64,000 nucleotides of DNA from Acidimicrobiia bacterium (GTDB taxonomy: Bacteria > Actinomycetota > Acidimicrobiia > Spongiisociales > UBA5794). Position numbers and translations under genes: made by a program. The notes beneath the pieces are model-generated. The model did no database searches. It saw nothing but the letters and a program-made list of their open reading frames with translations, and was not told the origin of the DNA. The stretch lies in NCBI GenBank assembly GCA_026985095.1, contig JALSQW010000023.1, positions 156,861 to 220,860 of the forward strand. The letters run 5' to 3'. Below are positions 1-64,000 of this stretch, piece by piece (the first letter of the stretch is position 1; the number at the start of each line of letters is the position of its first letter).

Positions 1-408
1 CCTGGGCTCGACCTCGTCGTCGTCGATTACCTCCAGCTCATGCACGGAAGCGGCGGAGAGAACCGACAGCAAGAGATCGCACTCATCTCCCGATCGCTCA
101 AGAACCTGGCCAGGGAGCTCGACGTTCCGGTCATCGCGCTGTCCCAGCTCAACCGCGCGGTCGAGGCCCGCGAGGACAAGCGCCCTCGCCTCGGCGATCT
201 GCGCGAGTCCGGTGCCGTCGAGCAGGACTCCGACGTCGTGATGTTCATCTACCGGGACGAGTACTACTACCCGGAGAAGGTCGAGTCGAAGGGCATCGCC
301 GAGGTCGTCGTCGCCAAGCACCGGCAAGGTGCGGTCGGGAAGGTCGAGATGACCTTCCTGCCCGAGTTCACGCTCTTCGCCGACATGGGCAGGGACGTTC
401 CCGTCTGA
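1..408 (+). CDS. dnaB: Replicative DNA helicase DnaB, C-terminal part (5' end outside window)
   Basis: Reads in frame from base 1: [84 protein letters not shown], diagnostic DnaB motifs. Confidence 0.95.
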
Positions 409-474
409 CGGCGCAGATCCACACCCGACGGTCTGTTCCCACACCTGGTCGGCGTCGACGCGGCGTGACGGCCG

Positions 475-1755
475 TCACTCGATGCAGGCGCCCTCGGCGC
501 CGCGGCGCGGGTCCCGCAGCCGCAGCGACACGATCGTCGAAACGGCCATCATCCCGACCGCGAGCGCGAACACGGCCCGCAGATCGACGAGCGTCCCGGC
601 GGCTCCGATCGCCAAAGGCACCACGGCGATCGGCGCCAGCAGCGTGTTCTGGAGGGCCACGCACGTCGGTCGCAGCTCCTCGGACGCCATCTCGAGGATG
701 AAGTTGACGTAGCCGAGCCTGACTCCGCTCATCGCTGCCCCGACCAGGGCGAAGGTGGCGAACAAGGCGTTCACGTCGATCGGGGCCAGGAGCGCCGCAG
801 CGGGAGCGGCCAGCGCCGCCACCGACGTGCCGACGATCGCGGTCTTGTTGCCGAGCCGGTCGCCGAGCCAACCCCACAACAGGTTCGATCCGGCCGCTCC
901 GGCCATCTGCGCCGCCAGGTACCCGCCGATGGCGGCGCCGCCGACGCCCAGGTCCCGGAGGGCGTACACGACGAAGAACGGCGCGATGGCGACCACCGAT
1001 TCGGTGGCGCCGCGGCTGATGAGGAGCCGGCGGAAGTTGGCGTTGATCCTCGTCAGGTGCACCGATCGTTCGAGCAGCGCCCGTAGGCTCGGCGATCGCC
1101 GTGTGGTCCGCGACGGTGGTTCCTCGATGAGGGCGAACCCCACGAACGCCACCAGCAGGGTGAGCGCCGCCAGTCCGAAGATGACGGCGTAGTTGCCCGG
1201 GTACGGGAACCGGGCCGGATCGCCGAGGATCCGTGCGACGATCCCGCCGGCGCCGATGGCGAGGGTGAAGCCGAGGAGCTGACGCCATCCCACGAACCGT
1301 CCGCGCCGCCGCGTCGGGATCGCCTTGGCGAACACGTCGGCGTAGATGACCGTTCCCATGCCCCCGGCGATCGAGAAGGCTCCGAACAGCGACAGCAGCA
1401 CGATCAGCACGAGCGCGGGCCGGTCGGCCGCCAGCCACGACGTCAAGACGGCGATCGCCGCCCAGGAGATCCAGCGGAACGTGATGATGGCCAGCAACCA
1501 CGGCTTCTTCCGCGGTCGATCCTCGATCAGGTAGGCCGTGAACAGTTGGGGCAGGATCTGGCCGACTCGCTGAGCGGCGGCGAGGATCCCCACCGCGACC
1601 GACGATGCCGTCAGCGTCGAGACGAACGCCGGGAGGACCGTGTTGACCGAAGAGAAGGCGTTCGACGCCTGGAAGAAGACGCCGTGGACGAGACCGGCCA
1701 GGAAGTTGCGTCGGTACTCCGACGGCGGGATCCCCTCGTAGAGGTCATCGTCCAT
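475..1755 (-). CDS. MFS transporter
   Basis: About 12 hydrophobic segments, MFS-like; start chosen at MDDDLYEGIPPSEYRRNF. Confidence 0.8.
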   Translation of the reverse strand: MDDDLYEGIPPSEYRRNFLAGLVHGVFFQASNAFSSVNTVLPAFVSTLTASSVAVGILAAAQRVGQILPQLFTAYLIEDRPRKKPWLLAIITFRWISWAAIAVLTSWLAADRPALVLIVLLSLFGAFSIAGGMGTVIYADVFAKAIPTRRRGRFVGWRQLLGFTLAIGAGGIVARILGDPARFPYPGNYAVIFGLAALTLLVAFVGFALIEEPPSRTTRRSPSLRALLERSVHLTRINANFRRLLISRGATESVVAIAPFFVVYALRDLGVGGAAIGGYLAAQMAGAAGSNLLWGWLGDRLGNKTAIVGTSVAALAAPAAALLAPIDVNALFATFALVGAAMSGVRLGYVNFILEMASEELRPTCVALQNTLLAPIAVVPLAIGAAGTLVDLRAVFALAVGMMAVSTIVSLRLRDPRRGAEGACIE

Positions 1756-1849
1756 GGAGCGCAAGGCTATCGACCCATCACCCCGGCCTCGCAATCGCGG
1801 CGAGCATCGCCCCCTCCAGCTAGCCTGTCCGCCATCGAGGAGGCCGTGG

Positions 1850-2248
1850 ATGCGCCAGGACGGTTCGAGGATCCCCAGTGGTCGTTGGTCGGATTGGATC
1901 GTTCCTGCCGACCCACGGAAGGTCGGACGCGACCCCGACTACCGGTTCTCGCTCGCCAACGAGCGGACCTTCCTCGCCTGGATCCGCACCTCGTTGGCGT
2001 TGACCGCCGGCGGGCTCGGCACCGTCAAGCTCCTGAGACCGTTCCCCGGACGAGAGCTGCTCGGCGTGTTGCTGCTCGTGCTCGCTCTGGCCGTCTCGGC
2101 CACGAGCTACCGCCGGTGGGCCCGCAACGAAGAGGCGATCCGAACCGATCGGCCGTTGCCGCCGTCGCGGTTGCCCATGCTCCTGGCAGTGGGGGCCGGC
2201 GTGGTGGGGTTGGTCGCGGTGGTCATCGTCGTCCTCTTCCCGCAATGA
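1850..2248 (+). CDS. DUF202/YidH-family small membrane protein
   Basis: FSLANERTFLAWIRTSLALTAGGLG motif and three TM segments. Confidence 0.8.
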   Translation: MRQDGSRIPSGRWSDWIVPADPRKVGRDPDYRFSLANERTFLAWIRTSLALTAGGLGTVKLLRPFPGRELLGVLLLVLALAVSATSYRRWARNEEAIRTDRPLPPSRLPMLLAVGAGVVGLVAVVIVVLFPQ

Positions 2249-2589
2249 GCGGTGGCGCCTGGCCCGACGAGCTGTTCGACCCGGGGCTCCAGCAGGAACG
2301 TACGGCCCTGGCATGGGATCGGACCGCCGTGGCGATCCTGGTCGCTGCATCGGTCATGCTGCGTGACGCCATCGTCAACGGTCTGGTGGCGTTCATCGGG
2401 GTCGCTGCGGCGTTCATCGCCGTGGGCGCCGCGGTCCTGGTCGTCGCCTACCTGCGCTACGGTGCTCTCCACGTGATCCTGCGACGAGCGGGCACGGTCG
2501 CCGAGCCGATCCTCGTGCGGGTGGTGGGTACCGCCACGGTGGTCTTCAACGGCCTGGCTCTGGGGCTGGTCGGGTGGGAGATGCTCTGA
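2245..2589 (+). CDS. DUF202-family small membrane protein
   Basis: GLQQERTALAWDRTAVAILVAASVMLRD; ATGA overlap with upstream gene. Confidence 0.75.
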   Translation: MSGGAWPDELFDPGLQQERTALAWDRTAVAILVAASVMLRDAIVNGLVAFIGVAAAFIAVGAAVLVVAYLRYGALHVILRRAGTVAEPILVRVVGTATVVFNGLALGLVGWEML

Positions 2590-2606
2590 GCACGTTCGTC
2601 CCGAAC

Positions 2607-2640
2607 GAAGGCAGCGGCCCCATGCGGGGCCGCTGCTTCG
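2607..2640. terminator. Terminator-like hairpin without U-tract
   Basis: GAAGGCAGCGGCCCC-ATGC-GGGGCCGCTGCTTC near-perfect stem just after the DUF202 pair. Confidence 0.5.
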
Positions 2641-2842
2641 GATCCCGGGCAGCCGCTCTGAGGAGGAGTCTCGGAGGGAAGGGGACCTCCGTGTGTTCCG
2701 GTGGAGTTGGAATACACCGCCCAGGTTGTCTGCAGTACATATCGGCAGGTCCGGCGCGAACTTGCGGACCATTCCCACCGATCGCGGGGGAACTAGTGCC
2801 GTCGCCTCGGCCTCGAGCTTCCCCGGCCGGTACGATCGGGCG

Positions 2843-3733
2843 ATGCCGGATCCCTCGATGTCACCTGCCGGACGGCCCGTGGCCGCCGTCGTGGCGCTCG
2901 CCCTGCTCGGGATCGCCCTCGGAGCGTTGCCGCTGCTCATCCGAGGAGACGTGCCGGCGACCCACCTCGTCGCGACCCGCGTCACCCTGGGCGCAGCGGT
3001 CCTCCTTCCCGCCCTGTGGCTGACCGGCGGTCCGGTCGTGCCCCGATCGGGACTCGGTCGTCTCTTCGTCCTGGCGGTCGTCCTGACGCTCCACTGGCTG
3101 ACGTTCTTCCTGGCGATCAAGCTGACGACGGTGGCGGTGGCGCTCGCCGCCGTGTACCTCGGGCCGGTCGCTGCTGCCGCCCTGTCGGGGCCGCTGCTGG
3201 GCGAGACCGTTGGACGCAAAGCGGTCGGCGGGTTGGTGCTGGCGCTGGTCGGTACGTTGCTGGTGGTGCGACCCGGGGGTGGGATGACCGCGGCAGGCCT
3301 CGCCGCCGGGGCCGCCTCGGGGGCGCTGTTCGCCGCGTTCATGATCGTCGGCAAGCCGGTCGCCGACCGACTCGGCGGTCTCGTCGTCGCCACCTGGGAG
3401 CTGGTCTTCGCCTCCATCTTGTTGGCCCCGTTCACCGTGCAGGCCATCCGGGTCTCCAGCGACGCATGGCCGCGGTTCCTCCTGCTCGGCGCCGTCTTCA
3501 CCGGCGTGGCTGGTGTCGTGTACTGGTCGTCGATGCGGCGGCTGCCCGTCGCCGTCGTCGCGGTCATCATGTACCTCGAACCGGCGTCGGCGGTGGTCTG
3601 GGCGGCGGGGGTGTTGGGAGAGATGCCCGATACGCCCGGATGGATCGGCGTGGCCCTCGTCATCGTCGGCGGTGTCCTCGCCTCGATGGAGACGTCCGAG
3701 GAGGTGGTGGTCGGTGCCTCGACCGCTCTTTGA
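2843..3733 (+). CDS. EamA/DMT-family transporter
   Basis: Ten TM-like segments, duplicated EamA-like architecture. Confidence 0.8.
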   Translation: MPDPSMSPAGRPVAAVVALALLGIALGALPLLIRGDVPATHLVATRVTLGAAVLLPALWLTGGPVVPRSGLGRLFVLAVVLTLHWLTFFLAIKLTTVAVALAAVYLGPVAAAALSGPLLGETVGRKAVGGLVLALVGTLLVVRPGGGMTAAGLAAGAASGALFAAFMIVGKPVADRLGGLVVATWELVFASILLAPFTVQAIRVSSDAWPRFLLLGAVFTGVAGVVYWSSMRRLPVAVVAVIMYLEPASAVVWAAGVLGEMPDTPGWIGVALVIVGGVLASMETSEEVVVGASTAL

Positions 3734-4808
3734 GGTCAAGGACCTTCGCATCGAGGTGCACGACCCGAACGAGGCGGTGAGGGCGGCACGGCGGGGAGAT
3801 GCCGGCGAAGGATGGTCCGTCGGCATCCCCGGGCTGTCGTTCGCGGTGGCCGAAGGGGAGGTCCTCGGCATCGTCGGCGAGTCGGGCGCCGGGAAGTCCC
3901 TGGCCTTGCTCGGCGCCTTCGGCCTGCTTCCCGCCGGGACCCGGGCGGCGGGTGGCACGATCACCTTCGATGGGGCGGTGTTCCGACCCGCCGAGGTCCC
4001 GTCGGGTCGCCGGCGCGACGGCAAGCGAAGAGCCGCGAGGCGACGGATGATCGCCGGGACCGTCGCCGCGGACGTGGACGACGAGTGGGCGCGGAGGGTC
4101 GGTCTGGAGGTGGGGTTCCTCTTCCAGAACCCCATCGCCGCGTGGAACCCGCTCGAGACGATCGGCCCACAGGCGGGCGAGGCGCTCGACGTGCACACGG
4201 ATCTCGACGACGCCGAGATCCAGCGGCGTGTGGTCGACGCGCTCGGTGACGTCCAGCTCCCCCGGTCGGGCCGGCTCCTCGGGGCGTTCCGGCATCAGAT
4301 GAGCCGCGGGCAAGGACAGCGGGCGATGCTGGCGGCGGCGTTAACGAAGTCGCCGCGCTTGCTGATCGCCGACGAGCCGCTGAGCGGGCTCGATCCGTCC
4401 GTGGCCGCCGCCATCTTGGATCTGATCCGCGACCTGCAACGCCGGCGGGGCATGGCGATGGTGATGGTGACCCACGACCTGGGGGCGATCGCCAGGGTCG
4501 CCGATCGGGTCGCCGTGATGTACGCCGGCCGGATCGTGGAGGAGGGACCGGCGTCGCGGGTCTTCCATCAGCCGCAGCATCCGTACACGGCCGGTCTGTT
4601 GGCCTCCGTGCCCGGTCTCGACCGTCGTCTGGTGCCCATCCCCGGCGAGGCACCCCGGCTGGGGCAGATCGCCAGGGGGTGCCCCTTCGCCCCCCGGTGC
4701 GGTTTTGCCGAGGCGGCATGCTTACGGGCCGAGCCGGTCCTCGAGCCCATCGGCTACTCGAAGGCGGCGTGCCATCGGATGTTCCACCTCGATCTCGAGG
4801 GGATCTGA
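3714..4808 (+). CDS. Oligopeptide-type ABC transporter ATP-binding protein
   Basis: Walker A GESGAGKS, signature MSRGQGQRAMLA, Walker B LLIADEPLSGLD, C-terminal CPFAPRC motif of Opp/Dpp ATPases; GTG start. Confidence 0.85.
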   Translation: MPRPLFEVKDLRIEVHDPNEAVRAARRGDAGEGWSVGIPGLSFAVAEGEVLGIVGESGAGKSLALLGAFGLLPAGTRAAGGTITFDGAVFRPAEVPSGRRRDGKRRAARRRMIAGTVAADVDDEWARRVGLEVGFLFQNPIAAWNPLETIGPQAGEALDVHTDLDDAEIQRRVVDALGDVQLPRSGRLLGAFRHQMSRGQGQRAMLAAALTKSPRLLIADEPLSGLDPSVAAAILDLIRDLQRRRGMAMVMVTHDLGAIARVADRVAVMYAGRIVEEGPASRVFHQPQHPYTAGLLASVPGLDRRLVPIPGEAPRLGQIARGCPFAPRCGFAEAACLRAEPVLEPIGYSKAACHRMFHLDLEGI

Positions 4809-4823
4809 TCGCTTCGGCCGACG

Positions 4824-5390
4824 TCAGGCGCCGAAGTCGCGGTGGACCCGTGAGGGCGTCGGGCCCGACTGGCCCTGGTACTTCGAGCCGGCCTCCGGCG
4901 AGCCGTAAGGATGATCGGCCGGCGTCGAGAGCTGATAGAAGCTGATCTGGCCGATCTTCATGCCCGGGTAGATGGCGATCGGGAGGTTCGCGACGTTCGA
5001 CAGCTCGAGGGTCACCTGGCCGCGGAATCCTGGGTCGATGAACCCTGCGGTCGAGTGGATGAGCAGCCCGAGGCGTCCCAACGACGACTTGCCTTCCAGC
5101 CGGGCGACGACGTCGTCGGCGAGGCCGACGGTCTCGAGGGTGGAGCCCAGCACGAACTCCCCGGGGTGGAGGATGAACGGCTGGGTCTCGGTGGCCTCGA
5201 CGGCCGCGGTCAGATCCTCTTGTGGGGCCTTGGGGTCGATCACCGCATAGCGGTGGTTCTCGAAGACCCGGAAGGTTCGATCGCAGCGTACGTCGACGCT
5301 CGACGGCTGAACGAGACGGGCGTCATACGGATCGATCTCGATGCGCCCGTCGGCGATCGCCTTCCTGATGGTCCGATCCGAGAAGATCAT
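4824..5390 (-). CDS. dcd: dCTP deaminase
   Basis: [66 protein letters not shown]. Confidence 0.95.
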
Positions 5391-5446
5391 GCCGAGCGAT
5401 GGTAGCGGGCGAAGACCAGCCCGTTCCCGCGGCACCCGGGCGTCCC

Positions 5447-5625
5447 GAACCCTGGGTTGGCCACACCCCTGGAGGGGGTCGTGGAACCCTGGGTTGGCGG
5501 CACCCCTGGAGGGGGTTGTGGAACCCTGGGTTGGCGGCACCCCTGGAGGGGGTTGTGGAACCCTGGGTTGGCGGCACCCCTGGAGGGGGTTGTGGAACCC
5601 TGGGTTGGCGGCACCCCTGGAGGGG
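5447..5625. repeat. 37-bp tandem repeat, about 4.8 copies
   Basis: GAACCCTGGGTTGGCGGCACCCCTGGAGGGGGTTGTG repeated; first copy slightly diverged; each unit has palindromes AACCCtGGGTT and CCCCTggAGGGG. Confidence 0.97.
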
Positions 5626-5630
5626 ATGGA

Positions 5631-5700
5631 GCGGGTGAGGGGAATCGAACCCCCGTATTCAGCTTGGGAAGCTGATGTTCTGCCATTGAACTACACCCGC
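5631..5700 (-). tRNA. tRNA-Gly(TCC)
   Basis: Reverse complement GCGGGTGTAGTTCAATGGCAGAACATCAGCTTCCCAAGCTGAATACGGGGGTTCGATTCCCCTCACCCGC folds as a cloverleaf, anticodon loop CTTCCCA. Confidence 0.95.
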
Positions 5701-5737
5701 GGGCAGGCAGGAGTGTACCTCGCCGTGGCGCCGTCGG

Positions 5738-5959
5738 TCAGGTGAGAAGGCTGGCGGCACCCCACGCCGTGATGATGAGACCCACCGACAGCAGCCACCA
5801 CGCCCGCGCCGGGCGGAACTCGCCTTCGGCCTTCTCCGGAGCCCGACCTCGGCGGTGCTGGATGATCGCCCAGCCGTTGCCGAGCACCATCGCCAGACCC
5901 ACCGCTCCGATCAGCTGAGCCAGCAGATCATCCAGTCCGAGGAGGTCCACCACGTCCAT
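5738..5959 (-). CDS. Small membrane protein, unknown function
   Basis: 74-codon ORF with two TM segments (AQLIGAVGLAMVLGNGWAII; WWLLSVGLIITAWGAASLL). Confidence 0.65.
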   Translation of the reverse strand: MDVVDLLGLDDLLAQLIGAVGLAMVLGNGWAIIQHRRGRAPEKAEGEFRPARAWWLLSVGLIITAWGAASLLT

Positions 5960-6038
5960 GGCGGCAACCGTAGCTCCGACCGGGCGACGACGACAGCCGA
6001 GCCCCTTGCCGACCATCCCCGATACGCTCCCGCGTCCC

Positions 6039-6920
6039 ATGGACACCACCTCGACCTCCCGACCGCGTACCGTCATCCGGTTCCTCGCCCTGTGGGTCTT
6101 CGGCCTCGCCACGACACTGCTGCTCGGTGGACTCTGGGGGCGCCAGGTCGCCGGTGATCGGGCGGCCTTGGAGGCGTCGGTCCGGGCCGGCATGGTCGCC
6201 GACGTCGTCGGCGACCGGATCGGGGGGTGGCTCGCCGACGGGATCGCTGTCGCCGCGGACCTCCCCGTTCCCGAGGTGGCCGACGCCGTCGATGCCGTCA
6301 CGGCGTCCCCCGAGACCGAACGGGCCATGGCAGCCCTCACCGACCAGGTCGTCGCCGCGCTCCTCGCCCCACCCGGATCGGCGCCGGTGATCGACCTGGC
6401 ATCGGCGCTGGAGCCGACGGTCCCGGTGCTCGCCGCCGAGCTGGCGGAGCGAGGGATCCCCGCGGACGAAGCGACGATCCGTGCCGCCCTCGGAGCCCTC
6501 GACCCGATCGTCCTGGGCGCCGGCGATCTCGTGGGTCTCGCCGGTGTAGCCCGAGAGGCACGCACCTTCCTCACCTGGGTCGTGGTCGTCGCCTTCGCCA
6601 TCCAGGTCGCCGCCGGCGGTGCCGTCCTCGGCGTCTCGACCGACCGTCGCGACGCCGCACGCACCCTGGCGGTCCGTCTCGGGATGTCGGCGGTCAGCTA
6701 CGCCGTCCTGTTCCGTGTCGGGAGCTGGGCCCTCGACCCGCAGCGGGGACGCGCGCCGGTCGTCGCGGGCGGGTCGGTGCTCCTCGGCAGCGACCTCTGG
6801 GTGTTCGCCGCCGTCGGCGGCATCGCGTGCGCAGCGGCGCTCATCGCTGCCCGAACGAGCGGCCGATCCGACGAGGGTGCGGGCGCCCACGAGGACACCG
6901 AGGAGCTGGTCGCGGTCTGA
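6039..6920 (+). CDS. Integral membrane protein, unknown function
   Basis: MDTTSTSRPRTVIRFLALWVFGLATTLLLGG; several TM segments, good coding frame. Confidence 0.65.
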   Translation: MDTTSTSRPRTVIRFLALWVFGLATTLLLGGLWGRQVAGDRAALEASVRAGMVADVVGDRIGGWLADGIAVAADLPVPEVADAVDAVTASPETERAMAALTDQVVAALLAPPGSAPVIDLASALEPTVPVLAAELAERGIPADEATIRAALGALDPIVLGAGDLVGLAGVAREARTFLTWVVVVAFAIQVAAGGAVLGVSTDRRDAARTLAVRLGMSAVSYAVLFRVGSWALDPQRGRAPVVAGGSVLLGSDLWVFAAVGGIACAAALIAARTSGRSDEGAGAHEDTEELVAV

Positions 6921-6937
6921 CGCGGTACGCTCAGGCG

Positions 6938-7738
6938 ATGCCGCGTCCCTGTCAGGTCGTACGGGTCTTCACCATCGGAGACTCCGGTGGCAACCATCTC
7001 GGCGTGATCAACGACCGGTCCGGTCTCGACGACCACGCCATGGCGACCATCGCCGCCGAGCTCGGGTTCAGCGAGACGGTCTTCGTCGACTGGTTCGACG
7101 GTCCGCCCACCGTCCGCATCTTCACTCCCGAACTCGAGCTCCCCTTCGCCGGGCATCCGCTCGTTGGAGCCGCCTGGGTCCTGGCGCGGCTCGGTCCCGC
7201 CGCCGCCGCGGGCACGCTTCGCTGCCGCGCCGGGGACGTGCGCTACCGCAGCGACGGGGACGTCATCTGGATCGACGCCGGTGAGCTCCCCGCGGCCGTG
7301 ACCGCAGCCGCCGACGCGGGCGCGGACGCCGCCGCGGCCAGGATCGCGCCTCCCCAGCGGGCCTGGAAGGTCACCATGCCCAGGGACTACCTGATCTTCG
7401 TCTACGACAGCGACCGAGACGTCACGACCGCTTTCCCGTACGCCCCCGCCCTCGCCGACCGGTTCGGGCTGGTGCTCGTCCACTTCCGCGCCGACACCGA
7501 CGCCCACGTGCGGTTCTTCGCGCCGTCTGCCGGGGTGTACGAGGATCCGGCCACCGGCAGCGCGGCGGTGGCGCTCGCCCACGCCCTTCGACACGAGGGG
7601 AAGGCGTCGGGTCGCCTCACGATCGCCCAGGGAGCGGAGATGGGCCGGCCCTCCCGGATCGAGCTGTCCTGGACTCCCGACCGGATCGAGATCGGAGGGA
7701 CCGTCGCTCGCGACGGTGTGCAGATCGTCGAGCGATGA
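6938..7738 (+). CDS. PhzF-family isomerase/epimerase
   Basis: GNHLGVINDRSGLDD.., FTPELELPFAGHPLVGAAWVL, YEDPATGSAAVALAHAL motifs. Confidence 0.9.
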   Translation: MPRPCQVVRVFTIGDSGGNHLGVINDRSGLDDHAMATIAAELGFSETVFVDWFDGPPTVRIFTPELELPFAGHPLVGAAWVLARLGPAAAAGTLRCRAGDVRYRSDGDVIWIDAGELPAAVTAAADAGADAAAARIAPPQRAWKVTMPRDYLIFVYDSDRDVTTAFPYAPALADRFGLVLVHFRADTDAHVRFFAPSAGVYEDPATGSAAVALAHALRHEGKASGRLTIAQGAEMGRPSRIELSWTPDRIEIGGTVARDGVQIVER

Positions 7739-7807
7739 CCGCCGTACGGGCCGAGGTCCGACCCGATACAATCGGCCCCAGCGGACCAGGCAGGAGGACC
7801 CCAGCCC

Positions 7808-9598
7808 ATGAAGACGTTCACCACCCCAGGTGAGGTGACGGTCGATCCGTCCGACAACCCGATCAGCGCCCTCCTGGGACTGGCCGCCGAAGACCCCGAC
7901 CTCGCGTCCCTCGCCTACCGTGACGGCGACCGGTTCGTCGACGTCACCGCTGCCGACTTCGCCGCCCGCGTCGAAGAGCTCGCCGCCGGGCTCGTGGCCC
8001 TCGGGATCGAGAAGGGATCGAGGATCGGCCTCTTCTCGGCCACCCGCATGGAGTTCACCATCCTCGACTACGCCATCTGGGCCGCAGGATGCGCCACCGT
8101 CACCATCTACGAGACGTCGTCCGCCGAACAGGTCCAGTGGATCATGGGGAACTCGGAAGCGGTCGGGATCTTCTGCGAGACGGCGGGGATGAAAGCCGTC
8201 TACGACGAGGTCGCCGCCGAGTTGCCCGCAGCCGAGCACGTGTTCGTCATCGAGGACGGCGCCCTCGATCAGATCGCGTCCCTCGCCACCGAGGAGGCGA
8301 GAGCAGAGGTCGCGAACCGGATCGCCGCCATCGACCACGACGACCTCGCCACGTTGGTGTACACCTCGGGCACCACCGGACGCCCGAAGGGTTGCGTCAT
8401 CACCCACGGCAACTTCATCTGGACCGTGCGGCAGGTCGAGGCGGTCCTCGGGGAGCTGACAGGACGCGACCAGCGTCAGCTCATGTTCCTTCCCCTCGCC
8501 CACATCTTCGCCCGTCTGGTGCAGGTGGTCTGTGTCAGCGCCGGCGTCAAGATCGGCTACTCGACCGGGATCCCGAACCTGACCGAGGAACTGGCCATCT
8601 TCAAGCCGACCTGGGTCTTCTCGGTGCCCCGCGTCTTCGAGAAGATCTACAACGCGGCCAAGCTGAAGGCCGACGACGAGGGCAAGGGCAAGATCTTCGA
8701 CCTCGCCGCGGGGGTCGCCATCGCCTACAGCAAAGGCCTCCAGGCAGGCAAGGTGCCGCTGGCCGTCAAAGCCCAACATGCCCTGTTCGACAAGCTCGTC
8801 TACGGCAAGCTCCGCGCCGTCTTCGGCGGTGAGATGCGGTACGCCATCTCGGGGGGCGCGGCCCTCGGGGCTCGCCTCGGTCACTTCTTCCGGGGCCTCG
8901 GGATCACGCCGCTCGAAGGCTACGGGCTCACCGAGACGACGGCCGCGTCGACCGTGAACCCGCCCGACGCGGTGCGGATCGGAACCGTTGGACGTCCCCT
9001 CCCGGGAGTCACCGTCGGGATCGCCGACGACGGTGAGGTGATGATCAGGGGGAAGCACATCTTCAAGGGCTACTGGCGCAACGAGGCCGCCACCAAGGAG
9101 GCCCTCGAACCGGACGGGTGGTTCCACAGCGGCGACATCGGCGTCCTCGACGACGCCGGGTACCTGTCGATCACCGGACGGAAGAAGGAACTGATCGTGA
9201 CCGCCGGCGGCAAGAACGTCGCTCCCGCCGTCCTCGAGGACCGGCTCCGGTCCGATCCGCTCGTCTCTCAGGCGATGGTCGTCGGTGACGCCAAGCCGTT
9301 CATCGCCGCGTTGATCGCTATCGATGCCGAAGCGCTGCCCGCCTGGGCTCACGCCCACGGGAAGTCGGCGAACGGCCTCGCCGACCTGATCGACGATCCG
9401 GACTTGCGAGCCGAGATCGACAAAGCGATCGCGTACGCCAACAAGGCCGTCTCCAAGGCGGAGGCGATCAAGACCTACCGCATCTTGCCCCGAGACCTCT
9501 CGATCGAAGGCGACGAACTGACCCCGACCCTGAAGGTGAAGCGGTCCGTCGTGGCCGCGAAGTACGCCGATCTGATCGCCGACATCTACGGGGACTGA
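7808..9598 (+). CDS. Long-chain fatty acid-CoA ligase (AMP-binding)
   Basis: LVYTSGTTGRPKGCVITHGN, EGYGLTETTAAST, GWFHSGDIGVLDDAGYLSITGRKKELIVTAGGKNVAP. Confidence 0.95.
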   Translation: MKTFTTPGEVTVDPSDNPISALLGLAAEDPDLASLAYRDGDRFVDVTAADFAARVEELAAGLVALGIEKGSRIGLFSATRMEFTILDYAIWAAGCATVTIYETSSAEQVQWIMGNSEAVGIFCETAGMKAVYDEVAAELPAAEHVFVIEDGALDQIASLATEEARAEVANRIAAIDHDDLATLVYTSGTTGRPKGCVITHGNFIWTVRQVEAVLGELTGRDQRQLMFLPLAHIFARLVQVVCVSAGVKIGYSTGIPNLTEELAIFKPTWVFSVPRVFEKIYNAAKLKADDEGKGKIFDLAAGVAIAYSKGLQAGKVPLAVKAQHALFDKLVYGKLRAVFGGEMRYAISGGAALGARLGHFFRGLGITPLEGYGLTETTAASTVNPPDAVRIGTVGRPLPGVTVGIADDGEVMIRGKHIFKGYWRNEAATKEALEPDGWFHSGDIGVLDDAGYLSITGRKKELIVTAGGKNVAPAVLEDRLRSDPLVSQAMVVGDAKPFIAALIAIDAEALPAWAHAHGKSANGLADLIDDPDLRAEIDKAIAYANKAVSKAEAIKTYRILPRDLSIEGDELTPTLKVKRSVVAAKYADLIADIYGD

Positions 9599-9646
9599 CC
9601 GCGAGCGTCTTCGCCGCAGCTCGGCGGGATCCGGCGGGGATCGGTC

Positions 9647-11326
9647 TCAGACCCCGACGTCGCGCCGCTGCAACCCCACGACGGCGACCACCACGAGCAG
9701 GAGCGCCACCGCCGCCAGCAGCGGCTGCTGCCACCCGAGCTCCTGGGACAACGGGTTCTTCGGGCCGGCGTACCAATAGAACGGCGACCAACGCCGTGCC
9801 GGTGCCAACCAGTCGACGAACGCGCCGAAACCGTTGACGAGATGCCCGGCGACCGCGGCGACCGTCGCGATACCGGTCGCGATCCCCGGCCGGCCCGTCC
9901 AGGCGCCGGCCGCCAGCGCCAGTGAACCGTACAGCACGACCAGCAAGATCATCCCGAGGTTCCCGGCGATCATCCCCTCCGCGGTGACCCCAAGGTCGAC
10001 GAGGGGAGCGCCGACGAGCATCGGCGCCAGGATCCCGGCGGCGACGACCACCGTCACGGTGGCCACGAGCCCGATCGCCTTGTCGATCACGAACCGACCC
10101 CTTCGTACGGGCCCGGTCAGGACCAGGTCGATCGTGCCGGCCCGCTCCTCCCCGGCGATCGCCCTCGCACCGAACCCGATCCCGAGGACGAGAACGGCGA
10201 CCAGGCCGATGCTTCCGTGGATCCGAGACGACACCAATCCGGGTCCTTCGAGGGCCGACGCCGGATCGGTGATCCCGAAGACGGCCAGCAGCTCTGTGGG
10301 GTAGGCCTCGATGAGCTGACCGAACTGGTCGCCGCCGAGGTCCCGCACGGACGGGTACACCGACAGGATCAGCGACGTGAACGCCGCCATGGAGACGATC
10401 CACCAGCGGAGGGAGCGGCGGCGGATCCACACCGACCAGCTCCACACGTGACCGAGCATCCACGAGCTGCTGCTCGTGGATGCTGTCCCCCGGCGTCTCC
10501 CGAAGCGAAGCCGAGGAAGGTTCCGGGCGACGCCGATGTCCCTGCTCTCGAACACGACGGTGCCCGCCGCGACCAGAACGAGGGCGAGCCCGATGAGGAA
10601 GAGCTGCCACGGACCGGCGCCGTTGCTCAACGGGTCGCCACGCAGGTACCAGTCGAAGGGTGTGATCCGATCGGCCCACCCCAGCCAGTCGACGATCTGG
10701 GCGAACCCGTCGAGGAGGAACGAGAGCATCGCGACGACCCCGGCGAGACCCGCACCGAGCCCCTTGCGTCCCGACCATGCCGCGGCGGCGAACGCCAACG
10801 ACCCGAAGAACACGCCGAGGGAGTACAACGCGACGTTGATGCCGACGATCCCGACGACCCTCAGGCCCATGCCGTACAGTGGGTCGCCTGCCAGCAGCAC
10901 GACGAGGAACGTCGCCACCAGGAGCGCCAGGAGGACGGCTCCCGCAGCCACCTTCTGGACGAGCACCGACGCTCGCGAGATCGGGAGGGTGAAGACGAGA
11001 TCGGCGGTGCCGTCGTGTTCCTCCTTCGCGGCCGCGGCCCCACCGAGCTGGACGGCGTAGATGATCACCAGGACGGGACCCAGCAGGTTGTACAGCTCGG
11101 CCTCGACGTACCCCTTGGCGGTCACGAACGTCGCAGGGTCGATGCCCATGGCATCCAGCATCCCCGACGGCAACTGTTCGAGGAGCTGCTGGAACTCGGC
11201 GGCACCGTCCCGCAGGGTCGGATAGAACACCACGAGGAACGCCGCCAGGGCGACCCCCCCGAGCGTCCAACCGACCATCGCGCGTCGGCGCTCCCACAGG
11301 GTGTGACCGAAGACGCTACGCGTCAT
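9647..11326 (-). CDS. ABC-2 type transporter permease (two fused halves)
   Basis: Twelve hydrophobic segments with internal duplication; overlaps partner ATPase start. Confidence 0.85.
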   Translation of the reverse strand: MTRSVFGHTLWERRRAMVGWTLGGVALAAFLVVFYPTLRDGAAEFQQLLEQLPSGMLDAMGIDPATFVTAKGYVEAELYNLLGPVLVIIYAVQLGGAAAAKEEHDGTADLVFTLPISRASVLVQKVAAGAVLLALLVATFLVVLLAGDPLYGMGLRVVGIVGINVALYSLGVFFGSLAFAAAAWSGRKGLGAGLAGVVAMLSFLLDGFAQIVDWLGWADRITPFDWYLRGDPLSNGAGPWQLFLIGLALVLVAAGTVVFESRDIGVARNLPRLRFGRRRGTASTSSSSWMLGHVWSWSVWIRRRSLRWWIVSMAAFTSLILSVYPSVRDLGGDQFGQLIEAYPTELLAVFGITDPASALEGPGLVSSRIHGSIGLVAVLVLGIGFGARAIAGEERAGTIDLVLTGPVRRGRFVIDKAIGLVATVTVVVAAGILAPMLVGAPLVDLGVTAEGMIAGNLGMILLVVLYGSLALAAGAWTGRPGIATGIATVAAVAGHLVNGFGAFVDWLAPARRWSPFYWYAGPKNPLSQELGWQQPLLAAVALLLVVVAVVGLQRRDVGV

Positions 11327-12215
11327 GGTCGTTGTACAACGCGAGGAAGGCGTCCTCGAGGTCACCTTCATGGGAGATCACGTTCTCGACACCGAAGCCG
11401 GACGCGACCCGCATCACCCCCTCGAGCGAACCTTCGACGACGAGGTCCACACCGTGTCCATCGTGGGAGGGATGGGCCTCCAACACGCCGTCGACGGCAG
11501 CGAACGTTCCGGGATCGACCCTGTGGGAGAAGACGATCTGGATGTGCCTCCGAGCCTTCGCCTTCAACCCTTCGACCGTCTCGACGGCAACGAGGCGACT
11601 CGCTCGCACCACGCCGACGCGGTCGGCGACCCGTTCCACCTCGGGGAGGATGTGCGAAGAGAGGAACACCGTGCGCCCCTCGTCGCGAGCCTCCCGCACC
11701 ATCGCATAGAACTCCTGCTGCATGAGCGGATCCAACCCGGTCGACGGTTCGTCCAGGATGAGGAGCTCGGGCCGATGCATGAACGCCTGCACGATGGCGA
11801 CCTTCTGCCGGTTGCCGCTGGAATAGGCACCGATCCGGCGGTCCAGGTCCAGATCGAGCCGCTCGGCGAGACGCTCCACCTCGGGGCCGGTATCGATGCC
11901 GCGCAGGTTCGCGAAGTAACGGCACAGCTCTCGCCCGGTCATCTCCTCGTACATGGTCACGTCCCCGGGGATGTGGCCGATCCGAGCATGGATGGCGACG
12001 GCGTCCCGGTGGCTGTCCATCCCGAGGATGCGGGCACGCCCCGCCGTCGGATGGAGCAGGTCGAGGAGGGTGCGGATCGTGGTCGTCTTCCCGGCGCCGT
12101 TGGCGCCGAGGAACCCGAACACCTCGCCGCGCTCGACCTGGAGATCGAGGTCGATGATGCCCGGGGTGTCGCCGTAGTACTTGGTTAGGCCTTCGGCGAC
12201 GATGGCGGGCGGCAC
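11316..12215 (-). CDS. ABC transporter ATP-binding protein
   Basis: Walker A GANGAGKTT, YSSGNRQKVAIVQAF, LLILDEPSTGLDP; GTG start. Confidence 0.9.
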   Translation of the reverse strand: MPPAIVAEGLTKYYGDTPGIIDLDLQVERGEVFGFLGANGAGKTTTIRTLLDLLHPTAGRARILGMDSHRDAVAIHARIGHIPGDVTMYEEMTGRELCRYFANLRGIDTGPEVERLAERLDLDLDRRIGAYSSGNRQKVAIVQAFMHRPELLILDEPSTGLDPLMQQEFYAMVREARDEGRTVFLSSHILPEVERVADRVGVVRASRLVAVETVEGLKAKARRHIQIVFSHRVDPGTFAAVDGVLEAHPSHDGHGVDLVVEGSLEGVMRVASGFGVENVISHEGDLEDAFLALYNDHDA

Positions 12216-12287
12216 GGCGTTCCTTCCCTCGGATGAGGGAAGCCTACCGACGCGGGGCCGCGCCGCTGCTGCGGTACCCTCCGGGTC

Positions 12288-13202
12288 ATGTCCGCCGCCG
12301 AATCGAAACGTCTCGTCCTGCTGGCGCTGGCCGCCAACTTCGGGATCGCGCTCACCAAGTTCGGTGCGGCCGCCATCTCCCGCAGCTCGGCCATGCTCGC
12401 CGAGGCGTTCCACTCCCTCGCCGACACCGGCAACCAGCTCTTCTTGCTCCGCGGCGAGGCCGCCGCGCACCGCGGACCGAGCGTCCAGCATCCTTTCGGT
12501 ACCGGCAAGGAGCGCTACTTCTGGGCGTTCATGGTGGCCGTCGTGCTGTTCGTCGGCGGCTCGATCCTGTCGATCGTCAACGGCCTCGACAAGATCCGCA
12601 ACGCTGACGCCCACGAGCAGGTCGGCCTGTGGCTGTCGCTCGGTGTGCTCGCCATCGCGGCCCTCTTCGAGCTGCTGGTCGCGTTCCGTCCCGCCGTGCA
12701 GGAGTTCAACCGGCTCCGGGCCGGTCGGTCGATCCCCAAGACCATCCGGGAAGGGAGGGACCCGGCGTTGCTCATCGTGCTGTTCGAGGACTCCGCTGCG
12801 GTCGTCGGGCTCGCCATCGCCGCGGTGGGCATCGTCCTCGCCCACCTGACCGAGGACGCCCGTTGGGATGGCCTGGCGTCCATCCTCATCGGTCTCCTCC
12901 TGGCCGGCGTTGCGTGGGTGATCGCCGTCGAGATGAAGGCGCTCCTCATCGGGGAGTCGGCCAGTCGAGAGCAGCGGGCGTCGATCCGGGCCGCCACCCT
13001 GTCGATCCCCGAGGTCGAGCACATCGACGACCTGCTCACCATGCAGCTCTCCCCGGACCAGATCCTCGTCAACATGGACGTCGCGTTCGACGAGGGACTG
13101 TCCGAGGAGCAGGTGCAGGAGGCGATCGAGGCTGTCGAAGCGGCGATCCGCCAGGTCGTGCCCGAAGCGACCCGGATCTTCATCGAGCCGGTGGACCAGT
13201 GA
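12288..13202 (+). CDS. Cation diffusion facilitator (CDF) transporter
   Basis: SRSSAMLAEAFHSLADTGNQLFLL..., FGTGKERYFWAF, TM pattern of CDF family. Confidence 0.85.
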   Translation: MSAAESKRLVLLALAANFGIALTKFGAAAISRSSAMLAEAFHSLADTGNQLFLLRGEAAAHRGPSVQHPFGTGKERYFWAFMVAVVLFVGGSILSIVNGLDKIRNADAHEQVGLWLSLGVLAIAALFELLVAFRPAVQEFNRLRAGRSIPKTIREGRDPALLIVLFEDSAAVVGLAIAAVGIVLAHLTEDARWDGLASILIGLLLAGVAWVIAVEMKALLIGESASREQRASIRAATLSIPEVEHIDDLLTMQLSPDQILVNMDVAFDEGLSEEQVQEAIEAVEAAIRQVVPEATRIFIEPVDQ

Positions 13203-14044
13203 CCGGGATCGCCTCGGCCCCCGCGTCCTCCGGCAACCTCGGCCCCGGTTTCGATACGCTCGCCTTGGCCCTGGACCTGCGCTGCCGCGTCGAAGCCGAA
13301 CCGGCCGCGGTGACGGCGATCGTCGACGCCGACGGGGTCCCCCGTCCGGTGGAGGGCGGCGAGATCGTCGCCCGTGCGGTCGCTGCGGTGGGCCCGCCGA
13401 TGACGCTGCGGATCGACTCGGCCATCCCCCGCGGGCGGGGACTCGGATCGTCGGCGGCGGTCGCTGCCGCCACCGCCGCGGCATCCCTCGGAGCCCAAGG
13501 GCTCGGCGTCGACCGCGATCGGGTCTTCCACGTCGTCGCCGACCTCGAAGGCCACGGAGACAACGCCGCCGCTGCCGTGTACGGAGGCCTGCAGGCTGCC
13601 TGCACGGCGTCGTCACGCCGCCTCGAGCTGCATCCCGAACTTCTGCCGATCGTGGCGATCCCCGACTTCGAGCTGCGCACCGGCGACGCCCGTGCCGCGC
13701 TCCCCGACGCCGTCGCGCTCACGATGGCGGCTCGGACCATCGCCCGGGTCGTGTTCCTCGTCGAAGGCCTCCGGACCGGAGATCGCGACGCGCTGACCCA
13801 CGCCCGCGGTGACGAGCTGCACGAGGAGCCCCGGTCGGCGCTGTCGCCGCTCACCACCAGACTCGTCCGAGCGGCGCTCGACGCGGGGGCGGTGCACGCT
13901 GCCTGGTCGGGAGCGGGACCATCGGCGTTGGCGTTCGTCACCGAAGAACGGCTCGACGCCGTCGAGGGCGCACTGGGCACGGTCCTCGGCAGCGTCGGGG
14001 AGGTTCGACGGCTCGCCGTCGACCACGACGGGTTGGTCAGTTGA
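13199..14044 (+). CDS. thrB: Homoserine kinase (GHMP family)
   Basis: ASSGNLGPGFDTLALAL, PRGRGLGSSAAVAAATAAA, AWSGAGPSALAF; GTG start overlapping upstream stop. Confidence 0.8.
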   Translation: MTGIASAPASSGNLGPGFDTLALALDLRCRVEAEPAAVTAIVDADGVPRPVEGGEIVARAVAAVGPPMTLRIDSAIPRGRGLGSSAAVAAATAAASLGAQGLGVDRDRVFHVVADLEGHGDNAAAAVYGGLQAACTASSRRLELHPELLPIVAIPDFELRTGDARAALPDAVALTMAARTIARVVFLVEGLRTGDRDALTHARGDELHEEPRSALSPLTTRLVRAALDAGAVHAAWSGAGPSALAFVTEERLDAVEGALGTVLGSVGEVRRLAVDHDGLVS

Positions 14045-14450
14045 ATCGGGCCCCGATCGCGGCCGCGATCGACCGTCGCGTCCGTCGGTAGAACGCCAGG
14101 TCCCGACCGAAGGGATCGTCGATGTCGGCGCCGTCGGGGTCGATCGTCTCGATCCGCGGCGCCCAGTCGGGCCGGCGGCGGATCAGCTCGTCGACGTGCG
14201 CCGCGGTGGCGGCGAGCAGCCGCGCCGGAGGTTCGCGCAGGTCCCATACCGAGCGTGCTCGATGTGCCGACAGGTCGATGCCGATCTCTGCCATCACCGC
14301 CGCGGCCTTCGGACTCGGGCGAGCACCCGGCAGTGACGAGGTTCCCGCCGACGCGAAGCTGCGATCGGGAACGGCGGCCCGAGCCAGGTACTCGGCCATC
14401 GGCGAGCGGCAGATGTTCCCGCTGCACACGAACACGACGAGGCCCCGCAC
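14037..14450 (-). CDS. Low-molecular-weight protein tyrosine phosphatase-like
   Basis: VVFVCSGNICRSPMAEYLAR P-loop and DPFGRDLAFYRRTRRSI. Confidence 0.9.
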   Translation of the reverse strand: MRGLVVFVCSGNICRSPMAEYLARAAVPDRSFASAGTSSLPGARPSPKAAAVMAEIGIDLSAHRARSVWDLREPPARLLAATAAHVDELIRRRPDWAPRIETIDPDGADIDDPFGRDLAFYRRTRRSIAAAIGARFN

Positions 14451-14454
14451 CTGG

Positions 14455-15192
14455 TCAGACCGATGCGTGGTGTCGCGCCGAAGCGATCAGGGCGTCGAAC
14501 AACGCATGCGAGTTGGGGTCGTCGCGGTGGCTCAGGTACTCGGGATGCCATTGGACGGCGAGGAGCGGCCATTCGGGATCGTCGGCCTCGATGGCCTCGA
14601 TCACGCCGTCCCCGGCGCTCCCGACGGCACGGAAACCGGGGGCGACGTCGCGGACGGCCTGATGGTGGATCGAGTTGACCATCAGTGCCGTCTCGCCGAT
14701 CGCCTCGGCCACGCGACATGCCGGGTCGAGCACGACGGGTTGGTGCCCGTTCCACACCGCGTGGCCGATCTCGTCGTGGTCGAGGGATCCCACCTCGGTC
14801 GGGATGTCCTGGATGAGGGTGCCACCGAACGCCACGTTGACGAGCTGCATCCCGCGGCAGATCGCCAGCATCGGTATCCGACGTCGTCTCGCCTCGTGGA
14901 CGAGCGCGATCTCGAACTGATCACGATCGAAGTTCATGTTGCGCATCGTCTCATGCGTCTCGGCCCCGTAGCGGTGCGCCTCGATGTCGCCACCGCCGGT
15001 GAGGACGATCCCATCGAGCCGATCGAGCAGCTCGGGCACGTCGGGATCGGGGATCGGGACGAGCAGCACCGGATTGCCGCCGGCGCGCAGGACGGCGTCG
15101 GTGTACGTGTGGGCGATGACGTGCGATTCGATGTCCCCCGATGACGACACCGCGCATTTCGGTTGGGTGGTGATGCCGATGATGGGGCGCAT
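14455..15192 (-). CDS. Class I glutamine amidotransferase-like, gamma-glutamyl-GABA hydrolase (PuuD-like)
   Basis: MRPIIGITTQ.., IVLTGGGDIEAHRYG, PMLAICRGMQLVNVAFGGTLIQDI, VNSIHHQAV, AVQWHPEYL. Confidence 0.85.
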   Translation of the reverse strand: MRPIIGITTQPKCAVSSSGDIESHVIAHTYTDAVLRAGGNPVLLVPIPDPDVPELLDRLDGIVLTGGGDIEAHRYGAETHETMRNMNFDRDQFEIALVHEARRRRIPMLAICRGMQLVNVAFGGTLIQDIPTEVGSLDHDEIGHAVWNGHQPVVLDPACRVAEAIGETALMVNSIHHQAVRDVAPGFRAVGSAGDGVIEAIEADDPEWPLLAVQWHPEYLSHRDDPNSHALFDALIASARHHASV

Positions 15193-15300
15193 CCGATGGA
15201 TGTTAGGGCTGTGGCGGGCGTCCCCGACGGCGTCGGGGTTGCGAAACGGCCTATCCTCCGCGAACCTACCCCCTTCGCCACCGATGTGAGAGGTCACTGC

Positions 15301-15393
15301 ATGGGTTCGCTGATCAAGAAGCGCCGGAAGAAGATGAGCAAGCACAAGTACCGGAAGCGCCTCAAGGCCAATCGGCACAAGCGCAAGCGATGA
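15301..15393 (+). CDS. Small ribosomal protein bS22 (AURKAIP1/COX24 family)
   Basis: 30-aa MGSLIKKRRKKMSKHKYRKRLKANRHKRKR, closely resembling mycobacterial bS22. Confidence 0.85.
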   Translation: MGSLIKKRRKKMSKHKYRKRLKANRHKRKR

Positions 15394-15433
15394 TCGTCAT
15401 CGGCGTCGCCTCCGACCCGACGCCCCGGCATCG

Positions 15434-16573
15434 ATGATCGATGGACCGCAACGCCACCTCTTCGACGTTCCCGACGACGTCACCTACCTGAACTGCGCTT
15501 ACATGTCGCCGCAGCTCAGGTCCGTCACCGAGGCGGGGCTCGCCGCGGTCGCCGACGCGGAGCATCCCTGGGAGCTCTCCGTCGACGACTTCTTCGGCCC
15601 CGCCGAGGAGCTCCGCGGACTGGTCGCCTCCGTCCTCGGCGCCGGGGACGACCCCGACGGAGTCGCGCTCGTCCCGGCGGTCAGCTACGGCGTCGGGGTG
15701 GCTGCCGCCAACCTCCCGATCGGGCCGGGCCGCACCGTGGTGGTCCTCGCCGAGCAGTTCCCCTCCCACGTGTATCCGTGGCGGGCGGCGGTCGCCGACG
15801 CCGGCGGCACCGTTCGGGTGGTCGAGCGCCGAGACGACCGCTCCTGGACCGACGGCGTGCTCGACGCGATCGACGCCACGACCGCGGTGGTGGCCGTCCC
15901 CAACGTGCATTGGACCGACGGTTCGGCGGTGGACCTCGAGACGGTGGGCGCCGCCGCTAGGGCCGTCGACGCCGCGCTCGTGGTCGACGCCACTCAGTCG
16001 CTCGGCGCGATGCCCTTCGACGTGTTCGCGGTTCGTCCCGACTTCGTGGTGGCGGCGGGTTACAAGTGGCTCATGGGCCCGTACAGCCTCGGGTACCTGT
16101 GGGCGAGCCCGGAGCGTCGCGACGGGGTTCCGCTCGAGCACGGCTGGATCACCCGCGACGGTGCCGAGGACTTCGCCCGCTTGGTCGACTACACCGACCG
16201 TCTCCAAACCGGCGCTCGCCGCTACGACGTCGGGGAACGCAGCAATTTCGTGCTCGTGCCGATGGCGATCGCCGCCCTCGAGCAGATCCTCGCGTGGGGT
16301 GTGCCCGACATCGCCGACGCCCTCGGCGCGTCGACGGCGCGGATCGTGGAGGAGGCCGAGCGGCGAGGATTCGAACCGACCGCCGACCGGGGGCCGCATC
16401 TCCTGGGCCTTCGTCACGCTCGAGGGATCCCGGACGGCCTGCCCGCGGCCCTCGCCGCCCACAGGGTCCATGTCAGCGTTCGGGGCGACTCGATCCGGGT
16501 GTCTCCGCACCTGTACAACGACGAGACCGACATCGAACGGTTCTTCTCCGTCCTCGACGAGGTCGCCCGCTGA
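15434..16573 (+). CDS. Aminotransferase class V-fold PLP enzyme
   Basis: YLNCAYMSPQL.., DATQSLGAMPFDVFAVRPDFVVAAGYKWLMGPY. Confidence 0.85.
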   Translation: MIDGPQRHLFDVPDDVTYLNCAYMSPQLRSVTEAGLAAVADAEHPWELSVDDFFGPAEELRGLVASVLGAGDDPDGVALVPAVSYGVGVAAANLPIGPGRTVVVLAEQFPSHVYPWRAAVADAGGTVRVVERRDDRSWTDGVLDAIDATTAVVAVPNVHWTDGSAVDLETVGAAARAVDAALVVDATQSLGAMPFDVFAVRPDFVVAAGYKWLMGPYSLGYLWASPERRDGVPLEHGWITRDGAEDFARLVDYTDRLQTGARRYDVGERSNFVLVPMAIAALEQILAWGVPDIADALGASTARIVEEAERRGFEPTADRGPHLLGLRHARGIPDGLPAALAAHRVHVSVRGDSIRVSPHLYNDETDIERFFSVLDEVAR

Positions 16574-16602
16574 CACCGGCGGGCCACCGATGTGGTGCCG
16601 GG

Positions 16603-16995
16603 TCAGGTGAACGTGGCGACGGCGACGCCGAAGATCGCGATGCTGATCACCAAGATGACGCCCTGGATGGCTCCTCGCACCGCCGCCGACGTGCGCTTGG
16701 CCGTCACCTGGTGGAACGCGGCGAGCGCCATGACCGATACGACGAGGGCGAGCTTGGCCTCCAGCATCCGCCATGGGATCCCCAGGTCGAGGACCTGCCA
16801 CACCCCGGTGATCACCGCCACGGTCATCGCCGTCCACGAGATCCTGCCGAACTGGCGGGCCGTCGCCTGCAGCAGGGGCCGGTCGGCGCCGGCCTTTCGC
16901 ATCGCCGGGACCAGCGCCGCCAACGTGATCAAGCCGCCGGTCCAGATGGCGACTGCGAGCAGATGGGTCCACAGGAGGACCTGATCGAGACGCAC
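16603..16995 (-). CDS. CopD-like membrane protein
   Basis: Four-TM protein with LLWTHLLAVAIWTGGLITLAALVPAMR. Confidence 0.65.
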   Translation of the reverse strand: MRLDQVLLWTHLLAVAIWTGGLITLAALVPAMRKAGADRPLLQATARQFGRISWTAMTVAVITGVWQVLDLGIPWRMLEAKLALVVSVMALAAFHQVTAKRTSAAVRGAIQGVILVISIAIFGVAVATFT

Positions 16996-16996
16996 G

Positions 16997-17839
16997 TCAG
17001 TTCAACCCTTCCAGGAACCGTTCGATCTCGGAGACCAACTCGCTTGTCAACGATGGGTCGAGGAGGTCCCGTCCGCCGATGAGGCCGTCGAGGTAGTCGG
17101 CGAGGTCGTCGCCGTTGCCGATCGCCTCGTCGACCTTCGCTCGGAAGTCGCCGTCGAGGCGCTCGAGGTCCTTCAGGTCGAACGACACCCCGAGGATCTC
17201 GGCGAGTTTCCTCGTGATCGCCAGCATCGCCGACGGGTTCGGGTTGGCGGCCAGGTAGTGCGGCGTTCCCGCCCAGATGCTCAACGCCGGGAGTCCCACC
17301 TCCCGGCATGCTTCGATCAAGACCCCGACGATCCCCGTCGGTCCCTCGTAGTCGGAGACCTCCAGGTCGTGACGGCGAACCTCGTCGGGATCCGTGCCGA
17401 CACCCGACAGGGGCACCGGCTGTTGATGGGTGACCTGTCCGATGTAGGCCCCGAGGAGCAGCACCCCTTCGGTGTCGACCTCGTTGAGCACCATCGTCAC
17501 GGTCCGGGCGAAGGTCTTCCACCGGAAGGACGGCTCGTCGCCGGTCACGACGACCAGATCATGATGGTGATCGGGCAGCACGACGGCGTAGAACCGTGTC
17601 TCGGGCCAGGTGATCCGACGGGTCGTGCCTTCCCCGACGTGGACGCGGGGCCGGTGCTCCTGGAAGTCGAAGAACTCCTCGGGTTCGATCGTCGCGAAGG
17701 GCTCCTCGGACGCCAGACGACCCAGGAGATAGGCGGCGGCTCCGGTGGCTGCCTCGCAGGCGTCGTTCCAGCCTTCGAAGGCGACGATGGCCCGGGGGCG
17801 GCGCAGTGTCGGTCGATAGCGTCGTCGGACGGCGTCCAT
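16997..17839 (-). CDS. PAC2 family protein (proteasome assembly chaperone-like)
   Basis: AIVAFEGWNDACEAATGAAAYL, GVGTDPDE, YEGPTGIVGVL, SIWAGTPHYLA..NPSAMLAI. Confidence 0.85.
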   Translation of the reverse strand: MDAVRRRYRPTLRRPRAIVAFEGWNDACEAATGAAAYLLGRLASEEPFATIEPEEFFDFQEHRPRVHVGEGTTRRITWPETRFYAVVLPDHHHDLVVVTGDEPSFRWKTFARTVTMVLNEVDTEGVLLLGAYIGQVTHQQPVPLSGVGTDPDEVRRHDLEVSDYEGPTGIVGVLIEACREVGLPALSIWAGTPHYLAANPNPSAMLAITRKLAEILGVSFDLKDLERLDGDFRAKVDEAIGNGDDLADYLDGLIGGRDLLDPSLTSELVSEIERFLEGLN

Positions 17840-17990
17840 CGCGGCAAGGCTACCGATATCGCGATCCTGACGCCGTCGATGCGCCGAACGCCCCTACCGG
17901 GCCGGCGCGGCGTCCGGGAGCTTCGAGACATGGTCCGGTCTCCCGCTGCCGACCGGTCGCTCGTCGTGCGGGTCGTCGACGTCGATCGCG

Positions 17991-19100
17991 TCAGTCGTTG
18001 GCGGTCAGGACCCGAAGGGCGTTCCCGCCCAGCACCTTCCTGATGTCGACCTCGGACCATCCCCGTTCGAGGAGCTCGACGGTGATGGACGGATACGTCG
18101 AGACGTCCTCCAGGCCGGCCGGGGTGAGGTCGATCCCATCGAAGTCGGAGCCGAGGCCGACGTGGTCGATGCCGGCGACCGCGGCGATGTGCTCGATGTG
18201 GTCGACGACGTCGAACACGGACCCCCGGTCGATCGCCAGGTCCGCTCTCGTCCGTGCCAGCTCCCGCTCGAAGGACGCTTCGTCGGGGAACTCGCGTCGG
18301 AGTCGGCGTGCCTCGTCGAACATCTCGGTCGTCTTGCGGGCCGCCGATGCCACGACGAACGGGGGATAGAAGTTGACCATCGCCACCCCGCCGTTGGCGG
18401 CCAGACGTTCGAGCACGTCGTCGGGGACGTTCCGCGGATGCGGGGCGACGGCTCGGGCTCCCGAATGGGATGCCATCACCGGGCGCTCCGAGACGTCGAG
18501 GGCGTCGTGCATCGTCTCGGTCGAGACGTGGGAGATGTCGACCACCATCCCGAGGTCGTTCATCGCGGCGACGACCCGCCGGCCGAACCCCGTCAGTCCG
18601 CCGTGGCGTCGTTCGTCGGTCGCCGAATCCGCCCATTCGATGGTCTCGGCGTGGGTGAGCGTCAGGTAGCGCACGCCGCGAGCTCGGAGTTCCGCCAGCT
18701 TGCCGAGGTCGCCTTCGATGCCGTGACCACCTTCGGCTCCCATGAGCGACGCCGTCCGTCCCGATGCCGCGGCCTCCTGGGCATCGCGGGCCGAGTCGGC
18801 CGTGGCGAGATGCTCGGGATCGTTGGCGACGAGGGCGCCGACGAGGTCGATCTGTGAGAGGACCGTCGCGAAGGGCTCCTCGGTCCAGGTGGGAACGAAC
18901 ACGGACCAGAACTGCGCGCCGACTCCGCCGCGGCGGAGCCGAGGCCCATCGGTGTGGTATCCGTCGAGGTGGACGGAGGGGTCGGCGAGCGACAGGTCGC
19001 CTCCGACGCGGACCCGTAGCGCCCACGGGAGGTCGTTGTGCCCGTCGACGACCGGCATCGACGCGTGGATCCGCCCGGCCCGGGCTTCGGGGTCGGTCAC
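17991..19100 (-). CDS. Membrane dipeptidase (peptidase M19)
   Basis: PVVDGHNDLPWALR, GAEGGHGIEGDLGKL, VRYLTLTHAET, DISHVSTETMHDAL, ASHSGARAVAPHPRNVPDD, HVGLGSDFDGI; GTG start. Confidence 0.9.
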   Translation of the reverse strand: MTDPEARAGRIHASMPVVDGHNDLPWALRVRVGGDLSLADPSVHLDGYHTDGPRLRRGGVGAQFWSVFVPTWTEEPFATVLSQIDLVGALVANDPEHLATADSARDAQEAAASGRTASLMGAEGGHGIEGDLGKLAELRARGVRYLTLTHAETIEWADSATDERRHGGLTGFGRRVVAAMNDLGMVVDISHVSTETMHDALDVSERPVMASHSGARAVAPHPRNVPDDVLERLAANGGVAMVNFYPPFVVASAARKTTEMFDEARRLRREFPDEASFERELARTRADLAIDRGSVFDVVDHIEHIAAVAGIDHVGLGSDFDGIDLTPAGLEDVSTYPSITVELLERGWSEVDIRKVLGGNALRVLTAND

Positions 19101-20458
19101 CCTTGGGTGGTCGCGGGGGTGATCCCCTGGAGGATCTCGGTGACGCCGCCGCCGCTGGTCACGACCGAATCGAACCCGGCTTCCTCGAGGTACTTGACGC
19201 ACAGGTTGGAGCGGTATCCGGAGCCGCAGACGATGTGGACCGGTCGGGACGGATCGAGTCCCGCAGGCGGGCCCTGCTCGGCGAGATCGGGTACATACCG
19301 CCACACCGACCCGGGGATGTGCCCCTGCTCCCATTCGCCCGGGGACCGGACGTCGAGGATCTGGAGCGGCTCGTCGTCGCGGAGCTTGGCGATGACGTCC
19401 ACGTACGATTCGACCGCGTTGGTCACGAGCGGACCGAACTGGTCGGCCAGGCCGGCGACGTCATAGACGACGCCGATCTCGTGGTCGAAGCCGATCCGCT
19501 CGAGCTGGAGGACCACGTCGACGATGTCCTGGCCGGATTCGGCGACGAGCACGATCGGAGCGTCGAAGGGAGCCAGCCAGCCGGTCCATACCCCGACCTG
19601 GTCGGAGTACTCGACGCCGTAGCTGCCCTTGACGTGGCCGGCCGCGTACGACGTGCGGGGTCGGATGTCGACGAGCGCCACGTCGGTGGGGACGTGGGCC
19701 GGGTTGAGTTCGGGGATCTCGGGATCGGGCGCCGGGGTGGGGCCCATGAGGTTGGCCGGTCCCATGTGCCGGTAGTACCGCGGCCACGGCTGGAGCGGTG
19801 CCAGCAACGCCTCGATGAAGGCGTCCTCGTCGTCGATCCGCAGCAGCGGGTTCGCTTCCTTCTCCCGTCCGATGGTCGACACCGTGATCCCGGCGCCCGA
19901 GGCGGTGCAGAACGAGCCCTCGCCGTGGGTGGGATACAGCCCGACGTGGTCGGGAAGGGCCGCCAGTCGCTTCATCGTGAGGAACTGCAGCTTCGCCAGG
20001 CCGCGGGCCCGGTCGACACCCAGCAGGTCGGGGCGGCCGAAGGAGTCGATGAGGAGGCTGCCGCCGGAGAACAGCGCCACCGGTTCGCCGTCGACGAGCA
20101 CCAGGTAGCTCAGATGCTCGGGCGTATGTCCGGGAGTGTGGAGGGGCCGGATCCTCAACGTGCCGGCGGTCAGGTCCTCGTTGTGGAACGCCGGGAGGTA
20201 GTCGGTCCACGCGACCGCTCCGGAGGCGGGCACCACGACCTCGGCTCCCATCCGGTGGGCGAGCTCCCTGCCACCCGAGACGTAGTCGTTGTGCAGGTGG
20301 GTCTCGAGGACGAACCGGAGCTCGGCGCCGGTCCGGGCGACCGCCTTCTCGAACCGATCGACGTCGCGCTGGGGGTCGACCACGAGGGCGATCCCGTCGT
20401 GGTCGAGGACGTAGGTCGAGTCACCGAGCCCGGTCGTCCGGATCTGTTCGATCTGCAT
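19097..20458 (-). CDS. MBL-fold persulfide dioxygenase-rhodanese fusion
   Basis: FVLETHLHNDYVSGGRELA, HTPGHTPEHLSYLV plus two rhodanese domains, the second with CGSGYRSN. Confidence 0.85.
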   Translation of the reverse strand: MQIEQIRTTGLGDSTYVLDHDGIALVVDPQRDVDRFEKAVARTGAELRFVLETHLHNDYVSGGRELAHRMGAEVVVPASGAVAWTDYLPAFHNEDLTAGTLRIRPLHTPGHTPEHLSYLVLVDGEPVALFSGGSLLIDSFGRPDLLGVDRARGLAKLQFLTMKRLAALPDHVGLYPTHGEGSFCTASGAGITVSTIGREKEANPLLRIDDEDAFIEALLAPLQPWPRYYRHMGPANLMGPTPAPDPEIPELNPAHVPTDVALVDIRPRTSYAAGHVKGSYGVEYSDQVGVWTGWLAPFDAPIVLVAESGQDIVDVVLQLERIGFDHEIGVVYDVAGLADQFGPLVTNAVESYVDVIAKLRDDEPLQILDVRSPGEWEQGHIPGSVWRYVPDLAEQGPPAGLDPSRPVHIVCGSGYRSNLCVKYLEEAGFDSVVTSGGGVTEILQGITPATTQG

Positions 20459-20471
20459 CGCGGCCGTCTCC

Positions 20472-21677
<1,206 letters not shown>

Positions 21678-21702
21678 GGTGGGTCTTCCTCCCTCTCGCT
21701 AC

Positions 21703-21722
21703 TTGTCCGGACATGCGGACAA
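21703..21722. promoter_or_regulatory. Inverted repeat TTGTCCG-N6-CGGACAA in a divergent intergenic region
   Basis: Perfect 7-bp arms between the SQR gene and a HutC-type GntR gene. Confidence 0.65.
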
Positions 21723-21782
21723 TGAGAGGGAACGCTATCGTGTCGGGGGAGGCGCTGTCAACCAGAAGGCGGGGTTCGCGTC

Positions 21783-22547
21783 GTGCCGCAACGGATCACC
21801 CTGGATCGGGCGAGCCCGCTGCCCCTGTGGGCACAGGTCGTCGAGCGGCTCCGGCCGGAGATCGCATCGGGCCGCTACGACGAGACCTTCCCCTCCGAAC
21901 ACGACCTGATGGCGAGGTTCGAGGTGAGTCGGCACACCATCCGCGAGGCCCTCCGACGCCTCGAGTCCGAGGGGCTGCTGGTCCGCCGGCGAGGGAAGGG
22001 CACCTTCGTCAACCGCCCCGAGTTCCGCCAGGACCTCGGCACCCTGTACTCGCTGTTCCGGACGATCGAAGCCCAGGGCGTCGAGCAGCGCAGCCGCGTG
22101 CTCGAACTCGACCTGGTCGAGGCTCCGCTGATCGCCGAGCGACTGGAGCTCCCCGCCGACGAGGTCTTCGTCTACCTGCGTCGCATCAGATACGCCGGGG
22201 ACGAGCCGCTCGCCCTCGACGCGGCCTGGCTACCTGCCGAGTGTGCCGATCCGCTGCTCGAGGCCGACTTCGAGCACACCGCGTTGTACGACGAACTCGA
22301 ACGCCGGTGTGGGATCATGCCGATCGCCGGCTCCGAGACGATCGAGCCGGTGGTCGCCAGCACCGAGGAGTGCGCGCTGCTCGGTGTGCCTCCGGGGACC
22401 GCGGTCCTCTCCCTCGAGCGGAAGACCCGCACCGCCGATCGGCCCCTGGAGTGGCGGCGAACGCTCCTCCGAGGCGACCGCTTCCGGTTCGTCGCGGAAT
22501 GGTCGACCGGCGTCCCACCTCGCCCACAGCTCACCGTCTCGCGCTGA
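21783..22547 (+). CDS. GntR-family regulator, HutC/UTRA subfamily
   Basis: SPLPLWAQVVERLRPEIASGRYDETFPSEHDLMARFEVSRHTIREALRRLESEGLLVRRRGKGTFV plus UTRA-like C-terminal domain. Confidence 0.9.
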   Translation: MPQRITLDRASPLPLWAQVVERLRPEIASGRYDETFPSEHDLMARFEVSRHTIREALRRLESEGLLVRRRGKGTFVNRPEFRQDLGTLYSLFRTIEAQGVEQRSRVLELDLVEAPLIAERLELPADEVFVYLRRIRYAGDEPLALDAAWLPAECADPLLEADFEHTALYDELERRCGIMPIAGSETIEPVVASTEECALLGVPPGTAVLSLERKTRTADRPLEWRRTLLRGDRFRFVAEWSTGVPPRPQLTVSR

Positions 22548-22562
22548 GCCGCCGAGGTCGGG

Positions 22563-24719
22563 CTACTCGAATCGCCGCAGCCGCAGCGAGTTCGTCACCA
22601 CCGACACCGACGAGAACGCCATGGCGCCGGCGGCGATCATGGGGTTGAGGAACCCGAGAGCTGCCAGCGGGATCGCCGCGGTGTTGTAGCCGAAGGCCCA
22701 GAAGAGGTTCTCCTTGATCGTGGCGAACGTCCGCCGGGCGAGGCGGAGCGACAGCACCGCCAGCATCGGGTCGCCGCTCATGAGCACGACGTCGCCGGCC
22801 TCGATCGCCACGTCCGTTCCCGATCCGACGGCCATGCCGAGATCGGCCTGGGTGAGGGCGGGAGCGTCGTTGATGCCATCGCCGACGAAACCGACCGACA
22901 GGCCCTCGCCTTGGAGGCGCCGGATCTCGTCGGCCTTGTCGCCGGGGAGGACCTCCGCGATCACTCGGTCGATCCCGATCTGGGCGGCGATCGTCTCGGC
23001 CGTCCGGCGGTTGTCCCCGGTGAGCATGACCACCTGGACGCCCAGCTCGTGGAGGCGGGTGACGGCCTCGGCGGCGGTGTCCCTGACGGTGTCGGCCACG
23101 CCGAGCGCACCGCGGACCTCACCATCCCAGCCGGCCAGGAAGGCCGTGTGCCCTTCCCGCTCGATCCGTTCCATCTCGTCGAGGAACCGGTCGGGCACGT
23201 GCAATCCCCGATCGGCCATCAGCTTGGGCTTCCCGACGGTGACCTCGACGCCGTCGACCTCTCCGACCGCGCCCATCCCACGCAAGGAGGTGAACCCGGC
23301 GACCGGCCCGAGCACGACGTCGCGCTCTTCGGCGCCGAGGGCGACCGCCTTGCCGATGGGATGCTCGGAGGCGGCTTCGATCGACCCGACCAGGTACAGG
23401 AACCGTTCCGCCGGCTCGTCGGTGACGACGTCGGTCAGGGTCATGGCGCCGCGGGTGAGGGTGCCGGTCTTGTCGAAGACCATCACATCGACGCCCTTGG
23501 CTCGCTCGAACACCTCGGCGCTCTTGAACAGGACACCCCGTTCGGCTCCCCGTCCGGAGCCCACCATGATCGCCGTGGGGGTGGCCAGACCCATGGCGCA
23601 CGGGCAGGCGATGATCATCACCGCCACCGCGTTCCTCAGCGACTGAGGGAAGTCGCCGCTGATGGCCAGCCAGACGACGAAGGTGACGATCGCGATGCCG
23701 ATGACGGCGGGCACGAACACCGCGCTGACCCGATCGGCGAGGCGCTGCACCGGCGCCTTCGACGCCTGGGCTTCCTCGACGAGCCGGACGATCTGCGCGA
23801 GGGCCGTGTTCCCGCCGACCTTGGTGACCTCGACCTCGAGGCGTCCCTGCTGGTTGATGGTGGCGCCGAAGACCTCGTCGCCTGGGCCCTTGTCGACGGG
23901 CTTGGACTCGCCGGTGAGCATCGACTCGTCGATGGCGGAGCTTCCCGACAGGACGACGCCGTCGACGGGGATCTTCTCGCCGGGGAAGACGACGACGACC
24001 TCACCGGGGGCCACCTCTGCAGGATCCACCATGACCTCGGTCCCGTCGCGGACGACCCTCGCCTGCTTCGCGCCGAGCTCGAGCAGCTTCGTGATGGCGT
24101 TCGAGGCTCGACCCTTGGCCTTGGCCTCGAAGTAGCGTCCGAGGAGGATCAGGGTGGTGATGATCGCCGCGGTATCGAAGAACACGGGCGCGTCGGCGAA
24201 CATCGCCCACACCGAGTACACCCAGGCCGTCACCGTACCCATGGTGACGAGCGTGTCCATCGCCGGGCTCTTGGACTTGATCTGTTTCCACGTGGCCTGA
24301 TGGAACTGGCGGCCGAACCAGAACACGACGATCGTCGTCAACACGGCCTGGATGGTCACGTTCCAGAAGCCTTCGGGAAGGAAGAACGCCAGGGCGAAGA
24401 CGGGGATCGTGAGAACCGAGGCGCCGAGGACGGCCCGCTTCTGGAGCTCGATCTCCTCTTCGTAGCGGCCGGCGAGATCGCGTTCGTCGCCCTCGGCGAG
24501 GGGGGTGATCTCGTAACCGATCTTCTCGATGGCCTCCTTGAGGTGCTGGATGTCCACGACGTTGGGGTCGACCACCGCCCGCGCCTCCTGGCCGGCGAAG
24601 TTGACGACGGCTCCCTCGACGCCTTCCTGCTTGGACAGGACGCGTTCGATCCGCAACGCGCACGACGCGCACGTCATCCCTTCGACGTCGAAGGTGATGG
24701 TTTCGCTCTTGTCGGTCAT
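22563..24719 (-). CDS. copA: Copper-translocating P-type ATPase
   Basis: N-terminal [66 protein letters not shown]. Confidence 0.95.
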
Positions 24720-24762
24720 GGCTCCTCGGTTCCCCGGCCGGCATGGCCGGTCGGTGGTTCGG

Positions 24763-24981
24763 TCAGGTGACGGGGCCGGCGACGTCGTAGCCCTGTTCCT
24801 CGATGGCGGCGACGATCTCGTCGAGTGTCGCCTCGGCGCCGTCGTAGTCCAGCTCGACGGTTCGTTCCTCGATGTGGACCTCGACCTTGTCGACGCCCGG
24901 TAGTGGGGCGACGGCGCCTTCGATCGAGGACTTGCAGTGGCCGCACGAGATGTCGGGTACCGAAAGCGTCTGGGTGGTCAT
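24763..24981 (-). CDS. copZ: Copper chaperone, HMA domain
   Basis: [30 protein letters not shown]. Confidence 0.9.
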
Positions 24982-25271
24982 GCGATGTCTCCTTTCGGGC
25001 CGGTGATGCCGGGGGCGTACCGGAGGGTCTCCATGAGCTCGTCGACGATCTGCTCCGAACGGCCCTCCTCGACGGCACGCAGGACGCATGTTTCCACGTG
25101 GTTCTGGAGGAGGATCCGGTTCACCGCCTCCAGGGAACCCTGCACGGCGGAGACCTGCTTCATGATGTCGGGGCAGTACCGCTCCTCGTCGACCATGCGC
25201 ATGACCGCATCCAGGTGGCCGCGGATGGTCTTGAGACGGTTCGTCGCCGACTGCTTGTGATGTTGTTCCAT
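24978..25271 (-). CDS. csoR: CsoR-family metal-sensing repressor
   Basis: NRLKTIRGHLDAVMRMVDEERYCPDIMKQVSAVQGSLEAVNRILLQNHVETCV; C-H-C copper ligand pattern. Confidence 0.93.
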   Translation of the reverse strand: MEQHHKQSATNRLKTIRGHLDAVMRMVDEERYCPDIMKQVSAVQGSLEAVNRILLQNHVETCVLRAVEEGRSEQIVDELMETLRYAPGITGPKGDIA

Positions 25272-25281
25272 CGGGCCAGTA

Positions 25282-25302
25282 TACCCCACCCCCGGTGGGG
25301 TA
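25282..25302 (-). promoter_or_regulatory. CsoR-like operator at the csoR-copZ-copA promoter
   Basis: TACCCCACC-CCC-GGTGGGGTA perfect 9-bp arms; on the minus strand followed directly by -10 TATACT. Confidence 0.85.
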
Positions 25303-25330
25303 ACGCACCCACGGGTCGAGGCTGCGACGT

Positions 25331-26143
25331 TCAGCTCAGGAGGAGTCGCTCGATCCGCCGGGCCGCCGCCACCGACCCGACCGCCCCCATGGCGACCAGC
25401 ACTCCCGCATGGGCCAGCAGGACCGGACGGACGACGCCCACGGTCAAACCTCGGATCAGCTCCACCCCGTGGTACAGCGGCGAGAGCTGGGTGAGGACCT
25501 GGATGGCCGGGGGATAGATGTCGAGGGGATAGAACGTCGCCGAGAACAAGAACAACGGCAACGTCACGAGGGTCACCATGTCGAGGTCCTGCCAGCTCCG
25601 CATGTACGACGCGGCGGCCATCCCGACCGCCGAGAAGGCGTAGCCGATGAGGAGCGCCGCGGGGAGGGCGAGCAGTCCCCACCAGGATCGGATCAGCCCC
25701 ATGGCCACCATGACGACGAGGAACGCCACCGCGTAGATCCCGCCCCGGACGAGTGACCATCCGATCTCCCCGGCAGCGACGTCGCCGGGTCCCATGGGGG
25801 TGGACAGGATCGCGTCGTAGATCTTGCGGTACTTGAGTTTGAAGAAGATGTTGATCGTCGACTCGAAGATCGCTCCGTTCATGGCCGACGACGCCAGCAT
25901 CGCCGGAGCCACGAAGGCCTCGTACGGTACGGCGACCCCGGCGGGTCCGGTCACGTCGCCGGCTAGGCGTCCGATGCCGACGCCGATGGCGAACAGGTAG
26001 AACACCGGCTCGAAGAACCCCGACAGGATGACCGGCCAGAAGGTCTTGGCCACCAACAGGTTCCGCTCCAACAGACGCACCGCCCGTCGCGAGGTGCGGG
26101 CAGGGACGGGGACCACGCGGGCGACGAGGGTCCGGCCGGTCAT
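25331..26143 (-). CDS. ABC-2 type transporter permease
   Basis: Six TM segments; GFFEPVFYLFAIGVGIGRL, YRKIYDAILSTPM. Confidence 0.85.
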   Translation of the reverse strand: MTGRTLVARVVPVPARTSRRAVRLLERNLLVAKTFWPVILSGFFEPVFYLFAIGVGIGRLAGDVTGPAGVAVPYEAFVAPAMLASSAMNGAIFESTINIFFKLKYRKIYDAILSTPMGPGDVAAGEIGWSLVRGGIYAVAFLVVMVAMGLIRSWWGLLALPAALLIGYAFSAVGMAAASYMRSWQDLDMVTLVTLPLFLFSATFYPLDIYPPAIQVLTQLSPLYHGVELIRGLTVGVVRPVLLAHAGVLVAMGAVGSVAAARRIERLLLS

Positions 26144-26919
26144 CGCACGAGCCGGCGCCGGAACGCCACCACGGCGAGGGCGCTCCCGCCGACGATCCAA
26201 GCGACGAGGTACAGGACCGACACCGCCGGAGCGACGCGTGGCGTGATGCCGAGGACGATCCAGCGGTCGAGGGCGACGGCGTGGTAGAGCGGAACGGCGT
26301 TGGCCACCGGCTGCAGGAATCCGGGAAGCTGGGAGATGGGGAAGAACGTGCCGGAGAACAGGAACATGGGGACGATGCCGAACCGGAAGAGGTTGCTGAG
26401 TCCCGTGTCGCGCTCGAGGCGTGCCGTGTACGCGGTCACCGGAGCGACGGTGGCCACGCCGACGAGGAGGGCCGGGCCGACGGCGAGCAGCGCCGGGCCG
26501 ATGGGCGTGACCTCAAAGGCCGCCATCACGGTCGCGAAGACCACCGAGACGAGCAGCACCCGGGCCGCCGACCAGAGGAGATGGCCGTAGACGAGGCTCT
26601 CGATCGACACGGGTGTGGCCAGGATCGCCTGATAGGTCTGTCGCCACTTGAAGCCGGCCATCACCTTCCAGGCTCCCTCCCCGGCGCCGGTCTGCATGGC
26701 GGTGGCGGCTAGGAGACCGGGAGCGAGGAACGCCAGGTAGGAGATGCCCTCGAGGCCGCCGGGTGCGTTGCGGTCGACCAGGGTACCGAGGCCGACGCCC
26801 ATGGCCAGCAGGTAGAGGATCGGGTTCAGGAACGAGGTGACGACGCTCCCTCGCCAGACCCGACGGTAGACCCGGGCCTCACCTTCGAAGACTCGCAGCG
26901 GGAGCGGGGTCGACATCAT
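26140..26919 (-). CDS. ABC-2 type transporter permease
   Basis: SFLNPILYLLAMGVGLGTLVD, WRQTYQAILATPVS, paralogous to neighbour. Confidence 0.85.
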   Translation of the reverse strand: MMSTPLPLRVFEGEARVYRRVWRGSVVTSFLNPILYLLAMGVGLGTLVDRNAPGGLEGISYLAFLAPGLLAATAMQTGAGEGAWKVMAGFKWRQTYQAILATPVSIESLVYGHLLWSAARVLLVSVVFATVMAAFEVTPIGPALLAVGPALLVGVATVAPVTAYTARLERDTGLSNLFRFGIVPMFLFSGTFFPISQLPGFLQPVANAVPLYHAVALDRWIVLGITPRVAPAVSVLYLVAWIVGGSALAVVAFRRRLVR

Positions 26920-27842
26920 TCCACCAGCCTGCGCCCGGTGAGGTGCAGGAAGACGTCTTCGAGGGTCGCTCGCCGGACGAGGAAGCTGTCGAGGACGTTC
27001 TCCATCGTTTCGACCTTCGCCACGGTGGCATCGGTGTCGCCGGTGTACAGGAGGACCCGGTCGGGCAGCATCTCGACGCGTTGGGCCATGCCCGCGTACC
27101 GCGCCTCGTCTCCGATCGGGACGTCGGGTCGGAAACGGAGCTCGACGACCTCCGGCGTGGAGTAGCGCTCGATGAGCTGTCGGGGTGAGCCCTCGGCGAC
27201 GATCCGCCCTCGGTCCATGACCACCAGCCGATCGCAGAGCTGTTCGGCCTCGTCCATGTAGTGGGTGGTGATGATGAGAGTGACCCCGCGTTGCTTGAGG
27301 CGATACAGCCGATCCCACAGGGCGTGGCGAGCCTGGGGATCGAGCCCGGTGGTCGGTTCGTCGAGGAGCAGCAGCTCGGGATCGTTGACCAACCCGCGAG
27401 CGATCGTGAGGCGTCGCTTCATGCCCCCCGAGAGGGAGTCCACCGTGGCATCACGCTTGTCGGTGAGCTGCGCGAAATCGAGGAGCTCCTCGATCCGATC
27501 CCGGATGACGGAGCGGGGGAGATCGAAGTATCGACCGTAGATGTAGAGGTTCTCGGTGACGGTCAGCTCCATGTCCAGGTTGTCCTCTTGAGGGACGACA
27601 CCGAGGCGGGAGCGGATCGCGGGTCCGTCGCGTCGTGGATCCTCGCCGAGGACGGTGAGGGAACCGTCGCTGAGGGGGCTCACTGCGGCGATCATCTTCA
27701 TCGTCGAGGTCTTCCCGGCACCGTTGGGTCCCAGGAACCCGAAGGCCTCGCCGGCGGAGATGGTGAAGTCGATCCCGTCGACCGCGACGAAGTCGCCGAA
27801 CCGTTTCGTGAGTCGGTGGGCCTCCACCAGGGGCGCGGACAT
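26916..27842 (-). CDS. ABC transporter ATP-binding protein (NodI/drug-export type)
   Basis: GPNGAGKTSTMKMIAAV, LSGGMKRRLTIARGL, LLLLDEPTTGLDPQARH. Confidence 0.93.
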   Translation of the reverse strand: MSAPLVEAHRLTKRFGDFVAVDGIDFTISAGEAFGFLGPNGAGKTSTMKMIAAVSPLSDGSLTVLGEDPRRDGPAIRSRLGVVPQEDNLDMELTVTENLYIYGRYFDLPRSVIRDRIEELLDFAQLTDKRDATVDSLSGGMKRRLTIARGLVNDPELLLLDEPTTGLDPQARHALWDRLYRLKQRGVTLIITTHYMDEAEQLCDRLVVMDRGRIVAEGSPRQLIERYSTPEVVELRFRPDVPIGDEARYAGMAQRVEMLPDRVLLYTGDTDATVAKVETMENVLDSFLVRRATLEDVFLHLTGRRLVE

Positions 27843-27878
27843 GTCGTGAGCCTAGGTGGTGCCGTGCCGGACAGGAGG

Positions 27879-29861
27879 TCAGTGACGCAGATCGACGAGG
27901 GTGCCGGGCCGGGTACCCCTCCGAGAGACCTTGAGTCGATGCGGGCCGGCCACGACGACGACCGAGACGTCGGTGAGGGCGCGGACCGCCCGCTGCTGGA
28001 CCACCACCGGGAGGTCGTGGAGGACGTGGGCGGGGGTGATCACGAGGCTCTTGGCCGTGGCGACGTCCAGGACGTGGCGTCCGGGACGGTCGACCACGGT
28101 GATCTCCGGTCGGGAGCGGAGGACCTCGGCGAAGAGGTCGGGGGATTCGGTGACCACCGTCATGGGCAGCTCCTTGGGGAAGCGGGCGCGGAGCCCCACG
28201 TCGATGGCGAGCGAGGAGTCGTCGAGGAACCACGGCGTCGTGGGACTGCCGGGAACGACGATGACCTCGTTCCAGGGCCGGACGATCCGAGCCGCGGCAG
28301 AGCGGATCGGCAAGAGCTCGCCGAGGGCGTCGATGTCGGCTCCGAAGAGGTAGTCGGCGCGACGCGGGCCCTCCCACGAGAGGATGACGAGCGACGCGTC
28401 GTGCTCTTCGATCAGATGGAGCGTCCCTTCGACGAACGACTCGTCGACCCGAACGAGCCCGTCGCTGTCGAGTCCGAGGGCCGAAGCACGATCGACGGCG
28501 TCGTCGACCAGGGCCTGGGCCTGTGGCTTGCTTCCCGGTTCGGTGACGGCGAAGGGGACCACCAGGCCGTCGTCGGCGCGGGCCAGCTCGCCGGCGAACC
28601 GCATCAAGGCGTCGGGATCGGAGGCCTTGGGGCGAACGTCGACGAGGACCCGCTCGCCCGGGGCGGCCGGCGGCGGGGCCGGCCGCGGGATCCGACGGAT
28701 GAAGAACCGCGACCCGTACGACGTGATGAAGGCCGTGGCGACGATGGCCAACACGGCACCGTTGACGATCTCTTGTTCGAACAAGCCGAGGTTGGAGCCG
28801 ACCTGCGCGATGGCGAGCGTGGAGGCGGCCTGGCCGAAGCTCAGGGAGGCCATGAGGCCGATCTCGTCGACCGAGAACCCGGCGACGGCGCCGGTGACCG
28901 CGGCCGCCACCACCTTGCCCACCACGACGATCACCGTGAAGGCGACGGCGATGGCGAGGGTCCGAGCGTCGAAGAGCAAGGCGGGATCGATGGTGAGGCC
29001 GATCGAGACCATGAAGGCGGGAACGAAGATCGTGTCGCCGACGAATTCGAGGCGTTCCATCAGCAGGCCCTGGGTGGGGACGAGACGGTTCATCCCGAGG
29101 CCGGCGAGGAAGGCGCCGATGAGCCCTTCGATCCCGCCGAGGACGGCGATGGATGCACCGCCGGCCATCCCGGCGAGGGCGAAGACGAAGCGCTGGGCGC
29201 GACTGCGGCCGACCCGAACGAAGAACCACGCCGACAACTTCGGGAGCGCCCACAATGCGTAGCCGACGAGCAAGGCCCCGACGAGCCATACGGGGAGGGT
29301 CGGTTGCGGCTCCGAGGCTCGGAGGCCGGAGATGGGTGCGACGGCGATGACGGCGCTGGATGTGGCGACGGCGAGGACCGTCAACGACATGAGGTCGAAG
29401 GCGACGCCGGCGGAGACGGCGGTCGTGACGGCCTTGTTGTCCTGGAGCCCGGCGGCGCGCACCGCCGGGTAGGCGACCAGGGTGTTCGACGCCCACATGG
29501 CACCGACCAGCGCCGATCCCAGAAGCGACAGGCCGAGGAACTCGGTCCCGAGCCAGAGGCTGATGCCGAAGGGAACGACGAAGCCGAGGGCACCGTAGAT
29601 CACGGCGTTGCGACGGTTCGCCTTGAAGGCACGGATGTTGAACCCGAGACCGACGAGGAACATCAGGTAGAGGATGCCGATGGCTCCCAGATCGTTGACC
29701 AGCCCGTCGGGGTTCAGCCAGGCGAGGACGAAGGGTCCGGCGAGGATCCCACCGGCGATGAGGCCGATGAGGGTCGGGATCCGGAACCGCTCGGCGACGA
29801 TGGGCCCGAAGACGACGATGACCAGCAGGACGAGCAGGCTCCCCTCGACGCTCCCGATCAC
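27879..29861 (-). CDS. Kef/CPA2-type cation:proton antiporter with C-terminal cytosolic stress-protein-like domain
   Basis: GSVEGSLLVLLVIVVFGPIVAERFRIPTLIGLIAGGILAGP, about 12 TM segments. Confidence 0.85.
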   Translation of the reverse strand: MIGSVEGSLLVLLVIVVFGPIVAERFRIPTLIGLIAGGILAGPFVLAWLNPDGLVNDLGAIGILYLMFLVGLGFNIRAFKANRRNAVIYGALGFVVPFGISLWLGTEFLGLSLLGSALVGAMWASNTLVAYPAVRAAGLQDNKAVTTAVSAGVAFDLMSLTVLAVATSSAVIAVAPISGLRASEPQPTLPVWLVGALLVGYALWALPKLSAWFFVRVGRSRAQRFVFALAGMAGGASIAVLGGIEGLIGAFLAGLGMNRLVPTQGLLMERLEFVGDTIFVPAFMVSIGLTIDPALLFDARTLAIAVAFTVIVVVGKVVAAAVTGAVAGFSVDEIGLMASLSFGQAASTLAIAQVGSNLGLFEQEIVNGAVLAIVATAFITSYGSRFFIRRIPRPAPPPAAPGERVLVDVRPKASDPDALMRFAGELARADDGLVVPFAVTEPGSKPQAQALVDDAVDRASALGLDSDGLVRVDESFVEGTLHLIEEHDASLVILSWEGPRRADYLFGADIDALGELLPIRSAAARIVRPWNEVIVVPGSPTTPWFLDDSSLAIDVGLRARFPKELPMTVVTESPDLFAEVLRSRPEITVVDRPGRHVLDVATAKSLVITPAHVLHDLPVVVQQRAVRALTDVSVVVVAGPHRLKVSRRGTRPGTLVDLRH

Positions 29862-29913
29862 GTGGTGCTCCCTGCTCGCTGCCGGCCGCCATTGTCGCAG
29901 GCAGTCGGGAGCG

Positions 29914-30194
29914 ATGCAGGATGCCGCCGTCGCCGGGATGGCGCTCGTCGAGGAGGTCGGGACGGCAGCGATCGATGGGCACGTGCTTCGGCTCGCCGCC
30001 AGGCTCCGGGAGGCCCCTTGGTGTCGATCCCGTCGTCGGACGCCGAGGCGCTCGTCGGAGCGCTCGCGGACGACGGCATCGTGACGTCATCGCGTGACGG
30101 CAATCTGCGGGTGTCGCTCCACGGGTACAACGACGATCGGGACATCGACCGGCTCATGGCAGGGCTCGCGCGCCACCGTCACCTTCTCGCCTGA
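29914..30194 (+). pseudogene. Remnant of a class V aminotransferase C-terminus
   Basis: MQDAAVAGMALVEEVGTAAIDGHVLRLAARLREAP then, in another frame, LVSIPSSDAEALVGALADDGIVTSSRDGNLRVSLHGYNDDRDIDRLMAGLARHR; no N-terminal domain upstream. Confidence 0.6.
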
Positions 30195-30266
30195 GGCGAC
30201 CTGCCGGCACCGCCGAGTTCTGGTCCTCGGATCGTTCGCGGTGCCGGCCCGTCGGGCCACAGGCGC

Positions 30267-30956
30267 TCAAGGCGTCTCGTATCGAGCCTTCGAGGGGTCG
30301 TGGATCGAGAGCTGCTCGGCGAGTCCGACGCGGATGTGTTCGATCATCGCCGTACAGGCACGGTCGGGGTCCCCGGCGCGGAAGGTGTCGAGGAGTTCCT
30401 CGTGGGACGGCTCGAACGCCGCTTCGGTGATGCGGTGGAGGTCGGCGTACAGCAGCACGGCCACCGACCGATCCCAGACGGCGTCGAACAGGCCGACGAG
30501 CTGGGTGTTGCCGGTCGCCCGGACGATCGCCCGGTGGACCGCCTTGTTGGCGAGGTACCCCTCGTGGGCGGTGTCGTGGGCCTGCGTGGAGTGCTCGTCG
30601 ATGGCCTTGTCGATGAGGGAGAGGGCAGTTTCGTCGCCGCGCTCGGCGAGGAGCCGGGCGGCGTAGCCCTCGATGGCCTCTCGGGTCTCGTAGATCTCGC
30701 GGATCTCGTTCTCGCTGGCGGCACGGACGATGAACCCGCCCCGGTTGCCGGGGACGATGATCCGCTCCTGTTCGAGACGGAGCAGCGCTTCGCGCACCGG
30801 GGTTCGGGACACTCCCATGGCCTCGGCGATCCGTTCCTGGATGAGGCGGTCGCCGGGACGGAGGCCGCCGTCGCTGAGAGCGTCGACGAGCTGTCGGTAC
30901 ACCTCGTCGGCGAGCCGCGGCCGGTGGGCGTCGATGGGAAGGAAGTGTTCTGCCAT
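30267..30956 (-). CDS. GntR-family regulator, FadR/FCD subfamily
   Basis: LADEVYRQLVDALSDGGLRPGDRLIQERIAEAMGVSRTPVREALLRLEQERII; FCD-type C-terminal helices; divergent from the BMC operon. Confidence 0.92.
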   Translation of the reverse strand: MAEHFLPIDAHRPRLADEVYRQLVDALSDGGLRPGDRLIQERIAEAMGVSRTPVREALLRLEQERIIVPGNRGGFIVRAASENEIREIYETREAIEGYAARLLAERGDETALSLIDKAIDEHSTQAHDTAHEGYLANKAVHRAIVRATGNTQLVGLFDAVWDRSVAVLLYADLHRITEAAFEPSHEELLDTFRAGDPDRACTAMIEHIRVGLAEQLSIHDPSKARYETP

Positions 30957-31023
30957 GTCGGATGCAGGATACGCCGTTCTCGGCGGCCAGGATCCGGGGG
31001 GGCGCGGGCCCGGAGAGGGCCCC

Positions 31024-31052
31024 TTGACGGTGGGGGACATGGTGCCTATCCT
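31024..31052 (+). promoter_or_regulatory. Putative sigma-70 promoter of the BMC operon
   Basis: TTGACG-N17-TATCCT about 50 bp upstream of the first operon gene. Confidence 0.55.
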
Positions 31053-31059
31053 CTACGAA

Positions 31060-31080
31060 TACCGAATACAGTATATGGTA
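31060..31080. promoter_or_regulatory. Putative GntR operator
   Basis: TACCGAATAC-A-GTATATGGTA, 8/10 paired arms, at the expected transcription start in the GntR/BMC divergent region. Confidence 0.6.
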
Positions 31081-31101
31081 CGCAGGAGGCGGGTGGCCAT
31101 C

Positions 31102-32046
31102 ATGTGCGGCATCGCGGGGAGGATCCTTCGGGAACCGGGCCCGATCGGCGGAGACCTGGTCCAGCTGATGCAGGCCCAACGTCACCGGGGCGCCGACTCA
31201 ACTGGCTTCGCCCTCTACGGCCGACCTCGGGAGGAGGGGTACGTGCTTCGGCTTTTCCATCCCGATCGGTACCGACTCGACGCCACGCTCGAGGCGCTGG
31301 TGGGCGCCGTGCGCGACCAGGGCGGTGACCTGACCGGGGACCCTACCTGGGACGACACCGGCCAGGCCCACGTCTTCATCAGAGCCGAGATCGCCGAGCC
31401 GGCCACCGAGCCCGCGACGTGGGTCGACGCCGTCGAGTCGATCGACGGGCTCCAGATGGTGTCGATGGGGCGATCCCTGGAGGTCGTCAAGGACGTCGGG
31501 GACGCGGCCACGGTCGGGGCCAAGCACCACCTCGAGGAGTTCGTCGGCACCCACGGTCTCGGCCATGCCCGGCTGGCCACCGAATCCGAGGTCTCCCCCG
31601 TCGCCAGCCACCCCTTCTGGGCGCGGCCCTTCCCCGACGTCACCATCGTCCACAACGGTCAGCTCACCAACCACCACCTGTGGCGTCGCCGCCTGGAGCT
31701 CGCCGGCTATCGCTTCGATACCGACAACGACTCCGAGGTGATCGCGGTGTGGCTCTCGGACCGGATGGCATCGGGCATGACTCTCGAGGAGGCGCTGGAC
31801 ACCTCCATCCGCGACTTCGACGGGGTCTTCACCTACCTGTGCTCGACCGCGGAGGCCATCGGGCTTGCCAAGGATCGGCTGGCCATCAAGCCCATCGTCG
31901 CCATCGAGCACGAGGGAGAGGTGTGCATGGCCACCGAAGAGCAGGCACTGAGGACGCTCTACCGGGAGGAGGGCGAGATCGTGAACTACGACGGTCCCGG
32001 CATCGCCAGGGTGTGGTGGGCGCCGACGTTCGTGGAGGTCGCATGA
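31102..32046 (+). CDS. Class II glutamine amidotransferase subunit of N-methylglutamate synthase/GlxB type
   Basis: MCGIAGRIL N-terminal nucleophile Cys; HRGADSTGFALY; HNGQLTNHHLWRRRLELAGYRFDTDNDSEVIAVWL. Confidence 0.85.
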   Translation: MCGIAGRILREPGPIGGDLVQLMQAQRHRGADSTGFALYGRPREEGYVLRLFHPDRYRLDATLEALVGAVRDQGGDLTGDPTWDDTGQAHVFIRAEIAEPATEPATWVDAVESIDGLQMVSMGRSLEVVKDVGDAATVGAKHHLEEFVGTHGLGHARLATESEVSPVASHPFWARPFPDVTIVHNGQLTNHHLWRRRLELAGYRFDTDNDSEVIAVWLSDRMASGMTLEEALDTSIRDFDGVFTYLCSTAEAIGLAKDRLAIKPIVAIEHEGEVCMATEEQALRTLYREEGEIVNYDGPGIARVWWAPTFVEVA

Positions 32047-32741
32047 GTCGGGAGGTCGTCGAGATCGTCGCTGGCGAACGACCCCTTCGCGAGGTCAACG
32101 CCGAGATCCGGACGGCGGTGGCAGAGGGCAAGCATGTCGAGCTCCGCGAGCCGCTGTCGCGCCACAACCTGTGCGTGGCCCTCGAGGGCGGCGGCAGCGT
32201 CGCCATCGATGGGAGCGCCGGGTACTACTGCGGCGGGCTCAACAACGGCGGGATCATCGAGGTGCGCCGGAACGCCGGCTGGGGGGTCGGAGAGGCGATG
32301 GCTGCCGGGCGGATCATCGTCGACGGCTACGCGGGGATGGCGGCGGGCGCCTCCATGCGCGGCGGCACCCTGCACATCAAGGGCGATGCCGGGCCCCGCT
32401 GTGGGGTGGCCTTCAAGGGAGGCGACGTCGTCGTGGAGGGCTCCGTCGGGTTCCTCAGCGGGTTCATGGCCCACGCCGGGCGCATCGTCGTGTTGGGCGA
32501 CACCGCCGACGCCATCGGCGACTCGCTGTGGGGCGGTGAGGTGTGGGTCGCCGGAACGATCGGCTCGCTCGGGACCGACACCGAGGTCGTCGAACCCGAG
32601 GACGAGGAGCTGGCCTCCCTGGAGACGCTCCTGGGCGACCTCGGCATCGCCGATCGGCCGCAGGACTGGAAGAAGATCGTGTCCGCCCAAGGGCTGTGGC
32701 ACTTCCACGCAAGGAACGCACGCGCATGGCTGATGATCTGA
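32043..32741 (+). CDS. Glutamate-synthase GXGXG-domain subunit (MgsB/GlxC-like)
   Basis: GYYCGGLNNGGIIEVRRNAGWGVGEAMAAGRIIVDGYAGMAAGASMRGGTLHIKGDAGPRCGVAFKGGDVVVEG beta-helix repeats. Confidence 0.87.
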   Translation: MSREVVEIVAGERPLREVNAEIRTAVAEGKHVELREPLSRHNLCVALEGGGSVAIDGSAGYYCGGLNNGGIIEVRRNAGWGVGEAMAAGRIIVDGYAGMAAGASMRGGTLHIKGDAGPRCGVAFKGGDVVVEGSVGFLSGFMAHAGRIVVLGDTADAIGDSLWGGEVWVAGTIGSLGTDTEVVEPEDEELASLETLLGDLGIADRPQDWKKIVSAQGLWHFHARNARAWLMI

Positions 32742-34111
32742 CCGACGCCGCCGCCTACAACGGAGGTGCCGACCCGAACCGACCCGCTGGGATCCCCGAT
32801 TCGTACGGCCGCGGCCGCTCCCCCCGATGGACCCCCGAAGTGATCGCCGACATCCAGGCCAAGTCTCTCCTCGGCCGCTACCAGGTCCGGGGGTTCTCGA
32901 CGTTCAACCCCCGGATCCCCACCTTCGACGATCTCGTGTTCGTCCCCGCGACCATGACCCGTCTCCCCCTCGAGGGCTACCGGGAGGATTGCGACACCAG
33001 GACCGTGCTCGGGGAGCGACCGGGGCTGGTGGAACGGCCCATCGAGCTCGACATCCCGATCTACATCGCCTCGATGTCCTTCGGCGCCCTGTCGGCGACT
33101 GCCAAACGCGCCCTCGGTCGGGGCGCCTCCATGGTGGGATCAATGACCTGCACCGGCGAGGGCGGGATGCTGGAGGACGAGCGCGAGGCGTCCGATGTCC
33201 TCGTCTACCAGATGACGCCGTCTCGGTACCTGCTCGACCTCGATCATCTCCGTCGTGCCGACGGGATCGAGATCGCCGTCGGCCAGGGAGCCAAGCCCGG
33301 CACCGGTGGCGTGCTCCTCGGGATGAAGGTCTCTGCACGTGTCGCGGAGATGCGCACGCTCCCGGTCGAGGTCGACCAGCGTTCCACGGTGCGCCACCCC
33401 GACTTCCTCGGAGCCGACGACCTCCAGGTCAAGATCGAGGAGCTCCGCGAGGCGACCGGCTACCGGGTGCCGATGTTCTGCAAGATGGGAGCGACCCGGC
33501 CACGCTTCGACGTGGCGATCGCCGCCAAGGCAGGGTTCGATGTCATCGTCCTCGACGGCATGGAGGGTGGGACCAACGCGGCGCCCGAGCTGCTGCTGGA
33601 CCACACCGGGGTGCCGACCCTCACCGCCATCCCGGCGGCGCGCCAGGCCCTCGAGGAGTGCGGCATGGCCGACGAGGTGAAGCTCGTTGCTGCGGGGGGC
33701 ATCCGCTCGGGCGCCGACGTGGCGAAGGCGCTCGCCCTCGGCGCCGACGCCGCCATGATCGGCACCGCGGCGCTGATCGCCCTCGGATGCAACGCCCCGG
33801 TGTACGTCGAAGACTACGAGGCCATGGGCACCGAACCTGGGAAGTGCCACCACTGCCACACCGGGTTGTGTCCCCCGGGGATCCAGACCCAGGATCCACG
33901 CCTCGAAGCCCGTCTTGACCCCGACGCCGCGGCCGAACGCGTGGCTCGCTTTCTCACGGCCATGACGATGGAGGTCTCGATGATCGCGAAGGCGTGTGGC
34001 AAGTCCAGCGTCCACAACCTCGAGCCCGAGGATCTGCGTGCGCTCACGCCCGAGGCGGCGCTCTTCACGGGGGTGCAGCTCGCCGGGTTGGATCGGCCGC
34101 TGGCTTGGTGA
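32726..34111 (+). CDS. Glutamate-synthase FMN-domain subunit (MgsC/GlxD-like)
   Basis: PIYIASMSFGALSATAKRALGRGASMVGSMTCTGEGGML, GQGAKPGTGGVLLGMKV, AAGGIRSGADVAKALALGADAAMIGTAALIALGC, CHHCHTGLCPPGIQTQDP Fe-S motif. Confidence 0.92.
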   Translation: MADDLTDAAAYNGGADPNRPAGIPDSYGRGRSPRWTPEVIADIQAKSLLGRYQVRGFSTFNPRIPTFDDLVFVPATMTRLPLEGYREDCDTRTVLGERPGLVERPIELDIPIYIASMSFGALSATAKRALGRGASMVGSMTCTGEGGMLEDEREASDVLVYQMTPSRYLLDLDHLRRADGIEIAVGQGAKPGTGGVLLGMKVSARVAEMRTLPVEVDQRSTVRHPDFLGADDLQVKIEELREATGYRVPMFCKMGATRPRFDVAIAAKAGFDVIVLDGMEGGTNAAPELLLDHTGVPTLTAIPAARQALEECGMADEVKLVAAGGIRSGADVAKALALGADAAMIGTAALIALGCNAPVYVEDYEAMGTEPGKCHHCHTGLCPPGIQTQDPRLEARLDPDAAAERVARFLTAMTMEVSMIAKACGKSSVHNLEPEDLRALTPEAALFTGVQLAGLDRPLAW

Positions 34112-34132
34112 CGAGGGGAAAGGGAGGGCAAG

Positions 34133-35425
34133 ATGATCGACTCGCTACCGCCGGACACCCACACGGTGATCCTGGCACTCGGTGATCTCAGTGGGATCCT
34201 TCGTGGCAAGCGCCTGCACGTCAGCATGTGGGATCGCGCGTGTCGGACCGGCATCGCGATGGCCAACGCCATCTTCGTGTTGGACATGACCTGCGACATC
34301 TGGGACACGCCCTACGCCAACATGGGGACGGGATACCCCGACTTCGTCGTACATCCGATCGAGGGCACCTTGCGGCCGGTCCCTTGGTCCGAGGGCACGG
34401 TCCTGGCGATCGGGGAGGCCCGAGAGGAGGACGGTTCCCCGGTCCGGGTGGATCCGCGCGGTCGGCTGGTCCGGGTGGTCGAGAAGGCCGCGGTGATGGG
34501 CTACGACGCCAAGATCGGGACGGAGCTGGAGTTCTTCCTCCTCGACCCGGAGACGAAACGTCCGCTCGACACCGGTATCCAGGTCTACGGCATCGCCCGG
34601 GGCGCGATGTTCGAGCACGTCCTCGGGCCCATCCGCAACCTCTGCACCGAGTTCGGCATCCCCATCGAGCTGTCGAATCCCGAGTACTCCCCCGGCCAGT
34701 TCGAGGTGAACATCCACTACGCGTCGGCGTTGACGGCGGCCGACAATGCCATGCTCTTCCGCAACGCAGTGAAGGAGATCGCCGCCGACCACGGGTTGCT
34801 CGCCACCTTCATGGCGAAACCGTTCTCCGACCTGTCCGGAAGCGGCTTCCACGTCCATCAGTCCCTGTGGTTCGACGGGCGGAACGCGTTCAGCGACGGG
34901 AGCGGGCATCTTTCGGATGTCGGGCGTTGGTACCTCGGAGGTCTTCGGCGTCACATGCGGGAGCTCGCCCTGCTCGGGGCACCGAATCCCAACAGCTTCC
35001 GTCGGCGCCAGCCGTACACGTTCTGTCCCACCAACACCACCTGGGGCGGAGACAACCGGACCGTCGGCATCCGTGCCGTCGAGGGTCACGACGAGGCGGT
35101 GCGGGTCGAGCAGCGTGACGGCTCCGCCGACGCCAACCCGTACCTGCTGGTGGCCGGGCAGCTGGCTGCTGGCCTATGGGGGATCGAGAACGAGGCGGAC
35201 CCCGGACCGAGAACGGACGGGGATGCCTACGCCATCGACGACGTCGAGGCCATCCCTGCCACGGTTCCCGAGGCCGTCGAGGCCCTCCGGGGGTCGGCAT
35301 TGGCCAAGGAGCTTCTCGGTGACGAGCTGTTGGAGATCATCGTCGGCATGGCCGAGCGCGAGCAGGCGTTCGTGGCCGCGGCCGTCACTGACGTCGAACG
35401 AGCCCGCTATCTGGAGGCGTACTGA
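34133..35425 (+). CDS. Glutamine synthetase-like gamma-glutamylamide synthetase (GmaS/PuuA/IpuC superfamily)
   Basis: GTELEFFLLDPETKRPL, SNPEYSPGQFEVNIHYASAL, GSGFHVHQSLWFDG, NSFRRRQPYTFCPTNTTWGGDNRTVGIRAVEG; PuuA/GmaS-like rather than a canonical GlnA. Confidence 0.85.
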   Translation: MIDSLPPDTHTVILALGDLSGILRGKRLHVSMWDRACRTGIAMANAIFVLDMTCDIWDTPYANMGTGYPDFVVHPIEGTLRPVPWSEGTVLAIGEAREEDGSPVRVDPRGRLVRVVEKAAVMGYDAKIGTELEFFLLDPETKRPLDTGIQVYGIARGAMFEHVLGPIRNLCTEFGIPIELSNPEYSPGQFEVNIHYASALTAADNAMLFRNAVKEIAADHGLLATFMAKPFSDLSGSGFHVHQSLWFDGRNAFSDGSGHLSDVGRWYLGGLRRHMRELALLGAPNPNSFRRRQPYTFCPTNTTWGGDNRTVGIRAVEGHDEAVRVEQRDGSADANPYLLVAGQLAAGLWGIENEADPGPRTDGDAYAIDDVEAIPATVPEAVEALRGSALAKELLGDELLEIIVGMAEREQAFVAAAVTDVERARYLEAY

Positions 35426-35721
35426 TGAGGATCGCACGTGTTCTGGGCACCGCCACCGGCCCGGTGAAGGATCCGCCGTTGACGGGTCACACCCTGCTGG
35501 TGGTCGAGCCGGTGGACGCTACTGGTATCGCCGTCGGCCCACACGAGGTCGTCACCGACACCGTGGGAGCGGGGGTGGGGGACTGGGTGCTGGTCGCCGG
35601 TGGATCGGGTGCCCGCCAACCGGAGCGGACCCGCGGGATCGCGACGGACGCGTCGGCGGTGGTGATCTTGGAAGAGCTGAAGCTGGGAGGAACGACGACG
35701 TACAGAAGCGGTGACCGATGA
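35425..35721 (+). CDS. BMC-P pentameric shell (vertex) protein, EutN/CcmL family
   Basis: [52 protein letters not shown]. Confidence 0.93.
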
Positions 35722-35747
35722 CGGCACGAAGGAAGGGAGCAGGGAAC

Positions 35748-36041
35748 ATGGCAGAGAACAAGAAGCTGGCGTTGGGGATGGTCGAGACCCGGGGGATCGT
35801 CCCCGCGACCGAGGCTGCCGACGCGATGGTGAAGGCGGCGAACGTCGCCCTCGTGGGTCAGAAGGAGGTCGGCGGCGGTCTCGTGGCGATCTTCGTGCGC
35901 GGTGAGGTCGGCGCGGTGAAGGCGGCGACGGATGCCGGTGCGGTGGCTGCCAACAAGGTCGGCGAGGTGATGTCGGTGCACGTCATCGCCCGCCCCCACG
36001 ACGAGCTGTCGGAGATGATGCCGCACATCAACACCAAGTGA
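35748..36041 (+). CDS. BMC-H hexameric shell protein
   Basis: [84 protein letters not shown]. Confidence 0.95.
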
Positions 36042-36133
36042 GCCGGCGACGACGCCGTGTGCCGGGGCGGCACAGGACGGGCTCCGGGTCCGCCCGGAGC
36101 ACCGCCCGCGGCTTCCGGTGATCGGGAGGGGAC

Positions 36134-37510
36134 GTGGACACCGACCTGCGAAGTATCGCCGAGGCTCGCGCAGCAGCCGATCGCGCCTGGGATGCCTATC
36201 AACGCTTCCGAGGCACCCCACCGGCTGTCGTCGACCGGATCGTGGAGGCCATGGCGCACGCCGCGGCTCGTGAGGCCGAGCGCCTGGGCAAGATCGCGGT
36301 GGACGAGACCAACTGCGGCAACGCCGAGGACAAGCGGATCAAGAACCTGTTCAACGCGTTGGGCATCCTCGCTTGGCTGGAGAACGTCAGGACGCTCGGC
36401 GTGCTCTGGCGCGACGACCGGACCAAGACGGTCGCCATCGGGGAACCGATGGGGGTCGTTGCCGCGCTCATCCCGGTGACCAATCCGACCTCGACGGTCA
36501 TCTTCAAAGCTCTGTCCGCGGTCAAGGCCGGGAACGCGATCGTCTGCGCTCCCCATCCCCGGGGCGTGCGTAGCGGCGTCGAGACGACCGAGGTCCTCGC
36601 CCGGGCGGCGGAGGCCGAGGGCGCGCCGCCGGGGCTGATCCAGTGCCTCGGCGAGGTGACCTTGGAGGGGACGGACGAGCTCATGCGGCACCGCCGGACA
36701 TCGATCGTGCTCGCTACCGGCGGGTCGGCCATGGTGCGCGCCGCGTACTCGTGCGGGAAGCCGACCCTCGCCGTCGGTCCGGGGAACGTTCCCGTGTACG
36801 TCGACGTGTCGAAACGCCACGCGATCGGTGATGTCGCCGAGCAGGTGGTGTTCTCGAAGTCGTTCGACTACGGCACGGCGTGCGTCGCCGAGCAGGCGGT
36901 CCTCGCCCACCGGGACATCGCCGGGCCGCTCCGGGATGAGCTGCGCCTCGCCGGGGCGCACTTCTGCACCGACGCGCAGGCCGATGCCCTGGCGCGGGTC
37001 ATCTTCGGGCCTCGCCTGCAGTTGGTGCCCGAGAACGTGGGGCAGTCCGCCGGTCGCCTGGCGCAGCTCGCCGGGTTCGACGTCCCGCCGCGGACGAGGG
37101 TGCTGGTCGTCGATCTGGAGCGGGTGGGACGCGCCGTGCCGCTGTCGGCCGAGAAGCTGAACCCGGTATTGGCCTTCTACGAGGTCAGGGACGTTTCTCA
37201 CGGTTGTGAGCTCGCCGAGGAGATCCTCCGGTTCGGAGGGCTCGGACATACCGCGGCGGTGCACGCCGACGACACCGACGTGGTGGTGCGGTTCTCTGCC
37301 CTCCCAGCGGGACGGATCCTCGTCAACACCCCGTGCGTGCTCGGCGGCATGGGCTACACCACCGACATCGAGCCCAGCTTCATGCTCGGCACCGGCACCT
37401 GGTCCGGCTCGATCGTGTCGGACAACGTCACGGCGCTGCACCTCATCAACGTCAAACGCGTGGCGGAGGAATGTCGGTCGTGGAGGAGCTTCGAGGAGGA
37501 GAGATGGTGA
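36134..37510 (+). CDS. Aldehyde dehydrogenase, CoA-acylating type (EutE/AdhE-N/SauS-like)
   Basis: GVVAALIPVTNPTSTVIFKALSAVKAGNAIVCAPHPRG, ATGGSAMVRAAYSCGKPTLAVGPGNVP, SFDYGTACVAEQ catalytic Cys; GTG start. Confidence 0.88.
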   Translation: MDTDLRSIAEARAAADRAWDAYQRFRGTPPAVVDRIVEAMAHAAAREAERLGKIAVDETNCGNAEDKRIKNLFNALGILAWLENVRTLGVLWRDDRTKTVAIGEPMGVVAALIPVTNPTSTVIFKALSAVKAGNAIVCAPHPRGVRSGVETTEVLARAAEAEGAPPGLIQCLGEVTLEGTDELMRHRRTSIVLATGGSAMVRAAYSCGKPTLAVGPGNVPVYVDVSKRHAIGDVAEQVVFSKSFDYGTACVAEQAVLAHRDIAGPLRDELRLAGAHFCTDAQADALARVIFGPRLQLVPENVGQSAGRLAQLAGFDVPPRTRVLVVDLERVGRAVPLSAEKLNPVLAFYEVRDVSHGCELAEEILRFGGLGHTAAVHADDTDVVVRFSALPAGRILVNTPCVLGGMGYTTDIEPSFMLGTGTWSGSIVSDNVTALHLINVKRVAEECRSWRSFEEERW

Positions 37511-38139
37511 CCACCGGGACGAAGGCCGTCGTGGTCCGAGCGCTGGCGCAGATCGACCGGCTCCAACCGCAGTTCGCCGCCTACAACGCTGCCACGGTGC
37601 GGGGCTCCGTCCCCGAGGAGGGCGACACCATCCTGGTCGGGGAGATCTCCCCGGGCAACGAGGTCTTCCGGGCGGTCGACATCGCCCTCAAGACCAGCGA
37701 GATCGAGGCCATGTCCCAGGTGGTCGAGCGGGAGTTCGGGTTCTTCCTGCTGCGGTCGCCGGTCAACACGGCGATCACCGAGGCCAAGGAGGCGATCCTC
37801 GAAGATCTCGGCGTCCGTCTGGAGGATCGTCTGCGTCCTCGGGTGGAGAGCGTGCAGCGCATCACCTCGGTGCGCTCCCACCAGGCCAAGCTGCTCAACA
37901 TCTGGCGTCGAGGAACCCTGGTGATCCCGGGCCAGACGCTCGGCATCGTCGAATGTGCCCCCGCCGCGTACATCGCCGTCGCCGCCAACGAGACGGAGAA
38001 GGCCGCGGACGTCCACCTCGTCGAGGTGCGTGCGCTGGGCCGATACGGCCGGCTGTTCATGTCCGGGACCGAGGAGGACGTGGCCACGGGCATCGAGGCA
38101 GCGGTCGCGTCCTTGGAGGGGTTGGAGGGACGGGAATGA
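37504..38139 (+). CDS. BMC-T tandem-domain trimeric shell protein
   Basis: RLQPQFAAYNAATVRGSVPEEGDTILVGEISPGNEVFRAVDIALKTSEIEAMSQVVEREFGFFLL ... QAKLLNIWRRGTLVIPGQTLGIVECAPAAYIAVAANETEKAADVHLVEVRALGRYGRLFMSGTEEDV; two BMC folds. Confidence 0.93.
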   Translation: MVTTGTKAVVVRALAQIDRLQPQFAAYNAATVRGSVPEEGDTILVGEISPGNEVFRAVDIALKTSEIEAMSQVVEREFGFFLLRSPVNTAITEAKEAILEDLGVRLEDRLRPRVESVQRITSVRSHQAKLLNIWRRGTLVIPGQTLGIVECAPAAYIAVAANETEKAADVHLVEVRALGRYGRLFMSGTEEDVATGIEAAVASLEGLEGRE

Positions 38140-39320
38140 GCGTGATCGGTGAGGCCGAGGTTCGCAGGATCGCCCGGTCGGGCCGGCAGGAGGTCGTTGT
38201 TCGTCCCGGCGACGTGCTCACACCCCAGGCACGCGACGCGATCGCCGAGTTGGGTCTCGAGACGGTCGATCGGCCCCGATCGGTGCCGAGCGGTCCTCCC
38301 GTCGACGAGGCCACTGCCGTGCGTCGGGTGCTCCTTCGCCGGTCGCCGCGATGGGTGCCGCCCGAGGCCCCGACGCGATCGCGAGGCCGGAGGTTCGACC
38401 GCGTGGCGATCGTCGGCGCTGGCATGGTGGGCACCACCACCGCCCACGTCCTGGCGCTCGCCGGCGCGACGCGACAGCTCGCCCTCGTCGATGTCGCGCC
38501 TGGTCTGGCCGCGGCCGTCGCTCTCGATCTCGAGCATTCCACGGGGATCTCGCGGTCGTCCACGGTGACCAAGGGCGGAACCGACATGGCGCTTCTGGCG
38601 GACGCCGACGTCGTGGTCGTGACGGCCGGGCGGCCTCGTCAACCCGGCATGGATCGGCGGGATCTCGTGGAGGTGAACGGGAAGATCGTCCGATCGGTCG
38701 CCCAGGCGATCGCCGAGCACGCCCCGGAGGCGGTCGTCGTCGTGGTCACCAATCCCCTCGACGAGATGGCCCGAGAAGCCTATCTCGCCACCGGCTTCCC
38801 CCGCCGCCGGGTCTTGGGGATGGCGGGCACCCTCGATTCCTCGCGCTTCAGGTGGGCGCTGGCGCGGGCCGCCGGGGTCGACCCCGGGGACGTCGAAGCG
38901 ATGACCCTCGGGAGTCACGGCAACGAGATGGTCCCGGTCGTCTCCCGCGCCACCGTCCGAGGCCGTCCGATCACCGAGGTCTTGTCGGCGGAAGCGATCG
39001 CTCGTTGTGTCGAAGAGACGGTCCATGCCGGAGGGCGGGTGGTGGAGCTTCGCCGCACCGGCTCGGCGTTCCTCGCGCCGGGACATGCCATCGCCGAGGT
39101 CATCGATGCCATGCGTGGGGTCGCCGGCGGTCCGATCCCCGTGTCCGTCCTCCTCGACGGGGAGTACGGACTCGAGGACGTCTTCCTGGGGGTGCCGGCG
39201 ATCCTCGATGAGCGGGGGCTGGTGGAGATCGAGGAGATCCCGTTGTCACCGGAAGAGGAGTCGGCCCTCCATGACGCCGCCATGGCGGTGCGGGGCCGTG
39301 TGGGTGCGAGCACGAAGTAG
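38136..39320 (+). CDS. Malate/lactate dehydrogenase-family NAD enzyme with about 85-aa N-terminal BMC-type extension
   Basis: VAIVGAGMVGTTTAHVLALAG, GRPRQPGMDRRDLVEVN, VVTNPLDEMAREA, GTLDSSRFRWALA, GSHGNEMVPVVS; extension contains PGDVLTPQARDAIAELGLETV. Confidence 0.87.
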   Translation: MSVIGEAEVRRIARSGRQEVVVRPGDVLTPQARDAIAELGLETVDRPRSVPSGPPVDEATAVRRVLLRRSPRWVPPEAPTRSRGRRFDRVAIVGAGMVGTTTAHVLALAGATRQLALVDVAPGLAAAVALDLEHSTGISRSSTVTKGGTDMALLADADVVVVTAGRPRQPGMDRRDLVEVNGKIVRSVAQAIAEHAPEAVVVVVTNPLDEMAREAYLATGFPRRRVLGMAGTLDSSRFRWALARAAGVDPGDVEAMTLGSHGNEMVPVVSRATVRGRPITEVLSAEAIARCVEETVHAGGRVVELRRTGSAFLAPGHAIAEVIDAMRGVAGGPIPVSVLLDGEYGLEDVFLGVPAILDERGLVEIEEIPLSPEEESALHDAAMAVRGRVGASTK

Positions 39321-39330
39321 AGGAGGAACG

Positions 39331-40644
39331 ATGGATTTCAACGCGTTGGTCGACCGGATCGTCGAGGAGCTCGAAGCCAGGGAGCGGCCGGGTGGGGATC
39401 GGAGCCCGCGGCGTCGGGCCGCGCCGTCGACGCCCGCGGGGGGATTCGAGCGGGCCGTCGACCCGGCTCGGCGTGCGCGTCGCGCCGGCGAGATCAAGTT
39501 GACGGTGCTCGGCGGCGGCAATGGCGGTCTCGCCATGGCGGGCCACATGAGCCTCCTCGGGTACGAGACGACGTTGTGGTCGCCCTTCTCGTGGGAGCTG
39601 GAACCGGTCGAGGAGCATGGCGGCATCGAGGTGCTCGGGCCCGAGGTCTCCGGATTCACGAAGGTCGCCAGGGTCACTCGAAGCCTGGACGAGGCCGTGC
39701 GGGGCGCGGATCTGATCATGATCGTCGCCCCGGCGATGTCCCACCGGCCCTACGCGTCCATGCTGGCTCCGCTCTTGGAGAGTGGACAGCGGGTGGTGCT
39801 CAACCCGGGTCGGACCGGCGGCGCGCTCGAGTTCGCCAGGGTCCTGACCCGTTTCGCCTGCTCGGCCGACATCGTCCTCGGCGAGACCCAGACGTTCATC
39901 TACGCGGCCGAGCGGCGCGGTCCGAACTCCGTGGAGATCCTCAAGGAGAAGTTCCGGATGCGGGCCGCGGCGTTCCCGGCCAGGGACAACGACGCGTTGA
40001 TGGCGTACCTCCAGGACTTGTATCCGCAGATCGAACCGGCCGCGCACGTGCTGGAGACGTCGCTGAACAACGTCGCTCCGGTCGTCCACCCGGGCACCGT
40101 GCTCCTCAACACGCAGGTCATCGAACGGACGGCTGCGGGCGAGCCGCTGAAGTTCTACAAGGACCAGGTGACCCACTCCATCGCCACCCTGATCATGGAG
40201 GACCTCGACAAGGAGAAGCAGGCCGTCGCCCGCGCCTTGGGGATCCAGGAGGTCTGGTCACTGCTCGACTGGTATCGGGAGAGCTACCACGTCGTCGGTG
40301 ACACGATCTACGACGCGATCATGGCCAATCCCTACTACGAGGGCTTCTCGGCCCCCAGCCACATCCTCGCCCAGAACCACATCCTCGACGACGTCCCCAA
40401 CTCCCTCGTGCCCATCGCGGACTTCGGCCGCGCCGTGGGGGTCGCCACACCGACCATCGACTCGATCATCTCGCTGGCCTCGGCCATGTGCGACATCGAT
40501 TGGTGGTCGGAGGGCCGGACCATCGAGAGCCTCGGCTTGGGCGGTATGGCCCCTCAGGAGATGGTGGCCCACGTCGAGCGAGAGGCCCTCGGCGGTCGTT
40601 GCTCGGAGTCCGGGGTCTGTCGGGCGTTCGGCTTCTACCGGTGA
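39331..40644 (+). CDS. NAD/NADP octopine (opine) dehydrogenase-family enzyme with N-terminal encapsulation-peptide-like helix
   Basis: MDFNALVDRIVEELEARE amphipathic helix + R/P/G-rich linker, then LTVLGGGNGGLAMAGHMSLLGYETTLWSP; C-terminal FYKDQVTHSIATLIMEDLDKEKQAVARALGI. Confidence 0.87.
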   Translation: MDFNALVDRIVEELEARERPGGDRSPRRRAAPSTPAGGFERAVDPARRARRAGEIKLTVLGGGNGGLAMAGHMSLLGYETTLWSPFSWELEPVEEHGGIEVLGPEVSGFTKVARVTRSLDEAVRGADLIMIVAPAMSHRPYASMLAPLLESGQRVVLNPGRTGGALEFARVLTRFACSADIVLGETQTFIYAAERRGPNSVEILKEKFRMRAAAFPARDNDALMAYLQDLYPQIEPAAHVLETSLNNVAPVVHPGTVLLNTQVIERTAAGEPLKFYKDQVTHSIATLIMEDLDKEKQAVARALGIQEVWSLLDWYRESYHVVGDTIYDAIMANPYYEGFSAPSHILAQNHILDDVPNSLVPIADFGRAVGVATPTIDSIISLASAMCDIDWWSEGRTIESLGLGGMAPQEMVAHVEREALGGRCSESGVCRAFGFYR

Positions 40645-40654
40645 GGAGACGACG

Positions 40655-40963
40655 ATGTTGATCGCGGTGACGCAGGTCGAGGCGGTCGCGGCGAGCGGCC
40701 GGAAGCGACTGGAGGTCCCACCGGGGGCGGTGGTGACGCCCCTGGCGGAGGAGCGGGCCGAGGAGCTGGGGATCGAGCTGTCGGGAGCGCGTGCACGCGG
40801 CGACGGGTCTCCCGGCGACGACTCCTGGGAGGTCGAGGTCCGACGCCTCGTCCGCGCGGTCCTCGACCGACTCGGCGAGAGCCACGAGAGAGAGGAGGCG
40901 GTCACGGCGGAGGTTCTACGGCGGCTCGGGGGAAGGTGTGGTTGCCCGCGGCGGCGGGGCTGA
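40655..40963 (+). CDS. Small BMC-associated protein: LTP/ELG domain, linker, C-terminal amphipathic helix
   Basis: AASGRKRLEVPPGAVVTPLAEERAEELGIEL ... GDGSPGDDSWEVEVRRLVRAVLDRLGESHE; in operon between ODH and permease. Confidence 0.7.
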   Translation: MLIAVTQVEAVAASGRKRLEVPPGAVVTPLAEERAEELGIELSGARARGDGSPGDDSWEVEVRRLVRAVLDRLGESHEREEAVTAEVLRRLGGRCGCPRRRG

Positions 40964-40993
40964 GGGTCGAGAGGCGTGGACGGAAGAAACCGG

Positions 40994-41028
40994 TTGCGGC
41001 AGTCGATTCCGGTCTGCATACTGGATAC
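40994..41028 (+). promoter_or_regulatory. Putative internal promoter/operator upstream of the APC permease
   Basis: TTGCGG-N17-CATACT, with CATACTGGATAC overlapping the -10, similar to CATATACTGTATTC (reverse complement of the GntR palindrome at 31060-31080). Confidence 0.4.
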
Positions 41029-41049
41029 AACACGGAGGGAGGAGGAGAC

Positions 41050-42474
41050 ATGACGACGACGGAGACCGACGTCGGTCTGGTCAAGGTACTCACGACGAGG
41101 GACATCGTGGTGGCGGGTGTTGGGCTCGTCGTTGCCGCCACGACCCTGGTCAGCGACTTCAACGGATGGTTCACCTTGGGGAGCGCCTTCTGGTGGGCGC
41201 TGGTCCTGGCGTTCCTCATCAACCTGTTCCTCGGGTTGTCGGTCGCCGAGTTGGCCACGACGTATCCAAAGGCCGGCGCCATCTACGACTACGGCGCCGC
41301 GGCGGTACCGGGTACGGGTTCCCTGGCGGCGGTGACAGGGATCTTCCTGGCGTTCTCGTTCTACGCCATGTTCGCCTTCGCCGGACCCGGCGAGACCGTC
41401 GCCGGCGCCTTCGGCTTCCAGGGGCTGTTCAACGGCTCTGGCGCGATCTGGCCGTGGATCGTGGCGATGACCATCCTGGCGGTCATCCCGAACCTGCTTG
41501 GGATCGAGGTCCTGGCCAAGGTGGAGCTGGTGCTCATCATCGGCATGCTGGGGATCAGATGGTTGTTCGGCTTGGCAGGGTTCGCCGGCCTGGGCGAGAC
41601 CGGGGCGTGGAGCGCGGCCAACTGGAATGCCGGGATCGGCATCTTCGACTGGAGTACCGTTCTGGCGGGTGGACTGGCGTTGGCGTTCTGGAGCTTCGTC
41701 GGGATCGAGTTCGTCGCTCCCCTTGCCGAGGAGGCGAAGAGTCCGACCCGCTCGTTGCCTCGCGGCATCGTCATCGGTCTCCTCATCATCTTGTTCACGT
41801 CGCTGCTCATGGGCTTCGGTGTCGGCGGTACGTTGCCGACCAGCGAGTGGGGCGCTGTGGCGTTCGGTGAGCTCGGCTGCGAAGGGCAGTGCGCCCAGCT
41901 CGCCGTCGGCCAGACCATGTTCGGCGGGGGAGGGAAGTTCGCCATGGCGTTGGCGACGTTCCTGGCGACCTTCGCCTCGATGACCATCGTCTACGCCGCG
42001 ATGCCGCGGGTCCTCTACGGCGTGGCTCGCAACGGCCACTTCTTCGGTCCCCTGTCGAAGGTCTTCGGCTCGGTGCATCCGCGTTACCGGACGCCGTGGG
42101 TCGCCATCGTGGTGACGGCGGTGCTCTACACGGCGGCGGCGATCGCATTCCAGGACGTGATCGAGCTGATATTCTCCGCAGCGTACGCCTGGCTCGTCCT
42201 CTACGTGGGTTACCACGTGATGGTCATCACAAGCCGGTTCACGAACCCGGACGTCGATCGGCCCTTCAAGCTTCCGCTGGTCATGCCGGTCATCGGCGTG
42301 CTCGGTACGATCGTTGCGATCTACTATGCCTTCGCGGGGGTGCACGGGCTCTTCGGCGTGCGCTCCATCTGGATCTTCGTCGGTTCGCTGGTGGCGGCGC
42401 TCGCCGCCTACGCCCTGCGCGGATCGTCGGGCATGGCCGAACACCTCGCCGAAGAGATCCACCAGGAGCTGTGA
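41050..42474 (+). CDS. APC-family amino acid/amine permease
   Basis: LVVAATTLVSDFNGWFTLGSAFWWALVLAFLINLFLGLSVAELATTYPKAGAIYDYGAAAV; 12 TM; strong RBS GGAGGGAGGAGGAG. Confidence 0.9.
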   Translation: MTTTETDVGLVKVLTTRDIVVAGVGLVVAATTLVSDFNGWFTLGSAFWWALVLAFLINLFLGLSVAELATTYPKAGAIYDYGAAAVPGTGSLAAVTGIFLAFSFYAMFAFAGPGETVAGAFGFQGLFNGSGAIWPWIVAMTILAVIPNLLGIEVLAKVELVLIIGMLGIRWLFGLAGFAGLGETGAWSAANWNAGIGIFDWSTVLAGGLALAFWSFVGIEFVAPLAEEAKSPTRSLPRGIVIGLLIILFTSLLMGFGVGGTLPTSEWGAVAFGELGCEGQCAQLAVGQTMFGGGGKFAMALATFLATFASMTIVYAAMPRVLYGVARNGHFFGPLSKVFGSVHPRYRTPWVAIVVTAVLYTAAAIAFQDVIELIFSAAYAWLVLYVGYHVMVITSRFTNPDVDRPFKLPLVMPVIGVLGTIVAIYYAFAGVHGLFGVRSIWIFVGSLVAALAAYALRGSSGMAEHLAEEIHQEL

Positions 42475-43079
42475 CCGTTTCCTCGACGACGGGAGGGGAT
42501 CGCCCGGCCTCACGCCGGGCGATCCCCTGGTCGCTCCGGAGACGCCTGTCGCTGCTCTACGGAGCCAAGCGGCGGCGGATTCTGGCGGAGCCGATCGAGG
42601 CGCTCCAAAGCCTCGACCTGGAGGTGGAGATCGATCCGGATTGGCGGTGGGTTCGCGCTCTGCTTCCCGACGGTAGCGAGGTGGAGGCGGGGTTCCGCGG
42701 CAAGGCGCGGGTCTTCGGCGTGCTCATCGACACGGTGTGGACTGCTCGGCGTGGGCGGTGCGAGCGGGACCGTCGCGAGCTTCGCTATCGCTTCGACAAG
42801 AAGCGCTTCCGGGCAGGGGATCCCGCCGGGAAGGGAGTCGCCGAGGCCCTGTCGGCCGACGAGGAGATCCGGAGACTGATCGCCGTCGCCGAGCTCCGTT
42901 CGTTGCGGGTGATCGTCTGTTCCGAGGGGCGCATCGTGGAGGCGATCCCGCTGCCCGGCACGATCACGGCCCTGTACCTGCCGCCCATGCCTCCGTTCAC
43001 GGTCACGATCCGCCCGGTCGAGGCCGACGCGCAGCTGGCGCTGGTGCGTCGGGTCCTGGACGTCGCGGGAGTCGGGTAG
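42471..43079 (+). CDS. Conserved-looking hypothetical protein translationally coupled to the permease
   Basis: GTG start overlaps permease stop (GTGA); RRRLSLLYGAKRRRILAEPIEALQSLDLEVEIDPDWRWVRALLPDGSEVEAGFRGKARVFGVL. Confidence 0.7.
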   Translation: MTVSSTTGGDRPASRRAIPWSLRRRLSLLYGAKRRRILAEPIEALQSLDLEVEIDPDWRWVRALLPDGSEVEAGFRGKARVFGVLIDTVWTARRGRCERDRRELRYRFDKKRFRAGDPAGKGVAEALSADEEIRRLIAVAELRSLRVIVCSEGRIVEAIPLPGTITALYLPPMPPFTVTIRPVEADAQLALVRRVLDVAGVG

Positions 43080-43099
43080 GCCGCCCAGCCCCGCGAACC

Positions 43100-43120
43100 T
43101 ACCCCACCCGGGGTGGGATA
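43100..43120 (+). promoter_or_regulatory. CsoR-like operator upstream of the YHS/Cys-His-rich protein
   Basis: TACCCCACC-CGG-GGTGGGATA followed by TATACT; two differences from the csoR operator/promoter unit. Confidence 0.8.
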
Positions 43121-43155
43121 TACTCTTCGGACGTTCCGAGGAAAGGACCACGAAG

Positions 43156-43455
43156 ATGCAGAAGTTGATCGATCCGGTGTGCGGCATGGAGGTCGGAGAG
43201 GACGCGCTCCGCGCCGAGGGGTACGACGATGTCGCCTTTTGCTGTCCCGCCTGCCGGAAGCGCTTCCTCGACGATCCCGAGGCCTACCTCGCGAAGGCCG
43301 ATCACGGTGGTGGTGGTGGCGGCGGTGGCGGCTGCTGCGGTGGTGGTCACCACGACCTCGGTCATCATCACGAGGAGACGTTCGCCGAGGCCGAGCCGGT
43401 CGAGGCGTCGCATGGATCGAGCGGTGGCTGTTGCGGCGGCCATGGAGGCCACTGA
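43156..43455 (+). CDS. YHS-domain-like metal-binding protein with poly-Gly/Cys/His tail
   Basis: LIDPVCGMEVGEDALRAEGYDDVAFCCPACRKRFLDDPEAYLA, then GGGGGGGGGCCGGGHHDLGHHHEE...GGCCGGHGGH. Confidence 0.8.
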   Translation: MQKLIDPVCGMEVGEDALRAEGYDDVAFCCPACRKRFLDDPEAYLAKADHGGGGGGGGGCCGGGHHDLGHHHEETFAEAEPVEASHGSSGGCCGGHGGH

Positions 43456-44080
43456 GCCGGGGGCCGGGGTCGCCGATCAGGAGGCCGTCACCAGGGCCTA
43501 CGACCGGACCGCCCGCTGGTACGACCTCTACGACGCTCCGATGGAGCTGCTCGGCACGCGCCGGCGGCGTCGACGCCTCCTGCGTCGGGCTCGGGGCCGG
43601 GTGCTCGAAGTCGGCGTTGGCACCGGCCGGAACGTGGAGCACTATCCCGCCGGCGTCGAGATCGTCGGCATCGACGTCTCTCCGGCGATGCTGGAGCGGG
43701 CGAGGCGCCGCGCCGCGGACCGGACCGGCGTCACGCTGATGCATGCCGACGTCCAGGACCTTCCGTTCGATGACGGAGCCTTCGACACCGCCGTGGCGAC
43801 CTGCGTCTTTTGTTCGGTCGCCGACCCGGTGCAGGGTCTGCGGGAGGTGGCGAGGGTCGTGCGCCCGGAGGGTCGGATCCTGCTCCTCGAGCACGTCCGG
43901 CCGCGGAACCCGCTCCTGGGCAGGCTCGCCGAGCTCCTGTCGCCCCTGACCCGACGCCTCTTCGGTTTCAACGTCGACCGACGGACGGAGGACAACATCG
44001 CCACCGCCGGACTCGAGATCGTCGACGTCCGCCGTAGTGGCGTGTGGAGAGAGATCGAGGCGCGGAGGCGACCATCATGA
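43442..44080 (+). CDS. Class I SAM-dependent methyltransferase
   Basis: VLEVGVGTGRNVEHYP, GIDVSPAMLERARRRA, DVQDLPFDDGAFDTAVATCVFCSVADP. Confidence 0.88.
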   Translation: MEATEPGAGVADQEAVTRAYDRTARWYDLYDAPMELLGTRRRRRRLLRRARGRVLEVGVGTGRNVEHYPAGVEIVGIDVSPAMLERARRRAADRTGVTLMHADVQDLPFDDGAFDTAVATCVFCSVADPVQGLREVARVVRPEGRILLLEHVRPRNPLLGRLAELLSPLTRRLFGFNVDRRTEDNIATAGLEIVDVRRSGVWREIEARRRPS

Positions 44081-44833
44081 TCACGCCGGCCGGCACGGCC
44101 GAAGGAGGTCCATGCTCCATTGTGGACGCCCCGACGCTCGTGGCGCGTCACGTCGCCAAGGCGTACCGTCGCGGCCCCCTCTGGCGGCGCACCCGACTCC
44201 GGGTGCTGATCGACGCGTCTATCGAGCTTCACTCCGGCGAGATCGTCGGTCTCGTGGGCGAGAACGGCTCGGGGAAGTCGACGTTCATGAAGATCCTCGT
44301 CGGGAGCTTGGAGCGCGATGGGGGCACGGTGGAGCGGATCGGGCGGATCGGGTACTGCCCCCAGGAGCCGGTCCTCTACGAGCGGCTCACCTGCGACGAG
44401 CACCTCGAGCTGTTCGGCGACGCCTACGGGATGGGCCAGATCGCCATGGAGCGATCCCATGCCGAGCTCTACGCGGTCCTCGACTTCGCCCGGTACAGCG
44501 CCACCAGGGTCGAGGCGCTCTCCGGGGGCACCCGCGCCAAGCTGAACCTGGCCCTCGCCCTCCTGCCCGATCCGCAGGTCCTCCTACTCGACGAGCCCTA
44601 CGCCGGGTTCGATTGGGATACCTACCTCCGGTTCTGGGACCTGACGTCCCGCCGCCGTGCCGAGGGGCGCTCGGTACTCATCATCAGCCATTTCATGGCC
44701 GACGAGGAACGGTTCGACCGGATCGTCGTTCGACACGATGGGCTCGCTGGTGCTGGCGTCGGGATGGCTCGTCGGCCTCGGAGTCGCCGCGGCGTTCACA
44801 TTCCGGCGGATCACCTCGCCGCAGCGGGCATAG
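44077..44833 (+). pseudogene. ABC exporter remnant: ATPase joined to the C-terminal tail of a lost permease
   Basis: Intact ATPase core (GENGSGKSTFMKILVG, LSGGTRAKLNLALALL, LLLDEPYAGFD) up to DEERFDRIVVRHDG; a second frame then reads MGSLVLASGWLVGLGVAAAFTFRRITSPQRA*, permease-tail-like. Confidence 0.55.
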
Positions 44834-44912
44834 GACCTCCCGCCCGACCTGGAACTCGTCGCGCGCGGGGGCGCAGTCGCCGGGCATCGAGGCGCGTCGA
44901 CGCCGAAGGGCG

Positions 44913-46502
44913 TCAGCCGCCCTCGCCACGCAGGGGGATCATCCGCTCGGCGAGGATCGTGCCGTCGACGCCGACGACCTCGATCGTCACCGGTCCGTCG
45001 TGGTTCGGGATCTCGGTGGCCACGAACCCCTTGCCGGATCCCGGGAGGCGGAAGGGAACCACGTCGACGGACCGGCCGTCGGCAAGCCGCACCACCACGT
45101 GATCGACCAGCTCGGAGATCAGGTCGACGAAGAGGACCACCCCTCCCGGGGTGACGTACGCCACCTCGGCCGCCACGAGGACTTCACCGTCTTCTGGCCT
45201 GTCGTCCGGCCAGGTGACGCAACCCGAGGGTCCGAACCCGTTGCCGTCGCTACGCGACCGGGGCCCGAACGCATGGCAGACCTTCCACGATCCCGTCCCG
45301 GGGTTCTCGGCCTCTCCGACGACGAGCTGCCACGTCTCGCCGGAGAACGCCGTGACGTTCGGCGACGTCGGAAGCTCGGGTGGTGGGATCGGTCTGATCC
45401 CTTCGGCGAGGGCGGCGGCGAACGCCGGAACGTCGCTGCCGGCGGTGCCTCCGATGCGGGCGACGAGCCCGGGGGCGGGTGCCCACAGCACCGACACGGA
45501 CTCCCCCTCCCGGCAGCGGATCGACTCGCCGGCGGGAGTCGCCGCGACGCACCCCGGTGCGCCGACCACGACACCCGGATCCCGCCACACCTCGAGATCG
45601 TACGGGCGGCCCTCCACCGACCATTCCGCGTGCCAGGAGGCCGGTCGCACGACCGTGGCGACCACCGGACCTTGGTGGACGACGTCGAAGGTGCCGGCGC
45701 CGTCGAGGGTGACCGCACCGGTCGCCGGATCGGCCCGCATGGCGGCGATGAGCCCGAACAGCTCGTCCTCATCGATCCCGGCTGCCTCGATCATCACCGG
45801 TAGCTCGTCGACGACCCCGGCCGCCTCGATCCACACGGGGGCATCGCCCCCCACCCCGCCGGGCCGGACCACGAAGCCGTCTCGGATGTGCAGGCTCGGA
45901 TCGGGCCACGGTTCGACCGCGCCGCGCGGTCCCCCCTCCGCGGCGGACCGTTCCACCCAGACCTGGACCGTCGCCTCGATCCGCTCGCCGTCGGTGGCCT
46001 GGGACCTCCGGACCAGGATCAGGGAGGGCGGACGGAAGCACGCCTCGGACCGTACGACGATCCAGGATCGATCCGGCGCCGGGACAGATGCCGGGAGGGA
46101 GAACCGGAGGTCGGACGGGGCGTCGGGTGACGACGGGTCGACGGTCCTGTCGCCTCCCTCCTCGAGCGGCGGGCATCGCCAGGGAGCGTCGGCGGGGGCC
46201 TCGGTCCGGGGGATCGGCGGCGGCCAGACGAGCGGGTCGTCCGCGGACGCCGGCGGGCCGGTCGGTGACGAGGCGGGTCCCGGACCGTTCGCCGGCGGCG
46301 CCATTCGGGCCATGACGAGGGGGACCGCGACCAGCAGCGTCGCTACGAACGCCAGGCCGGCGACCCGGCCCGGCGACCCCGACCACCGGGGTGGACGGTC
46401 CGACCGCCTCGAAGGAACGAGCGGCCGGTCGTAGGTCACGTCCTCGAAGCCTCTGCGCACCAGGACGATCACGTCGTCGAAGCCTTCGGGTAGCTCGGTC
46501 AT
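44913..46502 (-). CDS. Membrane-anchored extracytoplasmic protein downstream of a sigma factor, unknown function
   Basis: N-terminal cytosolic segment, TM VAGLAFVATLLVAVPLVMARM, Pro-rich linker; overlaps sigma-factor gene (ATGA). Confidence 0.7.
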   Translation of the reverse strand: MTELPEGFDDVIVLVRRGFEDVTYDRPLVPSRRSDRPPRWSGSPGRVAGLAFVATLLVAVPLVMARMAPPANGPGPASSPTGPPASADDPLVWPPPIPRTEAPADAPWRCPPLEEGGDRTVDPSSPDAPSDLRFSLPASVPAPDRSWIVVRSEACFRPPSLILVRRSQATDGERIEATVQVWVERSAAEGGPRGAVEPWPDPSLHIRDGFVVRPGGVGGDAPVWIEAAGVVDELPVMIEAAGIDEDELFGLIAAMRADPATGAVTLDGAGTFDVVHQGPVVATVVRPASWHAEWSVEGRPYDLEVWRDPGVVVGAPGCVAATPAGESIRCREGESVSVLWAPAPGLVARIGGTAGSDVPAFAAALAEGIRPIPPPELPTSPNVTAFSGETWQLVVGEAENPGTGSWKVCHAFGPRSRSDGNGFGPSGCVTWPDDRPEDGEVLVAAEVAYVTPGGVVLFVDLISELVDHVVVRLADGRSVDVVPFRLPGSGKGFVATEIPNHDGPVTIEVVGVDGTILAERMIPLRGEGG

Positions 46503-46975
46503 GTCGGTTCCTCCTGTACGGGATCGAGGGCGCCACGGAGGGTGCCGAGCGCCCGGTGGAGATGGACGGCGACCGTGGATGGCGCGATGCCGAGCACGTC
46601 GGCAGCCGCCGCGGTGTCGAGGTCCGCCAGGATCCGCAGGGCGACGACCTGGCGTTGGCGACGGGGGAGGCGCTGGAGGGCCTCCATCACGGCCGGGTCG
46701 AACGGGAGCTCCGAGGCCTGGGCGCGCTCGGGCCGCCTCGGGAGCCGCGCCAGCCGGCGGAGCCGTCGCCGTTCGTCACGGTGCAGGTTGAGCGCGGTCC
46801 GCATCACCCATGCCGCCCGGGCGGGATGCCGCGACACCGTCGACCATCGCTCCCAGGCCCTGGTGTAGGCCTCGGCGAGCAGGTCTGCGGCCTCCTCGTG
46901 ATCCCTCGTCACCGCGACCAGGGCACGGAAGCACCCGTCCCGAGTGGCGCGGTAGAACTCGTCGAATCCGCTCAT
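46499..46975 (-). CDS. ECF-type RNA polymerase sigma factor
   Basis: FDEFYRATRDGCFRALVAVTRDHEEAADLLAEAYTRAWERW; LPRRQRQVVALRILADLDTAAAADVLGIAPSTVAVHLHRAL. Confidence 0.9.
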   Translation of the reverse strand: MSGFDEFYRATRDGCFRALVAVTRDHEEAADLLAEAYTRAWERWSTVSRHPARAAWVMRTALNLHRDERRRLRRLARLPRRPERAQASELPFDPAVMEALQRLPRRQRQVVALRILADLDTAAAADVLGIAPSTVAVHLHRALGTLRGALDPVQEEPT

Positions 46976-47084
46976 GGTCCTCGTCCATCCAACGAACGGG
47001 CGTCTCGGCCCGTTTACCGGGCGGGCCGATCGTGCATCGTCGTGGCCCGGCGTGCATCGCGATCGACGTCGATCGTCGCGGGCC

Positions 47085-47969
47085 TCAGCGGCGGATGGCG
47101 TCGGGCGTCGGAGGTTGCGGCTCCAAGGCTCTGACCGGGTCGTCGGCTGGTGAGACATCGGCCCTCCGTCGCCTGGCGATGACGGTGAAGGCCGCGACCA
47201 CGGCGACGGCACCGACGAGGAACGTGATCAGCGGAGCGGGTGACGACCGCCCATTCGTCGGCGTGCGAATCGGGGTCGCCGGCGTGGGGTCGGCCTGGGC
47301 GCCGGTGAAGGAGCCGGTGGACCAGGTCGCCGGCGGTGGTGGCGCCGGCCGCGGTGGGCCTTCGGTACGGGGTTGAGCGGGACCGGGATCGGGGAAGGTG
47401 CGTAGCGCCGGGTCGGCTCGCAGCTCCCCGGCCGTGTAGGTGCCGGACGGCCCCGAGACGATCGCGTCGTCGGGGAGGTGGGCGATCGCCGGTTCCGTCT
47501 GCGGCCACTCGCGCCGGAGAGGGACGGCGGGATCGACCGAGACGTGGATGGTGCCGCCGACGAGATCCCCGACGCCGTGGGTGCAGGGGTCGTTGCAGTA
47601 GACGATCGGGTACTGAGCCGGCGCGAGGTCGTCGGGCAGCGTGAAGGTGATCGCGGCCCGCGCCCGACCCGGCGAGAAGGGCGTGATGACGAGTTCGCCC
47701 AGGGGGAGGTCGGTCTGGCGGATGGAGGGCCACCCGTCGACCGTCGAGGCGCCTCGGTCGGCGCTCGCATCGAGGCGGAGGTAGGCGAAGAAGCGGACGG
47801 CGGGATCGAGCTCGCCCGCGGTACCGAAGTAGCCGACCATCTCGACAGAGTCGCCGGGCTCGTAGCGATCTCGGGTGGGCGCGATCCAGCTCCCGCCGGC
47901 GACCACCGCGGACGCCACGATCGCGGTGACGGCGATCGCTGCCACGCCGACCACGAGGATGCGTCGCAT
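47085..47969 (-). CDS. Secreted/membrane-anchored protein, unknown function
   Basis: Signal-like MRRILVVGVAAIAVTAIVASAVVAGGS and C-terminal TM LITFLVGAVAVVAAFTVI followed by RRRR. Confidence 0.65.
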   Translation of the reverse strand: MRRILVVGVAAIAVTAIVASAVVAGGSWIAPTRDRYEPGDSVEMVGYFGTAGELDPAVRFFAYLRLDASADRGASTVDGWPSIRQTDLPLGELVITPFSPGRARAAITFTLPDDLAPAQYPIVYCNDPCTHGVGDLVGGTIHVSVDPAVPLRREWPQTEPAIAHLPDDAIVSGPSGTYTAGELRADPALRTFPDPGPAQPRTEGPPRPAPPPPATWSTGSFTGAQADPTPATPIRTPTNGRSSPAPLITFLVGAVAVVAAFTVIARRRRADVSPADDPVRALEPQPPTPDAIRR

Positions 47970-48039
47970 GTCACCATCTTGCCACGGTTCCCGGCCCGCT
48001 GTGGGTGAGCCGGGTCGGGAAACTCCTACCCTTGTCGTC

Positions 48040-48996
48040 ATGGAGATCCACGACGACGTCGTTGCCGCCATCGGCAACACGCCACTGGTGCGCCTCGGGC
48101 GTGTCCATCCGCCCGGCAACCTGGTGGCGAAGCTCGAGTACCTGAACCCGGGCGGGTCGTCCAAGGACCGCATCGCCCTGGCGATGATCGAACGGGCCGA
48201 GAAGCTCGGCCTGCTCCAACCCGGTGGCACGATCGTCGAGCCGACCTCGGGCAACACCGGGGTGGGCCTGGCCATGGTGGCGGCGCTCAAGGGCTATCGG
48301 CTGGTCGCGGTCATGGCCGACAAGCAGTCGAAGGAGAAGCAGGATCTCCTTCGGGCCTACGGTGCCGACGTGGTGGTCTGCCCCACCGACGTCGCTCCCG
48401 AAGATCCCCGCTCGTACTACTCGGTGGCCGACCGGTTGACCGCCGAGATCCCCGGCGCCTACCGGCCCGACCAGTACTCGAACCCGGCGAATCCTCGAGC
48501 CCAGTACGAGACGACGGGACCCGAGATCTGGCGACAGACCGACGGACAGGTCGGGATCTTCGCCGCCGGGGTCGGGACCGGTGGCACGATCACGGGGGTC
48601 GGGCGGTACCTCAAGGAACGGAACCCGGGGGTGATGGTGGTCGGCGTCGACCCGGAGGGCTCCATCTACACCGCCGCCTCCGAGGACGAGGTGACGACCT
48701 ACTTCACCGAGGGCGTCGGAGAGGACTTCTGGCCGGACACCTTCGATCCGTCGATCGTTGACCGCTACGAGATGGTGACCGACGCCGAGGCGTTCGCCAT
48801 GACCCGCCGTCTCGTCCGGGAGGAGGGGCTTCTCGTCGGCGGATCGGGGGGCATGGCGGTCGAAGGGGCCCTTCGGGTCGCTCGGGAGTTCCCCGACGAC
48901 CTGGTGGTGGTCGTCGTCCCCGACTCGGGCCGCAATTACCTGGGGAAGATCTTCGATGACGACTGGATGCGCGACCACGGGTTCCCCGTGGACTGA
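48040..48996 (+). CDS. Cystathionine beta-synthase/cysteine synthase family PLP enzyme
   Basis: IGNTPLVRLGRV, LNPGGSSKDRIALAMIERAE, EPTSGNTGVGLAMVAALKGY, GVGTGGTITGVGRYLK. Confidence 0.93.
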   Translation: MEIHDDVVAAIGNTPLVRLGRVHPPGNLVAKLEYLNPGGSSKDRIALAMIERAEKLGLLQPGGTIVEPTSGNTGVGLAMVAALKGYRLVAVMADKQSKEKQDLLRAYGADVVVCPTDVAPEDPRSYYSVADRLTAEIPGAYRPDQYSNPANPRAQYETTGPEIWRQTDGQVGIFAAGVGTGGTITGVGRYLKERNPGVMVVGVDPEGSIYTAASEDEVTTYFTEGVGEDFWPDTFDPSIVDRYEMVTDAEAFAMTRRLVREEGLLVGGSGGMAVEGALRVAREFPDDLVVVVVPDSGRNYLGKIFDDDWMRDHGFPVD

Positions 48997-49032
48997 GTCC
49001 CCGAGGAACCCGCCACCCTCGTCATCGGTGGG

Positions 49033-49422
49033 CTATCGGAACGTATCGGCCGCCTCGACCTCCGCCGCGAACCCGTCGAGTTCCCCGAGGGTGGGTTCGC
49101 TGGTCCACACCTGGACCCCTCCGAGGAGCTCCGCGTACCGTTCCTCTTGGCCCGGCCGGATGACCGCCCGGATGGGGACGTCGTCGGCGAGGACGTTCTG
49201 GTAGCGCTTCAGGATCGCCCGATGCATCGGCCGGTCCAGATCGAGCTGGAAGATGACCCCGTGGGCCTGTTCGACCATCTCGCAGCGGTCCTTCAGGATC
49301 GGGCAGAGCTGCCGCTCGTGGGGTCCGTGACAGACCAGCACCGGGTGACCCGACCGCTGGAGGAACTCGACGTCCACGGCGGCGTCTCCCGGGGTGACAT
49401 CGAGGATGACTCCCTCGGCCAT
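49033..49422 (-). CDS. Small protein, unknown function, Cys-containing
   Basis: GHPVLVCHGPHERQLCPILKDRCEMVEQAHGVIFQLDLDRP; complete ORF divergent from 49561. Confidence 0.55.
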   Translation of the reverse strand: MAEGVILDVTPGDAAVDVEFLQRSGHPVLVCHGPHERQLCPILKDRCEMVEQAHGVIFQLDLDRPMHRAILKRYQNVLADDVPIRAVIRPGQEERYAELLGGVQVWTSEPTLGELDGFAAEVEAADTFR

Positions 49423-49513
49423 GGTCCACCTCCTTCCTCATCCAGTGTGGCCTCCGGCGGACACCGGGAGGAAGGGCACTTGGACCCTATGGGCCCCGCC
49501 CGTCCCCTCCGTG

Positions 49514-49532
49514 ACCCCACCGGGGGTGGGGT
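49514..49532 (+). promoter_or_regulatory. CsoR-like operator
   Basis: ACCCCACC-GGG-GGTGGGGT; with the following AT, matches the minus strand of the csoR operator over 21 bp. Confidence 0.75.
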
Positions 49533-49560
49533 ATGGGCATCCGTGCGGTAGGCTCGAGGT

Positions 49561-50130
49561 ATGCACCTCCGCCGCATGCCTCGGATGCTCCTCTTCCTCT
49601 TGGCGTATCTCGCATGGCGCGCGTTCGGCGACGAACCGGTCCTCCTGCTCGGTGCCGTCACCGTGGGGGTCGTCGGGTTCGTGGCCTACCGCTGGTGGAC
49701 CGACCGGGAGGCCGAGCGGCAACGGACACGCCGCGACGAAGCGGTCCGCGAGCGCCTCGCCGGAGCTGCCGAGATGCGCTTCCCCGCCGTCGCGGATCGG
49801 ATCTTGGCCCTGGAAGATCGAGTCACCCTGGCCGATTCGCCACAGGTCGGCGACCACTTCCGCCGGGCGACGGGCGCGTTCATGGCCGCGGACGAGGCCA
49901 TGGCGACCGCCGCGACCACCGACGGGTACACCGCGGTGCTCGATCGTCTCGACGATGCGGCCTGGGAGCTCGACGCCGTCGAAGCGCTCCTCGCGGGGCG
50001 ACCGGTCCCGGAGCGATCCGAACCGGCCCCTGCGGCTGCTTCGACCCCCCGCATCGATATCCCGCGGGCGACCCTGCAACGTTGGGTCTCGACCGACCGC
50101 GGCCACCACCGGCGGCATCGTTCCTGCTGA
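49561..50130 (+). CDS. Small membrane protein, unknown function
   Basis: Two TM segments (MLLFLLAYLAWRAFG; VLLLGAVTVGVVGFVAYRWW), coiled cytosolic region, His-rich end GHHRRHRSC. Confidence 0.65.
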   Translation: MHLRRMPRMLLFLLAYLAWRAFGDEPVLLLGAVTVGVVGFVAYRWWTDREAERQRTRRDEAVRERLAGAAEMRFPAVADRILALEDRVTLADSPQVGDHFRRATGAFMAADEAMATAATTDGYTAVLDRLDDAAWELDAVEALLAGRPVPERSEPAPAAASTPRIDIPRATLQRWVSTDRGHHRRHRSC

Positions 50131-50176
50131 ACGGCCGCGTCGTCGCTGCGATACGGTTCGACGAGCAGCGGTCCGA

Positions 50177-51328
50177 TCAGGCCTTCTCGAGTGCCTGGGC
50201 CAGGTCCTCGATCAGGTCCTCGGCGTCCTCGAGGCCGACCGACAGGCGGACGAGGCCGTCGGTGATCCCCACCCTGGCCCGTTCGGCCTCGTCGACGTCG
50301 GCGTGGGTCATCGTCACCGGATGGGTCACCAGCGATTCGACCGAGCCGAGGTTCTCGGCCAGGGTCCAGAGGCGAACCGCGTCCATGATCCGGATCCCGG
50401 CCTCCCTGCCCCCGTCGACCTCGAACCACAGCATCGCCCCGAATCCGGCCGCCTGACGCTGGGCGAGGTCGTGCTGGGGGAACGACGCCAAACCCGGGTA
50501 CCGGACCGTCGTCACCTTCGGGTGGCCCTCGAGGAACCGGGCCACCTGCATGGCATTGTCCGACTGGCGGTCCATGCGCTCCGACAGCGTCTTGACGCCT
50601 TGGAGGGTGAGCCACGCCACCTGCGGTGACATGATCGACCCGGTGGCGTTCTGGACGAAGGCGACCCGTTCGTGCAGCTCCCCGGTGGCGGACACGACCG
50701 ATCCGCCCACGGTGGCGTTGTGACCGTCCATGTACTTGGTGGTCGAGTGGATCGCCATGTCGGCACCGAGGTCGAGGGGTCGCTGGTAGTACGGCGTGAG
50801 GAAGGTGTTGTCGACGGCATGGGGGATTCCGTGGGCCCTCGCCACTGCCGAGATGGCGGCGATGTCGGTGTACTTGAGGGTCGGGTTGGCGGGCGTCTCG
50901 GTGAGGATCAACGCCGTGTTCGGCCGGATCGCGGCCTCGACGGCGGCGGCATCGGAGGTGTCCACGAACGTGAAGTCGACACCGAAGCGGGTGAAGACCT
51001 TCGTCGCCAGACGGTACGTGCCGCCGTACGCGACATCCGAGACGATCGCATGGCTGCCGGCGTCGAGGAACGCCATGAACACGGCGTTGATGGCCGACAT
51101 GCCGGTCCCGAACGCGGCCGCGTCGGCACCGCCCTCCAGGAGGGCGATCTTGTTCTCCCAGACTCGGACCGTCGGGTTGGCCGTCCGCGAGTACGAGTAG
51201 CCCGTCTCCATGTACCCGGCGACCGACGGCTGGACGAACGTCGTCGACTGGTGGATCGGCGTCAGGATCGCCCCGGTGGTCGGATCGGGCTCCACGGCGC
51301 CGTGGATCTGCTTGGTTCGGAAACGCAT
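50177..51328 (-). CDS. Cystathionine gamma-synthase/gamma-lyase
   Basis: TKQIHGAVEPDPTTGAILTPIHQSTTFVQPS, GYSYSRTANPTVRVWENKIALLEGG, AVDNTFLTPYYQRPLDLGADMAIHSTTKYMDGHNATVGG. Confidence 0.94.
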   Translation of the reverse strand: MRFRTKQIHGAVEPDPTTGAILTPIHQSTTFVQPSVAGYMETGYSYSRTANPTVRVWENKIALLEGGADAAAFGTGMSAINAVFMAFLDAGSHAIVSDVAYGGTYRLATKVFTRFGVDFTFVDTSDAAAVEAAIRPNTALILTETPANPTLKYTDIAAISAVARAHGIPHAVDNTFLTPYYQRPLDLGADMAIHSTTKYMDGHNATVGGSVVSATGELHERVAFVQNATGSIMSPQVAWLTLQGVKTLSERMDRQSDNAMQVARFLEGHPKVTTVRYPGLASFPQHDLAQRQAAGFGAMLWFEVDGGREAGIRIMDAVRLWTLAENLGSVESLVTHPVTMTHADVDEAERARVGITDGLVRLSVGLEDAEDLIEDLAQALEKA

Positions 51329-51391
51329 CGGGACCTCTCGGTGGCTGTCGGCCTCACGATACCGAGGGTTCCGACGTCAGGAACACGACGG

Positions 51392-53806
51392 TCACACGAC
51401 GGCCGCCGCGAGGCCGATGGCGACCGTGATCGCCGCGGCCGCCGCCGCCCACCAGCGGACCGGATGTCCGTCGATGACCAAGGCGAGCACCGGTGCCCGC
51501 TCGGCCGCGTACTCGCCGATGTCCCCTTCGGGAGCGTCCCCGGCCGGAGCGTGATGGTCGTCGGTCGACAGTGCCCGGTAGCCGAGGTTCGGTCGCTCGC
51601 CTCGGATCATCCGGCCCCCGAAGGAGTTCGCCAGGACCGCCGTCACCGACGAGATCATCGCCACCATCGCCCACACGGGACTGACGAGACCCGTCACCGC
51701 GGCCGTGACGCCGACCCCGTTGAAGCTGAACGCCAGGGCCAGGTTCTGTTTCGTTTTGCGGTAGGACGCCACGGCGACCTCGTAGGCGTCCATCACGGCT
51801 CCAAGCCGATCGTTCATGACCACGACGTCGGCGGCTTCGATGGCGATGTCGGTGCCGGCACCGATGGCGATGCCGACGTCGGCCTGGGTGAGTGCGGGGG
51901 CGTCGTTGATGCCGTCGCCCACCATCATGACCCGCCGGCCTTCCGCCTGCAGGGCGCGAACCTGCGACGCCTTCTCGTCGGGGACGACCCCGGCGATCAC
52001 CTCGCCGATGCCGACCTCGGCGGCGACGGCGGCGGCGGTCCGTGGGTTGTCGCCGGTGATCATCACCGGGGTGATCCCCGCGGCTCGGATCCGCTCCACC
52101 GCCTCGGCGGCGTCGGGCTTGATCGTGTCGGCGATGCCGATGAGGCCGATCCCCACGCCGTCGCGGGCGACGGCCACGACGGTCATGCCCTCGTTCTCGA
52201 GCGCCTCTCGTTCGGCGTCGAGGCCGGCGAGCTCGACGCCTTCGGCGACGAGCCAGCCGGGTTTGCCGACCAGGACCCGGCAGCCGCCGACCGTGGCCTC
52301 GACGCCGTAGCCCGGATGGGCGATGAAGGTCTCGGTCTCGTCCAGTTCGACGCCAAGGGTGTCGGCCGCCTCCTCGACCGCCCGAGCCAGCGGATGCTCG
52401 GAATTGGCCTCCGCCGACGCGGCGATCCGGAGGAGCACGATGTCGTCGGATCGTTCCGCCGGCACCACGGTGCGGACGGCCGGGGCGCCCCGGGTGATGG
52501 TGCCGGTCTTGTCGAGCAGGATCACCGAGATCTCACCCATGACCTGGAACGCCTCACCCGAGCGCACCAGGATGCCTCGTTCGGCGGCTTCGCCGCCGCC
52601 CCTGATCGTCGCCAGGGGGGTCGCCATCCCCAGGGCGCAGGGGTATCCCATGACGAGCGCCGCGAGCCCCGCCAGCAGCGCCCGGTTCCAGTCGGGGGCG
52701 CCTCGGGTGAGCAACGGCAGGATCGTCCAGAGCAGGAACCCGAAGGCGGCGGCGACCAGGACGGCCCGGACGAACCAGTGCAAGATCACGTCCACGAGCT
52801 GGAGGACGCCGGGTCGGAGGCTCCTCGCCTCGTCGATCGAGCGCGCGATCTGGGAAAGGAAGGCGTCGTCGCCGACCCGGGTTGCCTCGACGATCAGCGT
52901 GCCGGTCTGGTTGATCGACCCGCCGATGACCTGGTCGCCGGCGACCTTCTCCGCCGGGATGGGCTCGCCGGTCACGAGCGCCTCGTTCACCGCCGAGACG
53001 CCGTCGAGGATCGTCCCGTCGACGGGGATGGACTCGCCTGGACGGACCCGGACGCGGTCGCCCGCGTTCACCTCGTCGATGGGGATCTCCACCTCGAGGC
53101 CGTCACGGATCACCCGGGCCGTGTCGGGACGCAGCGCCATGAGGCGACGGACGGCCTGCGACGAGCGGGTGCGCACCAGGAGCGAGGAGTAGTGCGACAC
53201 GATGTGATAGGTCGTCACCAGCGTGGCGGCGGCGAAGAAGTCCCCGACCGGGAAGTCGTCGAGGAAGAAGAGGCCGAGGAGCCCGCCGGCGATGCCCGCG
53301 TAGGCGGCGAACTCGAGGAGGACGTGTTGGTTGAGGATGCCGCGCCGCAGCGACGCCCACGCCATCTTCTGGATGAACCAGCCCGTGACGAACATCGTGT
53401 TCGCGGCCAGGGCCAGCAGCAGCCACGGCAGCGCCGGGATGTCGACGAGGTCGAACCACATGCCGACGGCCATGAGGACGAGGCTGACGACCGTGAAGGT
53501 GCCGGCGACCACGAGGCGGAGCCGTTCCCGGCGCAGCTCGGCGGCGTCCTCCTCGAAGCTGCGGACCTTCTCCGGGTCCCGGTAGGTGTAGCCCATCTGC
53601 TCGAGCGTGCGGATGAGCACCTGAGGGGTGACGAGGTCGGGGTCGTAGCGGACGAGGCCCTCTTCGTGGGCGAGGGACACGCCGACTTCGTGGACGCCGT
53701 CGATCCGGGAGTAGGCCTTGTGGATCGTGGAGGTGCAGAACGAGCACGACATGCCGCCGATCCGCATCCGGAGGGCCGCCTGTCGGCCCGAGCCCCGGTC
53801 GTTCAC
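51392..53806 (-). CDS. Heavy-metal P-type ATPase with YPC transmembrane motif
   Basis: N-terminal [74 protein letters not shown] start. Confidence 0.92.
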   Translation of the reverse strand: MNDRGSGRQAALRMRIGGMSCSFCTSTIHKAYSRIDGVHEVGVSLAHEEGLVRYDPDLVTPQVLIRTLEQMGYTYRDPEKVRSFEEDAAELRRERLRLVVAGTFTVVSLVLMAVGMWFDLVDIPALPWLLLALAANTMFVTGWFIQKMAWASLRRGILNQHVLLEFAAYAGIAGGLLGLFFLDDFPVGDFFAAATLVTTYHIVSHYSSLLVRTRSSQAVRRLMALRPDTARVIRDGLEVEIPIDEVNAGDRVRVRPGESIPVDGTILDGVSAVNEALVTGEPIPAEKVAGDQVIGGSINQTGTLIVEATRVGDDAFLSQIARSIDEARSLRPGVLQLVDVILHWFVRAVLVAAAFGFLLWTILPLLTRGAPDWNRALLAGLAALVMGYPCALGMATPLATIRGGGEAAERGILVRSGEAFQVMGEISVILLDKTGTITRGAPAVRTVVPAERSDDIVLLRIAASAEANSEHPLARAVEEAADTLGVELDETETFIAHPGYGVEATVGGCRVLVGKPGWLVAEGVELAGLDAEREALENEGMTVVAVARDGVGIGLIGIADTIKPDAAEAVERIRAAGITPVMITGDNPRTAAAVAAEVGIGEVIAGVVPDEKASQVRALQAEGRRVMMVGDGINDAPALTQADVGIAIGAGTDIAIEAADVVVMNDRLGAVMDAYEVAVASYRKTKQNLALAFSFNGVGVTAAVTGLVSPVWAMVAMISSVTAVLANSFGGRMIRGERPNLGYRALSTDDHHAPAGDAPEGDIGEYAAERAPVLALVIDGHPVRWWAAAAAAITVAIGLAAAVV

Positions 53807-54018
53807 GCCGGCTCGAATCCGGCGGCGCGGATCTGGTCGCGCAGCGCGTCGATGGTGACCCGTTCGGGGTCGTAGCGAACTTCGACCCGTTCGGTGTCGA
53901 CGTCGGCCGTGGCTTTGATCACGCCGTCGAGGCGAAGGAGCGCCTTGCCGACGTTCTCCGCGCATCCCGAGCAGTGGAAGCCCCGGACGTCGAGGATGGT
54001 GGTGTTCGTGGTGGCCAG
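53803..54018 (-). CDS. HMA-domain metal chaperone, probable CTG start (absent from ORF track)
   Basis: LATTNTTILDVRGFHCSGCAENVGKALLRLDGVIKATADVDTERVEVRYDPERVTIDALRDQIRAAGFEPA*; GAGAGGA upstream of CTG; stop overlaps P-type ATPase GTG. Confidence 0.75.
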   Translation of the reverse strand: MATTNTTILDVRGFHCSGCAENVGKALLRLDGVIKATADVDTERVEVRYDPERVTIDALRDQIRAAGFEPA

Positions 54019-54033
54019 GGTGGGTTCCTCTCG

Positions 54034-54447
54034 TCAGTGGGTCGGGGGTCGGCCGAGCTGGATGAGATGGCAGACGCAAGGGTCGTCGGGTGCCATGTCG
54101 GGCAGCGTCTCGGCGTGGCGGTGGAGGCGTCGGAGTTCGCCGGCGAGGTCCTGGAGCTCTTCGATGCGTCGCTCCACGGCGGCGACCTGCTCGACGAGGA
54201 GCCCGCGCACGTAGCCGCAGGGGACCTCGCCGCGGTCGCGGAATGCGAGGATGTCGCCGACATCGCCGAGGCCGAGCCCGAGGGAGCGGGCGAGGGCTAC
54301 GAACCGGAGCCGCTGGACGTCGTCGTCTCCGTAGTCCCGGTAGCCGGAGGCGGTCCGCCGAGGCTCGGGGAGGATGCCGACCGACTCGTAGTAGCGGATC
54401 GTCGATGGTTCCACCCCGACGGTCCGTGCGAGCTCGCCGATCCTCAT
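54034..54447 (-). CDS. MerR-family metal-responsive regulator
   Basis: MRIGELARTVGVEPSTIRYYESVGILPEPRRTASGYRDYGDDDVQRLRFVALARSLGLGLGDV; Cys residues CGYVRG and PCVCHL. Confidence 0.92.
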   Translation of the reverse strand: MRIGELARTVGVEPSTIRYYESVGILPEPRRTASGYRDYGDDDVQRLRFVALARSLGLGLGDVGDILAFRDRGEVPCGYVRGLLVEQVAAVERRIEELQDLAGELRRLHRHAETLPDMAPDDPCVCHLIQLGRPPTH

Positions 54448-54468
54448 TCCTGGTCCCTCCATGTGCGC

Positions 54469-54499
54469 ACCGTACACCTTCAAGCCACTTCAAGGTCAA
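54469..54499 (-). promoter_or_regulatory. MerR-type promoter/operator with 19-bp spacer
   Basis: Minus strand TTGACC-TTGAAGTGGCTTGAAGGTG-TACGGT; dyad ACCTTgAAG..CTTgAAGGT in the spacer. Confidence 0.8.
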
Positions 54500-54598
54500 G
54501 GCATTCCCGCGAGGTTCCCGAGGCCCGGTCTCGGTAGGGTCTGGTGGGATGAGGGACGCCGACCGAAAGCGACCGCGGTGCGGACCGTCGGACGGACG

Positions 54599-55414
54599 AT
54601 GATCGGGGGAATCGTCCTCGTCATGGCGGTGGTGACGATCCTCGCCGTCGCGACTCCGGCGATCCAGCGGCGGCTCCTGTACCTGCCGGGGCGGACGGTG
54701 TCGCCGGTCGACGCAGCACTGCCCGGCGCCGAGGAGGCGACGCTGCGTACCGATGACGGCATCGAGCTTCTCTCCTGGTACCTGCCGCCGCCCTCCGAGG
54801 ACGGGACGGTGGTGATCGTCTTTCACGGCAACGCCGGCACCATCGCGGATCGCGCGCCGCTCGCCCGCCGGCTGACCGCTGCGGGTCTCGGGGTGCTCCT
54901 GGTCGAGTACCGCGGCTACGGCGGCAACCCGGGGAGCCCAAGCGAAGAGGGTCTGGGTCGCGACGCCCGGGCGGCGGTTCGGTTCGTCGAGTCCCGGCCG
55001 GAGGTCCGTCCCGATCGGATCGTCTACCTGGGTGAGTCCCTGGGGGCGGCGGTCGCCGTCGACGTCGCCACGGCGCGTCCCCCGGCGGTGCTGGTGTTGC
55101 GCTCGCCGTTCGCCTCCCTCGTCGAGGTCGCGCGGGTGCACTACCCGTTCGTCCCGCAGGCCCTGGTCACCGAGCGGTACCCGAGTCGGGATCGGATCCG
55201 GAACCTCGACGTGCCGGTGCTCGTCGTCGCCGGCGATCGGGACTCGATCGTCCCGCTCGCCCAGAGTCGCGCCGTGTACGAGGCGACACCGGGACCCAAG
55301 CGCTTGGTGGTCGTCGAGGGTGCCGACCACAACGACGTCGAGCTCGGCGTCGGTCGCCTGGTGGACGAGACGGTCGCTTTCGTCGACGAGGTGCTTCCGA
55401 CGTCGGGAGGCTGA
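54599..55414 (+). CDS. Alpha/beta hydrolase (BEM46/YfhR-like)
   Basis: VVIVFHGNAGTIADRAPLARRL, YRGYGGNPGSPSEEGL, IVYLGESLGAAVAV, VAGDRDSIVP. Confidence 0.87.
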   Translation: MIGGIVLVMAVVTILAVATPAIQRRLLYLPGRTVSPVDAALPGAEEATLRTDDGIELLSWYLPPPSEDGTVVIVFHGNAGTIADRAPLARRLTAAGLGVLLVEYRGYGGNPGSPSEEGLGRDARAAVRFVESRPEVRPDRIVYLGESLGAAVAVDVATARPPAVLVLRSPFASLVEVARVHYPFVPQALVTERYPSRDRIRNLDVPVLVVAGDRDSIVPLAQSRAVYEATPGPKRLVVVEGADHNDVELGVGRLVDETVAFVDEVLPTSGG

Positions 55415-55441
55415 ACGTCCGGTCCGCTGGGGTGGGCGGGT

Positions 55442-56302
55442 TCAGCCGGCGAAGAAGGCGGGGAGGATGGCGTCCTGGCCGAACAGGAAGAGGACGCCGA
55501 TGGCGATCGACATCACCGCGGTGACGGCCCCGAGGGCGAACTGGACCTTCCGTCGGCGGGTCGCGGCGGCGAACCCGAACGCCGACGACACGGTGATGGC
55601 CGTGTTGGCGGTGACCAGGCCGGCGACGAACACGAGCAAGAGCGTCAAACCGGCCGCGAAGCCGCCGGCGTTGGCTGCGGCGAGGAAGAGCACCACCTGG
55701 GTGGGCGTCTCGGCGCCGATCCCGTGCAGCATGCCGATGCCGACCGACGCGGGGGCGCCGTACTCGTCGATCTCGTCGTCGAGGTGGGTGTGTCGATGCG
55801 TGTGGATGGGCGCCGTGAGCCGCGTTCCGGTCGTGGCGTCCCCGGTGGTCTCGTCGTCGTGGTGACCGGCGGCGACGGCCACATGGGGATGGGCATGGGT
55901 CACGGGCTTCGATGCCGACCCGAGCTTGGCAGCGAGGCGCCGAACGGTGGCGAACAGGAGCATCCATCGACTTCGGGCCCGGAACTCGTTGCCTTCCACG
56001 ATGAGGGTGTAGATGACGAGGAGCCCGAGGACGATCAGGGTGATGCCGACGACGCGTCCCATGAACGCGTCGATCCATTCGGGGACGGTGGCGCCGAGGG
56101 CGATGGCCACCAATCCGAGCACGATGATGACCGAGGCGTGGCCCAGAACGTACAACGTGCCGAGCCAGAACCCGCGCTTGCGGTCCTCGGTCGTCGCCGC
56201 GATGTCGGTGATCGCGATGATGTGATCCCAGTCGATCCCATGGCGGAGACCGAGCAGGAAGGCGGTGACGATGAGGCCGAAGCTGAGTCCGGTGGCGTCC
56301 AT
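55442..56302 (-). CDS. Nickel/cobalt transporter, NiCoT/NicO-like, with His-rich loop
   Basis: LLGLRHGIDWDHIIAITDIAA; His-rich HAHPHVAVAAGHHDD..HTHRHTHLDDE; GMLHGIGAETPTQV. Confidence 0.85.
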   Translation of the reverse strand: MDATGLSFGLIVTAFLLGLRHGIDWDHIIAITDIAATTEDRKRGFWLGTLYVLGHASVIIVLGLVAIALGATVPEWIDAFMGRVVGITLIVLGLLVIYTLIVEGNEFRARSRWMLLFATVRRLAAKLGSASKPVTHAHPHVAVAAGHHDDETTGDATTGTRLTAPIHTHRHTHLDDEIDEYGAPASVGIGMLHGIGAETPTQVVLFLAAANAGGFAAGLTLLLVFVAGLVTANTAITVSSAFGFAAATRRRKVQFALGAVTAVMSIAIGVLFLFGQDAILPAFFAG

Positions 56303-56314
56303 GGCATCCCTTGT

Positions 56315-56329
56315 TGCGACGATGTCGCA
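56315..56329 (-). promoter_or_regulatory. Fur-family (Nur/Zur-like) box upstream of NiCoT
   Basis: TGCGAC-GAT-GTCGCA perfect dyad in the 56-bp gap between fur-like gene and NiCoT. Confidence 0.5.
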
Positions 56330-56358
56330 GAAAGGCTACCGCATGGGCATGGTCGTCG

Positions 56359-56793
56359 TCAACGCGGCGCGCACGCCGGGCACAGGCCGGAGATCGCGAA
56401 ATGCTCGACGTCGAGGACGAAACCGGTGCGGGCGGCGATCACCTCGAGGAACGCATCGAGATCCCGGACCGGGATGGCGGTGGTGGCACCGCAGCGTTCG
56501 CATACCACGTGGTGGTGGCGGCGCTCCTCGGCCAGGTGATAGACCGCCGGGCCGTGGCCGAGGTGCGCGTGGCGCAGGATGCCGACGCTCTCGAGCGCTT
56601 CGAGGGTCCGGTACACCGTGGCGCGGTCGATCGGGACGTCGAGATCCCGTCGAGCGCGCTCGAGGACCGTGGCCGCGGTCAGATGGTCCTCGTGGTGGGC
56701 GGCGACGATCTCGCACACCGCGCGGCGAGGCGCCGTGATCCGGAGCCCCGCCGCTCGAAGGGTGGAGGTGAGATCGTCCGCGGTGACATGCAC
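56359..56793 (-). CDS. Fur-family metalloregulator
   Basis: LRAAGLRITAPRRAVCEIVAAHHEDHLTAATVLERAR, IDRATVYRTLEALESVGIL, HHHVVCERCG, CPAC. Confidence 0.92.
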   Translation of the reverse strand: MHVTADDLTSTLRAAGLRITAPRRAVCEIVAAHHEDHLTAATVLERARRDLDVPIDRATVYRTLEALESVGILRHAHLGHGPAVYHLAEERRHHHVVCERCGATTAIPVRDLDAFLEVIAARTGFVLDVEHFAISGLCPACAPR

Positions 56794-56815
56794 ACGGGTA
56801 GCGTAGGTCTCGAGC

Positions 56816-57319
56816 TCACCCGTTGTGGGTCGCGGTCACCGTGATCCCGTCGTCGGCCTCCTGGACGGCGATGAAGAACTGCTCGCCGATCCACGACGTG
56901 GACCGCTGGCCGTCCTCGCTCGTCTCGATCTTGGAGACCTCACCTTGGTCCTGCGTCCAGTCGTCGTAGAAGGAGACGAGCTCGTCGTACGAGCGGTCGT
57001 CGTAGGTCACCGTCACGACACCGCCTTCGGGCCCGGTCGCCGTCTGGACCACCGTTCCGCCGTCGGGGAACGGGACCGGGAAATCCGCGGGGATCTCCCC
57101 GCCGCCGATGGTGATCTTCCCTTCGCCTTGCTCATCGGAGTACTCGATGGTCGCCTGACCATCGCCGCCGAGATCGACGTTGACGTCGCCGCCGCTCTCG
57201 CTCTCGATGGCGCGCTCGACCACCTGCTCGGCCACCTTCTCGGAGGCCTTGGCGCATCCTGCCGTGATCAGTGCCAGCACTCCAACGATGATGAATGTCG
57301 TTCTCCGCATCGTGTCCAC
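56816..57319 (-). CDS. Small lipoprotein, unknown function
   Basis: Signal with lipobox FIIVGVLALITAGCAK. Confidence 0.7.
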   Translation of the reverse strand: MDTMRRTTFIIVGVLALITAGCAKASEKVAEQVVERAIESESGGDVNVDLGGDGQATIEYSDEQGEGKITIGGGEIPADFPVPFPDGGTVVQTATGPEGGVVTVTYDDRSYDELVSFYDDWTQDQGEVSKIETSEDGQRSTSWIGEQFFIAVQEADDGITVTATHNG

Positions 57320-57329
57320 CTCCCAGTCG

Positions 57330-58220
57330 TCACGCGTCGAAGCATGCTTCGACCGATCGCGGTCCCTCGTTGCCTGCGGTATCCACCGCCGACACCTGAT
57401 AGCAGTTGGTCGCCTCGATGAGGTCCCTGGGGAAGTCGATGTACATCGTCCGGCCGTTCCCCAGATCCTGGGAGTCTACGCCCAACTCGGACGTGTCGTG
57501 CGGCACCGTCGCCAGCAGCTCCTTGTCCTGGCCGGGCAGCAGCGAGTACCAGATGTTGTAGTGGTCGATGTCCCCGTCGGTGTTGCGGTGCCAGATGACC
57601 GCGATCTCACCGCTGCCGCCGCCCATCCCGACCGAGATCCCCGTGACGATCGCCGGGGGCGTCACCGGAATGCACGTCTCGGACGAGAACGGTCCCTCGT
57701 GGCCCGCCGTGTCGACGGCCCGAACCTGATAGCAGCTCTTGCCCTCGTCCCAGGTCCTCCCGGTGATGTCGGTGTACAAGGTGCGGCCGCCGCCGCGGTC
57801 CTGGGAGAGCCCTCCGAGCTGGGAAGGGTCGTGGGGGACCGTGTCGACCAAGGTCTTGTCGCCGCCGGGATCCTGGGAGTACCAGACCTCGTAGTGATCG
57901 ACGTCCGGCTCCGGGTTGCGTTGCCAGGAGACGTCGATCTCGCCGCTCCCGGCACCGGTGTTCACCTCGACGCCTTGGACCCGACCCGGAGGAGGATCGG
58001 CGACCGTCGTCGTCGTCGTGGTCGTGGTCGTCGACGTCGTGGTCGTGGTGGTGCTCGACGTGGTGGTCGTGGTCGGAGGTGCCGTCGTCGTACCGATCGT
58101 CGTCGCAGTCGTCGGCACCGTCGACGAGGCCACCGTGGTGGTCGTCGTCGTTCCCGTCGACGGACTGCAGGCAGCGAGAAGGAGGGCGGCGGCTCCCAGC
58201 CAGGGACCGAATCCCTTCAT
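57330..58220 (-). CDS. Lipoprotein with Thr-rich linker and two FN3-like repeats
   Basis: LLLAACSPSTG lipobox; long TTTTTT linker; duplicated VDHYEVWYS../IDHYNIWYS.. and CYQVRAVDTAGHEGP/CYQVSAVDTAGNEGP. Confidence 0.75.
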   Translation of the reverse strand: MKGFGPWLGAAALLLAACSPSTGTTTTTTVASSTVPTTATTIGTTTAPPTTTTTSSTTTTTTSTTTTTTTTTVADPPPGRVQGVEVNTGAGSGEIDVSWQRNPEPDVDHYEVWYSQDPGGDKTLVDTVPHDPSQLGGLSQDRGGGRTLYTDITGRTWDEGKSCYQVRAVDTAGHEGPFSSETCIPVTPPAIVTGISVGMGGGSGEIAVIWHRNTDGDIDHYNIWYSLLPGQDKELLATVPHDTSELGVDSQDLGNGRTMYIDFPRDLIEATNCYQVSAVDTAGNEGPRSVEACFDA

Positions 58221-58310
58221 GGTCCTACCCCTTTCTCCAGCCCACGGGGGCTACGCGGAAGGCTATCGGGCGGTGCCGGATCGGCGCACTCGTCCCGCTA
58301 CCGTGCGGGC

Positions 58311-59075
58311 ATGGATACGGGCTTGGCCGGTCGAGGCGTCCTCGTGACGGGAGGGGCAGGAGGGATCGGCGCGGCCATCGTGCGGGCCTTCGCCGCCGAG
58401 GGCGCCGACGTGGCGGTCCACTACCGGACCAGCCGGGAGGCAGCCGTTGCCCTGGCGGCGGAGGTCGACGGCATCGCGCTGGAGGCCGACCTCACCGTCG
58501 AGGCCGCCGCCGACCGCCTCGTTCCCCGCGTCGTGGACGCTCTGGGCCGACTCGACGTGTGCGTCGCCAACGCGGGGCGGTGGCCGCCCGACGACGTCCC
58601 GCTCTCCGACCTGAGCCTCCGGCGCTGGGAGGACACGATCGCCACCAACCTGACGGCCACGTTCCTGACGTTGCGGGCGTTCCTCCGTCACGCCGCGACG
58701 GTCGGGTCCGGCGCTGCCGTGCTCGTGGGTTCGACGGCCGGAACCTACGGGGAGGCCGGGCACGGGGACTACGCCGCCGCCAAGGGGGCGGTGATGACGG
58801 GGTTGCTGGCGACGGCGAAGAACGAAGCCGGGCGGCACGGCATCCGCGTCAACGCGGTCGCTCCGGGCTGGACCGTCACCCCGAGACGTGAGGCCGAAGG
58901 GCTCCCGTCCGACGCCGTGGCTCGGGCGACCGCGACGATGGCGCTCGACAAGCTCGGTCGCCCCGAGGACGTCGCCGCTCAGGTGGTGGTGCTGGCGTCG
59001 GATCGACTGTCGGGTCACGTCACCGGCCAGGTGGTCGTCGTGGCCGGCGGCATGGAGGGTCGTGTCCTGCGATGA
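58311..59075 (+). CDS. Short-chain dehydrogenase/reductase
   Basis: GVLVTGGAGGIGAAIVRAFAAEGA, NAGRWPPDD, YAAAKGAVM. Confidence 0.88.
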   Translation: MDTGLAGRGVLVTGGAGGIGAAIVRAFAAEGADVAVHYRTSREAAVALAAEVDGIALEADLTVEAAADRLVPRVVDALGRLDVCVANAGRWPPDDVPLSDLSLRRWEDTIATNLTATFLTLRAFLRHAATVGSGAAVLVGSTAGTYGEAGHGDYAAAKGAVMTGLLATAKNEAGRHGIRVNAVAPGWTVTPRREAEGLPSDAVARATATMALDKLGRPEDVAAQVVVLASDRLSGHVTGQVVVVAGGMEGRVLR

Positions 59076-59769
59076 GTCCGTTCGCGCGCTGAGGGCGCGG
59101 TTCGTCGATCGCCCCAACCGCTTCCTCGTCATCGCAGAACTCTCCGACGGCACCCACGTCGAGGCGTACCTGCCCAACACCGGACGGCTCACGCACCTCC
59201 TCCGGCCGGGGCGTCCTCTGATCCTCCGGTCCGACGCGGCGGAACATCGAAAGACGGCGCTCACCGCGATCCGGGCATGGGACGGCTGTTGGGTCGCGCT
59301 CGAAGCCGCCCTCGCTCCCGCCCTCGTGGCCGACTGGCTCGCCGCGGGCCGTCGACTCGGCAGGTTCGGTGTGGCCGTCGACGTCCGCCGGGAGGTGCCC
59401 GCGGGGCGGCATCGGTTCGACCTCGTCGTGGGCACCGCAACGGGACCCGTGTGGGTCGAGGTCAAGTCGGCCGGCAGAGCCGCCGGAGAGGAGGCGCTGT
59501 TGTCGGGAACACCGTCGACCCGAGGCGTCGCCCACCTCGCCGCCTTGGGCCGGATGGTCGAGGGTGGGGAACGCGCCGCCGCCGCCTTCGTGATCCCCCG
59601 TCCCGACGTGTCCAGGCTTCGGGTCGGCGGAGATGCGGATCCGACCTGGGTCGCCGCCGTCGTCGCCGCCCGCGAGGCGGGGGTCGAGATCCTCGCCTTT
59701 TCCTGTGACGTCGACGAGACGACGGTGCGGATCGTCCGGGAGCTTCCCGTCGTCTACGGCGACCGATAG
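59062..59769 (+). CDS. sfsA: SfsA-family protein
   Basis: RFVDRPNRFLVIAELSDGTHVEAYLPNTGRLTHLLRPGRPLIL, WVEVKSAGRA; GTG start. Confidence 0.85.
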   Translation: MSCDESVRALRARFVDRPNRFLVIAELSDGTHVEAYLPNTGRLTHLLRPGRPLILRSDAAEHRKTALTAIRAWDGCWVALEAALAPALVADWLAAGRRLGRFGVAVDVRREVPAGRHRFDLVVGTATGPVWVEVKSAGRAAGEEALLSGTPSTRGVAHLAALGRMVEGGERAAAAFVIPRPDVSRLRVGGDADPTWVAAVVAAREAGVEILAFSCDVDETTVRIVRELPVVYGDR

Positions 59770-59801
59770 GCTCGCCGCACCGTTCGACCAGGGAGGAACG
59801 G

Positions 59802-60992
59802 ATGCTCGATCTCGACCGGATCCGCCACGACACCCGCGGCGTGGCGACCGTGAACCATCTGAACAACGCCGGTGCATCACTGATGCCGGCGCCCGTGGCC
59901 GACGCGGTCGTCGGGTACCTCCGGGAGGAGGAGCGCTACGGCGGTTACGAGACGGCCCGGGCTCGCCGCGACGACCTCGAGGACGTCTACGACGCGCTGG
60001 CGGCGTTGCTGTCCGTCGGTCCTTCCGAGCTGGCGATCACCGACAACGCCACGAGGGCATGGGATCTGGCGTTCTACGGGCTGCGCTTCGGCTCCGGCGA
60101 CCGGATCCTGACGACGACCACCGAGTACGCCGCCAACTACATCGCCTACCTTCAGATCGCCCGCCGGACCGGCGCGATCGTCGACGTCGTGCCCGACGCC
60201 GCCACCGGCGAGATCGACGTGGACGCCCTCGACGCCATGATCGACGACCGGGTCAAGGTCGTGTCGATGAACCACATGCCCACCAACTCGGGCCTCCTCA
60301 ACCCGGTCGCCGCGGTGGGCGCGGTCACCCGACGCCACGGCGTGCCGTTCCTGCTCGATGCGTGCCAGACGGTGGGCCAGGTGCCGATCGACGTCGACGA
60401 GATCGGGTGCGATCTGCTGACCGGGACCTCGAGGAAGTTCCTGCGTGGTCCCCGCGGGGTCGGGTTCCTGTATGTCCGCAGCTCGATGCTCGATCGGCTG
60501 GAACCGCCGATGCTCGACCTGCACGGGGCGACCTGGGTGGCGGCGGACCGCTACGAGGTCCGTCCCGATGCCCGCCGGTTCGAGCTGTGGGAACGCAACC
60601 TCGCCGGCGAGGTAGGGCTCGCCGTGGCGGTCCGGTACGCGTTGGATGTGGGGGTGCAGGCCATCTGGGGTCGGGTGCGCCACCTGGCCGAGCGTCTCCG
60701 GTGGGCCTTGGCCGAGGTCCCCGGGGTGACGGTGACCGACATCGGCGCCGAGCGGGGCGCGATCGTGACCTTCACCGTCGCCGGCATGGCTCCGGCGGCG
60801 GTCCGCGACGTTCTCGCTGCGGACCGGATCAACGTGTCGGTGTCGTCGCGGGCGGCGGCCCGGCTCGACATGGAGCGACGCCACCTGGAGGCCGTCGTGC
60901 GCGCCTCACCGCACTACTTCAACACCGAGGCCGAGGTCGACGCGCTCGTCGCCGCCGTCGACCGTCTTGCCGGGGGCGTCACCTACGGGTAG
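59802..60992 (+). CDS. Aminotransferase class V-fold PLP enzyme
   Basis: NHLNNAGASLMPAPV, LLDACQTVGQVPIDVDEIGCDLLTGTSRKFLRGPRGVGFLYV. Confidence 0.9.
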   Translation: MLDLDRIRHDTRGVATVNHLNNAGASLMPAPVADAVVGYLREEERYGGYETARARRDDLEDVYDALAALLSVGPSELAITDNATRAWDLAFYGLRFGSGDRILTTTTEYAANYIAYLQIARRTGAIVDVVPDAATGEIDVDALDAMIDDRVKVVSMNHMPTNSGLLNPVAAVGAVTRRHGVPFLLDACQTVGQVPIDVDEIGCDLLTGTSRKFLRGPRGVGFLYVRSSMLDRLEPPMLDLHGATWVAADRYEVRPDARRFELWERNLAGEVGLAVAVRYALDVGVQAIWGRVRHLAERLRWALAEVPGVTVTDIGAERGAIVTFTVAGMAPAAVRDVLAADRINVSVSSRAAARLDMERRHLEAVVRASPHYFNTEAEVDALVAAVDRLAGGVTYG

Positions 60993-62023
60993 GGATCACC
61001 GGCGAGGAAGGCGTCGATGACGGCCTGGGCTTCGGGGGTCGGTTCGACGTAGGCCCGGCCGTCCGAGCCGCGGGTGTTCTTCACCGGGAGCGTGGTGCGC
61101 TCGATGTCGCCGGTCTTCAGGGTGAGCGCGACCTGACCGAGGTCCGCCATCAGCCCGAGGGTGAGACCCTCGTCAGCGGTGATCTGGTCGGCCACCGTCG
61201 GGAGGAAGGCCGGCAGGTTGAACGCGCTCGACGGGGAGGTGATCTGGTCGAAGAGCTGGACGATGATCTGCTGCTGGCGCTGGGTGCGGGCGATGTCCCC
61301 ACCGGGGGTGCTCTTCCATCGCCCGTCGCGGAGGACCTCGTAGTGGCGGGAGCGCGCGTAGGCGACGGCCTGCTCCCCGCCCAGGGTGTGGGTACCGGCG
61401 TCGATCCGGAAGCCGGACTTTTGATCCCGACCCGGTTCGGGGAAGTCGAGGGTGACCCCGCCGAGGGAGTCGACGATCCTGCCGACGCCGCCGAAACCGA
61501 TCTCGACGTAGTGGTGGATCGGGATGCCCAACTCGTCTTGGAGGACCTGGACGAGCAGGTCGGGGCCGCCGACGACGTAGGCGGCGTTGATGCGGTTGGT
61601 CCCGTTGCCCGGGATGGACACCTTCAGATCCCTGGGGATGCTCAGGATCTGGATCCGCTCGCCGGGCACGAGGTGGGCGATCATGATGACGTCGGCCCGT
61701 TTGCCGGTGAACCGTCCGTAGTAGCCGAGATCCCAGTCGTCGGGGATGGCAGACCGATCGTCGGTGCCCACGACGAGGAAGTTGATCGGCTCGCCGGACG
61801 ATGCGGGGCTGATCGCGGCGAGGGATACGAGCTCGGTGTCGGGGATCCGGTCGATCTTCGACTCGGTCCACGCCAGGAAGGCGACGACGGCGAACACGCC
61901 CAACGCGGCAAGGCCGAGGAGCCACACGATCGCCTTCTGGGCGCGGCTCCAGCGCCGCTTGGATCTGCGGGGAGGGGTCGGCGCAGCGGTCGTGGGGATC
62001 GCGGGGTGGGTGTCGGTGCTCAT
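60983..62023 (-). CDS. LytR-CpsA-Psr (LCP) family cell-wall polymer ligase
   Basis: [11 protein letters not shown].., [71 protein letters not shown]. Confidence 0.92.
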
Positions 62024-62108
62024 GGGACCGGCGCGATGGTATCGGAGAACCCACGCAAGGTGCCGTCGACACGATCCGGAGGCTCCGATCGCCAGCTACG
62101 CTCGGCCC

Positions 62109-63776
62109 ATGACGCGGAAGATCCACTCCCAGGACGTGACCGAAGGCCCGGCGCGGGCCGGGGCCCGCGCGATGCTGCGCGCCGTCGGGTTGGGCGAGGA
62201 CGACTTCGCCCGTTCCCAGGTCGGTGTGGTGTCGGCCGGCAACGAGGTCACGCCATGCAACCTGACCGGACCCAAGCTGGCGCTCTTCGCCAAGGAAGGC
62301 GTTCGGGAGGCCGGCGCCGTCGGCCTCGAGTTCGCCACCATCGCGGTCAGCGACGGGATCGCCATGGGCCACGAGGGCATGCGGGCTTCGCTGGTGTCGC
62401 GGGAGGTCATCGCCGATTCGGTGGAGCTCGTCATGCACGCCGAGCGCTTTGACGCGATGGTGTCCATCGCCGGATGTGACAAGTCGCTCCCGGGCATGCT
62501 GATGGCGGCGGCCCGTATGAACCTCCCGACGGTGTTCCTCTACGGCGGATCCAGCCTGCCGGGGCATCTCGATGGCAGGGACATCTCGATCGTCGACGTC
62601 TTCGAGGGCATCGGGGCCCGGGCCGAGGGCAAGATCGACGACCTGCAGCTGCTGCGGATCGAGCAGGCGGCATGCCCTGGTGCCGGATCGTGCGCGGGGA
62701 TGTTCACGGCCAACACGATGGCGTCGGTTGGTGAGGCCATCGGCATGTCCTTGCCGGGATCGGCCGCGACGCCGGCGGTCGCCGCGAAGCTGGAGGACTA
62801 CGCTCGCAGGTCTGGGGAGGCGGTCGTGGCGTTGCTCGAGGCGGGGATCGCTCCCCGTGACATCATGACCCGTGAGGCGTTCGAGAACGCTATCACGACG
62901 GTCATGGCTCTGGGTGGGTCGACGAACGCGGTGTTGCATCTGATGGCGATCGCCCATGAGGCCGGCGTTGACCTGAGCCTGGAGGACTTCGACGCCATCA
63001 GCCGCCGGACGCCGCACATCGGGGACATGAAGCCCTTCGGGCGCTATCACATGGTGGATCTGTACGAGATCGGCGGAGTGCCGGTGGTGTTGCGGGCGTT
63101 GCTCGACGCGGGACTGCTCCACGGTGACGTGATGACCGTCACCGGCAGGACGATGGCGGAGAACCTCGCCGACGTCGAGGTTCCCGAGGGTCAGGATGTC
63201 GTGCGACCGGTCGGCGATCCGATCGCCCCGCAGGGAGGTATCGCCATCTTGCGCGGCTCCCTCGCTCCCGAGGGAGCTGTCGTCAAGATCGCCGGGATCG
63301 AGCTCGACGTCTTCGAAGGTCGAGCGCGCGTCTTCGACGACGAGCAAGGCGCCCTCGACGCGTTGTTCGCCCACGACATCCATCCCGGCGATGTCGTCGT
63401 CATCCGCTACGAGGGACCGAGGGGTGGCCCGGGCATGCGGGAGATGCTGGCGATCACCGCCGCCATCAAGGGGGCGGGGCTCGGCAAGGACGTGCTGTTG
63501 ATCACCGACGGCCGCTTCTCGGGCGGCACGACCGGCCTGTGCATCGGCCACGTCGCTCCCGAGGCCGCCCACGGTGGGCCGATGGCGCTGGTCGAAGAGG
63601 GTGACACGATTCGGGTCGACCTCCCGGCCCGTACCCTCGACCTGCTCGTCGATGTCGCTGAGCTGGACCGGCGTCGTGCAGGCTGGACCCCACCGCCGCC
63701 CCGGTACCCCACCGGCGCCCTGGCCAAGTACGCCAAGCTCGTCGGCTCGGCCGAACGCGGCGCCGTGTGCGGCTGA
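62109..63776 (+). CDS. ilvD: Dihydroxy-acid dehydratase
   Basis: [78 protein letters not shown]. Confidence 0.96.
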
Positions 63777-63809
63777 CCGCGGGCGGCTGAAGCATCGCCA
63801 CCTGCTGGC

Positions 63810-63975
63810 GAACCCTGGGTTGGAGAGCCCCCTTTAGGGGTGTGGTGAACCCTGGGTTGGAGAACCCCCTTTAGGGGTGTGGTGAACCCTGGGTTGGGGT
63901 GCCCCCTTTAGGGGTGTGGTGAACCCTGGGTTGGGGAACCCCCTTTAGGGGTGTGGCGAACCCTGGGTTCGGGGC
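63810..63975. repeat. 37-bp tandem repeat, about 4.5 copies, related to repeat at 5447-5625
   Basis: GAACCCTGGGTTGGAGAGCCCCCTTTAGGGGTGTGGT with variants; shares GAACCCTGGGTTGG core and 37-bp period. Confidence 0.96.
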
Positions 63976-64000
63976 GCTACGCGTAGCCGAGGGCGGACAG

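Follow-up and report, generated by a model that had tools for sequence, protein, structure and literature searches.

Many catalogued metabolosomes contain an aldehyde dehydrogenase (ALDH) for which the aldehyde-making enzyme is unrecognised (PMC8217296). The structurally characterized opine dehydrogenases include CENDH from Arthrobacter (1bg6) and the octopine dehydrogenase of the scallop Pecten, OcDH (3c7a/3c7d). In OcDH, Gln118 binds the carboxylate of pyruvate (PMC6033044), while Arg324 contacts the pyrophosphate of NADH and is described as an NADH sensor rather than as a ligand of the keto-acid carboxylate (PMC2924402). For CENDH, the seven-mutation variant that ranked first for the coupling of cyclohexanone with butylamine includes the exchanges R292V and Y293H (PMC6033044). 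We know of no natural opine dehydrogenase that uses an aldehyde in place of an alpha-keto acid. The NAD(P)+-dependent, glutamate-forming saccharopine dehydrogenase splits an N-alkylglutamate into glutamate and an aldehyde; it is not known to be linked to bacterial microcompartments (BMCs). Finally, the domain pair PF00056/PF02866 has been described as the predicted core AlcDH of PVM loci (PMC4207490). Here we report on an opine dehydrogenase (ODH) encoded amid BMC shell genes in an Acidimicrobiia genome. The window, i.e., the whole stretch of DNA analysed, comprises 64,000 nucleotides.

The opine dehydrogenase and its gene cluster

The segment 39331-40644 on the + strand is a real open reading frame coding for an opine dehydrogenase of 437 amino acids. 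Its ATG start codon at 39331 is located 10 bases past the stop codon of the preceding gene and has a good ribosome-binding site upstream (GAGGAGGAACG); a longer frame of 545 amino acids starting at 39007 was rejected, as it is only upstream read-through of the same frame. Residues 237-387 match the Octopine_DH domain PF02317 (E 1e-34), and the protein aligns with CENDH at E 5e-67 (phmmer) and with scallop OcDH at E 1e-14. The AlphaFold model, calculated from nine input sequences (mean pLDDT 77, pTM 0.79), supersedes an earlier five-sequence model in which the C-terminal domain was poor (pLDDT 56). It shows a two-domain enzyme with a helix at residues 3-17, pLDDT values below 50 over residues 18-47 and the first Rossmann strand at residue 56, and among solved structures its fold is closest to that of 1bg6 (TM 0.92, normalised by target length). 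The enzyme meets the features of the opine dehydrogenase family, a PF02317 helical domain together with a Rossmann domain.

The ODH gene is part of a tightly packed cluster of 12 genes (31102-42474), all on the + strand, which reaches from an MgsA-like subunit through to an APC permease. The cluster opens with an MgsA/GlxB-like class II glutamine amidotransferase subunit (31102-32046; PF13522/PF13537), which keeps Cys2 (MCGIAG) and has a homologue in all nine loci described below, an MgsB/GlxC-like GXGXG subunit (32043-32741; PF01493) and an MgsC/GlxD-like subunit with an FMN glutamate-synthase domain (32726-34111; PF01645, E 2e-91), which is a candidate N-alkylglutamate synthase. These are followed by a glutamine-synthetase-like (GS-like) gamma-glutamylamide ligase (34133-35425; PF00120, E 2e-91) with an unidentified amine; it passes the cut-off of none of the NCBIfam equivalogs, GMAS included, and reaches equivalog level for no amine. 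The shell is represented by a BMC-P vertex protein (35425-35721; PF03319), a BMC-H hexamer (35748-36041; PF00936) and a CcmP-like BMC-T tandem protein (37504-38139; NF053796, E 4e-55, PF00936). A CoA-acylating ALDH of the acetaldehyde-dehydrogenase type is encoded at 36134-37510; it scores 460 bits against TIGR02518, under the cut-off of 620, and its best solved match is the acetylating acetaldehyde dehydrogenase 5j78. With a BMC-H and BMC-P shell and an acylating ALDH, the cluster meets the features of a metabolosome core.

Directly upstream of the ODH gene lies a malate/lactate-dehydrogenase-like (MDH-like) protein with an N-terminal extension of 87 residues (38136-39320; PF00056/PF02866), which is a candidate NAD+ recycler. 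It carries the residues PRQPGMDR, which we take to be of the malate type, and the reaction by which it would recycle NAD+ is thereby unclear. Its homologue in locus L038 has a C-terminal extension resembling an encapsulation peptide (EP) instead. Downstream of ODH, a protein of 102 amino acids (40655-40963) shows in translation a TPLAxxxAxELGI motif together with an EP-like helix (VRRLVRAVLDRL); it has no family match in profile searches and only weak homologues in L032 and L040. Its 'VTPLAEERAEELGIEL' motif recurs at the N-terminus of the MDH-like protein of the window (38136 on) and in other BMC-locus proteins. The cluster closes with an APC-type amino acid/amine permease (41050-42474; PF13520), a homologue of which is found beside loci L038 and L040.

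A PduL-type PTAC (PF06130) is absent from the genome of the window (G000) and from the two Acidimicrobiia genomes with the closest related loci (G008, G077), so that CoA recycling remains unexplained there. A second shell locus of the same genome was considered as the missing part of the ODH locus and was rejected: it is SPU-like and has its own ALDH.

Recurrence of the locus in Actinomycetota and Bacillota-lineage genomes

The ODH was found in nine BMC loci. Three belong to Acidimicrobiia (the window, L039/L032 and L038/L031), one to another family of Actinomycetota (L078) and five to Bacillota-lineage genomes (L040, L041, L075, L076 and L077). As the catalytic domains of the L076 and L077 enzymes are identical, these nine represent eight distinct enzymes. 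All nine loci encode BMC-H, BMC-P, ALDH, MgsABC and GS-like proteins. The ODH gene is located between BMC-H and ALDH in L038, L040, L041 and L078 and adjoins BMC-H in L075-L077, where two MgsC-like genes are present in each locus. Candidate NAD+ recyclers are the MDH-like protein in the three Acidimicrobiia loci and a PduS-like protein in L040, L075 and L076. Among the Bacillota-lineage locus genes are a TIGR02536-like Eut protein and, in L076, a PduL-type PTAC; the L076 ALDH scores above the cut-off of the acetaldehyde-dehydrogenase equivalog TIGR02518 (676.6 versus 620.1 bits). Besides the candidate ODH, the loci showed neither an aldehyde-forming enzyme nor an ethanolamine ammonia-lyase.

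A count of three phyla was rejected and only two lineages are claimed, since the genome of L040, labelled Desulfovibrio, groups with the Bacillota-lineage genomes. The Desulfovibrio sp. label of L040 (JAGUZX010000079.1) is possibly wrong; G169, which belongs to the class list of the L040 genome, is likewise found in the phylum list of the Bacillota genome G150. In the same locus a sigma-54-dependent regulator with GAF and AAA domains (PrdR/PrpR-like; L040:1451-2938) is encoded ahead of the permease and might be an amine sensor.

For comparison, a set of 52 non-BMC ODHs was used, composed of 50 enzymes from loci plus CENDH and OcDH. Non-BMC here means that no shell gene is present in the available flanks, which for most of them span only ~1.5 kb.

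An N-terminal helix conserved in the shell-linked enzymes

Residues 1-18 of ODH (39331-39384) form an EP-like helix, and approximately residues 19-38 (39385-39444) a variable linker rich in Arg, Pro and Gly that cannot be aligned between orthologues. Behind the linker a FERAVDPxRRA segment is conserved in the three Acidimicrobiia. The hydrophobic moment of the helix alone is not exceptional compared with shuffled sequences (p 0.09); PduP (0.09) and PduD (0.06) behave alike in this shuffling test. It is the conserved pattern, rather than the hydrophobic moment, that marks the helix as more than chance. The pattern [LIMVF][LIVMYA]xx[IVLM][LIVMA]x[EQ][LI] is present in the N-terminal extensions of all BMC-linked ODHs (9/9) and in none of the in-frame sequences upstream of 50 non-BMC ODHs. 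In many of the latter a stop codon, or the start codon, immediately precedes the Rossmann domain. Its chance background is 4 occurrences in 18,876 positions of the translated open reading frames of the window. As the sequences had been inspected before the pattern was drawn up, these counts are descriptive and do not constitute a blind test. Among the shell-linked ODHs the pattern is kept down to ~50% identity, while the linker has diverged beyond alignment. EP-like helices are also present at the C-termini of the ALDHs of L038, L075, L076 and L078.

The window ODH shows the features of BMC cargo, an amphipathic helix in the range of 15-20 residues with a flexible linker and a gene encoded together with shell proteins in an arrangement conserved between genomes. 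Encapsulation is strongly supported by the fact that nine loci in two phyla always combine shell genes with the N-terminal helix on an ODH of one dedicated clade. That ODH is core cargo of a BMC is very likely, although encapsulation itself is inferred from comparative evidence and no localisation data exist. The initial annotation, made from the sequence alone, had proposed an enzyme of the opine-dehydrogenase family with an N-terminal PduP/PduD-type encapsulation peptide and a linker of about 30 residues rich in Arg, Pro and Gly. The family assignment held (PF02317, CENDH 1bg6 and fold). The encapsulation peptide is supported by the conservation of the pattern (9/9 versus 0/50), for which the hydrophobic moment alone would have been insufficient. 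The linker claim held in part, as the variable section covers only ~20 residues (19-38) before FERAVDPxRRA begins.

A single clade with altered active-site residues

In a tree of 61 catalytic domains the nine BMC ODHs form a single clade with a support of 100/100. The catalytic His is kept in all of them (His253 in the window, CENDH His202), as is the carboxylate of the dyad, either Asp or Glu (Asp354 in the window, CENDH Asp297). The Arg of the 'RYxxED' motif (CENDH Arg292, OcDH Arg324) is present in 52/52 non-BMC ODHs and replaced by Asn, His, Tyr or Gly in 9/9 BMC ODHs; at the positions of CENDH Arg292 and Tyr293, both exchanged in the engineered variant ranked first for a non-carboxylated ketone, Asn349 and His350 are found in the window ODH. 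This Arg is no published defining feature of opine dehydrogenases, but it is invariant in the non-BMC sample, and from its loss we take the BMC enzymes to be a branch that has diverged within the family. Moreover, CENDH Arg143 is changed to Glu in eight of the nine, and an Asp is found at the position of CENDH Glu296 in all nine. Since the nine enzymes form one clade, these residue changes may reflect a single event.

Computation shows the family membership, the operon with its conservation, the helix with its linker, the grouping in one clade and the altered residues; what the changes mean for the substrate is less certain. They fit a carbonyl partner without a carboxylate, but they are no proof of one. 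Reading the Arg-to-Asn change as the loss of a ligand for the alpha-keto-acid carboxylate is weakened by the OcDH study, which assigns this Arg to NADH sensing (PMC2924402), and because OcDH Arg324 is a sensor of the NADH pyrophosphate, the loss alone is no proof that the substrate is an aldehyde. Where OcDH has Gln118, 9/9 BMC ODHs have Arg161, and due to this match carboxylate binding at Arg161 is still possible; alternatively, Arg161 may, by inference, bind the gamma-carboxylate of glutamate. The BMC ODHs have Ser84 where the non-BMC enzymes mostly have Asn, Asp, Glu or Arg, and the cofactor preference cannot be read from this position.

Two further observations concern the family. A conserved C-terminal tail with two cysteines (CxxxGVCR type) is present in five of the nine BMC ODHs (window 40597-40641; L038-L041) and missing from the other four (L075-L078). 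Three tandem opine-dehydrogenase-like genes without shell genes were seen in L036:8408-11761 (G020:C5), and in the product of the middle gene the catalytic His is missing.

A putative pathway of amine utilisation

We propose that ODH works in the shell lumen as the signature enzyme of a metabolosome for the utilisation of amines. The first steps would take place in the cytosol: the GS-like ligase would convert an alkylamine into a gamma-glutamyl-alkylamide, from which MgsABC would then make an N-alkylglutamate. As the MgsA-like subunit keeps Cys2 of class II amidotransferases, the ligase and MgsABC may be understood as a pair resembling GS/GOGAT, an inference drawn from their families. The N-alkylglutamate would enter the shell, where ODH is predicted to oxidise it at the alkyl carbon with NAD(P)+, and hydrolysis would release glutamate and an aldehyde, a reaction with a precedent in glutamate-forming saccharopine dehydrogenase. 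The co-encapsulated CoA-acylating ALDH would convert the aldehyde to acyl-CoA. The reduced cofactor would be recycled by the MDH-like protein in Acidimicrobiia or by the PduS-like protein in Bacillota-lineage loci, and in some Bacillota a PduL-type PTAC would complete the core.

We lean towards this full scheme, in which an encapsulated ODH turns an N-alkylglutamate into glutamate and an aldehyde, although by no great margin: encapsulation, substrate, direction and aldehyde are all inferred and activity data do not exist. The initial annotation had suggested an aldehyde-releasing core enzyme that replaces the N-methylglutamate dehydrogenase MgdABCD. The aldehyde-releasing role is supported only indirectly, by the status of ODH as the sole candidate signature enzyme seen in the loci, by the MgsABC and GS-like genes upstream, by the absence of SoxD and by the loss of the Arg; the reaction, its direction and the amine are inferred. 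The replacement of MgdABCD is consistent with the genomes, as the sarcosine-oxidase-type SoxD (PF04267), expected with MgdABCD, is absent from the five searched (G000, G008, G077, G149 and G150). As positive control, this family is present in 25/89 genomes of the order of the window, to which three of the five belong. An N-methylglutamate route would yield formaldehyde, while the ALDH points to acetaldehyde instead. Because the window ALDH is nearest to acetylating acetaldehyde dehydrogenases and the L076 ALDH passes the equivalog cut-off, our first guess is ethylamine as the amine and acetaldehyde as the aldehyde; judged from these relatives, the aldehyde is most likely acetaldehyde rather than formaldehyde.

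Alternative explanations

The alternative that survives best assumes that the encapsulated ODH runs reductively, joining an amino acid and a carbonyl compound to regenerate NAD+ for the ALDH, and that an unrecognised enzyme makes the aldehyde. In its favour, the classical descriptions of opine dehydrogenases concern the reductive direction (PMC6033044), which octopine dehydrogenase takes in mollusc muscle, NAD+ recycling is a need of metabolosomes (PMC8217296), and Arg161 at the OcDH Gln118 position keeps the option of carboxylate binding. Against it, the role of recycler is already filled by the MDH-like protein in the window and the PduS-like protein in Bacillota-lineage loci, the loci show no alternative aldehyde-forming enzyme, and the Arg that is invariant in the compared non-BMC ODHs is lost. 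We regard it as unlikely.

It also appears improbable that ODH acts on the other C-N bond in the N-alkylglutamate, breaking or making it with amine and 2-oxoglutarate as partners and without release of an aldehyde. Keto-acid chemistry is usual for opine dehydrogenases, and Arg161, present in 9/9, could hold the carboxylate of 2-oxoglutarate. Such a reaction would, however, duplicate MgsABC, deprive the ALDH of its aldehyde and leave the shell without a reason. That the helix is no targeting peptide and ODH is a cytosolic enzyme merely co-transcribed with the shell is very unlikely: the insignificant hydrophobic moment of the window helix (p 0.09) and the lack of co-purification data would allow it, but the helix pattern is found in all nine shell-linked and in 0/50 non-BMC ODHs next to an unconserved linker, and similar helices end four of the ALDHs (L038, L075, L076, L078).

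Significance and comparison with known systems

Under the preferred reading, that of an encapsulated, aldehyde-releasing ODH, the locus would encode a metabolosome whose signature enzyme is of a new kind, and no BMC is known to us in which an ODH has this task. This novelty holds within the literature searched. No paper treating BMCs and opine dehydrogenases together was found in the full texts searched, related terms gave nothing relevant, and the view of the initial annotation that no characterised BMC has such a cargo met no contrary paper there. Within the terms searched, octopine or opine dehydrogenase, glutamate synthase and glutamine synthetase are unmentioned in the main texts of the two BMC catalogues (Axen 2014; Sutter 2021). 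As the supplementary locus tables were not covered, the locus could already be listed under a MIC/MUF-type label of unknown function.

A bolder reading, for which we see slightly more reason to doubt than to believe, is an undescribed metabolosome type in Actinomycetota and Bacillota-lineage bacteria, in which a GS/GOGAT-like pair makes an N-alkylglutamate from an alkylamine that is probably ethylamine, and an encapsulated ODH with a remodelled active site would release acetaldehyde from it. If true, this would be, to our knowledge, the first natural opine dehydrogenase of this kind and a new class of BMC signature enzymes. The locus is a concrete candidate for the missing aldehyde-making enzyme, from a family not linked to BMCs in the literature searched. 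It suggests an entry of amines into a microcompartment free of cobalamin and radicals, would extend opine dehydrogenases to a catabolic role, and would be a natural counterpart of the engineered ODHs that accept non-carboxylated carbonyls, with use in reductive amination.

Compared with CENDH and Pecten OcDH, the window ODH shares the fold, PF02317, the GGGNGG Rossmann motif, the catalytic His and the dyad Asp. It differs by its EP-like extension, by the lost RYxxED Arg and the Glu for CENDH Arg143, and by its neighbourhood of shell and N-alkylglutamate-synthase-like genes. Saccharopine dehydrogenase is absent from its sequence matches and from its 50 best fold matches. With the N-methylglutamate pathway (GMAS, MgsABC, MgdABCD) all nine loci have MgsABC-like and GS-like genes in common; SoxD is missing from the five genomes tested, and a BMC-tied, NAD(P)-dependent ODH would replace MgdABCD. 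The Acidimicrobiia loci, with ALDH and shell but without PTAC, resemble the metabolosome with incomplete core (MIC; Axen 2014; Sutter 2021), and they share with MIC1 and PVM an LDH/MDH as candidate NAD+ recycler (PMC4207490). EUT2-type metabolosomes have in common with the ODH loci an ALDH of TIGR02518, above cut-off in L076, and with those of the Bacillota lineage the PduL-type PTAC, the PduS-like protein and the TIGR02536-like Eut protein, but the place of their aldehyde-forming enzyme is here taken by ODH, MgsABC and the GS-like ligase.
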